This document shows, one piece after another, positions 1-64,000 of a stretch of DNA of 64,000 bases. The DNA comes from Lachnospiraceae bacterium (GTDB taxonomy: Bacteria; Bacillota; Clostridia; Lachnospirales; Lachnospiraceae), in assembly GCA_022794265.1 (NCBI GenBank), contig JAAWEK010000001.1, positions 1 to 64,000 of the forward strand. Direction: 5' to 3'. The position numbers and the translations under genes are program-made. How positions within the stretch are numbered: position 1 is the stretch's first letter; each line of letters begins with the position of its first letter. The notes beneath the pieces were generated by a model. It saw nothing but the letters and a program-made list of their open reading frames with translations. It ran no database searches and was not told where the DNA came from.

Positions 1-1
1 G

Positions 2-2017
2 TTTCCAAGAAAATGTTATGTATTTAGTTCGAGCATTAATACTTGGAAAGAATTGCGCGCAACAACAAATGATTCCTGTGTTGCTATTTTGCATAAAGGG
101 AAAGTATGGACACTGGGTAGCAAAAGTGGTATTTTAGAGGCTTTTGCTGATAAAAATATTAGTGACATTGAGGAAATGGATATTCCAATATATATGATGA
201 AATTGGAACATTCAGATGTCATAGGCATGTTTTATGAGATTATAGCAAATAATTTATTAAGCATGGGTTTATCTTCATTTGGAAAAAATAAGTACTTTGA
301 TAAAAATAGCAGGCGTTCAAAAAACGATTGTTTTGTTTATGATGCAATTAAAATAGCGCTGTCATTTGTCGACGATAATGTAGTTATGAATTTATTGCCT
401 ACAGTTCATGTATTAAAAAATGATGAATCTCAATTAGAACGATTTGCGTATCAGAATGTTGTAAACAGCGAAATGTCGATGCTCTATAATAAACAGATGA
501 ACGAAAAGGTAGGAATATGGATACAGAAATTATCAAAGAATGGAAAAATAATTTTTGAATTAGGAAATGCTGTGTTGGAGTTTAATACGCAACGAATAAG
601 ATTTGCAGGAATAGGCAGTATCAATAAATGTTATCAAGCAAAGGAAACGGAACTTGCTTTTGATTATGAAAATGATAGGTGCGTAGCAGTTAATCAATTA
701 AAAGGGCTAATTAATTATGGACCATTAGAATCATATGCTAATCGAAGTGTCAGATTAGCAGTACTGTCGCCCAGAGAATGCGCAGAAGATATATGGAGAC
801 ACTTAAATGAACTAAATAAGCATCATGCAACAACGTTAAAACAGGATAAAGTTTTTTTGCCTGAATATATAGGATTTCAAGATGTGTTTAGATGCGGATT
901 GAATATTCCAAATGGAAATGACACAAAAAGATTTAGGGGTTATTCTTTAAGTGGGGCTTTAAAAGCAAATACTGAAGATTTTTTTAACGGTATTTGCCGA
1001 TATATTGATGCAATGGAAAGGGAAAAACATGAATTTGATGTTTTGGTAATTTATATCCCAAACCAGTTAAGTAAGATGAGAGAACTGAAAAATGAAAATG
1101 TTTATTTTGATTTGCATGATTCACTAAAAATATATTGTGCTGGTAAAGGTATTGTTACACAGATAATAGAAGAAAAATCAGTTCATACTAATAGTGATAG
1201 GGCAAAAATTATGTGGGGACTTTCTACTGCTATATATGCAAAGGCTGTTGGGAAATTATGGAAACCCAAGATGACAAGATATAACACGGCGTATATTGGT
1301 TTAAGTTAGGTACAATCAATAAAGAATAATGAAAAGGTATCAATTGGCTGCAGCCAGTTGTTTGATTCAGAAGGAAATGGCATGGAACTGTATTTGCGCC
1401 CACTAAAAGATCCACAGATTATACAAAAAAATCCGTATATGAGAAGTGGGGATGCGTGCCGCCTTATGAATAGTTTGAAAAGAATTTATGACGAATCGGT
1501 TCCTTTGCATAAACTAAATCGGATTGTAATACATAAGACAACACATTTTACAAAGGAAGAAATGGAGGGAATAACAAACGGGCTTGCAGGTGTGGATAAT
1601 ATTGAATTGTTACAAATTCAAGAATTTTCTGCATGGAGAGCTATAAGATTTCAGAATGAAATCGCAACACCATTTCCAATACAAAGAGGAACGGTTATTC
1701 CGCTTGACAAGGATACATTTTTAATCTGGACACATGGAAGTGTTCAGCATGATGAATTGGCTGGAAAAAACTTGAACTATTATAAAAATGGCAGAGGAAT
1801 ACCAGCTCCATTATTGGTAAAACGATTTATGGGGCGCTCATCGGCACAGGAATTGGTTGATGAAATTCTAATGCTTACTAAAATGAATTGGAATAGTGGA
1901 GACGGGTTATACAAAATACTGCCTGTAACGCTGGATTTTGCTAAGGCATTATCCCGTGTTGCTAAGCAAGACTTGGTGGTCTATGATAGACCGTATAATT
2001 TTAGATATTTTATGTAG
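2..2017 (+). pseudogene. Long prokaryotic Argonaute (PIWI protein), 5' end outside window, broken by one in-frame stop
   Basis: The frame is open from the first bases, so the N-terminus lies outside the window. About 670 residues are visible. Argonaute marks in order: a GLINYGP motif typical of the region before MID (near 700-720), a MID segment with GKGIVTQIIEEK (near 1140-1175) resembling the guide 5'-phosphate pocket, then PIWI with AYIGLS, RIVIHKTTHFTKEE and a C-terminal RPYNFRYFM. A TAG at 1307-1309 follows AYIGLS, but the same frame continues at once with VQSIKNNEKVSIGCSQLFD and runs to 2017, so a single substitution explains the break. Positions where active enzymes carry Asp appear as Ser (YIGLS) and Lys (IHK), so the PIWI was probably catalytically dead even when intact, as in long-B and effector-associated Argonautes. 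Effector partners, if any, would lie upstream. A split protein restarting at ATG 1382 (AAGGA six bases upstream) is possible but less likely. Confidence 0.78.
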
Positions 2018-2327
2018 GAATTATCAGTAATCAAGAATGAAATCTGTTAAAAGGAGCGACACCGAATGATATATATACAGAGAAAAAGATTCAATGATTC
2101 AGATATAATGACTGGAAGTAAAGGATATAATACTTGGTGAGGTAAGGAGTATGAAAGGAGAGAAGCAGATAATTTATAAGAATATTATATTTAAAGCGGA
2201 TCCTTTTTCATATGATTTGGTGTCTGAGAATAGAGCAAAAGCAATGAAAATATAAGAAATAAACAAATGTTCGTAATGAATCAAAAGATTACTGTGAATA
2301 ATCTAAAGCAGAAAGAGAGGCATCTGA
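2018..2327. other. Gap after the Argonaute with two tiny ORFs
   Basis: This 310-base A/T-rich stretch holds two short reading frames with plausible ribosome sites: 2066-2140 (24 residues, AAGGAG upstream) and 2151-2255 (34 residues, begins MKGEKQIIYKN, GTAAGGAGT upstream). Neither resembles a family I know. They may be decayed gene starts rather than genes. No clear terminator or promoter is visible. Confidence 0.3.
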
Positions 2328-3848
2328 ATGATACCATTAAAAATAGAAACTTTGTTAGAAGGGCGTGTTGTTGAACATGACCGTGTAGAATATAAAACGG
2401 GCTGGAATCCAAATGACATTATTCATTCTATTTGTGCTTTCGCAAATGACTATGATAATACCAATGGCGGATACATTGTCATAGGAGTAGAAGAGAAAAA
2501 TGGTATGCCAGTATTTCCGCTAAAAGGTGTCCCGAAGGAAAAGCTGGACGCTATCCAGCAGGAAATATTTCAATATTGCAATCAGATTATTCCACGGTAT
2601 ATTCCCAAAATAGAAGTGGTTGACTATAAGAATGAAGGGACATATTTGATATATCTGTGGTGTTCTGCAGGGGATAGTGGTCCGTATCAGGCGCCTAAAT
2701 CTGTGTATGTTGAAAGTGGCGAAAAAACAGATAAAAGTTTGAAATACTGGATTAGACCGGCATCGCTTACTACGGATGCGAAACGAGATGAAATCTCTGA
2801 ATTGTTTGACAAATTTAATTCTGTTCCATTTGATGACCGTGTAAACAGAAAAGCGAAAATTGATAATATCAGGAGAGGGTATCTTGAAGATTTTATCAGG
2901 AAGAGCAACAGTAGTCTGGTAATGGAATTGAATAGCAGTTCATTAGAGGAATTGTTGCTTGCACAGGAAGTTGCAAATGAGACAGATACAGAGTTGGATA
3001 TTAGAAATATCGGTGTATTGATGTTTACGGAATATCCGGAGAAGCTGATTCCGGGGGCGTATATTGAGCTGATAAGATTTCATTCAAAAGAAGCTGAGGC
3101 GTCTGATGATTTTACAGAAAAAACATTTACAGGACCGATATGGAAACAGGTTCAGGATGCTTTGGATTATATAAAGACAACGGTGATTGAGCAAAAAGTT
3201 GTAAAAGTGCAAGGTCAGGCAGAAGCAGAACGCTATTTTAATTATCCATACAATGCATTGGAAGAAACATTGGTAAATGCGGTATTTCATAAGTCTTATC
3301 GTGAACCGGAACCGGTGGAAATCCGTATATATGTGGACAGTATTCAGATACTGAATTATCCCGGACTTGCTAAATGGATTAATCTTGAGCGTTTTGCATC
3401 AGGTAAGGTGAAAGGTAGAAAGTATCGTAACAGAAGAATCGGTGAATTGTTTAAGGAGATTGACTTATCTGAAAAAAAAGGAACAGGCATTCCTAAAATA
3501 TTAAGAGAACTGAAACAGAATGGTTCGCCGGAGCCTGAATTTGATATGGATGAGGAAAGAACCTATTTGAATACGATTATTCGCATTAGAGACGGGTTTG
3601 AAAAAGAAGAGAAAATGTCCGAATCAATGTCCGAATCAATGTCCGAATCAATGTCCGAATTGGAAAGGGCAAGAATGCAGATTATTTTGATTTATTTGGA
3701 AACAAATAAAGAAATAAATAGTTCTGCTGCAGCGAAATTGTTGGAAGTCGAGATAAAGACGGCGAGTCGTTTACTGTTGAAAGCTGAAAAGCTAGATATC
3801 CTTAAAGGTGCTGGAAAAACAAAAAATAAGGTATATTTTAAAGAATAA
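2328..3848 (+). CDS. AlbA_2 / Schlafen-like putative DNA-binding ATPase (RecG-like, COG2865 type)
   Basis: A 506-residue protein. The N-terminal third carries the AlbA_2 signature (EYKTGWNP near residue 21, then NGGYIVIGVEE), shared by Schlafen proteins and transcription-regulator-like ATPases. The middle (about residues 300-410) has a GHKL-type ATPase segment: NALEETLVNAVFHKSY, then a KGTGIPKI motif. The C-terminus (about 445-506) looks like a winged helix. The linker between ATPase and winged helix is MSES repeated four times. The start ATG follows AGAGAGG. Such proteins often sit in defence or accessory islands and are proposed to regulate or restrict nucleic acids, but the function of this one is unknown. 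It is separated by about 310 bases from the broken Argonaute and has the same A/T-rich character. Confidence 0.8.
   Translation: MIPLKIETLLEGRVVEHDRVEYKTGWNPNDIIHSICAFANDYDNTNGGYIVIGVEEKNGMPVFPLKGVPKEKLDAIQQEIFQYCNQIIPRYIPKIEVVDYKNEGTYLIYLWCSAGDSGPYQAPKSVYVESGEKTDKSLKYWIRPASLTTDAKRDEISELFDKFNSVPFDDRVNRKAKIDNIRRGYLEDFIRKSNSSLVMELNSSSLEELLLAQEVANETDTELDIRNIGVLMFTEYPEKLIPGAYIELIRFHSKEAEASDDFTEKTFTGPIWKQVQDALDYIKTTVIEQKVVKVQGQAEAERYFNYPYNALEETLVNAVFHKSYREPEPVEIRIYVDSIQILNYPGLAKWINLERFASGKVKGRKYRNRRIGELFKEIDLSEKKGTGIPKILRELKQNGSPEPEFDMDEERTYLNTIIRIRDGFEKEEKMSESMSESMSESMSELERARMQIILIYLETNKEINSSAAAKLLEVEIKTASRLLLKAEKLDILKGAGKTKNKVYFKE
3615..3662 (+). repeat. 12-base tandem repeat inside coding sequence (4 copies)
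   Basis: The unit ATGTCCGAATCA occurs three times exactly and a fourth time with the last two bases changed, encoding MSES repeats in the linker of the AlbA_2 protein. Because 12 is a multiple of 3, copy-number change would lengthen or shorten the linker without breaking the frame. Confidence 0.95.
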
Positions 3849-3883
3849 TGCAAATCAATGTCATAAGAATGGATTAAGAAACC

Positions 3884-3911
3884 ATCTCCATCATCGAAAA
3901 ATGATGGAGAT
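3884..3911. terminator. Bidirectional terminator-like hairpin
   Basis: A perfect 11-base inverted repeat (ATCTCCATCAT / ATGATGGAGAT) with a 6-base loop lies between two convergent genes. Trailing T-runs are weak on both strands, so its efficiency is uncertain. Confidence 0.5.
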
Positions 3912-3924
3912 AGGAAGCAATGTG

Positions 3925-4176
3925 TTAATTAAATCTGTTCATAGTATCTACATATTCCCATAAGCCATTTGCCTGCAATGCAAACTTGGCATATGTAAGC
4001 GGAGAATCCTCTGCCAACCGGTAAAGATAGACAATATCACTTAGCTCGTCAAAGATGACTGTGGAATTGCATTCCTTGCAGGGGATAACAAGAATAGAAT
4101 TCTGACCAGTGTTGACAATGATGGAATTGATTGTAGATTCATACATACCAAACTGGAAATTAAGAATGTTATTCAT
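3925..4176 (-). CDS. DUF6061-like small hypothetical protein
   Basis: An 83-residue minus-strand protein beginning MNNILNFQFGMYES. The pattern of a short beta-rich N-terminus, a PCKECN segment and a C-terminal EDSPLTYAKFALQ helix resembles the DUF6061 family of small Firmicutes proteins, whose function is unknown. I chose ATG 4174-4176 over a TTG four codons upstream. No good Shine-Dalgarno site is visible for either. It is convergent with the AlbA_2 gene. The family assignment is from memory of the pattern and is tentative. Confidence 0.45.
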   Translation of the reverse strand: MNNILNFQFGMYESTINSIIVNTGQNSILVIPCKECNSTVIFDELSDIVYLYRLAEDSPLTYAKFALQANGLWEYVDTMNRFN

Positions 4177-4188
4177 GATGGAATCCAA

Positions 4189-4689
4189 CCGATTGAATTT
4201 GCTGTTACGAACAAAGGAGAGGCTACAGTAACAAGGTTAAATATTTTAGCGAAAACAAATGAAGCAACATATCTTGATAAAGAAATATCTTGTTAGTATT
4301 GATTTTTCAGATAAAAAAGCAAAACATTATTATATTAAAGCGGATACAAGGATAGAAGATTATAATTCATTGAATAATTTTAAATATATTGTTGTATATC
4401 CTGATATTGAACTGACACACAGTGATGAAGAAATGCGAGAATTCGAATTGATAAATGTTACAGAAGTGAATATTGAATCTCAAGATATAACACTGATTCT
4501 TTCGGATAAAGATAAGGTGGCAAATGTTCTTTCAGCAGTGGTTTTTCCAAGAAATGCAACATACCAATGCGAAATACTGGATTTTATATTTCTGGAAGTG
4601 ATAACAATAAGTATTCTGTAACACCATATTCTTTTTCATACTTAACTAAAATAAAAATTTATATCACAAACTATCCAATAATCAGATGA
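4189..4689 (+). pseudogene. Frameshifted remnant of an unknown gene
   Basis: Three plus-strand segments read as ordinary protein but in alternating frames. The first, to about 4300, contains PIEFAVTNKGEATVTRLNIL. A second in the +1 frame, from about 4259 to 4600, contains FSDKKAKHYYIKADTRIED and VVYPDIELTHSDEEMREFE. The third returns to the first frame up to the stop at 4687-4689 and contains GFYISGSDNNKYSVTPYSF. Two compensating indels in one ancestral gene explain this. The 5' end is missing and meets the start of the DUF6061-like gene. The middle segment alone (4259-4621, 120 residues) could still be translated. I do not recognise the family. Confidence 0.45.
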
Positions 4690-4723
4690 TTAAAATACTG
4701 TATATCGTTTTAACCGGAACTAC

Positions 4724-4752
4724 TTGCATTTTCATTCATTTAATATTAGAAT
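4724..4752 (+). promoter_or_regulatory. Predicted sigma-A promoter for the DUF1015 operon
   Basis: TTGCAT (4724-4729) and TAGAAT (4747-4752) are spaced by 17 bases, about 77 bases ahead of the DUF1015 start. A small CCCGG/CCGGG palindrome lies downstream near 4780. Confidence 0.5.
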
Positions 4753-4828
4753 AATTTTGATGACTGAATCAAAGAATAACCCGGACCGGGTTTGCGATAT
4801 CAAGCAAAAAACAAAGGAGACAAACAGT

Positions 4829-6064
4829 ATGGCAGTAATTAACCCTTTTCCATGTATAAAACCAACTAAAGAGATGGCTTCCAAAGTAGCGGCATTACCT
4901 TATGATGTATATAACCGCAAAGAAGCATGTGAGGCGGTGAAAGACAATACATATTCATTTTTAAGAATTGACCGGGCGGAGACGCAGTTTGACGATTCCG
5001 TGGATACCTATGATGAACGGGTATATTTAAAGGCAAAAGAACTTTTGGAAGCTATGAAGGCAGAAGGCGTTTATGTGAAAGAAGAAAAGCCTTGTTATTA
5101 TATATATGAACTGACCATGGACGGCAGGGTACAGACCGGGATTGTGGCTTGTGCCAGTATTGATGATTATGTGAATAATGTGATAAAAAAGCATGAAAAT
5201 ACAAGAGAAGATAAAGAATTAGACAGGATACGCCATGTGGATACCTGCAGCGCCCAGACAGGACCTATTTTTTTAGCTTACCGGAAAAATGACCGCATCA
5301 ATGAGGTAATCCGCCGGGTAAAGAAGCAGGACCCGGTTTTTTCGTTTACAGCAGAGGATGAAATCAGACATGTAGGGTATAGAATAGATAATTCAGAAGA
5401 TATCCGTATTATACAGGAGGAATTTTCAGGAATACAGGAAATATATATTGCAGATGGGCACCACAGAGCGGCATCCGCTGTGAAGGTAGGATTAAAACGA
5501 CGTCAGGAGACTCCGGGATATACGGGAGATGAGGAGTTTAACTTCTTCCTGTCTGTCTTATTTCAGGAGCAGGAACTTATGATTATGCCGTATAACCGTG
5601 TGGTAAAGGATTTGAATGGATTAACGGAAGAGGAATTTCTTGAACAAGTGGCAAAAACATTTGAAGTAAAAAAGATTGGAGACCGGGCGTTTGAGCCGGC
5701 GCAAAAAGAAAAAATTGCAATGTATATGGATGGAATCTGGTATGAACTGACGGCTAAAGCAGAGATATTAAGGGAAGACGCCGTAGAGGGACTGGATGTA
5801 TCTTTATTACAGAATAATGTTTTAAAAAACATTTTGGGAATTACAGACCCGCGAACTGACAAGCGGATTGATTTTATCGGCGGAATCCGGGGATTAAAGG
5901 AATTGGAACGCAGATGCCGGGAGGATATGAAAGTAGCCTTTGCCATGTATCCTACCTCCATACAGGAATTATTTGCGGTAGCAGATGCCGGACAACTGAT
6001 GCCGCCGAAATCCACCTGGTTTGAGCCGAAATTGAGAAGCGGGCTGTTTATACATGAAATATAA
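4829..6064 (+). CDS. DUF1015 family protein
   Basis: A 411-residue cytoplasmic protein matching the DUF1015 family by its start (NPFPCIKPTKEMASKVAALPYD cut here to its outline: a conserved PF..I.P region followed by LPYDV), KKHENTRE (near residue 125) and the hallmark IADGHHRAASA (near 210). Members are about 400 residues. In Clostridia they often accompany serine-biosynthesis genes, but the biochemical role is unknown. I chose ATG 4829 because AAAGGAGA lies eight bases upstream; the frame is open further 5', but that part is not conserved-looking. Its end overlaps the following Fur-family gene by 11 bases, so the two are probably co-translated. Confidence 0.85.
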   Translation: MAVINPFPCIKPTKEMASKVAALPYDVYNRKEACEAVKDNTYSFLRIDRAETQFDDSVDTYDERVYLKAKELLEAMKAEGVYVKEEKPCYYIYELTMDGRVQTGIVACASIDDYVNNVIKKHENTREDKELDRIRHVDTCSAQTGPIFLAYRKNDRINEVIRRVKKQDPVFSFTAEDEIRHVGYRIDNSEDIRIIQEEFSGIQEIYIADGHHRAASAVKVGLKRRQETPGYTGDEEFNFFLSVLFQEQELMIMPYNRVVKDLNGLTEEEFLEQVAKTFEVKKIGDRAFEPAQKEKIAMYMDGIWYELTAKAEILREDAVEGLDVSLLQNNVLKNILGITDPRTDKRIDFIGGIRGLKELERRCREDMKVAFAMYPTSIQELFAVADAGQLMPPKSTWFEPKLRSGLFIHEI

Positions 6065-6470
6065 TACAAGACAGCGGGAATTAATACTGGAATGTCTGAT
6101 GAATTCCGGCGGCAGACATATTACGGCAGAGGATATACTGGAGTATCTGAAAGAAAATGATACGCCAGTGGGAAAAAGCACGGTTTACCGTTATCTGGAG
6201 GCACTTACGGAGCAAAGTGCAATCCGGAAATATACCATAGAAGACGGCATTGGCGCCTGCTATCAGTATATCGGAAATCCCGGTGGCTGTCAGGAACATT
6301 ATCATCTGAAATGCAGCAAATGCGGACGTGTATTTCATGTATCCTGTGAGTTTATGGATGATATTAATTCTCATATTTTAAAAGCTCATGATTTCCGGGT
6401 AGACAGCGGAAAAACGGTATTTTACGGGATTTGTGGAGCATGTGGAAAAAGGGAAGAGAATATGGATTGA
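6054..6470 (+). CDS. Fur-family metal-responsive transcriptional regulator
   Basis: A 138-residue protein with the Fur layout: an N-terminal winged helix (TRQRELILECL, then GKSTVYRYLEALTE with the recognition helix near residues 42-55) and a C-terminal dimerisation/metal half with HYHLKCSKCGRVFHVSC and a final CGACG. The two CxxC pairs form the usual structural zinc site. Whether it senses iron, zinc, peroxide or another signal cannot be told from sequence alone. It overlaps the end of the DUF1015 gene and may regulate it. No SD is obvious at its ATG, which fits translational coupling. Confidence 0.88.
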   Translation: MKYNTRQRELILECLMNSGGRHITAEDILEYLKENDTPVGKSTVYRYLEALTEQSAIRKYTIEDGIGACYQYIGNPGGCQEHYHLKCSKCGRVFHVSCEFMDDINSHILKAHDFRVDSGKTVFYGICGACGKREENMD

Positions 6471-6497
6471 TTAATAAATAGTATTAAATGTTGACAT

Positions 6498-6544
6498 CCT
6501 ATGCTATAATAGTCAGAAATGACAGTAGCATAGGATTTGTTATT
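6498..6544 (+). promoter_or_regulatory. Extended -10 promoter embedded in an inverted repeat
   Basis: TGCTATAAT (6502-6510) is an extended -10 element. Its left part is also one arm of a perfect 8-base inverted repeat, CCTATGCT (6498-6505) and AGCATAGG (6537-6544). The repeat spans the likely start site, which suggests an operator or a hairpin at the very 5' end of the transcript. TTGACA at 6491 lies only 8 bases from the -10 and cannot be its partner. Confidence 0.45.
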
Positions 6545-6618
6545 TGAACAGAGACTTTGAACCAGACATTCATAAGTTTTGGAATTGCATTTAAAATCAG
6601 AATAAACAGAGGTGGACA

Positions 6619-7182
6619 ATGAAAAGAAAAAATTTATGGGAACAGGCGTTAATATTTGCAGCAGAAGCACATGATAAATCTTATCGGAAAGGAACCAGTT
6701 TACCTTATATTGTTCATCCTATAGAGGTTTCGTTTCTTGTAGCAGAACTGACTGATGATGAAGAAGTGATTGCGGCGGCCGCACTTCATGACATAGTAGA
6801 GGATACAGAATATACCATTGAGGATATCCGAATGCGGTTTGGAGCAAAAGTGGCATATTATGTGGCTGCGGAAAGTGAAAATAAGAGGAATGATATGAGC
6901 CGTGAGGACTCATGGAGGATTCGAAAACAGGAATTTCTGGACAAGCTGCCTGGGGAACCACTAGAAATAAAAATGATTGCATTGGCAGATAAATTATCCA
7001 ATATGCGTTCCACCATGCAGGAATACAAAAAAAGCGGGGATGCCGTATGGGAAAAATTTCATCAGAAAGATAAAAAACAACATCAATGGTATCATATGTC
7101 AATATTAAAGATACTGAGTGATTTTAGTGATAATGATTTGTGGAAAGAATACAAAGACTTATGTGAAACAATATTTAGATAA
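6619..7182 (+). CDS. HD-domain phosphohydrolase (RelA/SpoT-type HD_4)
   Basis: A 187-residue protein with HD-fold signatures: a His in YIVHPIEVSFLVAEL, the HD pair in AAALHDIVEDTEYT (near residue 57) and a later LADKLSNM metal-ligand Asp (near 122). This is the HD subtype found in the hydrolase half of (p)ppGpp enzymes and in stand-alone homologues (MESH1-like small alarmone hydrolases). No synthetase or regulatory domain is present. The natural substrate is unproven; nucleotide or alarmone hydrolysis is the best guess. The ATG follows AGAGGTGG. It is followed 24 bases later by the patatin gene in the same direction. Confidence 0.78.
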   Translation: MKRKNLWEQALIFAAEAHDKSYRKGTSLPYIVHPIEVSFLVAELTDDEEVIAAAALHDIVEDTEYTIEDIRMRFGAKVAYYVAAESENKRNDMSREDSWRIRKQEFLDKLPGEPLEIKMIALADKLSNMRSTMQEYKKSGDAVWEKFHQKDKKQHQWYHMSILKILSDFSDNDLWKEYKDLCETIFR

Positions 7183-7206
7183 AAGGTATTGAAAGGATGA
7201 TATAAA

Positions 7207-8046
7207 ATGGCAGGTTTAGTATTAGAAGGGGGAACATTGAGACCGATTTTCAGTTGTGGCGTCATGGATGCCCTGTTGGATAACAATATTATGTTTCCTT
7301 ATATCATAGGAGTTTCGGCAGGTATAACGGATGCATTTTCCTACGTTTCAAAGCAAAAGGAGCGAAATTTAAAAGTATTGGAAAAATACAGGCATGATAA
7401 GAGATATATTGGCTGGGGAAATTTCAGAAAATACAAGAGTCTCTTTGGGCTGGATTTTGTCTATGACCAGGTACCGAATACGTTGGAAGTATTTGACTGG
7501 GACACATTCCGGCAGTATAGCGGCAGAATTCTGGTAGGCGTAACCAATGCCAGAACCGGGCATATAGAATATATGGATGGAATGCAGCTGGATAATAAAT
7601 ATACCATGTTGCGGGCAACCTGTGCGATTCCACTGCTGTTTCCTCCGATTATGATAAACGGCACTCCTTATTATGACGGCGGACTGACGGCGCCAATTCC
7701 GATTAAACAGTCTATTATGGACGGAAATGAAAAAAATCTGATTATTCTTACCCGTACCAGAGATTACAAAAAAGAACTTAAAAAATCCAATATTATTGCC
7801 GCAGAAACGATGGAGAAAAAATATCCGAGAATTAAAAATATACTGCTGAAGCGCCATATCCGGTATAACAAAACGGTAGAATTTGTCAACCGTCTGGAAA
7901 AGGAAGGAAAAGCTTTGGTGCTTCGTCCGGAATATCCGCTGGACAGTCTGGAGAAAGATGTGGAAGTTCTGCGGCAAACCAATCAGATGGGATATGATAT
8001 GGCCATGAAGCGGATGGATGAAATAGCTTCAATTTTAAATCAATAG
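7207..8046 (+). CDS. Patatin-like phospholipase
   Basis: A 279-residue patatin-fold acyl hydrolase. The Ser nucleophile is in GVSAG (Ser37) and the partner Asp is in YYDGGL (about residue 157), forming the Ser-Asp dyad. The oxyanion stretch reads EGGTLRPIF, a variant of the usual GGGxRG, as seen in the bacterial subgroup with a C-terminal DUF6363-like region. The protein has no signal peptide and is expected to act on membrane lipids from the cytoplasm. GAAAGGATG precedes the ATG. It lies between the HD gene and the two-component system, all in one direction with short gaps. Confidence 0.85.
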   Translation: MAGLVLEGGTLRPIFSCGVMDALLDNNIMFPYIIGVSAGITDAFSYVSKQKERNLKVLEKYRHDKRYIGWGNFRKYKSLFGLDFVYDQVPNTLEVFDWDTFRQYSGRILVGVTNARTGHIEYMDGMQLDNKYTMLRATCAIPLLFPPIMINGTPYYDGGLTAPIPIKQSIMDGNEKNLIILTRTRDYKKELKKSNIIAAETMEKKYPRIKNILLKRHIRYNKTVEFVNRLEKEGKALVLRPEYPLDSLEKDVEVLRQTNQMGYDMAMKRMDEIASILNQ

Positions 8047-8095
8047 TTTTTGATTTCCGGATTTTGGAGATGAAATCTCAAAAAGGAGAAATGAA

Positions 8096-8767
8096 ATGGC
8101 TCTCATATATATTGTTGAGGATGATAAAAATATCAGTGAAATAGAATGTTTTGCGCTGAAAAACAGCGGACATACTGTAGAAGCTTTTGACAGCGGAAAA
8201 GCATTTTACAAAAAGATGACAGAAAAAATACCGGATTTGATTCTGCTGGATATTATGCTTCCGGATGAAGATGGTCTGGAAATACTTAAAAAGATTCGGA
8301 ATATACCGGAAACCAGACGAATACCGGTTATTATGGTCACTGCCAGAACAACGGAACTTGACAAAGTAAAAGGATTGGATTCCGGTGCGGACGATTATCT
8401 GACGAAACCCTTTGGAGTCATGGAACTGATATCCAGAGTCAAGGCATTGCTCCGAAGAAGCAATGGAATGGATGGAAATGATATATTGACGTTGGGAGAA
8501 ATCTTTCTGGACGGAGATAAGCATGTTGTTTATGTTAACAATGAACTTTGTGAACTGACATATAAAGAATATGAATTGTTAAGACTGCTGATGCAGAATC
8601 AGGGAATTGTACTGAAAAGGGACGTTATCATGGAACGAATCTGGAGTCTGGATTATGAAGGAGAATCCAGAACCCTGGATGTCCATATTAAGACGCTGCG
8701 TCAAAAATTAAAAACTGCAGGAGGACATATAAAGACCATCCGAAATGTGGGATATATTATGGAATAG
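8096..8767 (+). CDS. OmpR/PhoB-type response regulator
   Basis: A 223-residue response regulator. The receiver domain (residues 1-115) has the acidic pocket E8/D9, phospho-acceptor D52 (LLDIMLPDEDG) and the conserved Lys in LTKPFG. The C-terminal winged helix (about 130-223) has the OmpR-type ELTYKEYELLRLL and SRTLDVHIKTLRQKL recognition region. AAAGGAGAAATGAA holds the ribosome site. It is 12 bases from the kinase gene and two genes from the Na/Pi transporter, whose promoter carries a Pho-box-like array, so a phosphate-starvation role (PhoB/PhoP type) is likely. Confidence 0.9.
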   Translation: MALIYIVEDDKNISEIECFALKNSGHTVEAFDSGKAFYKKMTEKIPDLILLDIMLPDEDGLEILKKIRNIPETRRIPVIMVTARTTELDKVKGLDSGADDYLTKPFGVMELISRVKALLRRSNGMDGNDILTLGEIFLDGDKHVVYVNNELCELTYKEYELLRLLMQNQGIVLKRDVIMERIWSLDYEGESRTLDVHIKTLRQKLKTAGGHIKTIRNVGYIME

Positions 8768-8779
8768 GAGGTTTCTTCC

Positions 8780-10138
8780 GTGAAAAAAAAGATTAATCTG
8801 CAGTTTATAATGATAACAGCAATTGCCATCCTGTTCACGGCATTTTTTTCAGGTATTATCTTTTATGAGATTTTTAAGGCGGAAGTTATGGGAGAAATAA
8901 AATCCTATGCCCATTTATTGACGGCTTCGGCCTCTTTTGAAGAACTTGAAGAAAATCTAAAGGAAAACAATTTTCGAAATCTACGGATTACGGTCATGAA
9001 CAGAGACGGTACGGTGCAATTTGATACAAATGCGGATATCGGTGGAATGGATAATCACCGGAGGCGGCCGGAAATAATGGAAGCATTGGAGAATGGAGAA
9101 GGAGAAACAATACGGAAATCAGAAACCCTGGATACCAATACCTTTTATTATGCCATACGGATGGAAAACGGGGGAATCCTGAGGGTTGCAAAAGAAAGCA
9201 GCAGTATATATCATGTATTTCTCAATTCGCTCCCTTATTTAGGACTGATTGCGGTAATCCTGTTTTTGTTCTGCATTATACTGTCCAATGTTCTGACAAA
9301 GAGCCTGATTTCTCCTATTGAGAAAATGTCCCGGGATATCGATCGTGTAAGCGAAATCAATACTTACAAAGAATTGATTCCATTTATGAATACCATACAG
9401 AAGCAGCATGAGGATATTGTGAAAAATGCAAAAATGCGTCAGGAGTTTACCGCCAATGTATCCCACGAGTTAAAGACGCCCCTGACGTCCATATCGGGAT
9501 ACTCGGAACTGATTGAGAACGGTATGGCGGCCAATGAGGATGTAATACGGTTTGCCAGGGAAATTCACCGGAATTCCAACCGGCTTCTTACATTGATTAA
9601 TGATATTATAAGGCTGTCGGAATTGGATACCATTGATATGAATGTGGGTTTTGAGCGGCTGAATCTCTATGATATGGCTTTTAGCTGTGTGGAAATGCTG
9701 AAAATGAGTGCGGAAAAACATAGAGTAACGATTAGTATTAAAGGGCAGGACGTTTATATTCTGGGAAACCGGCAGATGATAGACGAAATGATATATAATT
9801 TATGTGACAATGCAATCCGGTATAACAATGTAAATGGTACGGTGACAGTAGCGGTAATGGGAATCAGAAACTTTGATTCTGAACACGGAAGATTGAAAAA
9901 TGAAGCCGTATTGTCAGTAAAAGATACCGGAATCGGAATCCCCAAAAAACATCAGGAACGGATATTTGAGAGGTTTTACAGAGTGGATAAAAGCCGTTCG
10001 AAATCCACAGGAGGTACCGGGCTTGGACTGGCCATTGTCAAACATATTGTAGCGGGGCATAAAGGCGCGGCCATTGAACTTGAAAGTGACAGCGGTAAAG
10101 GAACGGAAATTAAGATAATATTTCCGGCAGATGAATAA
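8780..10138 (+). CDS. PhoR-type sensor histidine kinase
   Basis: A 452-residue membrane kinase starting at GTG 8780 behind AGGAGG. It has a TM helix near residues 8-30, an extracytoplasmic sensor part, a second TM near 152-172, a HAMP-like linker, and a dimerisation/phospho-acceptor box FTANVSHELKTPLTSISGYS (His near residue 228). The ATPase N-box is NLCDNAIRYNN, with DTGIGIP and GGTGLGLAIV glycine boxes. It phosphorylates the adjacent regulator. The pairing, the order and the following Na/Pi symporter suggest it reports phosphate limitation. A hairpin terminator follows. Confidence 0.9.
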   Translation: MKKKINLQFIMITAIAILFTAFFSGIIFYEIFKAEVMGEIKSYAHLLTASASFEELEENLKENNFRNLRITVMNRDGTVQFDTNADIGGMDNHRRRPEIMEALENGEGETIRKSETLDTNTFYYAIRMENGGILRVAKESSSIYHVFLNSLPYLGLIAVILFLFCIILSNVLTKSLISPIEKMSRDIDRVSEINTYKELIPFMNTIQKQHEDIVKNAKMRQEFTANVSHELKTPLTSISGYSELIENGMAANEDVIRFAREIHRNSNRLLTLINDIIRLSELDTIDMNVGFERLNLYDMAFSCVEMLKMSAEKHRVTISIKGQDVYILGNRQMIDEMIYNLCDNAIRYNNVNGTVTVAVMGIRNFDSEHGRLKNEAVLSVKDTGIGIPKKHQERIFERFYRVDKSRSKSTGGTGLGLAIVKHIVAGHKGAAIELESDSGKGTEIKIIFPADE

Positions 10139-10173
10139 TGGAAAATTTTATGTATATAATAATATTTATTTTA

Positions 10174-10209
10174 CAAGTATTTGAATAAAACAAATACTTG
10201 TATTTTTTG
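10174..10209 (+). terminator. Rho-independent terminator after the two-component genes
   Basis: A perfect 10-base stem (CAAGTATTTG / CAAATACTTG) with a 7-base loop is followed by TATTTTTTG. It closes the transcript ending with the histidine kinase and separates it from the Pho-box promoter downstream. Confidence 0.85.
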
Positions 10210-10251
10210 TAAGGTTTTATGTTCTGTGATATCACGAAACCAGAAAATAAT

Positions 10252-10305
10252 TTTACGCAGATTTTACATAGATACAACCTGAAATTAACATGGTATTTAT
10301 ATAAT
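10252..10305 (+). promoter_or_regulatory. Pho-box array and -10 element of the Na/Pi cotransporter gene
   Basis: Four hexamers occur with an exact 11-base period: TTTACG (10252), TTTACA (10263), ACAACC (10274) and TTAACA (10285). This is the layout of PhoP/PhoB direct-repeat operators (TT-A/T-ACA with 5-base spacers). A TATAAT at 10300-10305 follows at the distance seen in PhoP-activated promoters, where the repeats replace the -35 box. The array lies just downstream of a PhoB/PhoR pair. Confidence 0.7.
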
Positions 10306-10349
10306 TCGGGTAAATGGTAATTTGAAATTATAAAGAATGGAGATACAAA

Positions 10350-12116
10350 ATGGATATTTTCAGTATTTTCACCATGTTTGGTGGTCTTGCCTTATTTTTA
10401 TACGGAATGAATCTGATGGGGGAGGGACTTGCAAAGGTATCTGGTGGTAAATTAGAGCGGATATTGGAACGGATGACTAATTCCACCGGAAAAGCAGTGT
10501 TGCTGGGAGCCGCAGTTACGGCCGTAATTCAGTCATCCTCTGCAACTACTGTAATGGTGGTAGGTTTTGTGAATTCGGGAATTATGAGGCTGTCCCAGGC
10601 GGTGGGAGTGATTATGGGCGCCAACATAGGAACAACGGTTACCTCCTGGATACTGAGTCTTGCAGGAATCGACAGCAATAATTTCTTTGTACAATTTCTG
10701 AAACCCAGTTCCTTCTCACCGGTGCTGGCAGTTATTGGCATGATTCTAATCATGTTTTCAAAAAGCGATAAGAAAAGGGATGTGGGTTCCATCCTGATTG
10801 GTTTTGCCATTCTGATGTTCGGAATGGATACCATGAGTTCAGCAGTAAAACCTTTGGCAGAGGTAAAGGCATTTACTGACATTCTTACCATGTTCTCCAA
10901 TCCGGTACTCGGAATGCTGGCCGGTCTGGTTCTGACAGCAGTTATTCAGAGTTCATCGGCTTCTGTGGGTATTTTACAGGCATTGTGCGGAACCGGTCTG
11001 GGATATGCCACTGCTTTGCCTGTGATTATGGGACAGAATATAGGAACCTGTGTTACGGCGTTGATTTCAGGTATTGGAGCCAATAAAAATGCGAAGCGGG
11101 CGGCCTTGATTCATTTATATTTTAATCTGATAGGTACGATTCTTTTTATGAGCCTGTTCTATCTGCTGGATGCCTTTGTAGGATTTTCGTTTATGAATGA
11201 TAATGCCACTAAATTGGGAATTGCAGTGATTCATACGGTTTTCAATGTATTTGCCACCTTGTTTTTACTTCCTTTTGCAAAGGGGCTGGAAAAACTTGCC
11301 TGTCTTACGGTCAGGGATGAAACCGGAATTCCGGCAGATGAACCGGAAAAACAGGAGTTTATGTTGCTGGATAACCGTTTTCTGGATAAACCGGCATTTG
11401 CAGTGGAACGTTGCAGGCAGGTAAGTTTTCAGATGGCATCATTGTCTGAAAAGGCAATTATGCAGGCAGTGGGTCTGCTGGATGATTATAATGATGCTGT
11501 AAGACAGGAAATTATTGAAATTGAGGGTAAAGTGGACCGGTATGAGGACGAATTGGGAACCTATATGGTAAAACTGGCCGGAAAAAATATGTCAGAGAAC
11601 GACAGCAGGGTCATATCCATGCTTCTGCATTGTATTGGAGACTTTGAACGGATATCGGATCATGCCCTGAATATCAGCGAAACTGCCCAGGAAATGCATG
11701 ATAAAAAAATCCGGTTTTCTGATAAAGCAAAAGCAGAAATCCAGATATATACAAAGGCCATGAAAGATATTATGGAACTGACCACAAATGTTTTTTATAA
11801 AGGGGATATTCAGCTTGCAACTGCGGTGGAGCCTTTGGAGGAAGTAATCGACGGACTGAATGTGGAACTGAAAAAACGTCATGTAAAGCGTCTGCGGAAT
11901 GGGGAATGTACCATAGAACTGGGATTTATACTGTCGGATATCATTTCAAATTATGAACGTGTAGCGGACCATTGTTCTAATATTGCGGTCTGTCTGATTC
12001 AGATTCATGACGATGGGTTTGATACACATGAATATCTGGAGCATATAAGGAGTGAAGAAAACAGGGAATTTATGGAGATGTATCGGAAATATAAGAAAAA
12101 CTATGAATTGGGATAA
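10350..12116 (+). CDS. Na+/phosphate cotransporter with C-terminal PhoU-like domain
   Basis: A 588-residue protein of the Na/Pi-cotransporter II (NptA/YjbB) type. The membrane half (about residues 1-315) contains the two inverted-repeat signatures QSSSATT and QSSSASV, each followed by GANIGT or GQNIGT motifs. The cytoplasmic half (about 340-588) is a helical PhoU-like domain. It imports or exports phosphate using the Na+ gradient. Its promoter carries a Pho-box array and the PhoB/PhoR-type pair is immediately upstream, so phosphate-dependent control is likely. Length and domain order are normal. Confidence 0.9.
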   Translation: MDIFSIFTMFGGLALFLYGMNLMGEGLAKVSGGKLERILERMTNSTGKAVLLGAAVTAVIQSSSATTVMVVGFVNSGIMRLSQAVGVIMGANIGTTVTSWILSLAGIDSNNFFVQFLKPSSFSPVLAVIGMILIMFSKSDKKRDVGSILIGFAILMFGMDTMSSAVKPLAEVKAFTDILTMFSNPVLGMLAGLVLTAVIQSSSASVGILQALCGTGLGYATALPVIMGQNIGTCVTALISGIGANKNAKRAALIHLYFNLIGTILFMSLFYLLDAFVGFSFMNDNATKLGIAVIHTVFNVFATLFLLPFAKGLEKLACLTVRDETGIPADEPEKQEFMLLDNRFLDKPAFAVERCRQVSFQMASLSEKAIMQAVGLLDDYNDAVRQEIIEIEGKVDRYEDELGTYMVKLAGKNMSENDSRVISMLLHCIGDFERISDHALNISETAQEMHDKKIRFSDKAKAEIQIYTKAMKDIMELTTNVFYKGDIQLATAVEPLEEVIDGLNVELKKRHVKRLRNGECTIELGFILSDIISNYERVADHCSNIAVCLIQIHDDGFDTHEYLEHIRSEENREFMEMYRKYKKNYELG

Positions 12117-12261
12117 AAGAAACTGCCTGGTCAGGATTTCCTCTGATGGTCAAACAACAATAATAATTGACCTGTTGAAAATCGGACTTGCTGAAAAATC
12201 CAGACCCGCAACGTGGACAGATATAAGAGAACGGCAAATATAAAACTGGAGGAAAAAAGAA

Positions 12262-12660
12262 GTGGAGATTAGGAGATATCAACAGTCTGATTGTAAAGAA
12301 TTGACGGAGCTGTTTTTTAATACGGTTCACACTGTCAATTCAAGAGATTATACAAAAGAACAACTGAATGTATGGGCAACAGGGCAAGCAGATTTGAAAA
12401 AGTGGAACAGGTCCCTGCAAGAACATTTTAGTGTTGTTGCAGTTGAAAATGAAATCATTATAGGCTTTGGTGATATAGATAAAACCGGTTATCTTGACCG
12501 TTTATATGTCCACGCAGATTATCAGAGAAAAGGGATTGCCACTGCAATCTGTAATCAGCTGGAATTGGCAGTTCAAGGAAATATCGTTACTTATGCTTCA
12601 ATTACAGCAAGACCTTTTTTTGAAAAAAGAGGATATAAAGTTGTAAAAGAACAGCGGTAG
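12262..12660 (+). CDS. GNAT N-acetyltransferase (YafP-like), C-terminus cut by a frameshift
   Basis: A 132-residue GNAT protein starting at GTG 12262 behind GGAGG. It has an acetyl-CoA loop region LDRLYVHADYQRKGIATAIC (near residues 76-95) and a C-terminal TARPFFEKRGYKVVKEQ as in YafP-type acetyltransferases. The stop TAG at 12658 comes early: in the next frame from 12657 the sequence continues VERQGIFLRNFIMKKER up to TGA 12708-12710, which is the tail expected for this family. A single-base deletion near 12653-12657 would explain this. The truncated protein may still fold, but it lacks the last beta strand. Confidence 0.75.
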   Translation: MEIRRYQQSDCKELTELFFNTVHTVNSRDYTKEQLNVWATGQADLKKWNRSLQEHFSVVAVENEIIIGFGDIDKTGYLDRLYVHADYQRKGIATAICNQLELAVQGNIVTYASITARPFFEKRGYKVVKEQR

Positions 12661-12715
12661 AAAGGCAAGGGATTTTTCTTAGAAATTTTATTATGAAAAA
12701 AGAAAGGTGATAAAA

Positions 12716-13228
12716 ATGATTATACTGATAACAGGTGCATCTCACACAGGCAAGACTGTACTTGCTCAAAATCTGCTTGAAAAATATAAGTATCCATATT
12801 TATCAATCGATCATTTGAAAATGGGTTTAATTCGCAGTGGCTATACCAGACTCACATCCGAAGATGATAGCGGACTTACGGATTATTTGTGGCCGGTTAT
12901 CCGTGAAATGATTAAAACCGCTATAGAGAATAAACAAAATCTTATAGTCGAAGGGTGCTATATTCCTTTTGACTGGTCAAAAGACTTTGAAAAGGAATAT
13001 CTTGTCTATATTAAATACTGCTGTCTTGTAATGAGCCGGGATTATATAATAAATCATTTTTCCAGTATAAAAAGATATGCAAATGTCATAGAAAATCGTT
13101 TGGATGATGAATGTTGTACTATGGAAAGCGTTTTAGAAGATAATGAAAAGTTTTTAGAGCTAGCTCAAAAGTACAATGTCAATTATACGCTTATTGATGA
13201 TAGGTATGAGGTGAATATTGATTTATAG
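12716..13228 (+). CDS. Small P-loop nucleotide kinase-like protein
   Basis: A 170-residue protein whose N-terminus MIILITGASHTGKTVLA is a Walker A motif of the adenylate-kinase/shikimate-kinase-like group. Further marks are an acidic DHLKMGLIRSG segment and NLIVEGCYIPFDW at the Walker B position. The substrate is unknown. ATG 12716 is preferred over an upstream GTG because AAAGGTG lies eight bases before it. The family tail of the preceding GNAT gene, if its frameshift were repaired, would end just before this start. Similar kinases are often found with GNAT and aminoglycoside-type phosphotransferase genes in Clostridia. Confidence 0.65.
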   Translation: MIILITGASHTGKTVLAQNLLEKYKYPYLSIDHLKMGLIRSGYTRLTSEDDSGLTDYLWPVIREMIKTAIENKQNLIVEGCYIPFDWSKDFEKEYLVYIKYCCLVMSRDYIINHFSSIKRYANVIENRLDDECCTMESVLEDNEKFLELAQKYNVNYTLIDDRYEVNIDL

Positions 13229-13405
13229 GTTGTTCTGACTAGTCTTTAGGAGAAGAATAATTGCTTATCTGGTTTAATATCTAATTGTGAATTCATAATA
13301 GCGTTTATAATAAATACATATTTAATACCTTATCAAAAATAATTCCGTATCTGCGTCCTTCCAGCCATTATAATGCCAAAATTCCCCATCTTATGTTTAA
13401 AACTA

Positions 13406-13434
13406 TTGATAACAGGAAAGTATAGTTGTATAAT
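13406..13434 (+). promoter_or_regulatory. Predicted promoter of the yqeY-thrE group
   Basis: TTGATA (13406-13411) and TATAAT (13429-13434) are separated by 17 bases, about 44 bases ahead of the YqeY start. The rest of the gap 13229-13405 shows nothing else I can identify. Confidence 0.65.
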
Positions 13435-13477
13435 CATTTTGTTTCAAAATCTCAAATCAGGAAAGGAATGAGGATTT

Positions 13478-13924
13478 ATGAGCAAGATCGAAACCATAAG
13501 AGCAGAAATGGTTACTGCCATGAAAAACAAAGACAAGGAGCGCAAGGAAATTTTGTCTTTGCTGCTGGCAGCACTAAAAAACGTTGCGATTGATAAAAGG
13601 GCAGATTTAACAGAGGAAGAGGAAAATTCTGTTGTTTTAAAAGAAATAAAACAGTTAAATGACTTGTTGGATCAGACGCCGGCAGACAGGACGGATATAA
13701 TTGATTTATGTAAATACAGAATCGGAGTATTGGAAGAATTTGCACCGAAAATGCTGACGGAAGAAGAAATTAAAGAATTGATTGCTGAAGTATTGCAGGA
13801 ACTTGAAATCGAGATACCTGCACCATCGGACAAGGGAAAGATTATGAAAGAACTGATGCCGAAAGTAAAAGGCAAAGCCGATGGGAAAATGGTCAATCAG
13901 TTAGTGGCGGAAATGTTTCAATAA
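13478..13924 (+). CDS. yqeY: GatB/YqeY domain protein
   Basis: A 148-residue protein typical of YqeY: an N-terminal helical part (MVTAMKNKDKERKEILSLLL) and a C-terminal tail-like domain related to the tRNA-binding tail of GatB (KGKIMKELMPKVKGKADGKMVNQLV). It is thought to be a tRNA-linked factor, but its precise function is not established. AGGAAAGGAATGAGG supplies the ribosome site. Seventeen bases separate it from the ThrE gene, suggesting one transcript. Confidence 0.88.
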   Translation: MSKIETIRAEMVTAMKNKDKERKEILSLLLAALKNVAIDKRADLTEEEENSVVLKEIKQLNDLLDQTPADRTDIIDLCKYRIGVLEEFAPKMLTEEEIKELIAEVLQELEIEIPAPSDKGKIMKELMPKVKGKADGKMVNQLVAEMFQ

Positions 13925-13940
13925 AAATTCAGGGAATTTT

Positions 13941-14699
13941 ATGAGAGATAATTATGACTATAGATTGTTAATGGATACGGCAATTCTGGCAGGAGAAATC
14001 ATGCTGCGAAATGGCGCCGAGACTTACAGGGTAGAAGATACGGTTTTCAAAATGCTGGAAATGGGAAAATGTATGCATACCCAGGTGGTGGCCCTGATTA
14101 CCAGTATCAGCGCCACCATATCCAATCCGGATATGGATGCACTGACCGTTGTCAGAAGAATAACGGAACGGGGAACAAACTTAAATAAAGTTTATCTGGT
14201 CAATAACGTGTCCAGGGAATTTTGCAGCGGAAGTATTGACCTGGAAACGGCGTTCAGACGTTTAAAAGAAATACGGAATATGACGGAATATACTGCGGTT
14301 GTAAAACGGATTGCAGCAGTCCTTATTGTGCCTTTGTTTGTTATGCTTCTGGGCGGTGGTTTTTATGACGTACTGACAGGTCTGGTTAACGGATTTGTGC
14401 TGATGGGAGTTGTATATCTGTGTGATAAGGTAGAGTTAAATGCGTTTGTAAGGGAAATCATTGCTTCAGCCTGCGTGGCCGGGTTTGCATCGCTGGTAAG
14501 CCTGAAATGGGGAGGAATCGATATGGAAGTGGTCATTATTTCTTCCATTATGCCCATGGTTCCTGGAGTTGCCATTACCAATGCCATCCGGGATACCCTG
14601 CAGGGGGACTATATGTCGGGTGTAGCCAGAGTGCTGGAAGCCTTTGCAAAGGCATTATCCATTGCGCTAGGGGTATATGTGGGACTTTGGGTTTTATGA
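13941..14699 (+). CDS. Threonine/serine exporter family protein, ThrE N-part (DUF1212)
   Basis: A 252-residue protein with an N-terminal cytoplasmic domain (LAGEIMLRNGAETYRVEDTV, a hallmark of ThrE/DUF1212) followed by about five TM helices from residue 118. In the two-gene form of this exporter it pairs with the smaller membrane protein encoded next (DUF3815). Export of threonine or serine is the activity known for the fused ThrE of Corynebacterium; the substrate here is inferred. Nineteen bases separate it from the partner gene. Confidence 0.85.
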   Translation: MRDNYDYRLLMDTAILAGEIMLRNGAETYRVEDTVFKMLEMGKCMHTQVVALITSISATISNPDMDALTVVRRITERGTNLNKVYLVNNVSREFCSGSIDLETAFRRLKEIRNMTEYTAVVKRIAAVLIVPLFVMLLGGGFYDVLTGLVNGFVLMGVVYLCDKVELNAFVREIIASACVAGFASLVSLKWGGIDMEVVIISSIMPMVPGVAITNAIRDTLQGDYMSGVARVLEAFAKALSIALGVYVGLWVL

Positions 14700-14718
14700 C
14701 GGAAAGGACGGTTCATTT

Positions 14719-15192
14719 ATGTTAATTAAGGTTATCGGTGCTTTTTTCATGGTAATCTGTTTAGCTGTCAGTATGGAAATTCCGAGAAAATTTCTTCTGT
14801 ACTCTGGTTTTGTAGGCGGATTCGGCTGGGGTGTCTATTTGTTTTCGGAACACCGGCTGGGAGAAGCGGTGGCGGCCACATTTATTTCAGCCATGGCTAT
14901 TACCGTATTGTCGCAGATTGGCGCCAGAATATTGAAAGCGCCGGTTACGGTCTTTCTGATTGCCGGTATCTTACCTTTGGTACCAGGAACCGGAATGTAC
15001 AGAACTGTCTATTATATCATACACAATGAGGGCGCTTTGGCGAATTATTATCTCAGGCAGACATTAATGATTGCTGGAGCAATCGCTCTTGCAATTTTTA
15101 TTATAGATTCCGTCTACCGGGTGATAACCGGACAGGGCAGACATTTAAAGGAAGTTCTGATTGTAACAGTAAATAAAAGTGAGAAAAAATAA
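14719..15192 (+). CDS. Threonine/serine exporter family protein, ThrE C-part (DUF3815)
   Basis: A 157-residue membrane protein with about five TM helices, including the family motif FLIAGILPLVPGTGMYRTVYY. It is the second half of split ThrE exporters and should assemble with the preceding protein. I chose ATG 14719 with GGAAAGGA upstream. The frame is open a little further 5', but that stretch overlaps the end of the partner gene. Confidence 0.83.
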   Translation: MLIKVIGAFFMVICLAVSMEIPRKFLLYSGFVGGFGWGVYLFSEHRLGEAVAATFISAMAITVLSQIGARILKAPVTVFLIAGILPLVPGTGMYRTVYYIIHNEGALANYYLRQTLMIAGAIALAIFIIDSVYRVITGQGRHLKEVLIVTVNKSEKK

Positions 15193-15206
15193 CGGAGGAA
15201 TATAGG

Positions 15207-16145
15207 ATGTCATTGGAAGTGAAAAATATTGTTAAATGTTATGGTGAAAAGACCGTAGTAAATAATTTGAGTTTTGAAATGAAAGAGCCTGGAGTATATG
15301 CGCTGCTGGGTACCAATGGAGCGGGAAAGACCACTACCATACGAATTATGCTGGGCATGTTATCCAAAGACAGCGGAGAAGTGTTATGGAACGGAAAACC
15401 GTTGGATATTTTATCCAACAATGTAGGTTATCTTGCAGAGGAAAGAGGATTGTATCCCAAGTATTCCCTGATGGATCAGCTGTTGTATTTTGCAAAATTA
15501 AAAAATGTTCCAAAAGAGGAAGCAAAGAAGCGGATTAAATACTGGTCCGGACGACTTCAGGTGGATGAGTATATCTATCCGAAGGCAACCAAGAAGAATC
15601 CGAAGGGCAAGGCCATGAATGCAGACCAGCTGTCTAAAGGAAACCAGCAAAAAATTCAGTTAATGGCAGCATTGATATCAGACCCGGATATCATTGTACT
15701 GGATGAGCCGTTAAGCGGTCTTGACCCGGTGAATGCGGATTTATTTAAAACCATTATCCGGGAAGAGATTGAAAAGAAAAAATATCTGATTATGTCCAGT
15801 CACCAGATGCCTACCATTGAGGAATTTTGTACCGATATTACAATCTTAAACAGGGGAAATGCGGTACTACAGGGAAATCTTAATGAAATCAAAAAGAGTT
15901 ACGGCAGGGTCAACATGAATGTACGCTGCGAGGATGATATCAGCAAATACATAGAAAGGTTTGAATTTGAACAGGTGACCGTAACGGCGGAAGATTATCA
16001 GATAAAAGTTAAAAATGAAAATCAGGCCATGGAATTTATGAAGGAACTGGTAAATGCAGGTGTACGCCTGATTAAATTCGAACTCCGCGAGCCTTCCCTG
16101 CATGAGATTTTTGTGGAAAAGGTAGGTAGTGTACATGAAGAATAA
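15207..16145 (+). CDS. ABC transporter ATP-binding protein (NatA-like)
   Basis: A 312-residue ATPase with Walker A GTNGAGKTT (near residue 36), signature-like LSKGNQQKIQLMAAL in place of strict LSGGQ, Walker B DIIVLDEPLSGLDPV, an H-loop SSHQM, and a C-terminal DUF4162-type tail typical of NatA-like exporters. It powers the two permease subunits encoded directly downstream, with a 17-base or shorter overlap to the first. GGAGGAATATAGG precedes the ATG. Substrate possibilities include sodium, peptides or other toxic compounds; the sequence does not decide. Confidence 0.9.
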   Translation: MSLEVKNIVKCYGEKTVVNNLSFEMKEPGVYALLGTNGAGKTTTIRIMLGMLSKDSGEVLWNGKPLDILSNNVGYLAEERGLYPKYSLMDQLLYFAKLKNVPKEEAKKRIKYWSGRLQVDEYIYPKATKKNPKGKAMNADQLSKGNQQKIQLMAALISDPDIIVLDEPLSGLDPVNADLFKTIIREEIEKKKYLIMSSHQMPTIEEFCTDITILNRGNAVLQGNLNEIKKSYGRVNMNVRCEDDISKYIERFEFEQVTVTAEDYQIKVKNENQAMEFMKELVNAGVRLIKFELREPSLHEIFVEKVGSVHEE

Positions 16146-17577
16146 TTTAACAGGATGGAAATCGATTTTTCAATTTACTCTTATCCAGAATCTGAAAAGC
16201 AAATCCATTAAAATAACAACACTAATTATGTGCCTGATTGCAATGGCAGTGTTGCCGGTTGTGACGCTTATAGATGGAGAAGACGAAAAGGCAAAGGAAT
16301 CAACAAGTATAACAAAGGTTTATGTAGTAGACAACAGCGGATGGAATCTGACAGAGGATTTGTCTGTTTTAAAAGCGAATACATATTATGAATCTGGACT
16401 GTATACCGATGTTGAATATATAGACAGAACGGAAGATGTTTTATCGAAAGCGGCTGAGTATGTACGGAATGGTCAGGAGCCGGATTTTGAAAAAATATAT
16501 ACCTTTGATAAAGAAGATTCCGGAATTTATCTGGAAATAAATCAAATGGATGGAAACATTAATGTAAGTCTCATGTACAGCAAAGATACAAAGGTTTCCA
16601 AAAGTGATGTGGAAGATTATAACGGTTTTATACAGAAACATTTTGAAGAAGTCCTGTTAAAAAACCAGAAGGTTTCTAAAGAAGCTTTGGATATTATTCA
16701 TTCTTATCAGGAAGTGGAATTTTATGATGAATTAAATCCGGATGGATTTTCGGGACAGGAAAACAAAGAAGAAAATAAGAGGGATGCCTACTGGCTGGTG
16801 TATGGTATTGCTATGGTGATTCTGTTTATGCTGGCATTCGGCGGAGAGCGGATTGCGATGTCAATCATAGTGGAAAAGTCATCAAAGATTATGGAATATC
16901 TTATGACATCTGTAAAACCCATGGCTGTGGTCGTGGGAAAGGTATTGGCAAGTCTGCTGTTGTTAGTCCTTCAGTTTGCTGCAATTTTTGCCTCTCTGGG
17001 TATTTCTGTAGTAATTGCAGGATTTATGAATTCGGAGGGAACCTTCCGTATGCCGTCTGCGGTTTCCGGGATGTTTAATTCCGGAAGTTTAAGCAGTGTT
17101 ACGCCGGTAAATCTCGTTTTGGCTTTCTTAGTTCTTGTTGCAGGTTTTCTGTTATATGGAATGCTGGCAGCGCTGGCAGGCGCCGCTGTCAGTAAGATGG
17201 AAGAAATCAGCGAAGGCGTAAAAATATATTCATTTATTATGATTATCGGAGCTTATTTATCTATCTTTGTAATCTCTACGGGCAGCTATACTGGAGAATC
17301 TTTTGTAAAATATCTGGCATGTTTCCTGCCGGTATCGGCTCCGTTTATCACGCCAGGAACACTTCTCAGCGCCCATCTGCCGGTGGTTTACGGACTGCTG
17401 GTTTTAGGCATTCTTCTGATATCTCTGGTTCTGCTTACGAAGTTTGTTTCCGGCGTTTATGAGAGCATGATTTATTATAACGGTTCGGCATTAAAAATAA
17501 AGGATATTATTCAGATATCAAAACAGAACAGACAGCAGGCAGCAGGTAACAGTACGGATGGAAAGGAGGAAAAATAA
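16129..17577 (+). CDS. ABC-2 type permease (NatB-like), first copy
   Basis: A 482-residue membrane protein of the ABC2_membrane_3 type: one TM near residues 26-45, a large extracytoplasmic domain, then about five or six TM helices from residue 225, including a VEKSSKIMEYLMTSVKP motif between TM segments, which is conserved in NatB. Translation begins inside the end of the ATPase gene, either at GTG 16129 or ATG 16135, indicating coupling. It is paralogous to the next gene, so the exporter is probably a heterodimeric permease. Confidence 0.87.
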   Translation: MYMKNNLTGWKSIFQFTLIQNLKSKSIKITTLIMCLIAMAVLPVVTLIDGEDEKAKESTSITKVYVVDNSGWNLTEDLSVLKANTYYESGLYTDVEYIDRTEDVLSKAAEYVRNGQEPDFEKIYTFDKEDSGIYLEINQMDGNINVSLMYSKDTKVSKSDVEDYNGFIQKHFEEVLLKNQKVSKEALDIIHSYQEVEFYDELNPDGFSGQENKEENKRDAYWLVYGIAMVILFMLAFGGERIAMSIIVEKSSKIMEYLMTSVKPMAVVVGKVLASLLLLVLQFAAIFASLGISVVIAGFMNSEGTFRMPSAVSGMFNSGSLSSVTPVNLVLAFLVLVAGFLLYGMLAALAGAAVSKMEEISEGVKIYSFIMIIGAYLSIFVISTGSYTGESFVKYLACFLPVSAPFITPGTLLSAHLPVVYGLLVLGILLISLVLLTKFVSGVYESMIYYNGSALKIKDIIQISKQNRQQAAGNSTDGKEEK

Positions 17578-17578
17578 T

Positions 17579-18955
17579 ATGAAAGGTTGGAAGGATGTAT
17601 TCACTTTTACGTTTACACAGAATGTAAAAGGAAAAACATTTAAGGCGGCATTATACGGAATTGCAGCGCTAATATTTATTATTTTTCTTGCCATAAATAT
17701 CATTGTTGCGGTAGTAAATGATGATGACGATAAAAAGAAGAAAGAAGAAACGGTAAAAAACAGTGTAGATATCATTCATATTATAAATGAAAGTGATATT
17801 CAGAATGTGGATTTTCAAAAGCTGACGGAGGAGAATGAAATCTTTGCCGGTATCCGTATTCTGACGGAAGAAGGAAATCCGGCTCCGGCAGAACGGGCAG
17901 AAGCTTTTGATTCCAATAGCAGGGAAATTATTCTGCAGATTCAGAAATATCTTTTTAATAGTAAAACGCAGCAATATACATTGTTTGAAGAATACGATAA
18001 TTCAGCAGTTCAGGATGAGGAAGTATCGGAAGAGATTGTTTACCGGCTCACTGTTTATCTGAAAAAAGACGGTGTTCTGGACAATAGCCAGGACAGAGAG
18101 ACTATATCCCGGCTTGCGGAAAATCTGGCTGACTATTTTGACCGGGAAAAATATGGTTTTGCGGGAATCAGTCAGGAAGGAATGGAAATGCTGGACAGTG
18201 AGCTCCATGTGGAATCAGTGGATATAGAAAAAGCAGGAGAAAGTCTGACGGAAACGCTGGCGAAAATCTTTATTCCAATGATAGTATGCCTGGTGGTATA
18301 TATGCTGGTTCTTCTATATGGTCAGAGTATCAGTAAGGTGATAGTAGTGGAGAAGAGTTCAAAACTGATGGAAACACTGCTTACATCCTTACAACCGTAT
18401 GCCATCGTATTTGGTAAAATATTTGCAATGTTTGCAATTGCTATGGTTCAGATTGTTGTATGGACGGTTTCCGGCATTCTGGGATATATTGTTGGAGATA
18501 AGATTGCGTCTTCCATGTTCAGTGGATATGAAAACCAGCTATATGTAATTATTGATATATTTAAGGCGGATTCCGATTCTGCATTTACGCTGACTGCGGT
18601 TATATTGGGAATTCTGGTTCTGGTAATCGGGTTCTTCATGTATTGCGTGATGTCTGCCCTGTTTTCTTCAGGAATTTCAAAAGCAGAGGAAGTTTCAAAC
18701 GGATATGCTTTATTTCAAATGGTAGTTGTGGTGGCATTCCTGGCAGCTTATATGATACCGTTGATGGGACTCTCTGATGCACTGGTAAATGTTATGCGGT
18801 TTATTCCGGTAACGGCAGCTTTTATGCTTCCGGCGGATGTTATTATAGGAAGCTGTGGAATACTGGTTTCTGCGGTATCTCTTGGAATCATGGTTGCTGC
18901 CACTGCAGTTATGATTTATTTTACAGGTAAGATGTATAAGAAAAAGATATTTTAA
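17579..18955 (+). CDS. ABC-2 type permease (NatB-like), second copy
   Basis: A 458-residue paralogue of the preceding permease with the same plan: N-terminal TM, external domain, then a C-terminal TM bundle with VVEKSSKLMETLLTSLQP. ATG 17579 is chosen because AAGGAGG ends ten bases upstream; an in-frame ATG at 17558 overlaps the preceding gene but is worse placed. The ATPase and two permeases form one exporter operon ending at a terminator. Confidence 0.87.
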   Translation: MKGWKDVFTFTFTQNVKGKTFKAALYGIAALIFIIFLAINIIVAVVNDDDDKKKKEETVKNSVDIIHIINESDIQNVDFQKLTEENEIFAGIRILTEEGNPAPAERAEAFDSNSREIILQIQKYLFNSKTQQYTLFEEYDNSAVQDEEVSEEIVYRLTVYLKKDGVLDNSQDRETISRLAENLADYFDREKYGFAGISQEGMEMLDSELHVESVDIEKAGESLTETLAKIFIPMIVCLVVYMLVLLYGQSISKVIVVEKSSKLMETLLTSLQPYAIVFGKIFAMFAIAMVQIVVWTVSGILGYIVGDKIASSMFSGYENQLYVIIDIFKADSDSAFTLTAVILGILVLVIGFFMYCVMSALFSSGISKAEEVSNGYALFQMVVVVAFLAAYMIPLMGLSDALVNVMRFIPVTAAFMLPADVIIGSCGILVSAVSLGIMVAATAVMIYFTGKMYKKKIF

Positions 18956-18985
18956 TATCCATTAAAATTAATAGAAGTATTAAAA

Positions 18986-19034
18986 GAAAAAGACGGTTTC
19001 TTATGCACCGGACTGCATAAGAAGCGGTCTTTTT
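18986..19034 (+). terminator. Rho-independent terminator of the ABC exporter operon
   Basis: A long imperfect stem pairs AAAAAGAC and TTCTTATGC with GCATAAGAA and GTCTTTTT, with a small internal mismatch. The loop is about eight bases and the right arm ends in a T-run. Confidence 0.8.
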
Positions 19035-19116
19035 GACAGTTGTGAAAGGATAAAAGATATGGATGAAAAGTTTGGTTTAAACAGAGCGATTAAATTTGAT
19101 GAAAAGAGGATTTGCA

Positions 19117-19800
19117 ATGAAAAGAAATGTTAGTCTGGAGGAAATATCTGATGGAAAGTTGTATGGTTTCAATGATATGGTAAAAGCTGACTGTGGGGAC
19201 TGCAGAGGCTGTTCTGCCTGTTGTCATGGAATGGGACAATCCGTTATTCTGGATCCTTTTGACGTTTTCAGGCTTTTGCAGGGAATGGAGACCATGCAGG
19301 AATACGAAATCCCGGATTTTAATTCTTTGATGACTGTAGTGGAATTAAATGTGGCAGATGGGATTATTCTGCCAAATCTTAAAATGAGCGGAAATGATGA
19401 AAGCTGTGTATTTCTCAATGAAGAAGGACGCTGTAAGATACATGCCCACAGACCGGGAATATGCAGGATATTTCCCCTGGGGAGGTATTATACGGAGGGA
19501 AGTTTTAAATATTTTCTTCAAATTCACGAATGCAGAAATGACAAAAGAACAAAAGTAAAAGTTAAAAAATGGATTGATACACCGGATGTGAAAAGTTATG
19601 AAACATTTATCAATGACTGGCATTATTTTCTGAAAGAGATGGAGGAACTGGTTCGGTCTTCCGTTAGCGATGAAAAAATCCGGGAAGTGAATATGGATAT
19701 ATTAAATCAGTTTTATGTCAGATTGTATCAGGCGGACCAGGATTTTTATGAGCAGTTTTATGAAAGACTGGGCATGATGAAAAAGAAATATAAAAAGTAG
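19117..19800 (+). CDS. YkgJ-family cysteine cluster protein
   Basis: A 227-residue protein with the YkgJ/zinc- or iron-chelating signature: CGDCRGCSACCHGMG (residues about 26-40), then a GRCKIHAHRPGICRIFPLG motif and a later HECRN Cys. The family has eight conserved Cys probably holding a metal site; its function is unknown. ATG 19117 has AGAGGA seven bases upstream. A 24-codon frame (19059-19133) with its own AAAGGA ribosome site overlaps this start in another frame and could couple translation. It ends 72 bases before a convergent DtxR-like repressor. Confidence 0.85.
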   Translation: MKRNVSLEEISDGKLYGFNDMVKADCGDCRGCSACCHGMGQSVILDPFDVFRLLQGMETMQEYEIPDFNSLMTVVELNVADGIILPNLKMSGNDESCVFLNEEGRCKIHAHRPGICRIFPLGRYYTEGSFKYFLQIHECRNDKRTKVKVKKWIDTPDVKSYETFINDWHYFLKEMEELVRSSVSDEKIREVNMDILNQFYVRLYQADQDFYEQFYERLGMMKKKYKK

Positions 19801-19872
19801 TACCAATTGATATAGTATATTACATTAAAATTAGCATACAGATTGCCCCTATATGCATAAGTATTATTGAAC

Positions 19873-20241
19873 TTACAGATGCTTATGCATATGTTTTTTG
19901 ATTGCATCAAAACTTTCCCGGCTGATAACATGTTCAATCCGGCAGGCATCTTCTGCTGCAATATTTTTATCTACCCCTAGGGATTCCAGACATCTGGATA
20001 AAATTTTATGACGCTCATATATCATGTCTGCAACTTCCCGGCCGCTTTCCGTAAGAGAAATAAAACCGGATTCATTAACGGTTATCATTCCGTTCTGACG
20101 TAGGTTTTTCATTGCCACACTGATGCTTGACTTTTTGTAATTCAGTTCATTGGCAATATCGATGGAACGGACCACTGGAAGTTTCTGGCTTAATATTAAA
20201 ATTGTTTCTAAATAATTTTCAACAGATTCACTTGATTTCAT
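19873..20241 (-). CDS. DtxR/MntR-family metal-dependent repressor
   Basis: A 122-residue protein: an N-terminal winged helix (SVENYLETILILSQ, then YKKSSISVAMKNLRQNGMI as recognition helix region) and the DtxR dimerisation/metal helices (ESGREVADMIYERHKILSRCLESLGVD is split here by its His/Cys metal ligands near residues 77-85, and EDACRIEHVIS near 100). It lacks the SH3-like domain, as MntR does. It senses Fe(II) or Mn(II). No Shine-Dalgarno sequence precedes ATG 20241; instead the region can form a pseudoknot-like structure. A palindromic operator of DtxR type lies 300 bases upstream at the FeoB-associated gene. Confidence 0.87.
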   Translation of the reverse strand: MKSSESVENYLETILILSQKLPVVRSIDIANELNYKKSSISVAMKNLRQNGMITVNESGFISLTESGREVADMIYERHKILSRCLESLGVDKNIAAEDACRIEHVISRESFDAIKKHMHKHL

Positions 20242-20242
20242 A

Positions 20243-20309
20243 TGGCAGATACAATATGCAGGTTAGAGCGTGTTTGATATCTGCCAGAAAGCATTTTTCA
20301 AACACGCTC
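20243..20309 (-). promoter_or_regulatory. Candidate H-type pseudoknot in the leader of the DtxR-like gene
   Basis: A perfect 12-base stem pairs 20266-20277 with 20298-20309. The loop bases 20278-20286 (TATCTGCCA on the plus strand) are exactly complementary to 20243-20251 (TGGCAGATA), which lie directly before the start codon at 20239-20241. The two pairings together form an H-type pseudoknot over the translation start. It could instead be a dispersed palindromic repeat. Confidence 0.4.
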
Positions 20310-20385
20310 CAGGAACCATAAAGCTATAAAGATAGCGGCATATTTCCTTTCTATTGGGATTAAATGTTTTGTTATAGTCATAAAA

Positions 20386-20414
20386 ATTATATCACATTGA
20401 TAAAATTTAAGCAA
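20386..20414 (-). promoter_or_regulatory. Predicted promoter of the DtxR-like gene
   Basis: On the minus strand TTGCTT (20414-20409) and TATAAT (20391-20386) are spaced by 17 bases. Transcription from here gives a leader of about 140 bases containing the pseudoknot candidate. Confidence 0.55.
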
Positions 20415-20532
20415 TAAGGTGCAGAAATCCTGTTTCAGAACACTTAGATATTCGGGCCTTTTGGAGATGAGCCGGTTATACACCGAAAGTATCCTGCTCT
20501 TGGTCCTGCCAGTGGAATTACAAAAAAAGTCA

Positions 20533-20570
20533 TTGACAACTAACCGGTGTTAGTATAGACTAATCATTAG
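20533..20570 (+). promoter_or_regulatory. Promoter and palindromic metal-repressor operator before the FeoB-associated gene
   Basis: TTGACA (20533-20538) is followed by a perfect palindrome ACTAAC-CGGT-GTTAGT (20539-20554) filling the promoter spacer, and by a second palindrome CTAAT-C-ATTAG (20560-20570). A -10 of TATAGA (15-base spacing) or TAGACT (17-base spacing) overlaps them. The ACTAAC/GTTAGT arms resemble DtxR-family operators (TTAGGTTAG..CTAACCTAA), and a DtxR-like gene is adjacent. The preceding bases 20415-20532 show no recognisable gene. Confidence 0.6.
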
Positions 20571-20613
20571 AAACAGAGGAATAAAACCCAGTATAAGAAA
20601 GGCAGGCAGCACA

Positions 20614-20757
20614 ATGGGTACATTGATTATCGGACTAATTCTGGCAGGAATCATATCACTGATAATAACAGCCATGATTAAAGACAAAAAAGCAGGGAAA
20701 TCCCTGCAATGCGGTTGTGATTGTAAACACTGCAGCGGACATTGCAGAAAGGACTGA
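20614..20757 (+). CDS. FeoB-associated Cys-rich membrane protein
   Basis: A 47-residue peptide: MGTLIIGLILAGIISLIITA forms one TM helix, then a KDKKAGKS linker and a Cys-rich tail (CGCDCKHCSGHCRKD). This is the layout of the FeoB_associated family, usually encoded next to feoAB, the ferrous iron importer. No feoA or feoB is present here, so it is an orphan in this window. AAGAAAGGCAGG lies upstream of the ATG. The palindromic operator in its promoter suggests iron-dependent repression by the neighbouring DtxR-like protein. A strong terminator follows, so it is a single-gene transcript. Confidence 0.85.
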   Translation: MGTLIIGLILAGIISLIITAMIKDKKAGKSLQCGCDCKHCSGHCRKD

Positions 20758-20777
20758 ATAAAATTCATATTATATCA

Positions 20778-20824
20778 AAAGAAATGTTTCATCAATGAAC
20801 AATAGGTGAAACATTTCTTTTTTA
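20778..20824 (+). terminator. Rho-independent terminator after the FeoB-associated gene
   Basis: A perfect 14-base stem (20778-20791 with 20807-20820) ends in a run of Ts. Confidence 0.85.
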
Positions 20825-20926
20825 AAAAATACTTTAAAAAGTCTAAAAAAAATGGTACACTTTAAAGGAGATATTTTAGAAGTAAAACACTCTTTGGTCC
20901 GGGTGTTATCTACGGAGGCTATAATT

Positions 20927-21655
20927 ATGATGGTTACTTATCATTTGTTATCGGACAAAGGAAGCCGGAAAAAGAACGAAGACAGGATTGGCAGTTATAT
21001 ACGGAATCAAGAGTATTGTTTTGCACTGGCAGATGGACTTGGCGGACATGAAAAAGGTGATTTGGCATCTAAGATAGTGATAGATACCAGTATAAATTCA
21101 TTTAAAAAAGAGGGATTCAGTCAGTTTTATATCAGAGAAGCATTTGAACTCAGTCAGGAACATTTGCTGCAGGAGCAGAAAAGACTTCAGATGTCGGACG
21201 ATATAAAAACAACACTGGTATTACTGTGTATATCAGAAAAAAAGATAGAATGGGGACATATTGGTGACTCCAGGCTGTATCTGTTTAAAAATAAAAAATA
21301 TGTAAGTCATACATTAGACCATAGTGTGCCGCAAATGCTGGTAAACATAGGAGAAATTACAGATAAGGATATCAGAAATCACCCTGACCGCAGTCATTTG
21401 CTGAAAGTAATGGGAATTGAGTGGGACAGGCCCAGATATGAAATATCGGAAACAATTGATGCAGAATCTGGAATGGCGTTTTTACTGGCAAGCGACGGAT
21501 TCTGGGAACTGATAGAGGAAGAAGATATGGTAAAGTGTCTGAAAAAAGCCAGGGATATACATGAGTGGATGAATCAGATGGAAAAAATTGTTATTAAAAA
21601 CGGACAGGGGAAAGACATGGATAATTATTCGGCAATCGGGGTCTGGATAAAATAA
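20927..21655 (+). CDS. PP2C-family Ser/Thr protein phosphatase
   Basis: A 242-residue phosphatase with PP2C motifs: the N-terminal SDKGSRKKNEDRIG, metal-binding ALADGLGGHEKGD, WGHIGDSRLYLF, TLDHSVPQMLV, and LLASDGFWELI, with the final Asp ligand in DNYSAIGVWI. I chose ATG 20927 because TACGGAGG lies upstream; an open 5' extension is not PP2C-like. It immediately precedes a Ser/Thr kinase gene and should reverse its phosphorylations, as PrpC/PrkC pairs do. Confidence 0.9.
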   Translation: MMVTYHLLSDKGSRKKNEDRIGSYIRNQEYCFALADGLGGHEKGDLASKIVIDTSINSFKKEGFSQFYIREAFELSQEHLLQEQKRLQMSDDIKTTLVLLCISEKKIEWGHIGDSRLYLFKNKKYVSHTLDHSVPQMLVNIGEITDKDIRNHPDRSHLLKVMGIEWDRPRYEISETIDAESGMAFLLASDGFWELIEEEDMVKCLKKARDIHEWMNQMEKIVIKNGQGKDMDNYSAIGVWIK

Positions 21656-21692
21656 ACAGCTGTTAATTATTTATTAATTCGGAACAAAAACA

Positions 21693-21721
21693 TTGCATGG
21701 AAATCTAATCAATGTTATACT
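21693..21721 (+). promoter_or_regulatory. Predicted promoter of the kinase-MoxR-transglutaminase genes
   Basis: TTGCAT (21693-21698) and TATACT (21716-21721) are spaced by 17 bases, about 56 bases ahead of the kinase start. It supports starting the kinase at ATG 21777. Confidence 0.65.
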
Positions 21722-21776
21722 ATTTTTAGTCGAATTTATACAAAAAACTAGTAAATATATAGGGAGGCATACTGAT

Positions 21777-23582
21777 ATGAGTAAAATAAATCCTGATTAT
21801 TTATGTCCAGGATGCATGGCAGTTTTAGATGAACCCGACTTACCGTGTCCTTTGTGTGGCTTTGATAAGAGTACATATTCTTCATCACCCCGCAGCCTGC
21901 GGCCGTTTACCAAATTAAACGGTAAATATATGGTAGGAAAAGTAATCGGTGAAGGCGGCTTCGGTATCACTTATATTGGTTTTAATTTAGATACGGATTT
22001 GCCGGTAGCAATCAAAGAGTATTTTCCGGCAGAACTGGCAACAAGAGATACATTACAGGGAAACACCATTAATATTTTTTCAGGTGAAGCGAAAGATTTA
22101 TATAGAGAAGGATTGGAGAAATATTTAAGAGAAGCAAGAAATCTGACCATGTTTTCCGATCTGACAGGCATAGTTACCGTCAAGGACTTTTTTTATGAAA
22201 ATGATACCGCATATATCATTATGGAATATATCAACGGTATGACATTAAAACAGCATCTTACAAAAGTCGGTGGTAAGATGAAACAGAATGAAGTTATTAA
22301 AATGATGAAGCCGGTGCTGGAATCCATGAATCAGATTCATGAAGTGGGTATCATTCACAGGGATATCAGTCCGGATAATATTATGATTACGAGGAATAAT
22401 CAGATTAAACTGACAGATTTCGGTGCTGCCCGCGTATTTGATACGGAAGATAATAAAAGTATCACGGTGGTTCTGAAACGTGGTTATGCTCCGGAAGAAC
22501 AGTATCGTGCCAAAGGAAATCAGGGACCGTGGACGGACGTATATGCGTTATGTGCTACCATGTATAAAATGATTACCGGTATTACTCCGCAGGAAGCGCT
22601 GGAGCGAATGATAGAGGATAATGTGGAACCATTGTCAAAGTTTGATTCTTCCATCTGGCCGGAGACAGAGTATGCGATTATGAAAGGTTTGGCATTACGG
22701 GCACAGGATCGTTTCCAGACAGTAAACGAACTTATTGATGCGTTGTATTACAGTGTATTGGAGACCGATGAAAACGGAAATCAGCATTTGGTACTTACAA
22801 GGGACACGGCCACAGAAAGTGTACCGGCTCCGCAGCCTGTATCAGATGCGGTATTGTCTTTGAAAAATGAAGATGAATTTGAAGTAAAACCGATTGTAGT
22901 AAGTATTGGAAAGACTGCAGAAACATATGCACAGCCTTCCGTTCAGCCAATGCCGCAGCCGATACAGCCGACGCCTCAGCCGGAACCAGGTCCGGCTTCA
23001 AAGAAGGTATCGGCAGAACCACCGGTTCCAAAGCAGAAACCGGTACAGCAGCCAGAACCAAAACCGGCAAAACCGGTACAGACAGCAGTTCCAAAACAGT
23101 CTGAAGAACAGAAACAGCCGCAGGCATCAAAAAGTACAGCAGAGAATAAGAAAGGCGGATTCTTTAAGTCTACATTTAAGAAACTGGTAAAGCTTCAGCT
23201 TGGTAAAGTAAGATTTGAAGATAATATTACGGATTTGAATGTAGAACATATGGATATAGGCAATATATCCGTGTTAAAGGATTGTCTCCAGCTTCAGAAA
23301 TTGGTGCTCAGTAATAATATGTTGGATGATTTGTCGCCGATTTCCGAATGTAAATCCTTGGAATATCTTGCATTGAGGAATACTCTTGTAGGAGATTTAT
23401 CAACCATATCCGGTCTTGAAAATTTAAAGTATCTTGACCTTTGGGGAACAAGAGTGACAGATTTACATGATATTTATACCCTTAAGAATCTTACATATCT
23501 TTGTGTAAAGAATACGGAAATCAGACAAAGTCAGATTGATGATTTTAAAAAGTATGTTCCGAATTGTGTGGTAGAGATATAG
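21777..23582 (+). CDS. Zinc-ribbon Ser/Thr protein kinase with leucine-rich repeats
   Basis: A 601-residue cytoplasmic protein. An N-terminal zinc ribbon (C10-x2-C13 and C24-x2-C27) precedes a protein kinase domain (about residues 45-330): GEGGFGITY glycine loop, VAIKEYFP Lys, IIHRDISPDNIM catalytic loop and TDFGAARVF. A Pro/Gln-rich linker (about 360-460) leads to four or five leucine-rich repeats (about 485-600; LQKLVLSNNMLDDLSPI and similar). There is no TM helix, unlike PrkC. The catalytic loop has Ser where most kinases have Lys (HRDIS), which is common in this Firmicutes subgroup. GGGAGG precedes ATG 21777. It pairs with the upstream PP2C. Confidence 0.9.
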   Translation: MSKINPDYLCPGCMAVLDEPDLPCPLCGFDKSTYSSSPRSLRPFTKLNGKYMVGKVIGEGGFGITYIGFNLDTDLPVAIKEYFPAELATRDTLQGNTINIFSGEAKDLYREGLEKYLREARNLTMFSDLTGIVTVKDFFYENDTAYIIMEYINGMTLKQHLTKVGGKMKQNEVIKMMKPVLESMNQIHEVGIIHRDISPDNIMITRNNQIKLTDFGAARVFDTEDNKSITVVLKRGYAPEEQYRAKGNQGPWTDVYALCATMYKMITGITPQEALERMIEDNVEPLSKFDSSIWPETEYAIMKGLALRAQDRFQTVNELIDALYYSVLETDENGNQHLVLTRDTATESVPAPQPVSDAVLSLKNEDEFEVKPIVVSIGKTAETYAQPSVQPMPQPIQPTPQPEPGPASKKVSAEPPVPKQKPVQQPEPKPAKPVQTAVPKQSEEQKQPQASKSTAENKKGGFFKSTFKKLVKLQLGKVRFEDNITDLNVEHMDIGNISVLKDCLQLQKLVLSNNMLDDLSPISECKSLEYLALRNTLVGDLSTISGLENLKYLDLWGTRVTDLHDIYTLKNLTYLCVKNTEIRQSQIDDFKKYVPNCVVEI

Positions 23583-23616
23583 ACCGAAAGAGAGAAATAC
23601 AGAACAACGGATATTT

Positions 23617-23659
23617 AATACCATAGGGTGTATGATTTTACATCCTATGGTATTTTGAT
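23617..23659 (+). terminator. Terminator-like hairpin between kinase and downstream genes
   Basis: A 15-base stem with one G-T pair (23617-23631 with 23640-23654) is followed by TTTTGATTTTT-like sequence. Genes continue in the same direction 60 bases later, so it may attenuate rather than end the transcript. Confidence 0.6.
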
Positions 23660-23715
23660 TTTTAAAAAATATAGGCAGATGTCTGCCAGAATATTACTTT
23701 TTAAGGAGAAGAAAA

Positions 23716-24375
23716 ATGAATTCAGAATCGAAAACGGGAAAATACGGATATTTGATATTAGCAGTTTTTGTATTGGTATTAGGAATTGCAGCAGTAATGG
23801 TTTCTGGCAGTGAAACTATGGGATATATGAAAGGTCCTGCAGATATCAGCGTCATGAGCAGTAGTGAACTGGAGGATGTGGTATACGGAGAAATCGAATT
23901 ATCCAAAGCTTTTTTATATGGCTGTTATGATATTTCGTACAATGCTGAGAATGGTATAAAAACACCGCAAACTTATTCATATATTTTATATATCGGTGAT
24001 TATGTTTCTGGTAATGCTAAGTTTATCGGAATAGAGGTAAATGAAGATAAAATAGAAGAAATGGACAGGATTGTCGACGAGAGCTGGGAAGCGATTAAAG
24101 CAGGAAAGCCGCTGGACGAATACAGCGAACTTAAAATTAAGGGAAAAATCAAAAAGATGTCAGATGACGGATACACAAATTTTGCCAATGAATTGACTAA
24201 GATGGGTATTGATTCCACAACTATTCAGAAGAATACGCTGCATCTGGTTTTGGATGAAAACGGAACTACAGATAATAATATGTTTATATTATTCGGCGCA
24301 GGGGTAATACTTATACTGACTGGAGTTATTTGGAGTGTTTGTATAGTGTTAATTAATCATAAGAAAAAAATATAA
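23716..24375 (+). CDS. Unknown two-TM membrane protein
   Basis: A 219-residue protein with a TM helix near residues 10-28, an extracytoplasmic domain of about 160 residues containing YSYILYIGDYVSG and an acidic stretch, and a second TM near 190-213 followed by a basic HKKKI tail. I do not recognise the family. AAGGAGAAG precedes the ATG. Its position between the Ser/Thr kinase and MoxR suggests it works with them, possibly as an envelope component or sensor. Confidence 0.7.
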   Translation: MNSESKTGKYGYLILAVFVLVLGIAAVMVSGSETMGYMKGPADISVMSSSELEDVVYGEIELSKAFLYGCYDISYNAENGIKTPQTYSYILYIGDYVSGNAKFIGIEVNEDKIEEMDRIVDESWEAIKAGKPLDEYSELKIKGKIKKMSDDGYTNFANELTKMGIDSTTIQKNTLHLVLDENGTTDNNMFILFGAGVILILTGVIWSVCIVLINHKKKI

Positions 24376-24410
24376 TTTTATATCAGAGTAGAAAGGATGG
24401 ATTGGGTTAC

Positions 24411-25349
24411 ATGGATATGATCAGTAAATTAGACAAAGAATTGAAAGTAGTCATTGAGGAGGTAAAGAAAGTAATTGCCGGAAAAGACGATATTATTATA
24501 AAAGTCTTTGCAGCAATGCTGTCTGGTGGACACATATTATTGGAAGACGTGCCGGGGGTGGGAAAAACCACTCTGGCAGTGGCATTTTCCAGGGCCTTAT
24601 CACTGGATTACCGGAGGGTTCAGTTTACGCCTGACGTACTGCCGTCTGATGTGGTGGGATTCTCTATGTTTAATAAAAAAATAAATGATTTTGAATTTAA
24701 AGAGGGTGCAGCGATGTGTAATCTCCTGCTGGCAGATGAGATTAACAGAACCTCTCCGAAAACCCAGGCGGCGCTGCTGGAAGTTATGGAAGAAAAGAGA
24801 GTAACAGTAGACGGGGAGACGCATTATCTGCCGGAACCGTTTATTGTTATTGCTACCCAGAATCCGGTTGGATATGTGGGAACCCAGAAACTGCCGGAAT
24901 CACAACTGGATCGTTTTATGATTAAATTATCCATGGGATATCCGGATGAAGAAAATGAAATAAATGTATACAAAGGACGCAGCTATTCTGCGCTGCAGCT
25001 TGTGAACCATGTATTAGAAAAAGATTCAATTTTAACAATGAGAAAACAGGTGGAGCAGGTACATATTGATGATAAAATCTATGATTATGTGGCGAAACTG
25101 GTAAGGGATACCAGAGACAACCAGTATATTTCACTGGGAATCAGTCCACGTGGAGGCCTGGCGTTAATCAATATGGCAAAAGGCCTTGCTTTTTTATGCG
25201 GCAGGGATTATGTGGTTCCGGAAGATGTATTGGAAGCATTGCCGGACGTTGCAATTCATAGAATTGTTTTGAGTTCGAAAGCAAAGGCAAACGGATACTC
25301 GGAGACGGATATTCTGGAAGAATTAAGGAAAAAAATTGCAATACCGTAA
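24411..25349 (+). CDS. MoxR-type AAA+ ATPase
   Basis: A 312-residue AAA+ protein: Walker A EDVPGVGKTTLA (near residue 49), Walker B LLLADEINRTSPKTQAALLE, sensor ATQNPVG and the C-terminal lid with ISPRGGLALI. MoxR ATPases act as chaperones for assembling or activating partner proteins, commonly together with DUF58/von Willebrand-type proteins. The start may be ATG 24411 or TTG 24402, the latter closer to GAAAGGA. It is 14 bases from the DUF58 gene, its usual partner. Confidence 0.9.
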   Translation: MDMISKLDKELKVVIEEVKKVIAGKDDIIIKVFAAMLSGGHILLEDVPGVGKTTLAVAFSRALSLDYRRVQFTPDVLPSDVVGFSMFNKKINDFEFKEGAAMCNLLLADEINRTSPKTQAALLEVMEEKRVTVDGETHYLPEPFIVIATQNPVGYVGTQKLPESQLDRFMIKLSMGYPDEENEINVYKGRSYSALQLVNHVLEKDSILTMRKQVEQVHIDDKIYDYVAKLVRDTRDNQYISLGISPRGGLALINMAKGLAFLCGRDYVVPEDVLEALPDVAIHRIVLSSKAKANGYSETDILEELRKKIAIP

Positions 25350-25363
25350 GAGAAAGGATGTTT

Positions 25364-26440
25364 ATGTGGGGAAAAAGATTTAGTTATTTTTGTTTTCTGG
25401 CATTGATACTGTTTGGTCTGCTGTTTTATCATCACTATGTAATGATGATATGGGTAGTAATCCTGGCGGTACTGCCGGCAGTCTCATTTATTTTAACAAA
25501 ACTGACAGTGAAGAAGATACATATCAGCATTATGACTGATAAATCTACGATAGGAAAAAATGTTCCCATTGAAATATACTTTACCGTAAAAAATGGGTTT
25601 ATTGCACCTATTGAAAATCTGAAACTGAATGTTAAGATTTTTAATGCATTTTATCAAAATAGCGAAGCATATGAACTGGTAGTTCCTTCCGTTCCTTTTT
25701 CCGAGAGAAAAGTCAGTATGAGGATTTCAGGAAAATATTGCGGCAGGATGATTGTACAGATAGAAAATGTCATCGTGGAAGATTTTTTGGGATTGTTCCG
25801 TTTTGAGAAAGATCTGAATGTGGTGGAAGAAGTTACAATCATGCCGGAGAGAAATATAGAACTTCCACAGATTAATCTGTCCGACAGTGGAGTGGCGAAT
25901 GACGATGAGGTTCAATATACAAAGGGAGATGATGTCTCTCAAATTTCACAGATCAGAAATTATATTCCAGGGGATAAGCTGCAGAATATCCATTGGAAGC
26001 TGAGTGCAAAAAATGAAGAGCTTCAGGTAAAGGAGTTCAGCAAACCTTATTCAGATGAGGTTACACTTTTAGTAGAACTTTCCATCCAGGCAGATAAGCC
26101 GGAGATTACTGACAGTATTATTGAAGCATATTATGCTTCCGGTAAGTATCTGCTGAAAAACGGAAGGCGGTTTCGGGCTTCCTGGTTTAATACAAAAACA
26201 AAGGAATTGTTTGAAACTAAAATAGAAACCGATGAAGAACTGGATATTTCTCTCAATGAATTATATTATATGATACCGTATGAAAATCCTACGCTTACAT
26301 ACAGCAGTTATATGGCAATTCACTCCGAGCTTGTAACGACGGTGATGTATATTTCTGATGCAGGTGTAAACGGAATATCAGGTGAGAGATATGACATTTC
26401 GGATGATAAGGTGGTGATTACATGTCTTTCCGTTCAATAG
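25364..26440 (+). CDS. DUF58 domain protein
   Basis: A 358-residue protein with two N-terminal TM helices (about residues 7-45), an extracellular-like beta domain, and the DUF58 core: VQYTKGDDVSQISQIRNYIP then GDKLQNIHWKLSAK (near residue 205). DUF58 proteins accompany MoxR ATPases and transglutaminases; they are thought to be clients or adaptors, but the function is open. ATG 25364 is six bases from AAAGG; an ATG at 25358 is too close. Its end overlaps the transglutaminase gene by 19 bases. Confidence 0.87.
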   Translation: MWGKRFSYFCFLALILFGLLFYHHYVMMIWVVILAVLPAVSFILTKLTVKKIHISIMTDKSTIGKNVPIEIYFTVKNGFIAPIENLKLNVKIFNAFYQNSEAYELVVPSVPFSERKVSMRISGKYCGRMIVQIENVIVEDFLGLFRFEKDLNVVEEVTIMPERNIELPQINLSDSGVANDDEVQYTKGDDVSQISQIRNYIPGDKLQNIHWKLSAKNEELQVKEFSKPYSDEVTLLVELSIQADKPEITDSIIEAYYASGKYLLKNGRRFRASWFNTKTKELFETKIETDEELDISLNELYYMIPYENPTLTYSSYMAIHSELVTTVMYISDAGVNGISGERYDISDDKVVITCLSVQ

Positions 26441-29037
26441 CCAGTCAATTAAATATTGCAAAAAAAATTGCAGATAAAAAACTGAAAATTCGTCAGGAAA
26501 AGGATCGTCTGTCCGGTATTAACATTATTTCGGAACCGCAGATTGATAATAATAAAAAGATATATTTTATTTTAAGCAATGCCATAATAAATTATCTGGT
26601 TGTTACCGGTATGATTGGATGTTTTGTGGTACCGTTTGAGATTGACTGCAATATGTATATTATTCAGTTTGCTGGAATTTTTATAAGTCTTTATGTGGCA
26701 TTTTTATATTATAATGTCTGGGTGAAAATAGTTGGTTATCTGCTGGGAATTTGTGGCTTTATATATGGTATCATCAATTACCAGTGGATGATTCGTGGCG
26801 GATTTGCCTATATCGCAAATATCATTATGGAATATCTGGAGAAGGATATGGATTTACCCATTGAAAGAAGATATTCCACTTATGGGTTCAATGAAAAAAC
26901 GGCGGTTACAATGTGCCTGCTGTTTTTGGCATTCGGATTATTTTTGTTATTTAATATGGTGATTTCGGAAACAAAAGGCCTGGTGCTGATTCTGCTGTTT
27001 TCCTTTCCGATTACCCAGTTTGGAATGTATTTTGATGAAGGTCTGGATATTTATTATTTCACCATGTATGTGATTGGAATTACCTCGTTATATTTTTTGC
27101 GGAACACGACCCATTATCATATGGAATACAGGAGAAGAAAAGGATATACTAAAAAGGAAATCCGGGGAAAAAACAGGATTGTCTATGATTATGTAAATGA
27201 CGGAAAGAGTACCTTCTGGATATTGGTCATGGTGGCAATGATTGTGATGGCTTCTGTATTTTCCTTTTCCAGGTTTATGGAACAGGATGAGTTCCAAATG
27301 GATTCCGGGTTCAGCGAGTTAAAGGATAATACCAGAGAGTTTACAAGACAGGTCGCATTGGTAGGATTCTGGGGAATGTTTAACCGGACTGGACAGAGTC
27401 CCGGCGGTGTCAGCAATAATAAACTGGGACAGGTAAACCGGATAAATTATGATTTTCAAACGGATTTGATTTTAAAAACACTGCGGGTAAACGGTGAAGA
27501 AGAAATTTTTATTAAAAGTTTTAACGGTTCTGTATATGATAATTCTTATTGGGAAACTTTATCTGCACATCAGGGAGAAGTACCTGCCATTACCAATTAC
27601 GGCATTACTGTGGAAGATACCTTCGGTTTGTCGAAGCAGTTAATGGATTATTATGGGATTGGAAATTTTTATAAACAGATTGAGGTAACCAATGTGTTTG
27701 CCAATGAAAATTATGTGTATCTTCCGTATTTTTCTGATGATACATCCGATGCGCTCAGTACAGTTACAACCGATGATGAGTTTTCTGGTAAACTTCAGAC
27801 CGGATGGGTATTTACCACATGGTATAAACCGTTGGTAGGATACGGAACGGTAAAACAGTTACAAAACAACATTATGAATTTACGGCAAAGGGAACTTGAG
27901 AAGAGTATAAAAGCAGAATCAAGTGAAGACATATCTGTCAGAACAAAAGCGGAAGCAGAACTGGAATGCTTTAGAAAAGAAGAAGCCTATGCATTGTATG
28001 TAAAAGATACGTATCTGCAGATACCGGATTATAACCGTCAGGCTATTCAGAACTTTGTGGATAAATATTCTATTGACCCAGACAGTGATACCCTGATTGA
28101 GGATGTTGTCAGAACCTTTCAGTATGAGTTTGAATATACCTTGATGCCAGGGAAAACTCCTAGTGCTGCAGACTTTGTAAATTATTTTTTGGATGAGACC
28201 CAGAAAGGTTATTGTACTTATTTTGCTACGGCGGCAACGCTGATTTACCGTTATATGGGGATTCCGGCCCGATATGCAGGGGGTTACAAACTCAGCGGCG
28301 ATGCATATAATGACGGCGTTGCTGACAGGAGAGAAAACGCCATGGAATGGGCGGATTATGATGTAAAAGATAAAAATGTAATGAAATATGAGCTGACAGA
28401 TACCAATGCCCATGCCTGGGTAGAAATATATATTGACGGACTGGGATGGATTCCGGTAGAAGTTACTCCGTATTCAGACTATGATTACACACAGGAGCCG
28501 GAAGAAAACAATGGCGGTATCGGAAATTATCTGGCAAATTCAGTATTTACTGCCCAAAATATGAATCGGGTTAAAAATACCACGCTCTCCATTCTCATTT
28601 TTATATTTGGTGGTGGAATTATATTTATTATATCTTATTTTGCCGTGGGCATATTTGTCAGAAAGAAGCGTTACAATGAAAGAGGAGCAGAACAGAGATA
28701 CCAGAATCTAAAGAAATCCATGACGGCGGCAGGTCTTTTAAAGCGGGCGTTAAAACATGATTCATCCATGGAAGAACAGGATATAATCCGTGAGTCAGGA
28801 AAAGGTGAAATAACCTATGATGAAAGCGCTGAAATTCTGGTAAACAATCAGTATGCAGACGAGGAAACTTCATGGAAGATAATGAAGATTATTGAAAAGG
28901 CAAAGTTTAGCAGGAACCAGCCTTCGGATGAGGAGATTGATTATCTGGTATTGAATACCAATGAAATAAATAAAAAGATATATCAAAATCTATCTCCAGT
29001 TAAAAAGTTTTTGTTTAAGTATATCAGAATGTTATAG
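26422..29037 (+). CDS. Membrane-anchored transglutaminase-like protein
   Basis: An 871-residue protein: about six TM helices in residues 50-290, a large external part, then a transglutaminase core (about 560-700) with catalytic Cys in KGYCTYFATAATL, His in TNAHAWVEIYI and the partner Asp region GLGWIPVEVTP. A further TM (about 720-745) and a charged cytoplasmic tail follow. It may crosslink or cleave envelope proteins. It is the third member of the classic MoxR-DUF58-transglutaminase set, here linked to a kinase/phosphatase pair. Translation starts inside the DUF58 gene at ATG 26422. Confidence 0.88.
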   Translation: MSFRSIASQLNIAKKIADKKLKIRQEKDRLSGINIISEPQIDNNKKIYFILSNAIINYLVVTGMIGCFVVPFEIDCNMYIIQFAGIFISLYVAFLYYNVWVKIVGYLLGICGFIYGIINYQWMIRGGFAYIANIIMEYLEKDMDLPIERRYSTYGFNEKTAVTMCLLFLAFGLFLLFNMVISETKGLVLILLFSFPITQFGMYFDEGLDIYYFTMYVIGITSLYFLRNTTHYHMEYRRRKGYTKKEIRGKNRIVYDYVNDGKSTFWILVMVAMIVMASVFSFSRFMEQDEFQMDSGFSELKDNTREFTRQVALVGFWGMFNRTGQSPGGVSNNKLGQVNRINYDFQTDLILKTLRVNGEEEIFIKSFNGSVYDNSYWETLSAHQGEVPAITNYGITVEDTFGLSKQLMDYYGIGNFYKQIEVTNVFANENYVYLPYFSDDTSDALSTVTTDDEFSGKLQTGWVFTTWYKPLVGYGTVKQLQNNIMNLRQRELEKSIKAESSEDISVRTKAEAELECFRKEEAYALYVKDTYLQIPDYNRQAIQNFVDKYSIDPDSDTLIEDVVRTFQYEFEYTLMPGKTPSAADFVNYFLDETQKGYCTYFATAATLIYRYMGIPARYAGGYKLSGDAYNDGVADRRENAMEWADYDVKDKNVMKYELTDTNAHAWVEIYIDGLGWIPVEVTPYSDYDYTQEPEENNGGIGNYLANSVFTAQNMNRVKNTTLSILIFIFGGGIIFIISYFAVGIFVRKKRYNERGAEQRYQNLKKSMTAAGLLKRALKHDSSMEEQDIIRESGKGEITYDESAEILVNNQYADEETSWKIMKIIEKAKFSRNQPSDEEIDYLVLNTNEINKKIYQNLSPVKKFLFKYIRML

Positions 29038-29054
29038 ATTTTTTGAAAAAAATC

Positions 29055-29082
29055 TTGTATGATTTGTCAGAATTGCTATAAT
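29055..29082 (+). promoter_or_regulatory. Predicted promoter of the diaminopimelate dehydrogenase gene
   Basis: TTGTAT (29055-29060) and TATAAT (29077-29082) are spaced by 16 bases, with TG at the extended -10 position. Confidence 0.6.
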
Positions 29083-29131
29083 AGAAAGTTGTAAAAGATT
29101 CTGATTGGATGAAATGGAGGAAACTGATAAA

Positions 29132-30112
29132 ATGAAAATAGGAATATTGGGATACGGAAATCTGGGACGGGGGATTGAATGTGCAATCCGCCAGAATGAA
29201 GATATGGAACTTGCGGCGGTTTTTACCAGAAGAAATCCGGAAAACGTGAAGATTCTGACGGAAGGGGTTCCGGTATATCCGGCAGAGGAACTTGAAAACA
29301 TGCAGGGGAAACTGGATGTTCTGATTCTTTGTGGAGGCAGTGCCACAGATTTACCAGAGCAGACGCCGTCATATGCAAAATATTTTAATGTTATTGACAG
29401 TTTTGATACACATGCAAGGATACCAGAACACTTTGACAATGTGGATACTGCAGCAAAGGAAAGCGGTCATGTAGCTCTGATATCCTGCGGCTGGGATCCG
29501 GGAATGTTTTCATTAAATCGATTATATGCAAATGCCATTTTGCCAAAGGGAAAGGATTATACGTTCTGGGGAAAAGGTGTCAGTCAGGGGCATTCGGATG
29601 CAATCCGCCGGGTAGAAGGTGTAAAAGACGGAAAGCAGTATACAATTCCAGTAGAAGATGCTTTGGCTGCAGTCCGGAATGGGAAGAACCCGGAACTGAC
29701 CACACGGCAGAAACATCTTCGCGAGTGTTTTGTTGTAGCAGAAGAAGGAGCAGATTTGGCAAAAATAGAAGAAACTATTAAGAATATGCCGAATTATTTT
29801 GCTGATTATGATACAACGGTTCATTTTATCAGTGAGGCAGAATTAAGGGAGCAGCATAGCGGCATACCTCATGGCGGTTTTGTATTCCGTACCGGCGTGA
29901 CGGGATGGGAGGAAGAACATGCTCACATAATAGAATACAGTCTGAAACTGGATTCAAATCCTGAATTTACTTCTTCGGTCATAGTGGCTTATGCAAGAGC
30001 GGTATACCGATTATCCATGGAAGGGGCATGCGGTTGTAAGACAGTGTTTGATATTGCGCCTGCATATCTGAGTCCGAAATCCGGAGCAGAATTGAGAAAG
30101 CATTTATTATAA
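29132..30112 (+). CDS. ddh: meso-Diaminopimelate D-dehydrogenase
   Basis: A 326-residue NADPH-dependent enzyme converting tetrahydrodipicolinate and ammonia to meso-diaminopimelate in one step for lysine and peptidoglycan synthesis. The Rossmann motif GILGYGNLGRG opens the protein; CGGSATDLPEQTP, SCGWDPGMFSLNRL and FWGKGVSQGHSDAIRRV are typical of Ddh. The length matches the family. ATG 29132 follows ATGGAGG. It has its own promoter and is followed by a terminator, so it is probably a single-gene unit. Confidence 0.93.
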   Translation: MKIGILGYGNLGRGIECAIRQNEDMELAAVFTRRNPENVKILTEGVPVYPAEELENMQGKLDVLILCGGSATDLPEQTPSYAKYFNVIDSFDTHARIPEHFDNVDTAAKESGHVALISCGWDPGMFSLNRLYANAILPKGKDYTFWGKGVSQGHSDAIRRVEGVKDGKQYTIPVEDALAAVRNGKNPELTTRQKHLRECFVVAEEGADLAKIEETIKNMPNYFADYDTTVHFISEAELREQHSGIPHGGFVFRTGVTGWEEEHAHIIEYSLKLDSNPEFTSSVIVAYARAVYRLSMEGACGCKTVFDIAPAYLSPKSGAELRKHLL

Positions 30113-30148
30113 AATTGAATAATTCTTTTTTCTAAAATGATGACCTGG

Positions 30149-30192
30149 TACATCGTCCATGTAATAGCTTTTGGACGATGTATTCTTTATTA
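30149..30192 (+). terminator. Rho-independent terminator after ddh
   Basis: An 11-base perfect stem (30149-30159 with 30172-30182) is followed by TTCTTTATT. Confidence 0.75.
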
Positions 30193-30262
30193 TGAAATTA
30201 TCATACAGGCACTTGTAAACCATTGACTAAATAAACAATTATAAATAGAAAGGTAAATTGAT

Positions 30263-30952
30263 ATGACAAATGAAGAAATTCAAATCCGTTTATATGAAAT
30301 GGCAGATAAAAAGTTTCAGGAATTTTCTTCCGCATTGATTCCGGGCTGTACAAACATGATAGGGGTGCGGATTCCGAATCTTCGGCTGCTGGCAAAGGAA
30401 ATAGTAAAAGGCGACTGGAGGGGGTATCTGGAAGAAGCAGGGGAGGATACCTTTGAGGAACTAATGCTGCAGGGAATCGTAATAGGGGGTTCGAAATGCG
30501 GAATTGAAGAAAAAATCAGTCTGGCAGAGAAATTTATTCCTAAAATACGGGACTGGTCAGTCAATGATGTGTTCTGTTCCTGTTTTAAATGTGCCGGGAA
30601 AAATCAGGAACGGGTTTTTGAATTTCTTATGCCCTATGTTACGTCGGAACATGAATTTGAGCAGAGAGTTGTGGCTGTTATGCTGATGGACTATTTTCTC
30701 ACAGAGGAATATATCCACCAGGTGCTTCAGGTGCTCAATGAATTAAAACATGAGGGATATTATACAAAAATGGGAATTGCATGGGCGACGGCAACCGCAT
30801 ATGCAAAATTTCCAAGGGAAACCTACGTGTATCTGACAGAGTGGAATACACTGGATGATTTTACGTTTAATAAAGCTATTCAGAAAATGACTGAGTCTTA
30901 CCGGGTTCCGCAGGAGGATAAAGAAATGCTTCGAAGATTAAAAAGGAAATAG
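30263..30952 (+). CDS. DNA alkylation repair protein (AlkD-like HEAT repeats)
   Basis: A 229-residue all-helical protein of the AlkD/DNA_alkylation family. Visible marks are IGVRIPNLRLLAKEI near residue 33 and WSVNDVFCSCFK near 105 (with Trp and Asp positions used by AlkD glycosylases), followed by repeated HEAT-like helices. AlkD excises bulky alkylated bases such as 3- and 7-alkylpurines; many homologues are of unknown specificity. GAAAGG precedes the ATG. Confidence 0.85.
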   Translation: MTNEEIQIRLYEMADKKFQEFSSALIPGCTNMIGVRIPNLRLLAKEIVKGDWRGYLEEAGEDTFEELMLQGIVIGGSKCGIEEKISLAEKFIPKIRDWSVNDVFCSCFKCAGKNQERVFEFLMPYVTSEHEFEQRVVAVMLMDYFLTEEYIHQVLQVLNELKHEGYYTKMGIAWATATAYAKFPRETYVYLTEWNTLDDFTFNKAIQKMTESYRVPQEDKEMLRRLKRK

Positions 30953-30961
30953 TCTTTTATC

Positions 30962-30990
30962 TTGCACGAAGATAGAAAATGAGATATAAT
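30962..30990 (+). promoter_or_regulatory. Predicted gltX promoter
   Basis: TTGCAC (30962-30967) and TATAAT (30985-30990) are spaced by exactly 17 bases, starting ten bases after the AlkD-like stop. Confidence 0.7.
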
Positions 30991-31024
30991 TGCAAAGAAA
31001 TTATAGATGGAAAAGAGGAAAGAT

Positions 31025-32482
31025 ATGTCTAAGATAAGAACGAGATTTGCACCAAGCCCGACAGGCAGGATGCACGTTGGAAATTTGAGAACGGCACTTT
31101 ATGAGTACCTGATCGCTAAACATGAGAACGGTGATTTTATCTTAAGAATAGAAGATACGGACCAGGAACGTTTTGTGGAAGGTGCATTGGATATTATATA
31201 TCGGACTATGGAAAAAGCCGGTCTGCCTCATGATGAAGGTCCCGATAAAGACGGAGGCTTTGGTCCATATGTTCAGAGTGAGCGTCAGGCCTCCGGCATT
31301 TATTTAGAGTATGCAAAGAAGCTGGTTGAAAAAGGTGAGGCATATTACTGCTTCTGTGACGAGCAGAGGTTAAAATCACTGGAACAGACTATTGGTGACA
31401 AGACTATTGTAGTATATGACAAGCACTGTCTTCATTTATCCAAAGAAGAAATAGAAGAAAATCTGGCGAAGGGTGTTCCTTATGTAATCCGTCAGAATAA
31501 TCCCAAAGAGGGAACTACTACATTTACAGATGATATTTATGGCGAGATTACGGTTGAGAATTCGGAATTGGATGATATGATTCTGATTAAATCAGACGGG
31601 TTTCCGACTTATAATTTTGCTAATGTCATAGATGATCATTTAATGGAGATTACCCATGTAGTCAGAGGCAATGAATATATTTCTTCCTCACCGAAATATC
31701 AGAGATTATATGAGGCGTTTGGCTGGGAGTCACCAAAATATATACATCTTCCGTTGATTACTGATGAGAATCATAAAAAACTCAGCAAGAGAAGCGGACA
31801 TTCTTCCTTTGAAGATTTACTGGAGCAGGGATTTGTGGCTGAGGCAATTGTTAATTATATTGCGCTGCTTGGCTGGAGTCCGGAAGACAATCAGGAAATA
31901 TTTACTCTGGAAGAACTGATACAGAAATTTGACTATCGTCATATCAATAAATCTCCTTCCGTTTTTGATATTGTGAAATTGAAATGGATGAACGGTGAAT
32001 ATATTAAAGCCATGGAAACCGGTCTTTTTTATGAAATGGCAATGCCGTATCTGAAACCGGTTGTTACGAAGGATTTAGACTGCAAAAAAATTCTTGATCT
32101 GGTGAAAACCAGAATCGAAGTATTTCCGGATATTGCAGAACTGGTGGATTTCTTTGAAGAGCTTCCGGATTATGACATCGGTATGTATACCCATAAAAAG
32201 ATGAAGACTAACACGGAAAATTCACTGGAGGTATTAAAGGAACTGTTGCCGCTTCTGGAAGCCCATGAGGATTATTCGGTGGATTCCCTCCATGCTCTGA
32301 TTATGGAATATATTTCGAAGAAAGGAATAAAGAACGGCCAGGGATTATGGCCGGTTCGGACAGCCGTATCCGGAAAACAGATGACACCGGGAGGAGCGTT
32401 TGAAATCATGGAGATTCTGGGAAAAGCAGAATCCATAAGAAGAATTAAAGTAGGTATCGAGAAACTTGAACAGGCAATTTAG
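31025..32482 (+). CDS. gltX: Glutamyl-tRNA synthetase
   Basis: A 485-residue class I aminoacyl-tRNA synthetase that charges tRNA with glutamate. The HIGH motif is in [19 protein letters not shown] (residues about 7-25) and the KMSKS equivalent is HKKLSKRSG (near 250). The C-terminal helical anticodon-binding region is present. AGAGGAAAG lies before ATG 31025; an upstream in-frame start at 31007 is less well placed. Its last 17 bases overlap the helicase gene. In Clostridia a non-discriminating form often feeds GatCAB; specificity cannot be read here. Confidence 0.95.
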
Positions 32483-34487
32483 TGAATCACAATGGAATGC
32501 GATTAATCATTATACAGGCCCGTGTCTGGTATTAGCAGGGCCCGGTTCCGGTAAAACATTGGTGATTACCAACCGGACCAGATATCTGATTGAACATTTC
32601 GGGGTAAATCCTTCCAATATTCTGGTCATAACCTTTACAAAGGCGGCAGCAAAGGAAATGCAGGAGCGGTTTGCAGGGCTGATGGGAGGTCAGCGGCCGC
32701 CGGTTTCCTTTGGAACATTTCATGCTGTTTTTTTCAAAATTTTAAAGTATGCCTATAATTACAGTGCAGAAAATATTCTCCGGGAAGATGAAAAATACCG
32801 GATGATACGGGAGTTGATTGAACAGGAAGAACTGGATATCGAAGATATCAATGAGTTTGTGTCTTCCATTATAGGGGAAATCAGTGCGGTAAAAGGAGAT
32901 ATGATAGATATCAGTCATTATTATTCCGGTAATTGCAGTGATGAAGCATTTCGGAGAATCTATCAGAAATATGATGACAGACTGCGGAAATCCAATAAAG
33001 TGGATTTTGATGATATGCTGGTAATGTGTTATGAACTGTTGCGGGCAAGGAAAGATATTCTTGCGGCGTGGCAGAATAAATACCGGTTCATTCTGATTGA
33101 TGAGTTTCAGGATATCAATCGTGTACAGTTTGAAATTATGAAACTGCTGGCGTTGCCGGAGAACAATCTTTTTATTGTAGGAGATGACGACCAGTCCATA
33201 TACCGGTTCCGGGGGGCCAGACCGGAAATCATGCTGAATTTTGAAAAAGAATATCCGGGAACCGTTCAGGTGGTTTTAAATGAAAATTATCGTTCATCCG
33301 GGAATATTGTCACTGCATCCCTGCGGTTGATTCAGAATAATAAAAACCGGTTTCAAAAGGTAATTAAACCGGTGGCAGAGAAGGGATTTCCGGTAATTTA
33401 CCGGAAGTTTCCAACCCAGACAGAAGAGAATCAGCATATCGTAGATGAAATTAAATCATACATAGAAAGCGGCGGACGGTATTCGGATATTGCTATTTTG
33501 TTTCGAACCAATATCGGCCCCAGGTTCCTGGTGGACAAACTGATGGAATATAACCTTCCGTTTCATATGAAGGATGTCATGCCGAATATTTACGAGCATT
33601 TTATTGCCAAAAATCTTTTTGCATATATTAATATTGCCTGCGGCAGTAGAAAGAGAAGCGATTATCTGCAGATTATGAACCGTCCGAAACGCTATATCTC
33701 CAGAGAGGCCCTTTCTGCGGAAGAAATTTCCATAGCCATGTTGAAAGAATTTTATTCCGATAAAGACTGGATGATGGAACGTCTGGAAAAGCTGGAATAT
33801 GATTTAACATTGATTTCAAGAATGACGCCATATGCCGCTATTACCTATATCCGGCAGGGAATCGGATATGACAGTTATCTCGGTGAATATGCCGAATATC
33901 GGAGAATGAAACAGGAAGAGCTGATAGATGTTATAAATGAAATTGCAGAGGCAGCCAAACCGTATCAGACATTTTCTGACTGGTATATCCATATCCGGGA
34001 ATATTCGGAAGAACTGGTCAGACAGGCAGAAATCAACCGGCAGAAGACTAATGCCGTTGAACTGGCTACCATGCACAGTTCCAAGGGATTGGAATATGAT
34101 ACGGTATTTATTATTGATGCCGTGGAAGGCGTTACGCCTCATGCCAAAGCAGTACTTGAGGAGGATTTGGAAGAAGAAAGACGAATGTTTTATGTTGCTG
34201 CAACCCGGGCAAAACGTCGTTTGTATGTATATTCCACCGAAGAACGGTTTAATAAACCGGTTACAGCATCCAGATTTGTGGCAGAGATGCAGATTGATTT
34301 TGAAGGCATTACAGTGGGAGGAGCGGTAGTGCATAAAAAATATGGGGAAGGAATCATCCGTCGGTTGGAGGAGGGAAAAATAGTAATATATTTTGGAAAG
34401 CTGAGAAAAGAATTAGTATTTGATATGAAATATGCGTTTTCAAACGATATCATTCAAAAAGTATCAAACCAGAATGAAAAGATATAA
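32466..34487 (+). CDS. UvrD/PcrA-like superfamily 1 DNA helicase
   Basis: A 673-residue helicase with all SF1A motifs: Q-motif FSESQWNAI, Walker A AGPGSGKT, motif Ia [11 protein letters not shown], Walker [10 protein letters not shown], motif [16 protein letters not shown], motif IV NYRSS, motif [12 protein letters not shown] and motif [17 protein letters not shown] small SH3-like C-terminal segment ([16 protein letters not shown]) follows. The only in-frame start near the 5' end is TTG 32466, inside gltX, pointing to translational coupling. It is shorter than typical PcrA (about 720). It probably serves in repair or in removal of protein roadblocks. Confidence 0.88.
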
Positions 34488-34515
34488 ATAAAATATATTT
34501 ATTATACAATTAATC

Positions 34516-34555
34516 AAAGTGAATCCCCCAAAGATGTCTCTGGGGGATTCACTTT
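34516..34555. terminator. Bidirectional terminator between helicase and fabT-like gene
   Basis: A perfect 15-base stem (34516-34530 with 34541-34555) with a 10-base loop lies between convergent genes. It starts with AAAG and ends in CTTT, giving a T-run on each strand. Confidence 0.85.
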
Positions 34556-34607
34556 GTGTTTTATTTGAAATAGTTTTAAGATTATAATTTATGCATGATA
34601 TCTCTAT

Positions 34608-35048
34608 TTACAATAATAGTTTGGATTTTTCACGAAACCATTGCAGATATTTTTTATTCAGACGAAGAAATTCCCGGCATTCATCCGGTGACAGTTCCTG
34701 AAAAACGCTGTTTTCAATGTTTACGACCGGCTGGATTTTTTCATTTACAAATTGTTTTCCAATATCCGTTAAAAAAATCTGCATTTCCCGTCCTTTCCCG
34801 GCTTTCAGGTAGAGTAATCCCTGATTTTCCAGTTTATGAATCGAAGAACTGACGGTCTGTTTACTGATAAAAGACATATTACAGATATCTTTTTGCAGGC
34901 AGCCGTCGCCCAGTTCCAGAATATTATATAAAATAATAAATGCACTGTCAGATATTCCCATGTTTAATGCAATCTTGTGATAAATTTCTTCCATGCCTCT
35001 GTAAATCCGATTAAATTCTTTTAATTCGTAACCTTCGTGGGAAGTCAT
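34608..35048 (-). CDS. fabT: MarR-family regulator, probable FabT
   Basis: A 146-residue MarR protein: helix DSAFIILYNILELGDGCLQKDICNM is split by the winged helix, with recognition region ISKQTVSSSIHKLENQGL (near residues 62-79) and wing KAGKGREMQIFLTD. It is divergent from the fatty acid synthesis operon, and the operon promoter contains two TTTGA-N3-TCAAA palindromes like the FabT boxes of streptococci, where fabT also sits beside fabH. It should repress the operon when long acyl-ACP is plentiful. AAGGAGAT precedes the ATG. The gene symbol rests on context, not on alignment. Confidence 0.78.
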   Translation of the reverse strand: MTSHEGYELKEFNRIYRGMEEIYHKIALNMGISDSAFIILYNILELGDGCLQKDICNMSFISKQTVSSSIHKLENQGLLYLKAGKGREMQIFLTDIGKQFVNEKIQPVVNIENSVFQELSPDECREFLRLNKKYLQWFREKSKLLL

Positions 35049-35083
35049 AAAAAATCTCCTTATGTTACATTCATATTTGTAAT

Positions 35084-35112
35084 AGTATAGAGGGGGATTA
35101 AATAATTGTCAA
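35084..35112 (-). promoter_or_regulatory. Predicted promoter of the fabT-like gene
   Basis: On the minus strand TTGACA (35112-35107) and TATACT (35089-35084) are spaced by 17 bases. No TTTGA-N3-TCAAA site overlaps it. Confidence 0.7.
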
Positions 35113-35136
35113 GTAATTGCATACTAATTATTACTA

Positions 35137-35189
35137 TTCAGGCAGAATTGTTACGGATTTATAATCCACCCGTAACAATTCTGCCTGAA
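35137..35189. repeat. 20-base perfect inverted repeat between fabT-like gene and fab operon
   Basis: Bases 35137-35156 are the exact reverse complement of 35170-35189, with a 13-base loop. The element lies upstream of both divergent promoters, so it is not transcribed by either in its expected direction. It may be a transcriptional insulator, a protein-binding site or a small palindromic repeat. Confidence 0.8.
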
Positions 35190-35224
35190 TACCAATCGCT
35201 ATTTAATAAAATTGTAAAAAATAC

Positions 35225-35265
35225 TTGACATTGGAATCATCTGGTAATATACTTTGAGAGTCAAA
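35225..35265 (+). promoter_or_regulatory. fab operon promoter with overlapping FabT-like operator
   Basis: TTGACA (35225-35230) and TATACT (35248-35253) are spaced by 17 bases. The palindrome TTTGA-GAG-TCAAA (35253-35265) begins at the last base of the -10 element and covers the transcription start. A repressor bound there would block initiation. Confidence 0.75.
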
Positions 35266-35314
35266 ATAAATATTTTGTTTTTCAAAGTACTAAAAATTAA
35301 TCAAAAGAAAAAGA

Positions 35315-35379
35315 GTAAAATCAGCTTACTGATAAGCAGTTTTACGTATGGGAATTCACAAATACAGTTCCTATGCGTA
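35315..35379 (+). promoter_or_regulatory. Two overlapping leader hairpins upstream of fabH
   Basis: Hairpin 1 (35315-35345) has outer arms GTAAAA/TTTTAC and inner arms GCTTA/TAAGC. Hairpin 2 (35343-35379) pairs 35343-35354 with 35368-35379 including two mismatched or G-T positions. The two share bases 35343-35345. They lie in a leader of about 180 bases and could influence mRNA stability or attenuation. Confidence 0.45.
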
Positions 35380-35396
35380 TTAAATTATCAAAATAC

Positions 35397-35409
35397 TTTG
35401 AATATCAAA
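35397..35409 (+). promoter_or_regulatory. Second FabT-like operator
   Basis: TTTGA-ATA-TCAAA has the same 13-base architecture as the promoter operator, 144 bases downstream and 35 bases before the fabH start. Two sites would allow DNA looping or a roadblock. A half site, TTTTTCAAAGTA, lies near 35278. Confidence 0.7.
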
Positions 35410-35443
35410 ATAATTTCATAGGAATAGGAAAGGTGCCATTATA

Positions 35444-36460
35444 ATGCATGGAAAAATAATGGGAACCGGCAGATGCATGCCGGATAAAGTCGTGGATAAT
35501 GATTATTTATCAACGGTTATGGATACCAGTGATGAATGGATCTGCAGCAGAACCGGTATACGGGAACGGAGAATTGCCACAACGGAATCTACGGTATCCA
35601 TGGCGGCCGGGGCGGCAAGAAATGCTCTCTTATCGGCGGGAATGGGAATCAGAGATGTGGATATGATACTGGCGGCAACTACTTCACCGGATAATTTTGT
35701 TCCAGGTACTGCATGTGAAGTTCAGGCGATATTGAATAAAGAGGCAGAAGAAGCCGGATTTGATTCGGAAAATTCTATGGGTACATATGAAGCGTGTCAT
35801 GCGGTATGCATGGACATCAATGCGGCATGTTCAGGTTTTATTTACGCCCTGTCAGTTGCAAATGCATTTATACAGTGTGGCCAGTATCGGAATATATTAG
35901 TTATCGGGGTGGAAACACTTTCAAAGATTGTAGACTGGAGTGACAGAAGTACCTGTGTTCTGTTTGGAGATGGTGCAGGCGCGGCCGTAATCGGCGCTTC
36001 TGAAGATGGAATATTCAGACAATTACTGCATACGGATGGAAGTATGGGACATGTGCTTTCCTGCCATTGCAGAGACAATAATAATCTCGTAGTCAGCAAT
36101 GAAGATAAGACAGGTTATGTGCAGATGGACGGACAGGAGGTCTTTAAATTTGCGGTTAAACGGGTACCTGAATGTATCAGCGAACTGTTGGAACAGAATC
36201 ATATTGAGAAAAAAGAAATTAAATATTATCTTCTGCATCAGGCAAATGTTAAGATTATTAAATCTGTTGCGAAACGGTTGGGAGAAGAAATGGAAAAGTT
36301 TCCGGTCAATCTGGATAAGTACGGAAATACTTCAGCCGCCAGTATACCTATTCTGTTGGATGAATGTAATCGGTCAGGAATGTTTAAGAAAGGGGATAAG
36401 CTGGTATTATCCGGGTTTGGCGGAGGCCTTACCTGGGGAGCAGTTCTTCTGGAATGGTAA
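35444..36460 (+). CDS. fabH: 3-Oxoacyl-ACP synthase III
   Basis: A 338-residue condensing enzyme that starts fatty acid synthesis by joining acetyl-CoA (or a branched primer) to malonyl-ACP. The catalytic Cys129 is in DINAACSGFIYAL, the His in LLHQANVKII (near residue 262) and the Asn in YGNTSAASIP (near 292). Oddly, about 18 extra residues, including two Cys, sit directly before the catalytic Cys motif (NSMGTYEACHAVCM), making it longer than the usual 320 residues or so. AGGAATAGGAAAGG supplies the ribosome site. It opens the fab operon. Confidence 0.92.
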   Translation: MHGKIMGTGRCMPDKVVDNDYLSTVMDTSDEWICSRTGIRERRIATTESTVSMAAGAARNALLSAGMGIRDVDMILAATTSPDNFVPGTACEVQAILNKEAEEAGFDSENSMGTYEACHAVCMDINAACSGFIYALSVANAFIQCGQYRNILVIGVETLSKIVDWSDRSTCVLFGDGAGAAVIGASEDGIFRQLLHTDGSMGHVLSCHCRDNNNLVVSNEDKTGYVQMDGQEVFKFAVKRVPECISELLEQNHIEKKEIKYYLLHQANVKIIKSVAKRLGEEMEKFPVNLDKYGNTSAASIPILLDECNRSGMFKKGDKLVLSGFGGGLTWGAVLLEW

Positions 36461-36566
36461 AGCAACATTCGGTAGGAAAGCGTTTTTCACTATTGGATGT
36501 TTAGCCGTCAAAGACGGTAAAATAAAAAAGAATAAAAAGTAAAAAGAGAAAAAGGAGATCAGGATT

Positions 36567-36794
36567 ATGTTAGAAAAAATTAAGGAAATTATTGCAGGAC
36601 AGTTAAATATTGAGGCAGGAACAATTACGGAAGAATCAACATTTGCGGACCTGGGAGCAGATTCTCTTGACTTATTTGAACTGGTAATGGCTTTGGAAGA
36701 TGAATATGGTGTAGAAATTCCGTCAGAGGATTTGGAAAAATTGTTATCCGTTGAAGATGTAATGAACTATTTGAAAGAAAAGGGAGTGGAATAA
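36567..36794 (+). CDS. acpP: Acyl carrier protein
   Basis: A 75-residue acidic protein carrying growing acyl chains on a phosphopantetheine arm attached to Ser33 in [13 protein letters not shown]. The four-helix ACP pattern is intact. AAAAAGGAGATC gives a strong ribosome site. The 106-base gap after fabH contains a small CCGTC-AAA-GACGG hairpin (36505-36517), which could mark RNA processing that raises acpP mRNA levels. fabK follows after four bases. Confidence 0.96.
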
Positions 36795-36798
36795 GCTC

Positions 36799-37737
36799 AT
36801 GATAAAGGATTTAAATACAAGAATCACGCAATTGCTTGGAATCCGTTATCCGATTATACAGGGCGGAATGGCATGGGTTGCAGAAGCAAATCTTGCGGGT
36901 GCTGTTTCAAAAGCGGGAGGTCTGGGTGTGATTGGCGGCGCCAATGCACCAGGAGAAGTCATCAGGGAACAGATACGCAAGGCAAGAGAAATTACCTCGA
37001 ACCCTATCGGTGTCAACGTAATGCTGATGAGTCCCCATGTAGAGGATGTAGCAAAAGTTGTTATAGAAGAAAAAGTAGAAGTAGTAACTACCGGTGCAGG
37101 AAATCCCGAAAAATTCATGAAGGCGTGGAAAGAAGCCGGAATCAAAATTATTCCGGTGGTAGCTTCCGTGGCTCTGGCAAAACGTATGGAGCGTAGCGGA
37201 GCCGATGCGGTAATCGCAGAAGGTACGGAATCCGGCGGACATATCGGAGAAGCAACTACCATGACACTGGTTCCACAGGTTGTGGATGCGGTGAGCATAC
37301 CAGTGATTGCAGCCGGAGGTATCGGCGATGGCAGAGGAATTGCAGCGGCATTTATGCTTGGTGCGGAAGCGGTACAAATGGGTACCAGATTTCTGGTGGC
37401 AGAGGAATGTATCTGTCATGCCAACTACAAGGAACGGGTTATAAAAGCAAAAGATATTGATTCTGCAGTAACGGGCAGAAGCCACGGACACCCGGTGAGA
37501 CAGCTGAGAAACCAGATGACCAGGGAATACATAGAAAAAGAAAACAGCGGGGCTTCCTTTGAGGAATTGGAATATCTGACCTTAGGATCACTGAGAAATG
37601 CGGTTATGGATGGAGATGTGAAAATGGGAACCGTGATGGCGGGACAGATTGCAGGAATGGTTTCAAAAGAGCAGACCTGTGAAGAAATCATACAGGAACT
37701 GGTTTCCCAGACGAAAGAATTATTGAAAATAAATTAA
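36799..37737 (+). CDS. fabK: Enoyl-ACP reductase II (FMN type)
   Basis: A 312-residue FMN-dependent TIM-barrel enzyme performing the last reduction step of each elongation cycle. Marks are IIQGGMAWVAEANLAGAVS at the N-terminus, EGTESGGHIGE (near 138), VIAAGGIGDGRG and ALGTRF-like QMGTRFLVAEEC (near 195). FabK replaces FabI and is insensitive to triclosan. Its place after acpP matches the streptococcal fab operon order. TAAGCTC separates it closely from acpP, and the ribosome site lies in the acpP end (AAAAGGGAG). Confidence 0.94.
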   Translation: MIKDLNTRITQLLGIRYPIIQGGMAWVAEANLAGAVSKAGGLGVIGGANAPGEVIREQIRKAREITSNPIGVNVMLMSPHVEDVAKVVIEEKVEVVTTGAGNPEKFMKAWKEAGIKIIPVVASVALAKRMERSGADAVIAEGTESGGHIGEATTMTLVPQVVDAVSIPVIAAGGIGDGRGIAAAFMLGAEAVQMGTRFLVAEECICHANYKERVIKAKDIDSAVTGRSHGHPVRQLRNQMTREYIEKENSGASFEELEYLTLGSLRNAVMDGDVKMGTVMAGQIAGMVSKEQTCEEIIQELVSQTKELLKIN

Positions 37738-37756
37738 AAGAGAAAGGTAACGGCGG

Positions 37757-38725
37757 ATGATTAAGGATAAAAAAATTGCATTTATATTTCCGGGACAGGG
37801 TTCCCAGTATGTAGGCATGGGAAAAGATTTTTATGATACCATAGATATCAGCAGACAGACCATAGATACCGCCTGCGGATTATTGGATTTTGATTTAAAG
37901 CATGTGTTGTTTGAAGAAAATACGGATATTAATATTACGGAATATACTCAGGCAGCCATGCTTGCTGTATCCGTAGCGATGTTAAAGGCGCTGGAAGAAA
38001 AGGGAGTCCGTTCCGATGTGAATGCTGGTTTAAGCCTGGGTGAATACGGGGCACTGGTGGCATCAGGTGTAATGGATTTTGAAACGGCTGTCCTGCTGGT
38101 GAGAAAACGGGGAATCTATATGCAGGAAGAAGTTCCGCCGTCAGCCGGCGCCATGGCCGCCGTAATGGCAATGGATACCGATACAATTTATAATATATGT
38201 GAAGAAGTAACGATACAGGAGAGAAACACTGCAGGAAGAAAGGATGCTGTGGTGCAGATTGCCAATTATAATTGTCCGGGGCAGATTGTTATATCCGGAG
38301 ATTCCCAATCTGTTGGGAAAGCTTCCGAACGATTAAAGGAAGCCGGCGCCAAACGGGTAGTGCCGTTGAATGTCAGCGGTCCTTTCCATTCAAAAATGTT
38401 AATTGGAGCAGGGGAAAAACTGGGTGAGGAATTAAAAGGCGTAGTGATTCATCCGATAGAAACGCCTTATTTTTCCAATGTAACAGGAATGGTAGTAAAT
38501 GAATCCGGTGAAGTAAAAGAATTACTGAAACAGCAGGTATATTCTTCAGTAAAATGGCAGCAATGTGTGGAAAATATGATTCGGATGGGGGTAAATACTT
38601 TTGTTGAAATCGGACCGGGAAAAACATTATCTTCGTTTGTAAGGAAGATTGACCGGACCGTTACAGTAACAAATATTGAAAAGGCAGAAGATTTGGAAAA
38701 GGTAATGGAGGTATTGTCGTGTTAA
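37757..38725 (+). CDS. fabD: Malonyl-CoA:ACP transacylase
   Basis: A 322-residue acyltransferase moving malonyl from CoA to ACP. Visible are FIFPGQGSQYVGMGKD at the start, the nucleophile Ser93 in AGLSLGEYGAL, an Arg motif near residue 117 (VRKRGIYMQE) and the catalytic His in NVSGPFHSKML (near 210). Length and motifs are normal. GAGAAAGG precedes the ATG. Its end overlaps fabG by seven bases. Confidence 0.95.
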   Translation: MIKDKKIAFIFPGQGSQYVGMGKDFYDTIDISRQTIDTACGLLDFDLKHVLFEENTDINITEYTQAAMLAVSVAMLKALEEKGVRSDVNAGLSLGEYGALVASGVMDFETAVLLVRKRGIYMQEEVPPSAGAMAAVMAMDTDTIYNICEEVTIQERNTAGRKDAVVQIANYNCPGQIVISGDSQSVGKASERLKEAGAKRVVPLNVSGPFHSKMLIGAGEKLGEELKGVVIHPIETPYFSNVTGMVVNESGEVKELLKQQVYSSVKWQQCVENMIRMGVNTFVEIGPGKTLSSFVRKIDRTVTVTNIEKAEDLEKVMEVLSC

Positions 38726-39459
38726 CAGGAAAAATAGCAATTGTTACAGGAGCATCCAGGGGAATCGGACGACAGATTGCAAAAACCCTGGCAGAACAGG
38801 GAGCGTCAGTTATCGTAAACTACTGTGGAAGCCAACAGTCTGCAAATGAGACCGTAGAACAGATAACTGCATTTGGCGGAACAGCAAAAGCTTATCAGGC
38901 GGATGTTTCTGATTATACACAGGCTGCGGATATGATGAACGATGTGGTCAAAGAGTATGGACGCATTGATATTTTAATCAACAATGCAGGAATTACCAGA
39001 GATAACCTGATATTAAAAATGAATGATGAAGACTTTATGAAAGTAATAAATACCAATCTTACCGGTACCTTTAACTGTGTAAAACATGCTTCCAAAATAA
39101 TGTTGAAACAGAAGTATGGAAGAATCGTTAATATGGCTTCGATTGTGGGTATTTACGGCAATGCGGGCCAGGCAAATTATGCGGCTTCCAAAGCAGGTGT
39201 AATCGGAATGACCAAATCTGTTGCAAAAGAACTTGGTTCCAGAAATATTACGGTCAATGCTATTGCACCGGGATATATTGGTACAGATATGACTGATAGC
39301 CTGCCGGATGCGGCAAAGGAAAAAATTACGTCTGCCATTGCCATGAAACGGATGGGAACGGTGGAAGATGTGGCCAATCTGGCAGCATTTCTGGCATCTG
39401 ACAAGGCTTCCTATATAACGGGACAGGTAATTGGCGTAGATGGAGGAATGTCGATATGA
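38719..39459 (+). CDS. fabG: 3-Oxoacyl-ACP reductase
   Basis: A 246-residue short-chain dehydrogenase reducing 3-oxoacyl-ACP with NADPH. The cofactor motif is TGASRGIGRQIA (residues about 10-21), with NNAG near 88, and the catalytic Ser-Tyr-Lys are in MASIVGIYGNAGQANYAASKAG (described by its Ser near 140, Tyr near 153 and Lys near 157). The start is GTG 38719 with ATGGAGG upstream, inside the end of fabD. Its stop overlaps the fabF start by four bases (ATGA). Confidence 0.95.
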   Translation: MLTGKIAIVTGASRGIGRQIAKTLAEQGASVIVNYCGSQQSANETVEQITAFGGTAKAYQADVSDYTQAADMMNDVVKEYGRIDILINNAGITRDNLILKMNDEDFMKVINTNLTGTFNCVKHASKIMLKQKYGRIVNMASIVGIYGNAGQANYAASKAGVIGMTKSVAKELGSRNITVNAIAPGYIGTDMTDSLPDAAKEKITSAIAMKRMGTVEDVANLAAFLASDKASYITGQVIGVDGGMSI

Positions 39460-40700
39460 TGAATAACGGAACAAGAGTTGTGGTGACGGGAATGGGCGCC
39501 ATAACCCCGATTGGATTAAATGTAGAAGATTTTTTTAATGCAGTAAAGAAAAATGAAGTGGGAATTGACTTTATAACAAAATTCGATGCATCTGATTATA
39601 AAGCTAAACTGGCAGCAGAAGTCAAAGGGTTTGATGCCAAAGCGTATATGGATTTTAAATCTGCAAAGAGAATGGAGTTATTCTGTCAGTATGCAGTCGC
39701 TGCGGCAGGAGAAGCCATAAAGGATGCGGGGCTGGATCTGGAAAAAGAAGATGCCTACCGGGTGGGAACCAGTGTGGGTTCCGGAATCGGCAGCCTTCAG
39801 GCAATGGAACGGGAACACTCAAAACTATTGGACCGGGGGCCGGGAAGAATCAATCCGTTGCTGGTACCTTTGATGATTACCAATATGGCAGCAGGAAACG
39901 TGTCCATTTATTATAATTTAAAAGGAAAGAGCATCAATGTGGTAACCGCCTGTGCCACAGGAACCAATTCCATAGGAGAGGCATACCGGGCCATTCAGTG
40001 CGGGGAAGCGGATGTAATGATAGCAGGGGGAACCGAAAGTTCGGTGACTCCTATTGGAATCGGCGGGTTTGCGGCATTGACAGCATTGTCAAATTCTGAA
40101 GATCCGAAACGGGCTTCCATACCGTTTGATAGGGATAGAGACGGATTTGTTATGGGAGAGGGCGCAGGCATTGTCGTACTGGAATCTTTGGAACATGCCC
40201 AAGCCAGAGGCGCAGAGATTTACGCGGAAATCGTGGGATATGGATGTTCCAGTGATGCATATCACATTACTTCTCCGGCAGAAGACGGAAGCGGTGCGGC
40301 CAGAGCCATGACAAATGCGCTGGAAGAAGCGGGAATCCGGCCGGAAGATGTGGATTATATCAATGCCCATGGAACCAGTACCCATCACAATGATTTATTT
40401 GAGACCAGGGCCATAAAACTGGCATTTGGAGAAGCGGCAAAGAATGTAAAGATCAGCTCTACAAAGTCAATGATTGGTCATCTGCTGGGAGCAGCCGGGG
40501 CAGTAGAATTTATTACCTGTGTGAAATCCATGCAGGAATCCTATATTCATCCCAATGTGGGATTACAGGAAAGTGAAGAAGAATTAGATCTCGATTATGT
40601 GAAAGGAAACGGAATTCAGATGCCTGTCAATGTATGTATGAGTAATTCACTGGGATTTGGCGGACATAATGCCACATTGCTTGTTAAGAAATACGAATAA
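39456..40700 (+). CDS. fabF: 3-Oxoacyl-ACP synthase II
   Basis: A 414-residue condensing enzyme for chain elongation. Catalytic Cys166 is in NVVTACATGTNS and the two His are in NAHGTSTHHND (near residue 305) and MIGHLLGAAGA (near 342); GFGGHNATL closes the active site. It begins with ATG ATG overlapping the fabG stop. AccB starts 23 bases after it. Confidence 0.95.
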   Translation: MMNNGTRVVVTGMGAITPIGLNVEDFFNAVKKNEVGIDFITKFDASDYKAKLAAEVKGFDAKAYMDFKSAKRMELFCQYAVAAAGEAIKDAGLDLEKEDAYRVGTSVGSGIGSLQAMEREHSKLLDRGPGRINPLLVPLMITNMAAGNVSIYYNLKGKSINVVTACATGTNSIGEAYRAIQCGEADVMIAGGTESSVTPIGIGGFAALTALSNSEDPKRASIPFDRDRDGFVMGEGAGIVVLESLEHAQARGAEIYAEIVGYGCSSDAYHITSPAEDGSGAARAMTNALEEAGIRPEDVDYINAHGTSTHHNDLFETRAIKLAFGEAAKNVKISSTKSMIGHLLGAAGAVEFITCVKSMQESYIHPNVGLQESEEELDLDYVKGNGIQMPVNVCMSNSLGFGGHNATLLVKKYE

Positions 40701-40722
40701 TCTGGAAGGAAAGGTGTTTCAT

Positions 40723-41184
40723 ATGGAATTTGAACATATCATTGAACTGATAAATGCTGTATCCAAATCCAATTTAAGTACGTTTACATTGGAAGAGGGA
40801 AACATGAAGATTACTCTTGGAACCAAGCAGCCGGAAATCATTACGAAAAGTTTTGAAGTACAGAATAATGCAATTGGAGAATATAAAGTAATACAGCCGG
40901 GCCTTCCGGCGGAAGAAGCTGTTATGCCGGAAACAACAGAAGGACATGAAATCACGTCTCCACTGGTAGGAACTTTTTATACTGCTCCTTCACCGGAGGC
41001 AGAGCCTTTTGTGACGGTGGGAACTCATGTGAAAAAAGGGCAGGTGCTTGGAATTATTGAAGCGATGAAACTAATGAATGAAATTGAATCTGACTGTAAC
41101 GGTGTGGTTGAAAAGATATTGATTGGCAATGAAGAAATGGTAGAATATGGCCAGACCTTATTTGTAATTAAGGAGGAAGCATAA
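40723..41184 (+). CDS. accB: Biotin carboxyl carrier protein of acetyl-CoA carboxylase
   Basis: A 153-residue BCCP. The C-terminal biotinyl domain (about residues 76-152) has the biotin attachment Lys116 in [11 protein letters not shown] and the acetyl-CoA-carboxylase-type thumb [19 protein letters not shown]. The N-terminal helix and a Pro/Glu-rich linker precede it. ATG 40723 has GGAAGGAAAGG upstream; an in-frame extension into fabF is not conserved-looking. The stop overlaps the fabZ start by one base. Confidence 0.95.
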
Positions 41185-41612
41185 TGGCAGTATTGGGAAT
41201 TCAGGAAATTATGGAAATCATACCGCACAGACAGCCGTTTTTACTGTTGGACCGGGTAGAAGATCTGGAACCGGGGGTTCGTGCGGTTGCGTATAAAAAT
41301 GTTACATATAATGAACCGTTTTTTGCAGGACATTTTCCTCAGGAACCGGTAATGCCAGGAGTTCTGATGGTAGAAGCTTTGGCACAGGCAGGTGCAGTGG
41401 CAATCCTCAGTCTGGAAGAAAACAAAGGAAAGACGGCATATTTTGGCGGAATCAATAGTGCCAGATTCCGTAAGAAAGTAGTACCAGGTGACGTATTAAA
41501 GCTGGAATGTGAGATTATCAAGCGAAAAGGACCGATTGGCGTGGGAAGCGCCAAAGCGTCTGTAAATGGCGAAATCGTAGTAAATGCGGAATTAACGTTT
41601 ATGATAGGATAA
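41184..41612 (+). CDS. fabZ: 3-Hydroxyacyl-ACP dehydratase
   Basis: A 142-residue hot-dog-fold dehydratase. The catalytic His is in [14 protein letters not shown] (near residue 50) and the catalytic Glu in [11 protein letters not shown] (near 64). [11 protein letters not shown] near the N-terminus is typical. AAGGAGG sits at the end of accB, eight bases before the ATG. No FabM- or FabA-type isomerase gene was seen in the cluster, so the route to unsaturated chains, if any, is elsewhere. Confidence 0.95.
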
Positions 41613-41628
41613 GAAAGGTTTGATAAAT

Positions 41629-42990
41629 ATGTGTAAAACTTCATTTCATAAAATCCTTATTGCAAACCGGGGCGAAATCGCAGTGAGAATTATTCGGGCA
41701 TGCAGAGAGATGGGAATTAAAACCGTTGCAGTCTATTCAGAGGCAGACCGGAATGCCCTTCACACATTGCTGGCAGATGAAAGCGTCTGTATTGGAAAGG
41801 CACAGGCTTCCGACAGTTATCTGAATATGGAGCGTCTGGTCAGCGCTACTATTGCGACGAAAGCGGATGCCATACATCCGGGATTCGGTTTTTTATCTGA
41901 AAATGCAAAGTTTGTTGAAATGTGTGAAAAATGTAATATTACATTTATCGGACCGTCCAGTGAACTGATTCATAAAATGGGAAATAAATCCGAGGCCAGA
42001 AGAACTATGATGGAAGCCGGGGTTTCCGTGGTACCCGGTACGAAGGAACCGGTATTTGACGCGGAAAAAGGTAAAGAAATTGCAGATGTCATGGGATATC
42101 CGGTAATTGTAAAAGCATCTTCCGGCGGTGGCGGAAAGGGAATGCGTATCGTTCATTCTTCAGAAGAATTTATTCAGAATTTTAATACGGCCCAGCGGGA
42201 ATCCGTCAATGCCTTTGCGGATGATACCATGTATATTGAGAAATATATTGTCAGTCCGAGACATATTGAATTTCAGATTCTGGCAGATAAACATGGAAAT
42301 GTAGTACATTTGGGAGAGCGGGACTGTTCGGTTCAAAGAAGACATCAAAAACTTTTGGAAGAATCCCCGTCCGTGGCCATTCAACCGGAGCTTCGCCGGA
42401 AAATGGGAGAACAGGCAGTGCTGGCAGCCAGAGCGGTTCACTATCAGAATGCAGGAACCATTGAATTTTTGCTGGATAAAAACGGAGATTTTTATTTTAT
42501 GGAGATGAATACCAGAATACAGGTAGAACATCCGGTTACGGAAATGGTCACTGGTATCGACCTGATCAAGGAGCAAATCCGTATTGCGGAGGGTAGGGAA
42601 TTGTCCTTTACCCAGGAGGATGTCAGAATCTCTGGTCATGCCATGGAATGCAGGATTAATGCAGAAGATCCGGATAAAAATTTCATGCCGTGTCCGGGAA
42701 GAATTGCGGAATTGCATATTCCCGGTGGAAACGGTGTTCGCATCGATACCGCATTGTATCAGGATTATGACATTCCGCCGTATTATGATTCCATGCTGAT
42801 GAAAGTCATTGTGCATGGACAGAACCGTATGGAAGCTATTAATAAGATGCGTAGCGTGTTAGGTGAGATTATAATCGATGGTGTAACCACCAATCTGGAT
42901 TTTCAGTATGAAATTATAAATAATCCTGACTTTAATGAAGGAAATATCAGTACTCATTTCATACAGGATGCGTTTGATATGAGCGAATAG
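41629..42990 (+). CDS. accC: Biotin carboxylase subunit of acetyl-CoA carboxylase
   Basis: A 453-residue ATP-grasp enzyme that carboxylates the biotin on AccB. Marks: ILIANRGEIAVRIIRACRE, the ATP lid VKASSGGGGKGMRIV (near residue 165), ERDCSVQRRHQKLLEESPS and the catalytic EMNTRIQVEHPVTEM (near 292). AAGAAAGG is upstream of ATG 41629; a TTG three codons earlier is less likely. The length fits single-subunit biotin carboxylases. Confidence 0.95.
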   Translation: MCKTSFHKILIANRGEIAVRIIRACREMGIKTVAVYSEADRNALHTLLADESVCIGKAQASDSYLNMERLVSATIATKADAIHPGFGFLSENAKFVEMCEKCNITFIGPSSELIHKMGNKSEARRTMMEAGVSVVPGTKEPVFDAEKGKEIADVMGYPVIVKASSGGGGKGMRIVHSSEEFIQNFNTAQRESVNAFADDTMYIEKYIVSPRHIEFQILADKHGNVVHLGERDCSVQRRHQKLLEESPSVAIQPELRRKMGEQAVLAARAVHYQNAGTIEFLLDKNGDFYFMEMNTRIQVEHPVTEMVTGIDLIKEQIRIAEGRELSFTQEDVRISGHAMECRINAEDPDKNFMPCPGRIAELHIPGGNGVRIDTALYQDYDIPPYYDSMLMKVIVHGQNRMEAINKMRSVLGEIIIDGVTTNLDFQYEIINNPDFNEGNISTHFIQDAFDMSE

Positions 42991-43020
42991 AAAATTGATG
43001 AGCAGGAAGGATAGGTAATC

Positions 43021-44799
43021 ATGCTATTAGGCGATATGTTTAAAAAAACCACTTATATTCCCATACGAATGCAGCAGAAAATGAACCAGTCCCAGGTGGA
43101 AGATACCGGGAGCCAGGAAGACGACGGTCAGGGGGAAACACCCAATGTTCCCGAAGGACTGTGGAAAAAATGTAAGAGCTGCGGTGAAATGGTATACGCC
43201 GAGGATGTGAAAAGCAATTATTATATCTGCCCGAAATGCAATCATTATTTTCGGATTCATGCAAGAACCAGAATCCGAATGCTGGCAGATGATAACGGAT
43301 TTGAAGAATGGGATAATGATATATGTACCTCCAATCCGCTGGGATTTGACGGATATGAGGATAAGGTCGAATACTTAAAAGAAGCTACCAAACTGGACGA
43401 GGCGGTGATTACCGGTGTTGCAGTGATTCATGGCTGCAAAACCGTAATCGGTGTCTGCGATACCCGTTTTCTGATGGGCAGTATGGGAGAAATCGTAGGT
43501 GAAAAGATTACCCGGGCATTTGAACGGGCGACGGAGGCAAAGCTGCCAGTAGTAATCTTTACCTGTTCTGGCGGCGCCAGAATGCAGGAAGGAATCGTAT
43601 CCCTTATGCAGATGGCAAAGACTTCCCAGGCAATTAAAAAACACAGTGAAGCAGGGCTTTTATATATTACCGTTCTGACTGACCCTACCACCGGAGGTGT
43701 CAGTGCCAGTTTTGCCATGCTGGGAGACATTATTCTTGCCGAACCCGGGGCGCTGGTGGGATTTGCCGGACCGAGAGTCATTAAACAGACCATAGGCCAG
43801 GACCTGCCGGAGGGATTTCAGCGTGCGGAATTTCTGGTAGAGCATGGATTTGCGGACCGTATTGTTACCCGGGAAAATTTAAAGAAAACCTTATCAGATT
43901 TAATCCGCATGAATCAGAAACCGGATTATGGGGTTCTGGATTCTCTTCGGGAAAAATGTGTAAAGTATAAAATTGAAAACAACATCGTAGATGCTAAAAT
44001 AAATGAAGCGGAAAGTATGCTGACACCGTGGGACCGGGTGCAGATAGCCAGAAGCGCCAGAAGACCTACGGCATTGGATTATATTGAAGAAATTTTTGAC
44101 AACTTCTATGAAATGCATGGCGACCGGCAGTACCGGGATGATGGGGCCATTGTAGGCGGCATTGCATATTTTGGCGATATGCCTGTAACGGTAATCGGAC
44201 AGCAGAAGGGTAAAAATACGACTGAGAATATCAGAAGAAACTTTGGAATGCCTTATCCCGAAGGATACCGGAAGGCGCTGCGTCTGATGAGGCAGGCAGA
44301 AAAATTTCACAGACCGGTAATTTGTTTTGTGGATACGCCGGGAGCCTTTTGTGGAATTGAGGCGGAAGAGCGGGGACAGGGTGAAGCCATAGCTAGAAAT
44401 TTGTTTGAAATGTCTGCTCTTCAGGTTCCTGTTCTTTCTGTTGTAATCGGAGAAGGCGGTAGCGGCGGAGCCTTGGGAATGGCAGTTGCCAATGAAGTCT
44501 GGATGATGGAAAACTCCACATATTCCATACTATCACCAGAAGGGTTTGCTTCGATTTTGTGGAAAGACAGCAAGCGTTCCAAAGAAGCTTCCGAAGTTAT
44601 GAAAATAACAGCCTCAGACTTAAAACAGCTATCCGTTATCGAGCGCGTGATACCTGAACCGGAACCGGCTGATATGGGAAATCTGAATAAAATCTGTTTC
44701 TATATGAAACGTAAAATAATTAAATTTTTACGGAAATACGAGACAATGGAGCCGGAGGAAATAAGAGAGGAACGATATCAGAGATTTCGAAGGTTTTAG
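43021..44799 (+). CDS. accDA: Fused carboxyltransferase beta-alpha subunits of acetyl-CoA carboxylase
   Basis: A 592-residue protein uniting AccD and AccA in one chain. The AccD half (residues about 1-305) has the zinc finger C51-x2-C54 and C70-x2-C73, [10 protein letters not shown] and [14 protein letters not shown]. The AccA half (about 320-592) has [59 protein letters not shown] and [11 protein letters not shown]. The two are separate genes in E. coli and streptococci. No stop or frameshift occurs at the junction, so the fusion is genuine in this sequence. GCAGGAAGGA precedes the ATG. It ends the fab operon. Confidence 0.95.
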
Positions 44800-44906
44800 T
44801 AGAGGATAGTTAATGCGAGCCGGCGGCGTTCTTTTTGCCAAAACACATCCCACTTTTTCAAACAAAACCAAAGTTTCACAATCATTTTTTATAGAAAGGA
44901 TTTCTT

Positions 44907-46007
44907 ATGGAGTCAAAACCTTTAATTATTAGAGATTTAGTTGCAAAATTCCCCCTGATTCAGGGCGGTATGGGCGTTGGTGTCAGTTTGTCCGGTCTGG
45001 CAGGCGCTGTAGCGGCGGAAGGGGGTATCGGCGTCCTGTCCACGGCCCAGATTGGTTATGATGAACCGGACTGGGATGCTCACCCGATAGAAGCCAATTT
45101 GCGGGCCATCGGCCGGCACATTAAAGCCGCAAGGGAAAAAGCGTCAGGAGGAATTATCGGCGCCAACATCATGGTTGCCACCAGGTTTTATGAGAAATAT
45201 GTAAAAGCTGCCGTTGACCATGGAATCGATCTGATTATTTCCGGCGCCGGACTTCCGGTAGAGCTTCCGGTATATGTGGAGGGAAGCAATACAAAAATCG
45301 CACCGATTGTATCTTCGGTTAAGTCTGCTATGGTAATTCTGAAAATGTGGGACAGAAAGTATAAACGCTGTCCGGATCTGGTAGTGATTGAAGGTCCGCT
45401 GGCAGGTGGCCATTTGGGATTTGATGCCGGGACTGCGGAACAGGTTCAAATTCTGGACAGCAGGAATCAATATAAGAACAGTGAATTATTATTCAGCTAT
45501 GAAGATGAAATTAAAAAGATAATGGAAGTTGTACAGTCTTATTCTGAAAAATATGGATATCAGATACCGGTGGTTGTGGCAGGCGGTATTCATACGGCAG
45601 AAGATGTAAAACATGTATTGGCTTTGGGTGCCGACGGTGTCCAGGTGGCAAGCAGGTTTGTAACAACGGAGGAATGTGATGCTTCCATGGAATATAAAAT
45701 GGCATATGTCAATGCAGAACAAAAAGATATTGCCATAGTGAAGAGTCCTGTGGGGATGCCGGGAAGAGCCATTCGGAATTCATTCATTAAAAAATGCGGC
45801 ATTGGCAGTGAGGAGTACAAACCCAGAAAATGCCATCAGTGCATTGAAAAATGTAATCCGGCAGAGATACCGTACTGTATTACCGATGCACTGCTGAATG
45901 CTGTCAGGGGAAAGGTGGAAGACGGACTGCTGTTTTGCGGTGCAAAAGCTTATTGTGCGAAACGGATTGAAACGGTAAAAGAGGTTATTGAAGATTTATT
46001 TTCATAG
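44907..46007 (+). CDS. NPD/FabK-family FMN oxidoreductase with Cys-rich tail
   Basis: A 366-residue TIM-barrel flavoprotein of the nitronate monooxygenase/2-nitropropane dioxygenase family, paralogous to FabK. It has PLIQGGMGVGVSLSGLAGAV at the N-terminus, EGPLAGGHLGF (near 173), VVVAGGIHTAEDV and GVQVASRFVTTEECDAS. Its C-terminus has a Cys cluster (CHQCIEKCNPAEIPYC, later FCGAKAYC) absent from FabK and suggestive of a metal site. It may be a nitronate detoxifying enzyme or an unknown reductase. AGAAAGG precedes the ATG. It follows the fab operon after 107 bases without a clear terminator. Confidence 0.85.
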   Translation: MESKPLIIRDLVAKFPLIQGGMGVGVSLSGLAGAVAAEGGIGVLSTAQIGYDEPDWDAHPIEANLRAIGRHIKAAREKASGGIIGANIMVATRFYEKYVKAAVDHGIDLIISGAGLPVELPVYVEGSNTKIAPIVSSVKSAMVILKMWDRKYKRCPDLVVIEGPLAGGHLGFDAGTAEQVQILDSRNQYKNSELLFSYEDEIKKIMEVVQSYSEKYGYQIPVVVAGGIHTAEDVKHVLALGADGVQVASRFVTTEECDASMEYKMAYVNAEQKDIAIVKSPVGMPGRAIRNSFIKKCGIGSEEYKPRKCHQCIEKCNPAEIPYCITDALLNAVRGKVEDGLLFCGAKAYCAKRIETVKEVIEDLFS

Positions 46008-46054
46008 AGGAATGGAAAACAGACGGAAATAATCAGTAAAAATAAGGGATATTG

Positions 46055-46621
46055 TTATTCTTCTATTCCAATACGGGAACAGATACCTTTTTCAAAGGGA
46101 TGTTTTACACTGTGAATTTCCGAAACATAATCTGCAAGTTCCAGTAATGCCGGACGGGGATTGCGTCCGGTTAAAACCAGTTCCAGATGAGCTGGTTTCT
46201 TTTTTACAAACTGAATCATCAATTCTTCCGGAACCAGTTTTAAATCTATGGCAACGTTGATTTCATCCAGAATCAGCATATTATAATTATCGTTGGAAGC
46301 AGTCTGCATGGCATCCGTCAGCAATCGGGTGTAGAATGCGGCAGCTTCCTCTTTTTCACTTTTTGACATATTCCATATAAATCCGAAATCTCTGAATGTC
46401 TCAATAACATTGATACCTGGAATTGTTTTTAAAATATTTAATTCGCTGGAAGCTTCATTTTTCAGAAATCTTGCAATCAGGATGCGGTATCCCGCACCGG
46501 CCATACGGATGGCAAGGCCCGTAGCTGCAGTGGTTTTTCCTTTACCGTCACCACAGTAAATATGAATCAGGCCAAGATTCTGATTGTTGGAATTTGCAGA
46601 GGTTATATAATTTGATTTCAT
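46055..46621 (-). CDS. cobO: Corrinoid adenosyltransferase (CobA/CobO/BtuR type)
   Basis: A 188-residue P-loop protein transferring the adenosyl group of ATP to the cobalt of reduced cobalamin or cobyrinate diamide. The Walker A is IYCGDGKGKTTAATGLAIR; LILDEINVAIDLKLV and LVLTGRNPRPALLELADYV are family hallmarks, with the terminal HPFEKGICSRIGIE. ATG 46621 is chosen because AAGGTG lies eight bases upstream; GTG 46633 is an alternative inside that site. It lies directly downstream of the riboswitch-controlled surface-protein gene on the same strand, consistent with a cobalamin scavenging role. Confidence 0.93.
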   Translation of the reverse strand: MKSNYITSANSNNQNLGLIHIYCGDGKGKTTAATGLAIRMAGAGYRILIARFLKNEASSELNILKTIPGINVIETFRDFGFIWNMSKSEKEEAAAFYTRLLTDAMQTASNDNYNMLILDEINVAIDLKLVPEELMIQFVKKKPAHLELVLTGRNPRPALLELADYVSEIHSVKHPFEKGICSRIGIEE

Positions 46622-46687
46622 TTTTTTTTGCACCTTTTTATTATTTAGAAAAATTCAGAAAAACCGGATATGGGTCTAAAACGAAAG

Positions 46688-46716
46688 ACGGGCAGAAGCA
46701 ATCCCTTCTTACCCGT
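46688..46716. terminator. Terminator-like hairpin between surface-protein gene and cobO
   Basis: ACGGGCAGAAG pairs with CTTCTTACCCGT with one bulge. A T-run follows on the plus strand and a weaker CTTTCGTTTT on the minus strand, which is the direction of both flanking genes. Confidence 0.65.
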
Positions 46717-46750
46717 TCTTTTTTAACACTGTATAACAGATTCTTTATTG

Positions 46751-48043
46751 CTATTTACCAGTTAATACGCTTTTACGCGTTAACATAACGGCTCCTGTTG
46801 ATAATATACATAATGTTAGAAGAATGACAGTCATACTGCCATTTTCTCCGGTTTTTGCGGAACTATTGGAAGCAGTAGTAGTTTCCGGTGTTTTTTTATC
46901 TGGTATTGCAGTGGTAGTATCCGTATTTATTTCCGAAACAGTTGTATCAGCAGTACTGTCGGTTTCGCTGAAAGAATCGGCGGTGGTAGTTTCATCCTGA
47001 CCGGAGGTTTCTTCCGGCTGTTCCGGCGACAGTATACGGGTAACTTCATTGGTTACATCAAAAGGAAATCCTTCATTGTCCATCAGCATCTTATATGCAA
47101 TCAGGCCTTTAAGAGCATCGACGGTGGCAAACATATTGTCTTCTCCAAAATAGGTATATGCTCCCGGTGTAAGAATGCTTTTAAAGTTCAGTAAAGCATT
47201 GTAGGAAATTCTGTTATTTTCATTCTTTAAAAGGGAATATAAATAAAGCGCCGCACCAGTGGAATTCGCGTTGGAAGTGGTGGAATATTCTCCGTTATCA
47301 AACCGGGAGCCGCCGTCTTCCATAATCAGAGACTCATTAAATGTTATAGCATCGGCAATGGCATCCGCGATTTCTTTGTGGTCGGAAAAATAATTCAGAG
47401 CCGGAAGAACAGCTGCATTATTATCGCCGGATATGCCCCAGTAATCAATTCCACAGCCGGTCTCTGTTTGTTTGTAATTAATCATGATGGCATTCTGGAG
47501 AAGCGTTTTAATGGTGTCGGAGTGTTCCATATAATCTTCATAAGCAAATACGGCAGGCACGATAAAATCATAATAATATGGATTTTCAACCGCAGTATTT
47601 AATTCTTCTGCAGTTGCATAGGACGCAAGAAGCTGATCAAAAGCTTCTGCCATATTGTTTCCGTTTACGTCTAATGCATTACTGCCATGCAGGGCAAGAA
47701 CGATTAAATAAGCGGCATACATAGTTATGTTTTCGGAACCGTTAATCAGAAGTCTGCCATCTGTAATATTGGATTCCAGCAGATTACAGTAACGGTCTGC
47801 CAGGTCTCCGGAATCGATGCCGGAACGCAGAATCAGGATGACTTCCTTATAGTTGTATGGACTGATTTCCGTAGTGTTCAGCGCATTTAAAAGATATCCG
47901 GCTGTTGTGGAAACTTCACGGTTTACATCTGTAAATTCCGGAGATTCCTCTGCATAAATGCATGTGAAATTTGCAAGCATTAATGACAATGTTAATATAA
48001 CAGTCAAAAAGATTGCGGTTGGTTTGTTGGTTTGTTTTGTCAT
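46751..48043 (-). CDS. Riboswitch-controlled, wall-anchored alpha/alpha-barrel surface protein, possible cobalamin binder
   Basis: A 430-residue secreted protein. The signal peptide spans about residues 1-31 (ends CIYA). Residues about 38-340 form repeated helices with prenyltransferase/terpene-cyclase-like segments (CGIDYWGISGDNNAAVLPAL, NANSTGAALYLYSLL). This resembles the alpha6/alpha6 barrel of human intrinsic factor and transcobalamin. A Thr/Ser/Glu-rich stalk (341-394) leads to KTGE at 397, a hydrophobic helix (404-421) and a basic tail, a sortase-like anchor. The leader contains a cobalamin riboswitch, and cobO follows. I infer a surface corrinoid-capture protein; binding itself is not shown by the sequence. 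AAGGAGG lies before the ATG. Confidence 0.8.
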   Translation of the reverse strand: MTKQTNKPTAIFLTVILTLSLMLANFTCIYAEESPEFTDVNREVSTTAGYLLNALNTTEISPYNYKEVILILRSGIDSGDLADRYCNLLESNITDGRLLINGSENITMYAAYLIVLALHGSNALDVNGNNMAEAFDQLLASYATAEELNTAVENPYYYDFIVPAVFAYEDYMEHSDTIKTLLQNAIMINYKQTETGCGIDYWGISGDNNAAVLPALNYFSDHKEIADAIADAITFNESLIMEDGGSRFDNGEYSTTSNANSTGAALYLYSLLKNENNRISYNALLNFKSILTPGAYTYFGEDNMFATVDALKGLIAYKMLMDNEGFPFDVTNEVTRILSPEQPEETSGQDETTTADSFSETDSTADTTVSEINTDTTTAIPDKKTPETTTASNSSAKTGENGSMTVILLTLCILSTGAVMLTRKSVLTGK

Positions 48044-48114
48044 GTTTCATCCTCCTTAAACTTTGGGCAGTACCCATATTCACAGAGGTGAGAGATCCTC
48101 ACCGATTACTGTTC

Positions 48115-48254
48115 CATGCTGACAGATATCCTGACTTATAGCTTATCCTAGTACCCGGCCTTCCCGGAAATTTCCAGTGGCAGATTCGGGATTCGTATCT
48201 AAATACAGTAGAGTGAGCTGTTACGGATTCTGACCGTATTCCCATATCAGCATG
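48115..48254 (-). promoter_or_regulatory. Cobalamin riboswitch
   Basis: Read on the minus strand: P1 arm CATGCTGA (48254 onward), GGGAA then GGTCAGAATCC, ACAGCTC, the conserved core GCCACTG and GGGAAGGC (near 48180-48150), and the B12 box AAGTCAGGATATCTGTC, closed by TCAGCATG (to 48115). Between aptamer and start codon, GGTGAG-CTCACC (48087-48103) and GGG-CCC hairpins could mask the ribosome site, and no strong T-run is seen, so control may be translational. When cobalamin is abundant the gene should be off. Confidence 0.9.
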
Positions 48255-48300
48255 TTTTTAGCTGATTATTATCAGCATGTTTCTGGCTGATTATTATCAG
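48246..48300. repeat. 25-base tandem repeat overlapping the riboswitch P1 strand
   Basis: Units 48246-48270 and 48271-48295 differ at two positions and a third copy begins at 48296. Each holds a CAGCATG/GCTG hairpin-like segment. The first unit contains the 5' P1 strand of the riboswitch, so the P1 half is duplicated upstream. Confidence 0.85.
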
Positions 48301-48337
48301 CAATTGTCTGTGTTTTTGTTTTTACACAGCATGTAAT

Positions 48338-48366
48338 ATGATAAATCCTTCAGGAATTAAAGTCAA
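48338..48366 (-). promoter_or_regulatory. Promoter of the cobalamin-riboswitch transcript
   Basis: On the minus strand TTGACT (48366-48361) and TATCAT (48343-48338) are spaced by 17 bases, about 80 bases ahead of the aptamer. A CTGTGT/ACACAG hairpin (48308-48329) lies at the expected 5' end of the RNA. Confidence 0.65.
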
Positions 48367-48406
48367 TGTTTTATTTTGATCTTATAGTGAAATTAACAAG
48401 AGATTG

Positions 48407-48415
48407 TGTTATACT
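48407..48415 (+). promoter_or_regulatory. Possible extended -10 promoter for the macrodomain gene
   Basis: TGTTATACT is an extended -10 element with no convincing -35 partner, 117 bases before the macrodomain gene and divergent from the riboswitch promoter. The stretch 48416-48531 holds no other visible feature besides AAGGAG before the start. Confidence 0.35.
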
Positions 48416-48531
48416 GATAGTCCATCGATATCATTCATAGAAGAGAAATATTAATTTAAAATAGAAAAGTCTGAAGATGTCCTGCCGGATGAGGAACGTA
48501 CTCAGCAAATATTATAAGGAGAAACAGAAAT

Positions 48532-49572
48532 ATGATCAAAACCATACTTGGAGATATCACAAAAATTGATTTAGCTGAGGCGATTGTCAATGCCGCCAAT
48601 TCCAGCTTACTGGGCGGTGGCGGAGTGGACGGTGCCATTCACAGGGCAGCGGGACCGGAATTGCTGGAGGAATGCAGAAAACTTCATGGCTGTAAAACAG
48701 GGCAGGCTAAGATTACAAAGGCATATCAACTGCCCTGCAAATATGTTATTCATACGGTGGGACCGGTCTGGAATGGCGGAGTGCTAAATGAGGAAGAGCG
48801 GCTGGCGGACTGCTACCGCAACTCCCTGCTGATTGCAGTACAGAATAATATCAGAACAATTGCTTTTCCATCCATTTCTACAGGAATATACAGGTTTCCG
48901 GTGGAACAGGCTGCAAAGATTGCAGTCCGCACCGTAAAGGAGTTTTTAGATAAACATCCAGGGAAGATTGATGAAGTTATCTGGGTATTGTTTGACGAAA
49001 ATACGGAGAAGATATACCGTCAGGCTGTAGAAGACTCATCGAAATACAAATTAAGCCGGAAATTAAAGTTTGGACTGGCGCAGGAGCAAGACAGGATAGA
49101 AATCATGAATCTTTATGGCAGTATGATTGGGGTAAAAGGATGTACCTGGTCCAGGGAATATCCCAACATGGAATTATTAATCAGAGACATAAAAAATGAG
49201 AATGAATTCTGTATGAGAAATGAGGCGGATGATATCATTGCCGCCATTGTAATTGATGAAGATGAAGAAGTCAGAAAACTTCCGTTCTGGAATCCGGATT
49301 ATAAAAAAACAGGGGAACTGGCAAGACTGGCTGTACGGCAGGATTATCAGAATCAGGGAATTGCAGTTAAAATGATTCAGGAGACTGCTGGGATTATGTG
49401 GGAGCGCGGATACGATGCCATACATTTTCTGGTGAGCAGGAACAATCCTGCGGCGCTGGCCAGTTATCAGAAACTGAATCTGCATTTGGCAGGAGAAACC
49501 AATTTATTTGGAGGAAACTGGTTATGCTATGAGGGGCTGATTAGGGATAAAATACTGAATGAAAGGGAATAA
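48532..49572 (+). CDS. Macrodomain-GNAT acetyltransferase fusion
   Basis: A 346-residue two-domain protein. Residues 1-165 are a MacroD/YmdB-type macrodomain: GDITKIDLAEAIVNAANSSL, GGGGVDGAIHRAAG, HTVGPVW and SISTGIYRFP, which bind and hydrolyse ADP-ribose esters such as O-acetyl-ADP-ribose. Residues about 175-346 are a GNAT domain with LARLAVRQDYQNQGIAVKMI (acetyl-CoA loop) and SRNNPAALASYQKL. The fusion couples deacylation of ADP-ribose and acetyl transfer in one chain; the substrate of the GNAT half is unknown. ATAAGGAG precedes the ATG. Confidence 0.88.
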   Translation: MIKTILGDITKIDLAEAIVNAANSSLLGGGGVDGAIHRAAGPELLEECRKLHGCKTGQAKITKAYQLPCKYVIHTVGPVWNGGVLNEEERLADCYRNSLLIAVQNNIRTIAFPSISTGIYRFPVEQAAKIAVRTVKEFLDKHPGKIDEVIWVLFDENTEKIYRQAVEDSSKYKLSRKLKFGLAQEQDRIEIMNLYGSMIGVKGCTWSREYPNMELLIRDIKNENEFCMRNEADDIIAAIVIDEDEEVRKLPFWNPDYKKTGELARLAVRQDYQNQGIAVKMIQETAGIMWERGYDAIHFLVSRNNPAALASYQKLNLHLAGETNLFGGNWLCYEGLIRDKILNERE

Positions 49573-49634
49573 TGTGCAGGTCATAAAAAATTGCCCGAAA
49601 AAAGAAAATTTGATACTTTTTTTGCAAAAATTAG

Positions 49635-49662
49635 TTGACTTATTATTAAAATACTATAAAAT
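49635..49662 (+). promoter_or_regulatory. Predicted promoter of the RG-rich protein gene
   Basis: TTGACT (49635-49640) with TAAAAT (49657-49662, 16-base spacing) within TATAAAAT. The start site would fall near 49669, which excludes an ATG at 49668 as the start codon. Confidence 0.55.
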
Positions 49663-49706
49663 ATTTAATGTATAAAAATACAAAAGCATATGGAAGGAGA
49701 ACATTT

Positions 49707-50423
49707 GTGGTTACGAGTAACGGTGGCGGAAGTCGCATCAGAGACACCAGAAATAGCAGCGAAAGCAGAGGCAGTGTAAGAAATTCTCAAAACGGAGAAA
49801 AACGTGAGAACAGAAAGTACGACAAAAATTCAAAGGATGAGAAAAGGAATTATTCCAGGGAAGGCAGAGGCTTTTCCGGAAGGGGCGGTAATTCCGACGA
49901 CAAAGGGTATCGGAACGATAATGGAGAGAACAGAGGATATCGGTCGAACAATTTTGAAAACAGAGGGAATCGGACAGAAAGAGATTCGCGTGATGGAAAT
50001 TCCAGAAGAGAATTCAGTCAGGATGGCAGACAAGGCAACAGAGGCTCATTTAACAGAAATGGAGACTCCAAACCAGGATTCAGGGGAACCGGCGGCCGGG
50101 ATAACGGCAGACCGTATAAGAAGAATTCCGGGGGAAATTATTCCCCATATGATAAGGATAAAGATGAAGATGTAAAGTCAAACCAGCGTTCCCGTCAGTC
50201 TCAGAACAAGGAGACAAAACCAAAGGAACAGCAGCCGGATAAGTCTCAGATTATTAACCGGATTGAAAAAGAAAAAAAGGCGATGCAGAAGAAACAGGCA
50301 GACCGTAAAAATAATAAGCCTGCCAGACAGATGGCAAAGCCTAAGAGAACCAATAATATTGATTGGACCAGTATTTATGAAAACGGCGAATATGATGATG
50401 ATGAAATTGATATGTATTATTAA
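49707..50423 (+). CDS. RG/Asn/Ser-rich intrinsically disordered protein
   Basis: A 238-residue protein of very low complexity. It is dominated by Arg, Gly, Asn, Ser, Asp and Lys, with repeated RG, GRG, NRG and GYR motifs over residues 1-160, then a charged KEKKAMQKKQADRKNN helix and an acidic, aromatic tail (WTSIYENGEYDDDEIDMYY). It resembles RGG-type RNA-binding proteins, and RNA binding or phase separation is plausible but unproven. GTG 49707 is chosen because GGAAGGAG lies seven bases before it and the promoter rules out the upstream ATG. It is not a shadow frame: its stop and promoter fit a gene, and a terminator follows. Confidence 0.75.
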   Translation: MVTSNGGGSRIRDTRNSSESRGSVRNSQNGEKRENRKYDKNSKDEKRNYSREGRGFSGRGGNSDDKGYRNDNGENRGYRSNNFENRGNRTERDSRDGNSRREFSQDGRQGNRGSFNRNGDSKPGFRGTGGRDNGRPYKKNSGGNYSPYDKDKDEDVKSNQRSRQSQNKETKPKEQQPDKSQIINRIEKEKKAMQKKQADRKNNKPARQMAKPKRTNNIDWTSIYENGEYDDDEIDMYY

Positions 50424-50458
50424 CAGTGAACAATCTTATTCATTGTGCTGATGATAGA

Positions 50459-50495
50459 GAATAAGAGAACTTTGCAGTGCAGAGTTCTCTTATTC
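50459..50495 (+). terminator. Terminator-like hairpin after the RG-rich protein
   Basis: A perfect 13-base stem (50459-50471 with 50483-50495) with an 11-base loop. The T-run after it is weak (CGCAATTATCTTT), so readthrough into the pyrophosphorylase gene is likely. Confidence 0.6.
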
Positions 50496-50528
50496 GCAAT
50501 TATCTTTGAATTGGGAAAGGAACAGGAC

Positions 50529-51767
50529 ATGCTTAGTAATCAGGTGAGAGAGAAAGTAAATGTATATGGCCAGCAGCAGATTCTGAGATTTTATGACGAA
50601 CTGTCAGAGAAGGAAAAGGCAGTATTTGAAGAAGAACTGGAGAATCTGGATTTTTCCCTGCTGGATGTACTGGATAAAAAAAGGAATGCCGGACAGGAAG
50701 AGGATAATGCGGCAGTTTATGAGCCGCTGGAGGCATTAAAGCTGGATGAAATTATGGAGCGGTATACGGAGTTTGAGGCTGTTGGTATTGAGGCTATAAA
50801 AAACTGTAAAGTGGGAGCCGTGCTTCTTGCCGGCGGACAGGGAACCCGTCTGGGATTTGATAAGCCAAAAGGAATGTTTAATATTGGCGAGACCAGAGAA
50901 CTGTATATTTTTGAGTGTCTGATAAATAATCTGATGGATGTGGTGAACCGGTCAGGGGCTTATATTCCGCTGTTTATAATGACCAGTGATAAAAATGATA
51001 AGGATACCAGAGATTTTTTTGCGGAACATGATTATTTCGGATATGACAAAGATTTTGTATTCTTTTTTGTACAGGATATGGCGCCGAGTGTAGATTATAA
51101 TGGGAAGCTGCTGTTGGAAGAGAAGTATAAACTTTCCCTGTCTCCCAACGGTAACGGCGGCTGGTTTTCTTCCATGGTACGGGCCGGTCTGCTGGATAAA
51201 ATTACTTCCATGGGTGTGGAATGGCTGAACGTATTTGCGGTTGACAATGTGCTGCAGAAAATGGCGGATCCGGTATTTGTGGGCGCCACCATTCAATCCG
51301 GCAAACCTTCCGGTTCCAAAGTGGTAAGAAAGGCATTTCCGGAAGAAAAAGTGGGCGTGATGTGCAAAGAAAACGGGAAACCTTCCATTGTAGAATATTA
51401 TGAACTGACAGAGGAAATGAAAAACCGGAAGGATGCCAGCGGAGAGCCGGCATATAATTATGGTGTAATCCTGAACTATCTTTTGAAAGTAGACAGTCTG
51501 GTGGAAATATTAAACGCACAGCTTCCAGTTCATATTGTGGAGAAAAAAATACCGTATCTGGATGAGAACGGAAATGCAGTCAGCCCTACGGAACCAAACG
51601 GATATAAGTTTGAAGAATTAATACTGGATATGATTCATTTGCTGGACGACTGTCTGGTTTTTGAAGTTCTTCGAAACAGGGAATTTGCACCAGTGAAGAA
51701 TAAAGAGGGTGTGGATTCTATTGAGACGGCCAGAACATTATTGAAAGAAAACGGTGTGGAAATATAA
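50529..51767 (+). CDS. UDP-sugar pyrophosphorylase (UDPGP family)
   Basis: A 412-residue nucleotidyltransferase of the eukaryote-like UDPGP/AGX family, making UDP-GlcNAc or UDP-glucose from UTP and the sugar 1-phosphate. The UTP-binding motif is LLAGGQGTRLGFDKPKGMF (near residue 101), followed by MTSDKNDKDT, LSPNGNGGW and VFAVDNVL. AGX-type members of Firmicutes are usually about 400 residues. GGAAAGGAACAGG precedes ATG 50529; an upstream in-frame extension reads through the terminator hairpin and is not conserved-looking. argS follows after 18 bases. Confidence 0.85.
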   Translation: MLSNQVREKVNVYGQQQILRFYDELSEKEKAVFEEELENLDFSLLDVLDKKRNAGQEEDNAAVYEPLEALKLDEIMERYTEFEAVGIEAIKNCKVGAVLLAGGQGTRLGFDKPKGMFNIGETRELYIFECLINNLMDVVNRSGAYIPLFIMTSDKNDKDTRDFFAEHDYFGYDKDFVFFFVQDMAPSVDYNGKLLLEEKYKLSLSPNGNGGWFSSMVRAGLLDKITSMGVEWLNVFAVDNVLQKMADPVFVGATIQSGKPSGSKVVRKAFPEEKVGVMCKENGKPSIVEYYELTEEMKNRKDASGEPAYNYGVILNYLLKVDSLVEILNAQLPVHIVEKKIPYLDENGNAVSPTEPNGYKFEELILDMIHLLDDCLVFEVLRNREFAPVKNKEGVDSIETARTLLKENGVEI

Positions 51768-51785
51768 ATGTAAAGGAAAGACAAA

Positions 51786-53555
51786 ATGAAAAAAATAATA
51801 GATTTGATAACAGAGCAATTTATAAATGCATTTTCCCAATGCGGATATGATACGGCTTATGCCAAAGTGACCATTTCCAACCGGCCGGATTTGTGTGAAT
51901 ACCAGTGCAATGGAGCAATGGCGGCAGCAAAGCAGTATAAAAAGGCGCCAATTGTGATTGCAAATGATATTGTGGAAAAACTGGAAGGTAATTCCGTATT
52001 TGAGATGATAACAGCAGTAAATCCAGGCTTTATTAATTTTAATCTCAATTCCGGATTTTTAAAGAATTATGTATCGGAAATGGCAAAGGAAGAATTTTTA
52101 GGCTGCGAACAGACAAAATCGCCGAAAAAAATTATTATTGATTATGGCGGTGCGAATGTGGCAAAACCTCTACATGTGGGACATCTCCGCTCAGCGGTTA
52201 TCGGTGAGGCGATTAAAAGGATGAACCGGTTCGCAGGCAATGATGTAACAGGTGATGTGCATTTGGGGGATTGGGGACTGCAGATGGGCCTGATTATTAC
52301 GGAGCTGAAATTGAGAAAACCGGAGTTGGTTTATTTTAATGAAAACCATGCGGGAGTATATCCTGCCGAGGCGCCGTTTACCATTGCAGAACTGGAAGAA
52401 ATTTATCCTTGTGCAAATGCAAAATCCAAAGAAGATGAAGAATTTAAAGAAGCAGCCAGAATGGCAACTTTGGAGCTGCAGAACGGAAACCGGGGATATC
52501 TGGCGCTCTGGCAGCATATTTTAAATGTATCCATTGCTGATTTAAAGAAGAATTATGATAATCTCAATGTTTCCTTTGAATTGTGGAAAAAGGAAAGCGA
52601 TGCACAGCCGTATATTCCTGAGATGGTTCAATATATGAAGGAACAGGGATTTACAAGAATCAGCGAGGGAGCTTTGGTGGTGGATGTAAAGGAAGATAGT
52701 GATACAAAGGAAATACCGCCTTGTATGATTCTGAAATCCAATGGGGCTACATTATATAATACAACTGATCTGGCTACCATAGTGGAGCGGATGAAACTTT
52801 TTCAGCCGGACCATATCGTTTATGTAGTGGACAAGCGCCAGGAACTTTATTTTGAGCAGGTATTCCGTTGCGCAAGAAAAACCGGACTGGTACAGCCGGA
52901 TACGGAACTGACCTTCCTGGGATTCGGTACAATGAACGGAAAAGACGGAAAGCCGTTTAAAACCAGGGATGGTGGTGTTATGCGTCTGGAAAATCTGATT
53001 CGGGAAATCAATGAAGCCGTTTATAATAAGATTATGGAAAACCGTTCCGTTACGGAAGAGGAAGCGAAGGAAACCGCTAAAATCGTAGGATTATCGGCAT
53101 TAAAGTACGGAGATCTGTCCAACCAGGCATCCAAAGATTATATTTTTGATGTGGAACGGTTTACTTCTTTTGAAGGAAATACAGGACCTTATATTCTGTA
53201 TACCATCGTACGGATTAAATCCATTCTTGGAAAATATTATGAGAACAATCATGAGACGATTGAGCAGACAGAAATCTGTATTCCAGGGTCTGAATTTGAA
53301 AAATCTTTGATGCTGACACTGGCAAGATTTAATGATATGATTGAAAATGCAGTGGAGGAATTTGCGCCGCATAAGATATGTGCTTATGTATATGAGCTGG
53401 CCAATGAATTTAATAAATTTTATCATGAAACAAAGATTTTGACCGAAGAAAATCCGGATAAGAAAAAGGGATATATTGCGCTGATTACCCTGACCAAAGC
53501 GGTATTAGAGCAGAGTATCCATATTCTTGGTTTTGAAGCGCCGGATAGAATGTAA
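51786..53555 (+). CDS. argS: Arginyl-tRNA synthetase
   Basis: A 589-residue class I synthetase charging tRNA-Arg. The HIGH motif is in DYGGANVAKPLHVGHLRSAV (near residue 125) and the KMSKS region is degenerate, as usual for ArgRS. The N-terminal tRNA-recognition domain and the C-terminal DALR anticodon domain (YELANEFNKFYHE, near 540) are present. AAAGGAAAG precedes the ATG. A strong terminator follows. Confidence 0.94.
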   Translation: MKKIIDLITEQFINAFSQCGYDTAYAKVTISNRPDLCEYQCNGAMAAAKQYKKAPIVIANDIVEKLEGNSVFEMITAVNPGFINFNLNSGFLKNYVSEMAKEEFLGCEQTKSPKKIIIDYGGANVAKPLHVGHLRSAVIGEAIKRMNRFAGNDVTGDVHLGDWGLQMGLIITELKLRKPELVYFNENHAGVYPAEAPFTIAELEEIYPCANAKSKEDEEFKEAARMATLELQNGNRGYLALWQHILNVSIADLKKNYDNLNVSFELWKKESDAQPYIPEMVQYMKEQGFTRISEGALVVDVKEDSDTKEIPPCMILKSNGATLYNTTDLATIVERMKLFQPDHIVYVVDKRQELYFEQVFRCARKTGLVQPDTELTFLGFGTMNGKDGKPFKTRDGGVMRLENLIREINEAVYNKIMENRSVTEEEAKETAKIVGLSALKYGDLSNQASKDYIFDVERFTSFEGNTGPYILYTIVRIKSILGKYYENNHETIEQTEICIPGSEFEKSLMLTLARFNDMIENAVEEFAPHKICAYVYELANEFNKFYHETKILTEENPDKKKGYIALITLTKAVLEQSIHILGFEAPDRM

Positions 53556-53579
53556 CGGATTTAAAATCAGGAATAGAAA

Positions 53580-53617
53580 AACCGGAAGAAAAGAATATTT
53601 GTTCTTTTCTTCCGGTT
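53580..53617. terminator. Terminator between argS and a convergent gene
   Basis: A perfect 16-base stem (53580-53595 with 53602-53617) with a 6-base loop. The A-rich left and T-rich right sides allow it to work on both strands. Confidence 0.85.
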
Positions 53618-53650
53618 TCTTTCATATACTAAACATTATCTGAAGACGGG

Positions 53651-53977
53651 CTATTTCGAAGAAGTGGTTTCCTCAGAATTTTTGGAAGTAGTTTCCTCCT
53701 GACTGTCACTGGTGGAATTGTTTTCTTCACTTTCCGCAGTATATGCCTCAAATGCACTGGTTATCTCTTCCGCAGATAAAGCATATGTGGCAATCGTTGC
53801 CTCTTCATCCTCTTTTATCCACTTATCATATACAGAGAATATTATAAAACCAAAAAATAATGCAGTTATGATAACACCAGCTAATTTCATAAGAATAGCA
53901 TTGCGTTTTTGCTTTGCGATTATTTTTTTACGATTGGCTTTTTCCTTCTTATATTCATCAACTTTTTTCTGACTCAT
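53651..53977 (-). CDS. Small single-TM protein of unknown function
   Basis: A 108-residue protein: a Lys-rich N-terminus (about residues 1-30), one TM helix (LAGVIITALFFGFIIFSVY), and an acidic Ser/Thr/Glu-rich outer tail. The positive-inside pattern places the tail outside. I do not recognise the family; such proteins are common in Lachnospiraceae. GAAAGGAATATGAA lies upstream of the ATG. It is convergent with argS. Confidence 0.65.
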   Translation of the reverse strand: MSQKKVDEYKKEKANRKKIIAKQKRNAILMKLAGVIITALFFGFIIFSVYDKWIKEDEEATIATYALSAEEITSAFEAYTAESEENNSTSDSQEETTSKNSEETTSSK

Positions 53978-54161
53978 TATTTTTCATATTCCTTTCTTCT
54001 TTGTATGTCTGTAATTGCACTTTTAACATTATATAACATATTTAAAAAATAATAAACAATAAAATATAAGATTTACAAAATTTTCTTTTGAATTATAAAT
54101 ATATATACAATATACGACCGCTGTTTTTTGTGGAAAATAGATAAAAATCAAACAATTTAAG

Positions 54162-54190
54162 TTGACATTATAGAAAACATGTACTATTAT
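54162..54190 (+). promoter_or_regulatory. Predicted promoter of the unknown gene at 54228
   Basis: TTGACA (54162-54167) and TATTAT (54185-54190) are spaced by 17 bases. The rest of 53978-54161 is A/T-rich without other features. Confidence 0.7.
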
Positions 54191-54227
54191 TATTTATATC
54201 TATAAAAAAAGAATGGGGATGCACAAA

Positions 54228-54887
54228 ATGGTAAAAAGCTTCGTACAAATATTAAACGTTGGTTTTGGTATTATTAATAATACCCAGCCGGTGGATGACA
54301 AGAATCCGGAAGTGATCATGGAAATGGTAATGGGAATGGATGATCCGGCAAGGGATATCCGGATTATTGGTTTTAGAACCTATGATATGGATACAGATAC
54401 CGGAGTTATGAGTGATCAGAGCGGAATCTATTATTTGGAAGGTGAAGAGTTTACATATCCAAAGGTTGACCAGGATATAACTTCTTATATGAAGAATGCC
54501 GGTGTCGAGTATGAAAAAGGCCAGCAGCTGATTAAGATAAAAAAACCGAATGTAATGGTATATCCGTTTAATGCAAACGACACTATTCTGGATACGGCAG
54601 CGGTTCTTATTAAAATGAAGATTCGGAAAGAAGAAGAACGCCGGGTTAGACTGGAAGAAGAGATAGTAACCTATAAGAATAATCTGGTACTGGATTTAAA
54701 GAAGGTTGCGGAATACGTTGAAAATAACCAGTTCAATACAATACCTCTTGTAGATGCAGGAGATAATGTTAAAGTTCTGAATGTATTAGGTGATAAAGGA
54801 AACTTCAATAAGCACATCGAACATATGAGAAATATCCGTGTGGAGATAATGGCTATTGATAAGTTTCTTCGGGAAAATACAATGTAG
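54228..54887 (+). CDS. Conserved-looking hypothetical protein
   Basis: A 219-residue soluble protein, no signal peptide or TM. The first part has MDDPARDIRIIGFRTYDMDTDTG cut by acidic residues; a basic coiled-coil-like helix (MKIRKEEERRVRLEEEIVTY) lies near residues 130-150 and the C-terminus is helical. The family is not recognised. ATG 54228 is chosen because GGGG lies nine bases upstream and two earlier ATGs are too close to that site. It has its own promoter and a strong terminator, indicating a genuine single gene. Confidence 0.65.
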   Translation: MVKSFVQILNVGFGIINNTQPVDDKNPEVIMEMVMGMDDPARDIRIIGFRTYDMDTDTGVMSDQSGIYYLEGEEFTYPKVDQDITSYMKNAGVEYEKGQQLIKIKKPNVMVYPFNANDTILDTAAVLIKMKIRKEEERRVRLEEEIVTYKNNLVLDLKKVAEYVENNQFNTIPLVDAGDNVKVLNVLGDKGNFNKHIEHMRNIRVEIMAIDKFLRENTM

Positions 54888-54896
54888 AAATATTGA

Positions 54897-54935
54897 TTGA
54901 AAAAAGGAGTTGTTGGTAACAACTCCTTTTTTCAA
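54897..54935. terminator. Strong bidirectional terminator
   Basis: A perfect 18-base stem (54897-54914 with 54918-54935) with a 3-base loop, A-rich on the left and T-rich on the right, between convergent genes. Confidence 0.9.
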
Positions 54936-54940
54936 TTTGT

Positions 54941-55243
54941 TTATACAATCAACTGTGTAATAAACACTGTTAACATGGAACACAATGCTACTACTACGAG
55001 ACTTTTTTCTTTATATGCCAGCAACAGTGCCGTCAGAGTTCCTGCTATGGCAGTGACCATACTGGTTGTGGATGTGAAGATATCCGGAAAGGTCAGGGAA
55101 GCCAGTACTGCATAGGGAACATAATATAAAAAAGATTTAATAAAGCCGGAATTGATTTCCTTACGAAAGACTGCCATTGGAAGAACGCGGGGAAGATATG
55201 TTACCAGCGCCATCAGAATAACAGCGGTCAGAGCTCTTTCCAT
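54941..55243 (-). CDS. azlD: Branched-chain amino acid transport protein AzlD
   Basis: A 100-residue membrane protein with three TM helices (MALVTYLPRVLPMAVF near the N-terminus is typical). It is the small subunit of the AzlCD exporter for branched-chain amino acids or analogues. Its ATG directly follows the azlC stop (TAA-ATG), and AAGGAGG lies within the azlC end, so the two are coupled. Confidence 0.88.
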   Translation of the reverse strand: MERALTAVILMALVTYLPRVLPMAVFRKEINSGFIKSFLYYVPYAVLASLTFPDIFTSTTSMVTAIAGTLTALLLAYKEKSLVVVALCSMLTVFITQLIV

Positions 55244-55960
55244 TTATTTGTCCTCCTTTTTATTGATGGGAAAGAAATATGCTGCCACCATGGAAGCGGA
55301 AATGGTAGCTATAATCGTACAGAATCCGCTGGATATAAATTTAAATATAGGTATATACCGGAGCAGGCAGGTTATTGTAATGGATATCAGAATAACATAC
55401 AGGATAGGGGTCTGTTTTTTTGCAGGAGGAATGATGATAGCAATGAACATGGCGTACAGGGCAATCCCCATGGCTCCTTTTGCAATTTCCGGAAGAATCC
55501 CGGAGGTACAGGCACCTAAGAAAGTTCCCGCTGACCAGCCCAGGTAAGGCAGAGTAATCAATCCATACATATAAGAGCCGGAAATATTTTTTGGCTCTAT
55601 GGAAGCAATGGCAAAGGTTTCGTCGGTAATTCCGAAACTGAATAAAAGCCGTTGAAATAAGGAAGTACCTGGTTCCATTTTCTGTGACAGAGACAGAGAC
55701 ATAAGCATATATCTCATGTTGATTACGAAGGTGGTCAGGGTGATTTCAATATATGTGCCACCGGATATGATTAAATTGGTTCCAGCGAACTGTCCGGAAC
55801 TTGTAAGATTTGTCATGGATATCAAAACCGCAAGCCAGACCGGGAGTCCCGCACTTACTGCCATAAATCCGAATGTAAAGGAAACCGGAAGATAGCCAAG
55901 GCCGATGGGCAGCCCTTTGATTAGTCCGTTTCTGTATTGTTGTTTTTTTGTACCGTTCAT
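55244..55960 (-). CDS. azlC: Branched-chain amino acid exporter AzlC
   Basis: A 238-residue AzlC permease: GLPIGLGYLPVSFTFGFMAV at the start, TSSGQFAG (near residue 55), NMRYMLMSLSLSQ (near 80) and the FGITDETFA motif (near 108) are hallmarks. Together with AzlD it exports branched-chain amino acids; the substrate is inferred from B. subtilis. AGAGGAT precedes the ATG. It is divergent from a CPBP protease gene. Confidence 0.9.
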   Translation of the reverse strand: MNGTKKQQYRNGLIKGLPIGLGYLPVSFTFGFMAVSAGLPVWLAVLISMTNLTSSGQFAGTNLIISGGTYIEITLTTFVINMRYMLMSLSLSQKMEPGTSLFQRLLFSFGITDETFAIASIEPKNISGSYMYGLITLPYLGWSAGTFLGACTSGILPEIAKGAMGIALYAMFIAIIIPPAKKQTPILYVILISITITCLLRYIPIFKFISSGFCTIIATISASMVAAYFFPINKKEDK

Positions 55961-55996
55961 TGTTTCTATCCTCTGCTAAGACTGTTTTGCATAGCG

Positions 55997-56025
55997 ATTA
56001 TAGCATTTACTTTTTAGAAACACAA
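55997..56025 (-). promoter_or_regulatory. Predicted azlCD promoter
   Basis: On the minus strand TTGTGT (56025-56020) and TATAAT (56002-55997) are spaced by 17 bases with TGC at the extended -10 position. A CAAGT/ACTTG inverted repeat (56022-56038) overlaps the -35 and may be an operator. Confidence 0.65.
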
Positions 56026-56036
56026 GTAACTTTCAC

Positions 56037-56065
56037 TTGCAAAAAACAATGCATTCAAGTATTAT
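56037..56065 (+). promoter_or_regulatory. Predicted promoter of the CPBP gene
   Basis: TTGCAA (56037-56042) and TATTAT (56060-56065) are spaced by 17 bases, divergent from the azlC promoter. Confidence 0.6.
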
Positions 56066-56095
56066 ACTATATAGAATGGTACTATTAGTACAGAA

Positions 56096-56986
56096 ATGAG
56101 AATACATGTGGAAAATCGATGGAATAGAAATCAGTCCTTAGAGGAATATAACCGAATAAAATATGTGGCAGGAGTCCTTTATCCGCCAGTTCTGTATGCG
56201 TTTCTGCTAATGGCAGTGCAGGTTGCAGGAAATATTTACTATGCATATATATATGCATCTTCCATTGGTGAGAGAGTCACCATTGAACAGTCCCAGGAGT
56301 TTTTAGAAAATGTGGAGCGGCTGGTACAGGAGCATAATTATCTGCTAACAATGATATCCGCTGTTATTGGTTTGGCGGTTTTTATGTATATATATGAAAA
56401 AGATGTGAAACGCAACGGAAAATTTGGATTTATCAGACAGGTAAAAGATATTAAAACATACAGGCTGGGGTATCTGCTCATTCTCGGCTGTGTGGGAAAT
56501 ATAGGACTTAGCCGTTTGCTATCTCTGCTGCCGCTGGACAATATCATCGGCAGTTACAGGGATACCCAGGAATCTTTACTGGCAGGCAGACTGGTGATAC
56601 AGATATTATCAGTATCCGTTTTGGTTCCAGTTACGGAGGAACTGGTGTACCGGGGGCTGGTATGCCAACGGCTCCAGCGGCTGCTGGGAGATAAGATTGC
56701 GGTTTTTATGTCTGCAGGTTTGTTTGCCGTATTTCATTTTAATCTGTTGCAGGGGATTTATGCATTTATTGCAGGGATTGTGCTGGGATATGTTTATCTG
56801 AAATACAATACCGTTGTTTATTGCATGATTTTACATGGAATTGCCAATCTTACCGCCGTTCTGGTGAATTATTTCAGCATTTCCGGTTATATTAATAACC
56901 ATATTGTACTCTATCTGGTGGTTATGGTGGCAGAGCTGGCAGTAACTGTGCTGGTAGCAGAAAAAATTTACAAAAGCAAAGACTGA
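56096..56986 (+). CDS. CPBP-family intramembrane metalloprotease
   Basis: A 296-residue membrane protein with about eight TM helices. The Abi/CAAX-protease motifs are VTEELVYRGLV (catalytic Glu pair and Arg, near residue 181), AVFHFNLLQGIYAF (first His, near 215) and ILHGIANLTAV (second His, near 254). Bacterial members process membrane proteins or bacteriocins or give bacteriocin immunity; the role here is unknown. No good Shine-Dalgarno site precedes ATG 56096, so the start is less certain than the frame. Confidence 0.85.
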   Translation: MRIHVENRWNRNQSLEEYNRIKYVAGVLYPPVLYAFLLMAVQVAGNIYYAYIYASSIGERVTIEQSQEFLENVERLVQEHNYLLTMISAVIGLAVFMYIYEKDVKRNGKFGFIRQVKDIKTYRLGYLLILGCVGNIGLSRLLSLLPLDNIIGSYRDTQESLLAGRLVIQILSVSVLVPVTEELVYRGLVCQRLQRLLGDKIAVFMSAGLFAVFHFNLLQGIYAFIAGIVLGYVYLKYNTVVYCMILHGIANLTAVLVNYFSISGYINNHIVLYLVVMVAELAVTVLVAEKIYKSKD

Positions 56987-57024
56987 TATTTAGATTGCAT
57001 GGTAAAAATTAAATAAAAAAACAT

Positions 57025-57053
57025 TTGATAAATTTCATACAGTGTGTTACATT
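57025..57053 (+). promoter_or_regulatory. Predicted promoter of the glf gene
   Basis: TTGATA (57025-57030) and TACATT (57048-57053) are spaced by 17 bases, ending 25 bases before the glf start. Confidence 0.5.
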
Positions 57054-57078
57054 AGTTTTCGAAGAAATGAGGTAAAAG

Positions 57079-58218
57079 ATGTACGATTGTATAATTGTGG
57101 GAGCAGGTATTGCAGGAGCAGTAACTGCCAGAAAACTGGCGGAGCATGATAAAAAAATTCTAATATTGGAACAGAGAGACCATATAGGTGGTAATTGCTT
57201 TGATTATATAGATAACAACGGAATTTTAATTCATAAATATGGTCCTCATATATTTCATACCAACAGTGATGAAGTATTTGAGTTTTTGTCCAGGTTTACA
57301 AAATGGTGGGATTATCATCACGAGGTGCTGGCATATGTGGACGGAAAATACATACCGGTGCCTTTTAATCTGAATACTCTGGGTATGATATATGAGTCGG
57401 AAAAGGCTTCTGTGTTGCGGAAAAAGTTAACGGATAAATACGGATACGGCAGCAGGGTTGCCATTCTGGAGCTAATGCAGGAAGATGACGAAGAAATCCG
57501 GGAAATAGCGGATTATGTATATCAGAATATATTTTTAAAATATACAATGAAACAGTGGGGGCAGACGCCGGAACAGGTGGATAAATCCGTAACTGCCAGG
57601 GTTCCGGTTTTAATCTCAGAGGATAATGGATATTTTCAGGATAAATATCAGGGAATGCCTCTGCATGGATATACAAAGATGTTTGAAGCTATGCTGTCAC
57701 ATAAAGGAATCGACATTCGTTTATCCTCAAATGCCGGAGAATTGCTGAAGTTTGGCGAAGAGGAAATCTTTTTTGAAGACAGGCCGTTTTTTGGCGAAGT
57801 AGTGTATACCGGACCTATTGACGAACTGTTTGACAGGATATATGGCAGACTGCCATACCGAACCCTCCGGTTTGAATATGAGGAATGGAAGCAGGAATCC
57901 TATCAGCCGGCAGCAGTAGTAAATTATACGGTAAGTGAAGATTTTACAAGAATTACGGAATTTAAGAAACTTACCGGACAGAAATCAGAGAATACCACGA
58001 TTGTAAAAGAGTATTCTGATAATTATATGGGAAAGCAGAATGAGATTCCATATTATGCAATCTTGAATGAGAAAAATATTGATTTATATAAAAAATATCT
58101 GAATCTGACTGAAAAATATGAGAAATTACATATGTTAGGCAGACTGGCGGAATATAAGTATTATAATATTGATGCAATTACACTGGAAGCATTGAAACTG
58201 GCTGAACGATTGATTTAG
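57079..58218 (+). CDS. glf: UDP-galactopyranose mutase
   Basis: A 379-residue FAD enzyme interconverting UDP-galactopyranose and UDP-galactofuranose for cell-surface glycans. Marks: IIVGAGIAGAVTARKLAEHDKK is the FAD-binding start in outline (GxGxxG at residues 8-13), HIGGNCFDY, GPHIFHTN (near 59), FNLNTLG, QWGQTPEQV and the final RLAEYKYYNIDA. GAGGTAAAAG precedes the ATG. A glycosyltransferase follows 25 bases later, forming a small surface-glycan unit. Confidence 0.94.
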   Translation: MYDCIIVGAGIAGAVTARKLAEHDKKILILEQRDHIGGNCFDYIDNNGILIHKYGPHIFHTNSDEVFEFLSRFTKWWDYHHEVLAYVDGKYIPVPFNLNTLGMIYESEKASVLRKKLTDKYGYGSRVAILELMQEDDEEIREIADYVYQNIFLKYTMKQWGQTPEQVDKSVTARVPVLISEDNGYFQDKYQGMPLHGYTKMFEAMLSHKGIDIRLSSNAGELLKFGEEEIFFEDRPFFGEVVYTGPIDELFDRIYGRLPYRTLRFEYEEWKQESYQPAAVVNYTVSEDFTRITEFKKLTGQKSENTTIVKEYSDNYMGKQNEIPYYAILNEKNIDLYKKYLNLTEKYEKLHMLGRLAEYKYYNIDAITLEALKLAERLI

Positions 58219-58243
58219 TATATTAGAAAAGAGGATTAGTACA

Positions 58244-59260
58244 TTGAAGATTTTAACTATTGTTGTTCCGTGCTATAATTCTGAAGCATATATGAGAAAA
58301 TGCATAGATAGTGTACTGACTGGAGGAGAAGATGTAGAAATAATTATTGTGGATGACGGCTCTAAGGATAAAACTGCCCAAATCGCAGATGAATATGCCC
58401 GGAATCATAGTTCTGTAATAAAAGCAGTTCATCAGGAAAACGGTGGACATGGAGAAGCGGTTAACACCGGACTCAGGAATGCTTCCGGGATTTTTTTTAA
58501 GGTGGTGGACAGTGACGACTGGGTGGATGAAGCCGCTTATAAAAAGGTGTTAAAAGCATTAAAGAGTGCTGTAAAGATGGATTCGGAGCTGGATCTGCTG
58601 CTGACCAATTTTGTATATGATAAAGTAGGGGTACGCAGGAAGAAAACCATGAGGTACAAACATGCTTTGAAAGAACATACACTGCTTACCTGGAGCGACG
58701 GAGTTCGTTTTAATAAATTTCAATATATTCTGATGCATTCCGTCATTTACCGGACACAAATGTTAAGGGATTGCAATCTGGAATTGCCAAAGCATACCTT
58801 TTATGTTGATAATATTTTTATATTTAAACCTCTTCCATATGTGAGAAAATTATATTATCTGGATGTGGACTTTTATCATTACTTTATCGGAAGAAACGAC
58901 CAGTCCGTAAATGAAAAAGTCATGATATCCAGGCTTGACCAGCAGATTCGGGTGAATAAATGCATGATAGATTTCTTTAGTGAAGCAGAAATAGAGGACA
59001 AGCGTCTGTATAAATATATGTTTCAATATCTGGATATGATGATGTGTGTATCGTCCATTATGGCAATCTTATCCAAAGACAGGGATAAACTGGAGCAGAA
59101 AGCGGAACTTTGGCAATATCTGAAAGAAAAGGATCAGGAATTATACCATGCGTTGAGAACTACGGTATTTGGAATCTGGATGAATCTTCCTGGACATAGT
59201 GGAAGAATGCTGTCTAAAAGCGGGTATAAGGTGATGCAGAAAGTATTCGGGTTTAATTAG
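58244..59260 (+). CDS. Family 2 glycosyltransferase
   Basis: A 338-residue GT-A fold enzyme with TIVVPCYNSEAYMRKCIDSV at the start, IIVDDGSKDKTAQIAD (nucleotide binding, near residue 35) and FKVVDSDDWVDE (the DxD equivalent, near 88). No TM helix is seen. It starts at TTG 58244 behind AAGAGGA. Next to glf it may transfer galactofuranose or another sugar to a surface polymer; acceptor and donor are not determinable from sequence. Confidence 0.87.
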   Translation: MKILTIVVPCYNSEAYMRKCIDSVLTGGEDVEIIIVDDGSKDKTAQIADEYARNHSSVIKAVHQENGGHGEAVNTGLRNASGIFFKVVDSDDWVDEAAYKKVLKALKSAVKMDSELDLLLTNFVYDKVGVRRKKTMRYKHALKEHTLLTWSDGVRFNKFQYILMHSVIYRTQMLRDCNLELPKHTFYVDNIFIFKPLPYVRKLYYLDVDFYHYFIGRNDQSVNEKVMISRLDQQIRVNKCMIDFFSEAEIEDKRLYKYMFQYLDMMMCVSSIMAILSKDRDKLEQKAELWQYLKEKDQELYHALRTTVFGIWMNLPGHSGRMLSKSGYKVMQKVFGFN

Positions 59261-59289
59261 TTGTTTAGCAGAAATGAGGGGGATAGCAT

Positions 59290-60456
59290 ATGAAGATTTT
59301 CCACATCTCCGATTTACACATCGGAAAACAGCTGCATTATTACAGTCTGAATGAAGAGCAGCGGTATATTTTATCCCGGATTTCTGACAAAGCGGAAGAA
59401 TACCGGCCGGATGTTATTCTGATTGCTGGGGATATTTATGATAAATCGGTTCCTTCGGGGGAGGCTTATGAGATTTTTGACGAATTTTTAAATCATCTGG
59501 CGGATATTCAGCCTTCGATTCCGGTGCTAATCATAGCTGGGAATCATGACAATGCAAAACGGCTGAAGTATGCGGGGGCGTTTCTGGAGAAACAGAATAT
59601 TCATATATCGGTTCTTCCACCGCAGGAGGAAAATGAATATCTAAAAAAGATAGTGTTGAGGGATGAAGATGGAGAAGTGAATTTTTATTTACTTCCCTTT
59701 ACCAAACCGGGGTATGTAAAGCATTTGTTTAAGGAGGAAGTAATACAGGATTATAACAGCGCCATAAAAGCGCTGATTGAACGGGAGCAGATTGACTGGT
59801 CCGAACGGAATGTACTGCTTGCCCACCAGTTTTTTGTATCCGGCGGACAGGAGCCGGATACATGTGGCTCGGAACTGAGTTATATATCCGTGGGTGGGAT
59901 TGATAGTGTGGATATTGACTGTGTGCAGAAGTTTGATTATGTGGCATTGGGACATCTTCATGGGGAACAGGCCATTGGCGGACCGCATATCCGCTACAGC
60001 GGAACACCGATGAAATATTCCATCAGCGAAGAGAAACATGTAAAAGGCATTACGATGGTGACATTGGGAGCAAAAGACAGCAAAATAAAATATGAACGGA
60101 TACCGCTTGTCATGGCCAGAGATGTAAGAAGGATAGAAGGAACGTTAGAGGAAGTCATTGCACAGGCAACGGAAGAAAACAGAGATGATTATGTCAGTAT
60201 TACATTGACGGATGAGGAGAGCCTGTACCGGCCGAAAGACCAGTTAGAGGAGCATTATACTCATATATTGGAAGTGCGGCTGGAAAATCGTAATATCCGT
60301 TCCAGATTAAGCAGGGTGGAAGAATCTGGGGAACATCTGGAACCGTTAGAGGCATTTGCGGAATTTTATCAGGTTATGCACGGTCAGCCTGTCAGTGAAA
60401 AGGAAATTAAAGTTATGACCGAAATTATCAGTGAATTGAAAAATGCACAGGAATAG
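59290..60456 (+). CDS. sbcD: Exonuclease SbcCD subunit D (Mre11-like nuclease)
   Basis: A 388-residue metallophosphoesterase: MKIFHISDLHIGKQLH (motif I), LIAGDIYDKSVPS (II), IAGNHDN (III), and LAHQFFV and ALGHLHGEQ (IV and V). It is the nuclease of the SbcCD complex, which opens hairpins and processes double-strand breaks. GAGGGGG precedes the ATG. sbcC follows after 12 bases. Confidence 0.94.
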   Translation: MKIFHISDLHIGKQLHYYSLNEEQRYILSRISDKAEEYRPDVILIAGDIYDKSVPSGEAYEIFDEFLNHLADIQPSIPVLIIAGNHDNAKRLKYAGAFLEKQNIHISVLPPQEENEYLKKIVLRDEDGEVNFYLLPFTKPGYVKHLFKEEVIQDYNSAIKALIEREQIDWSERNVLLAHQFFVSGGQEPDTCGSELSYISVGGIDSVDIDCVQKFDYVALGHLHGEQAIGGPHIRYSGTPMKYSISEEKHVKGITMVTLGAKDSKIKYERIPLVMARDVRRIEGTLEEVIAQATEENRDDYVSITLTDEESLYRPKDQLEEHYTHILEVRLENRNIRSRLSRVEESGEHLEPLEAFAEFYQVMHGQPVSEKEIKVMTEIISELKNAQE

Positions 60457-60468
60457 GGGGCGGCAGAA

Positions 60469-63400
60469 ATGAAACCAATATACATCAAAATGAAGGCATT
60501 TGGCTCCTATCAGGAGGAAACCATTGATTTTTCGGGTGTAAACAGGGGATTGTTTCTGATAACGGGAGATACCGGTGCTGGAAAAACAACGATCTTTGAT
60601 GCAATCACTTATGCATTATACGGTAAAACCAGTGGCGGAAAACGGAACGGAGAAATGATGTGCAGTCAGTATGCGCCTGATGGAATGCCGACGGAAGTGG
60701 TATTCCGTTTTTTTTATAATGACAAAGAATATACGGTTTGCCGGAGACCAGAACAGCCTAAATGGAAAAAAACAGACCAGAACGGAACCGGAAATTATAA
60801 ACAATTGAAGACTATGTCACCGGCCTTTGTGGAACTGACTTTGCCGGATGGTACGGTATGGCAGGGAAAGAAACGGGAGACGGACAGCAAAATAGAAGAA
60901 ATCATCGGCTTAAATGTGGAACAGTTTACCCAGATTGCCATGCTGGCCCAGGGGGAATTTATGAAACTGCTGCATGCAACATCAGAAGAGCGGAAGGAAA
61001 TTTTTGCCAGGATTTTTGATACGGGTCTATATGCCCGGATAGAGAAAAAAATCAGTGAGCGTGCAAAAACAATGAATCAGCGGCTGGATGATAATAAACA
61101 GGCCATCCTCAGGGAACTGGAGAGAATCAGATGCACAGAAAACAGTAATTACTGTCAGGCATGGGATGCTTTTGAAGAAAAATTCAGTGAAAGTGATAAA
61201 GAGGGTCTGTTAAAACTGGTTTCGGATATTTGTCTGGAAGGTGAAAGGAAAAAAAAGGAAACAGAGGAAGAGAAGGAGGAAACGAAAAATCAGCTGGATG
61301 CAGTGAAAAGAGAGTTGCAGTTTGCTGAAATGACCAATAGGATTTTTAACCAATTAGAGGAGGAAGAAAAACAGCAGCGGGAATTGGAAGAAGAATTACC
61401 GGAAATGAAAGAATCAGAAGAGAAGGTAACAAAAGGCCAGCGGGCGGCTGAGGTTCAAAAAGATTATCAGAATCTGCAGGAGAAAAAAGGGATTTTGGAA
61501 AACTGTAAATCCCGGATTTTCGAATTGGAGCATTGGATGGAAAAAAATGTTCCGGAAACAGAGGAGTTAAAACTTCTGGCACAAAAAGCAGCGGAGCAAT
61601 ATGAAAGTCAGGTGCCGGAATTGCATGTAGAAATTGCAAAACTGCGTGGAAGTTTAGAGAAATATGATGAACTGGAGAACCAGAAGAAGAAATATTCAGA
61701 AACAGAAAGGGAATTTCAGAAGGTACAGAATAAATTAAAAGAATTGGAACAGGACAGGGATCAGAGAAAAAGAGAACGGGAAAAATTATCTGCTGCCACA
61801 GAGGAATTAGAGAAAAATACGGAAAACATGGAAGTTCTGGAAGAACGGACGGAGAAAGAGAAAAACAGACAGGAAAGAATAGAAGATATCCGAAGTTCTC
61901 TGATAGAGCTGGAAAGAAAGGAGAGGGAATTAAAAGATTCAAAAAATAAATCCGAAGCTGCATTAAGGGTTGAGAAAGCAAAACAGACAGCGTATGATGA
62001 TATATATCATAGATTTATAGATAGTCAGGCGTTTATTCTACGCTCCGGTTTAAAAACAGGAGAACCCTGTCCGGTATGCGGAAGTATTCATCACATGATA
62101 CCAGAGCATGAGGGAATGGAAAAAATAGATTCTGTAGATGAAAGGATGCTGCAGAAAGTGAAAACTGAGCTGGACGAGGCGGTAGAGAACAGGATTCATG
62201 CGGATAAATGCAGGCAGAAGTGGGAGATAGACGTGAAAAATACCAGGCATTTGATGGAAAAAGACTATAAGATACTATATGGAAAAGAACTGATTCTTTC
62301 CGGAAATACCCCAGAGGAAATAGAGTCAGATGCCCGGAGAGTGAAAAAGACTATAGAAGAACTGGAAGAGCGCAGGAAAACGGCGGAACAAAACAGGAGT
62401 ATACTGGAAAAGAATAAAAAACGATTAAAGGAAATTACTGATGAATTGGAACGGCTGACAGAGGATTTGGAAAAGCTGCAGGGAGAAAAGAGACGGTCTG
62501 AGGTGCAGATAGCGGAATCTGCAGCCGGTTTAAATCAATTAATGGAAACACTGTGCTATCAGGATAAGGAACAGGCAGAAACGATACTGAAGGAAAAGGA
62601 ATTGGAAATTGCCGGCTTAAAAGAAATGAAAGACAAGAGAGAAAGAGATCTTCTGGAATTTGAACAGACGGTTATAGAAAAAAATGGGATGCTGGCTGCG
62701 GAACGGGAAAATCTGCTCCGGAATCAGGAAGGGGTCTGTGCGGCAGAAGAGATTTATGAAAAGAATCTTGAAGCACAGGGATTTGAAAGTACGGAAGCTT
62801 TTATAAATGCAGTGTTGTCAGGAGAAGAAATTCAAAAGCTGAGGTATACCATTCAGAATTTTAAAGATAAAGAATTACTGGTTCGAAATAATCTGGAACG
62901 ATTGAGACGGGAAGCGGAGGGAAAAGAGAAAATTGATACTTCCGGGAATCAGGTCAGACAGCAGGATTTAATGAACAGACTGGAAGCTTTGGAACGGGAA
63001 GAAAAAGAACTTTTTAATCTGGATGAGATTAATCAGACGGCATACCGGAATGGAAGAAAACTTTATGTTCAGAGGGAAATATGGAAAGAGCAGGCGACAG
63101 TCGTTGATATTCTGGATAAAACTGCCAACGGTAGAATATCAAAAAAGCGTATAAATTTTCAAACCTATATCCAGAGACGTTATTTTCAGCAAATTATCGA
63201 ATATGCCAATCGGCGGCTATATTCCATGTCCGGCGGCCAGTTTATTCTGCAGTGTAGGGAAATTGAGGATTTGGGGACCCAGGGAACCGTAGGACTGGAT
63301 TTGGATGTCTATAGTATTGTCAACGACCGGACCCGGGATGTTAAGACGCTGTCCGGCGGAGAATCTTTCATGGCGGCTCTTTCCATGGCTCTTGGCATGG

Positions 63401-63642
63401 CGGATATTATTCAGAATCATCTGGGAAGCATTCATATTGATACTATGTTTATTGATGAAGGGTTTGGAACCTTAAGTGAAGAAACACGGAACCAGGCAAT
63501 ACGGATTTTAAATGAACTGTCCGGAGAAAAGCGGCTGGTAGGAATTATTTCCCATGTCAGTGAACTGAAAGCCCAGGTAGAGACAAAGCTTTCAGTAACC
63601 AAAACAGATCAGGGAAGCAGGGCCCGGTGGGAGTTTATATAA
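60469..63642 (+). CDS. sbcC: Exonuclease SbcCD subunit C (Rad50-like ATPase)
   Basis: A 1057-residue SMC-like ATPase. Walker A GDTGAGKTTIFDAITY is near residue 33. Two long coiled coils (about 180-500 and 570-880) flank the zinc hook CPVCG at residue 534. The C-terminal lobe has the signature TLSGGESFMAALSMAL (near 961) and Walker B DTMFIDEGFGTLSEE. It dimerises through the hook and powers SbcD. GGGGGCGGC lies before the ATG. It ends six bases before a convergent PAP2 gene. Confidence 0.95.
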   Translation: MKPIYIKMKAFGSYQEETIDFSGVNRGLFLITGDTGAGKTTIFDAITYALYGKTSGGKRNGEMMCSQYAPDGMPTEVVFRFFYNDKEYTVCRRPEQPKWKKTDQNGTGNYKQLKTMSPAFVELTLPDGTVWQGKKRETDSKIEEIIGLNVEQFTQIAMLAQGEFMKLLHATSEERKEIFARIFDTGLYARIEKKISERAKTMNQRLDDNKQAILRELERIRCTENSNYCQAWDAFEEKFSESDKEGLLKLVSDICLEGERKKKETEEEKEETKNQLDAVKRELQFAEMTNRIFNQLEEEEKQQRELEEELPEMKESEEKVTKGQRAAEVQKDYQNLQEKKGILENCKSRIFELEHWMEKNVPETEELKLLAQKAAEQYESQVPELHVEIAKLRGSLEKYDELENQKKKYSETEREFQKVQNKLKELEQDRDQRKREREKLSAATEELEKNTENMEVLEERTEKEKNRQERIEDIRSSLIELERKERELKDSKNKSEAALRVEKAKQTAYDDIYHRFIDSQAFILRSGLKTGEPCPVCGSIHHMIPEHEGMEKIDSVDERMLQKVKTELDEAVENRIHADKCRQKWEIDVKNTRHLMEKDYKILYGKELILSGNTPEEIESDARRVKKTIEELEERRKTAEQNRSILEKNKKRLKEITDELERLTEDLEKLQGEKRRSEVQIAESAAGLNQLMETLCYQDKEQAETILKEKELEIAGLKEMKDKRERDLLEFEQTVIEKNGMLAAERENLLRNQEGVCAAEEIYEKNLEAQGFESTEAFINAVLSGEEIQKLRYTIQNFKDKELLVRNNLERLRREAEGKEKIDTSGNQVRQQDLMNRLEALEREEKELFNLDEINQTAYRNGRKLYVQREIWKEQATVVDILDKTANGRISKKRINFQTYIQRRYFQQIIEYANRRLYSMSGGQFILQCREIEDLGTQGTVGLDLDVYSIVNDRTRDVKTLSGGESFMAALSMALGMADIIQNHLGSIHIDTMFIDEGFGTLSEETRNQAIRILNELSGEKRLVGIISHVSELKAQVETKLSVTKTDQGSRARWEFI

Positions 63643-63647
63643 ACAGT

Positions 63648-64000
63648 TCAGTTTACTTTTGATAAGAATTTCCAGTCGGGAACATAAACAATAAAGTATA
63701 GCACAATTGCCATAATGACGGCACCGATAACATCAATACAGGAATGTTGTTTTAAAAAAACAGTGGACAATGTGATTAAAACGGAAAGGATAACAGAACA
63801 GGCCTGGGCGGGAACACGGAACCGTTTACCTTTCAGCCATTCCGATTTCAGGATTCCAATCATGATACCGATGGAATTAAAAACATGAATGCTGGGAAAT
63901 ACATTTGTATTGGTATCGGTCTGATACAGAGAGTAAACAGCGTTTGCAAAAACGCTGTCTGCGTTTGACAAATCAATTCTCAGATCCTGTCCGTTTGGAT
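63648..64000 (-). CDS. PAP2-family phosphatase/membrane protein, 5' end outside window
   Basis: The frame is open to the window end, so the N-terminus is missing; about 117 residues are visible. PAP2 motifs II and III are present: FPSIHVFNSIG (PSxH) and STVFLKQHSCIDVIGA (HxxxD). Three TM helices can be seen. The family dephosphorylates lipids such as phosphatidate or undecaprenyl pyrophosphate, or acts as an inositol-phosphate-transferring enzyme. The substrate is not determinable here. Confidence 0.8.
   Translation of the reverse strand, partial: PNGQDLRIDLSNADSVFANAVYSLYQTDTNTNVFPSIHVFNSIGIMIGILKSEWLKGKRFRVPAQACSVILSVLITLSTVFLKQHSCIDVIGAVIMAIVLYFIVYVPDWKFLSKVN

Follow-up and report, generated by a model that had tools for sequence, protein, structure and literature searches.

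Known and Predicted B12 Capture Systems

Animal B12 carriers consist of an alpha/alpha barrel followed by a beta-grasp domain (PMC1796856, available text), and transcobalamins carry the domain DUF4430 (PMC4350170, available text). Bacterial relatives were described by Burroughs, Balaji, Iyer, and Aravind (2007; PMC1796856). In the available text of that paper, these SLBB proteins are secreted or surface proteins of low-GC Gram-positive bacteria in which a toroid occurs with a transcobalamin-like domain, and they are encoded in operons with CbiO/CbiQ-like genes. Their hosts usually lack key B12 synthesis enzymes, the proteins were predicted to be B12 scavengers, and animals were proposed to have acquired such proteins from low-GC Gram-positives (PMC1796856, available text). 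The ECF-type B12 transporter CbrT was characterised after that work, in 2018 (PMC5997447, available text). A survey of human gut genomes detected known B12 transporters in nearly half of the B12-auxotrophic variants (PMC6593275, available text). B12 capture ahead of an ECF transporter has been little explored in Gram-positive bacteria. In Bacteroides, corrinoids are captured at the surface by BtuG and BtuH, outer-membrane lipoproteins of another fold that feed BtuB; surface capture feeding an importer is also what we propose here.

The locus described here lies in a stretch of 64,000 nucleotides from a Lachnospiraceae genome (the window). It was originally predicted to encode a possible bacterial intrinsic factor and a new scavenging strategy. 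The idea holds up in substance, but it had a precedent: such scavengers had already been predicted (Burroughs et al., 2007; PMC1796856, available text). What appears new is the link to riboswitches, the link to CbrT, and the deeply divergent, split clade of the window protein. None of these, and no experimental work on these bacterial proteins, was found among the papers listed in the literature searched, which lay mostly outside subscription journals. The word "riboswitch" has no occurrence in the available text of PMC1796856, and neither "riboswitch" nor "lipoprotein" occurs in that of the ECF-CbrT paper (PMC5997447). Tying a transcobalamin-like receptor to B12 riboswitches and CbrT turns the domain prediction of 2007 into a testable pathway.

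Cobalamin Riboswitch and Gene Order

Features of the locus are listed in Table 1, and its predicted extent (46055..48366) was correct. The leader matches the full RF00174 model (1-189), as expected from the original prediction, which had named a failure against the cobalamin covariance model as evidence against itself. No other Rfam match in the window exceeds its gathering cut-off, and RF00174 has no further match in the 2.88-Mb genome (91% complete). The aptamer also scores 121.3 bits against R1, a riboswitch model trained with the window aptamer included. The promoter-like site is weak because 16 such sites occur in the region, compared to a mean of 7.9 in shuffles.

Table 1. Positions of features of the barrel-cobO locus within the window.
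Feature	Position	Strand	Evidence
Promoter-like site TTGACT-17-TATCAT, 5' of riboswitch	48338..48366	-	Consensus scan, 10/12 matches
Cobalamin riboswitch aptamer RF00174	48104-48291	-	83.6 bits, E 4e-19, cut-off 31.5
Likely expression platform	48044..48103	-	Minimum-free-energy fold and hairpin scan
Secreted alpha/alpha-barrel protein, 430 aa	46751..48043	-	ORF
Barrel domain, about residues 31-335	47039..47953	-	AlphaFold2, Foldseek
Thr/Ser/Glu-rich stalk, about residues 340-395	46859..47026	-	Sequence reading
C-terminal AKTGE, hydrophobic segment, basic tail	46754..46858	-	LPXTG_anchor 14.8 bits
Hairpin between barrel gene and cobO, possible attenuator	46684..46721	-	RNA fold
cobO/btuR corrinoid adenosyltransferase, 192 aa	46055..46633	-	Pfam PF02572 CobA_CobO_BtuR E 2.7e-55

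In the folded leader, the ribosome-binding site (48051-48055) pairs with CCUCU (CCUCU/GGAGG). A GGUGAG/CUCACC hairpin (48087-48103) that begins directly after the aptamer would exclude this pairing and expose the site. The platform suggests control of translation, although the leader does not fold significantly better than shuffled sequences (z -1.43; 20/200 fold as well).

The corrinoid adenosyltransferase gene follows the barrel gene on the same strand, as had been claimed. No terminator was found by scanning the minus strand between them, and the hairpin located there is not significant (stretch z -0.75); its presence nevertheless makes co-transcription of cobO one of the less secure points. 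Among 80 related loci (see below), only two have a cobO-like gene in a search limited to relatives of the window adenosyltransferase type, and the barrels of those two are near-identical; the cobO link is therefore not general.

Architecture and Family of the Barrel Protein

The description of a secreted protein with a Thr-rich stalk agrees with a hydrophobic N-terminus and with the composition of the stalk region. The predicted KTGE-type wall anchor is uncertain, with a score against the LPXTG_anchor model (Table 1) just under the cut-off of 15.9 bits. Read from its residues, the C-terminus may be either a membrane anchor or a weak sortase signal.

Pfam holds an animal cobalamin-binding family, which had no match to the window protein at E <= 1; the only Pfam match at that threshold was Nlp36 (E 0.16). 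A single-sequence search of the PDB returned only a luciferase (E 1.6), which was taken as noise, and a 6-row profile returned squalene-hopene cyclase at E 1.3; sequence alone cannot place the window protein. A barrel HMM matches one of the 346 window ORFs, the 430-aa protein (E 1.6e-7); its rows omit the window and its close relatives and were recruited from searches started with window-type seeds. This match, made without window-type rows, assigns the window barrel to the secreted-toroid family of Burroughs et al. (2007). Another profile, A6, which includes the window, matches at E 6.2e-45. The terpene-cyclase-like repeats that had been proposed are weak in the single window sequence (TIGR01787, E 0.024) and clear in the wider barrel family, whose profile finds squalene-hopene cyclase among PDB sequences at E 1.6e-16.

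Comparison with Animal B12 Carriers

AlphaFold2 predicts an alpha/alpha barrel for residues 27-345 (pLDDT 80.6, pTM 0.84). The best PDB match of this model in Foldseek is rat transcobalamin, and human intrinsic factor superposes on it at 3.0 A over 236 residues. The modelled structure thus supports the claim of a barrel fold as in intrinsic factor and transcobalamin, and the animal carriers (intrinsic factor, transcobalamin, and haptocorrin) are the top Foldseek matches. When one protein with barrel and DUF4430 fused was modelled, transcobalamin, intrinsic factor, and haptocorrin ranked before all other PDB entries.

The likeness to human intrinsic factor extends to the barrel; the second domain is absent from the window protein's own chain. 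A barrel followed by DUF4430 in one chain is common to the animal carriers and the bacterial relatives, whereas the window protein lacks DUF4430, which had no match among the 346 window ORFs. Unlike the animal carriers, the window barrel has a stalk and a C-terminal anchor, and its gene lies behind a riboswitch. A 60-row DUF4430 profile had no PDB match at E <= 1, so the link to the beta domain rests on Pfam DUF4430, on PMC4350170 and PMC1796856, and on structure matching. Lacking DUF4430 in its chain, the window protein is not classed here as an intrinsic factor, and its split locus likewise sets it apart from standard proteins of the 2007 type. It probably works like both.

Barrel Loci in Related Genomes

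Searched with the single window sequence, eight of 299 genomes from the same family gave a match, the window's own genome among them. This was an undercount: the A6 profile found a barrel in 75 of the 299. Some of the eight genomes have barrels of the other type (G098, A6 2.1e-122; G097, A6 8.4e-60). A second match in the window's own genome (contig 13, E 4e-4) was dismissed, as it covers query residues 328-419, the stalk.

Complete operons were found in G218 (L017) and G050 (L018), in the order riboswitch, barrel, DUF4430 protein, ECF T, A-A', and S. These two loci have the toroid-DUF4430-CbiO/CbiQ operon of the 2007 type (PMC1796856, available text), while the window system is split over two contigs and its clade is divergent. 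The order is riboswitch, barrel, DUF4430 in G014 (L015) and riboswitch, DUF4430, barrel in G109 (L016). RF00174 scored above the cut-off in the wider loci of five of seven relatives, with none at L019 or L021.

A wider set of 80 public contigs was found through the S component encoded on contig 24 of the window genome. DUF4430 is present on 59 of them and a barrel on 53, and in 28 of the 80 contigs barrel and DUF4430 form a single protein. R1 gives 41 matches in the 80 loci, all 41 on the operon strand; it was trained on 16 sites, of which 11 come from these loci and match by construction. The R1 count is 34 loci, leaving out the last seven matches (E 0.0021 to 0.057). RF00174, run on 50 loci, agrees with R1 in place and strand at 25 of 29 R1 loci.

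DUF4430 occurs in 152 of the 299 genomes. It is present in 72 of the 75 genomes with a barrel, compared to 80 of the 224 without (Fisher p 2e-22, a value that overstates the evidence because the genomes are related). In the three barrel genomes without DUF4430 (G040, G054, and G124), the barrel profile matches weakly (E 2.2e-7 to 5.6e-4). A listed DUF4430 lies within 8 kb of 64 of the 83 listed barrel places; this count is indicative only, both lists being partial, and weak places and repeats within one genome were left out of the 83. Under stricter filters, RF00174 is found in 243 of the 299 genomes (56/75 with a barrel and 187/224 without). By genome, the riboswitch does not follow the barrel, and its link to the barrel is therefore one of place, not presence.

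Transporter and B12 Metabolism in the Window Genome

The only DUF4430 match in the window genome is on contig 24. The matching protein has 306 aa, a hydrophobic segment at its N-terminus, and a stretch rich in Thr and Glu. Its gene is followed by those for ECF T (CbiQ 30.1 bits), a fused A-A' ATPase (ABC_tran E 7e-51), and an S component. The CbiO/CbiQ and transcobalamin-like genes are thus on another contig, not in an operon with the window barrel, and no riboswitch was seen at the contig 24 transporter operon. In Pfam, the S component matches the riboflavin S family and general ECF family names. A 3-row profile of this S component and two relatives has one PDB match at E <= 1, 6fnp (E 1.7e-12), the ECF-CbrT vitamin B12 transporter. 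The sequence relative is ECF-CbrT of Lactobacillus delbrueckii (PMC5997447), whose locus, nrdJ-cbrS-cbrT-pduO in the available text, differs from that on contig 24.

Linked btuCDF genes had been suggested as a search target elsewhere. The ECF transporter on contig 24 was found instead; no FecCD (BtuC-type) permease scored above the Pfam cut-off in the genome (best 20.6 vs 26.5 bits). MetH is the one B12 enzyme identified, and the genes for MetF, a MetH activation-domain protein, and MetH occur in a row. CbiD, the one B12-synthesis gene looked for, had no match. Absences in this genome are soft because it is 91% complete.

Proposed Mechanism and Alternatives

Computation shows the riboswitch and the fold. 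It also shows that barrel, DUF4430, CbrT-like S component, and riboswitch are associated at related loci, and that the window genome has every part. We consider it probable that the window protein is one half, the barrel, of a corrinoid-capture system that resembles intrinsic factor but is split. Under corrinoid shortage, the riboswitch would permit translation of the barrel protein, which would be exported and held at the surface by its stalk and C-terminal anchor. There it is predicted to bind cobalamin or a related corrinoid. The membrane-tethered DUF4430 (beta-grasp) protein, encoded directly before the ECF transporter, may complete the binding site with its other half and deliver the corrinoid to the CbrT-like S component, which would import it. 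CobO would then adenosylate the imported corrinoid for B12 enzymes.

More tentatively, and with somewhat less than even confidence, we propose that window-type barrels make up an unclassified clade of their own, whose members serve as surface corrinoid receptors and act in trans as half-intrinsic-factors. The stalked barrel would catch corrinoid in the cell wall and close only on meeting the separate, membrane-tethered DUF4430 half at the CbrT-like transporter. If so, what are two halves of one protein in human intrinsic factor would be separate proteins of a Gram-positive relay; in the window genome, only the barrel half lies behind a riboswitch.

The window barrel groups with those of L015-L019 in a tree of 61 barrels. 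This window-type clade has 100/100 support and sits on a long stem of 1.76 changes per column; its members were picked by likeness to the window, and the count of six reflects that choice. Named relatives on the tree are Bacillota where labelled. Of 21 positions that 88% or more of 56 barrels conserve, the window barrel keeps four, and it carries Tyr in place of the His of those barrels, in an alignment that is uncertain at 12-21% identity. These losses could be explained by a ligand that differs from cobalamin. The barrel would then be a surface binder of another corrinoid, such as cobinamide or a pseudo-B12 cobamide, a reading that overlaps with the preferred one. The depth of the clade and the cobalamin riboswitch beside five of its six members fit such a ligand, but the genome retains a B12-type MetH, and its cobO suits any corrinoid; we regard a different ligand as rather doubtful.

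The lost family residues, the split locus, and a transporter operon that has no riboswitch of its own could also mark the barrel as a drifting leftover whose partners lie elsewhere and whose corrinoid binding is gone. This is improbable, given that the ORF and the riboswitch are intact, the fold prediction is confident, and the same clade occurs within complete riboswitch-ECF operons in L017 and L018.

Enzymes share the alpha/alpha barrel fold. DXDD is the catalytic motif of class II terpene cyclases. A secreted terpene cyclase or polysaccharide-processing alpha/alpha-toroid enzyme, regulated by B12 by chance, is very improbable: VIA-align ranks enzymes higher, with higher Z for terpene cyclases, and the barrel family matches squalene-hopene cyclase in the PDB, but DXDD is absent from the window barrel and present in one of 56 barrels, Foldseek prefers transcobalamin, the surface protein lies behind a cobalamin riboswitch, and DUF4430 and a CbrT-like transporter are linked to the barrel across its family.

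Other Observations

At L020 (G098:C73), two minus-strand genes (2-2974 and 3002-7108) encode repeated-barrel and DUF4430 surface proteins, each with a type I dockerin, behind a cobalamin riboswitch that scores weakly (34.5 bits); these may be receptors of the B12 type that dock on a scaffold. In G261:C10, G030:C5, and G227:C17, barrels lie within open frames of about 2,850 to 3,650 codons, which suggests giant surface proteins with barrels. DUF4430 precedes the barrel in one chain, a reversed order, at L031:3431-6541 and L021:9206-10918.

At four loci, a gene for a secreted protein lies on the plus strand between the riboswitch and a barrel-DUF4430 fusion (L073:4969-5769, L067:4585-5478, L088:4998-5882, and L105:4982-5824). 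By eye, this protein has a divergent DUF4430-like pattern, which the DUF4430 profile misses, and a second domain. A small basic protein with conserved PKRxDF...IKxFLGPWPRALEAAG is encoded on the plus strand at or just after the riboswitch of three fused-type loci (L073:4508-4918, L067:3958-4584, and L088:4561-5007). In the window, the divergently transcribed neighbour of the barrel gene (48532-49572, plus strand) encodes a macro domain fused to a GNAT acetyltransferase.
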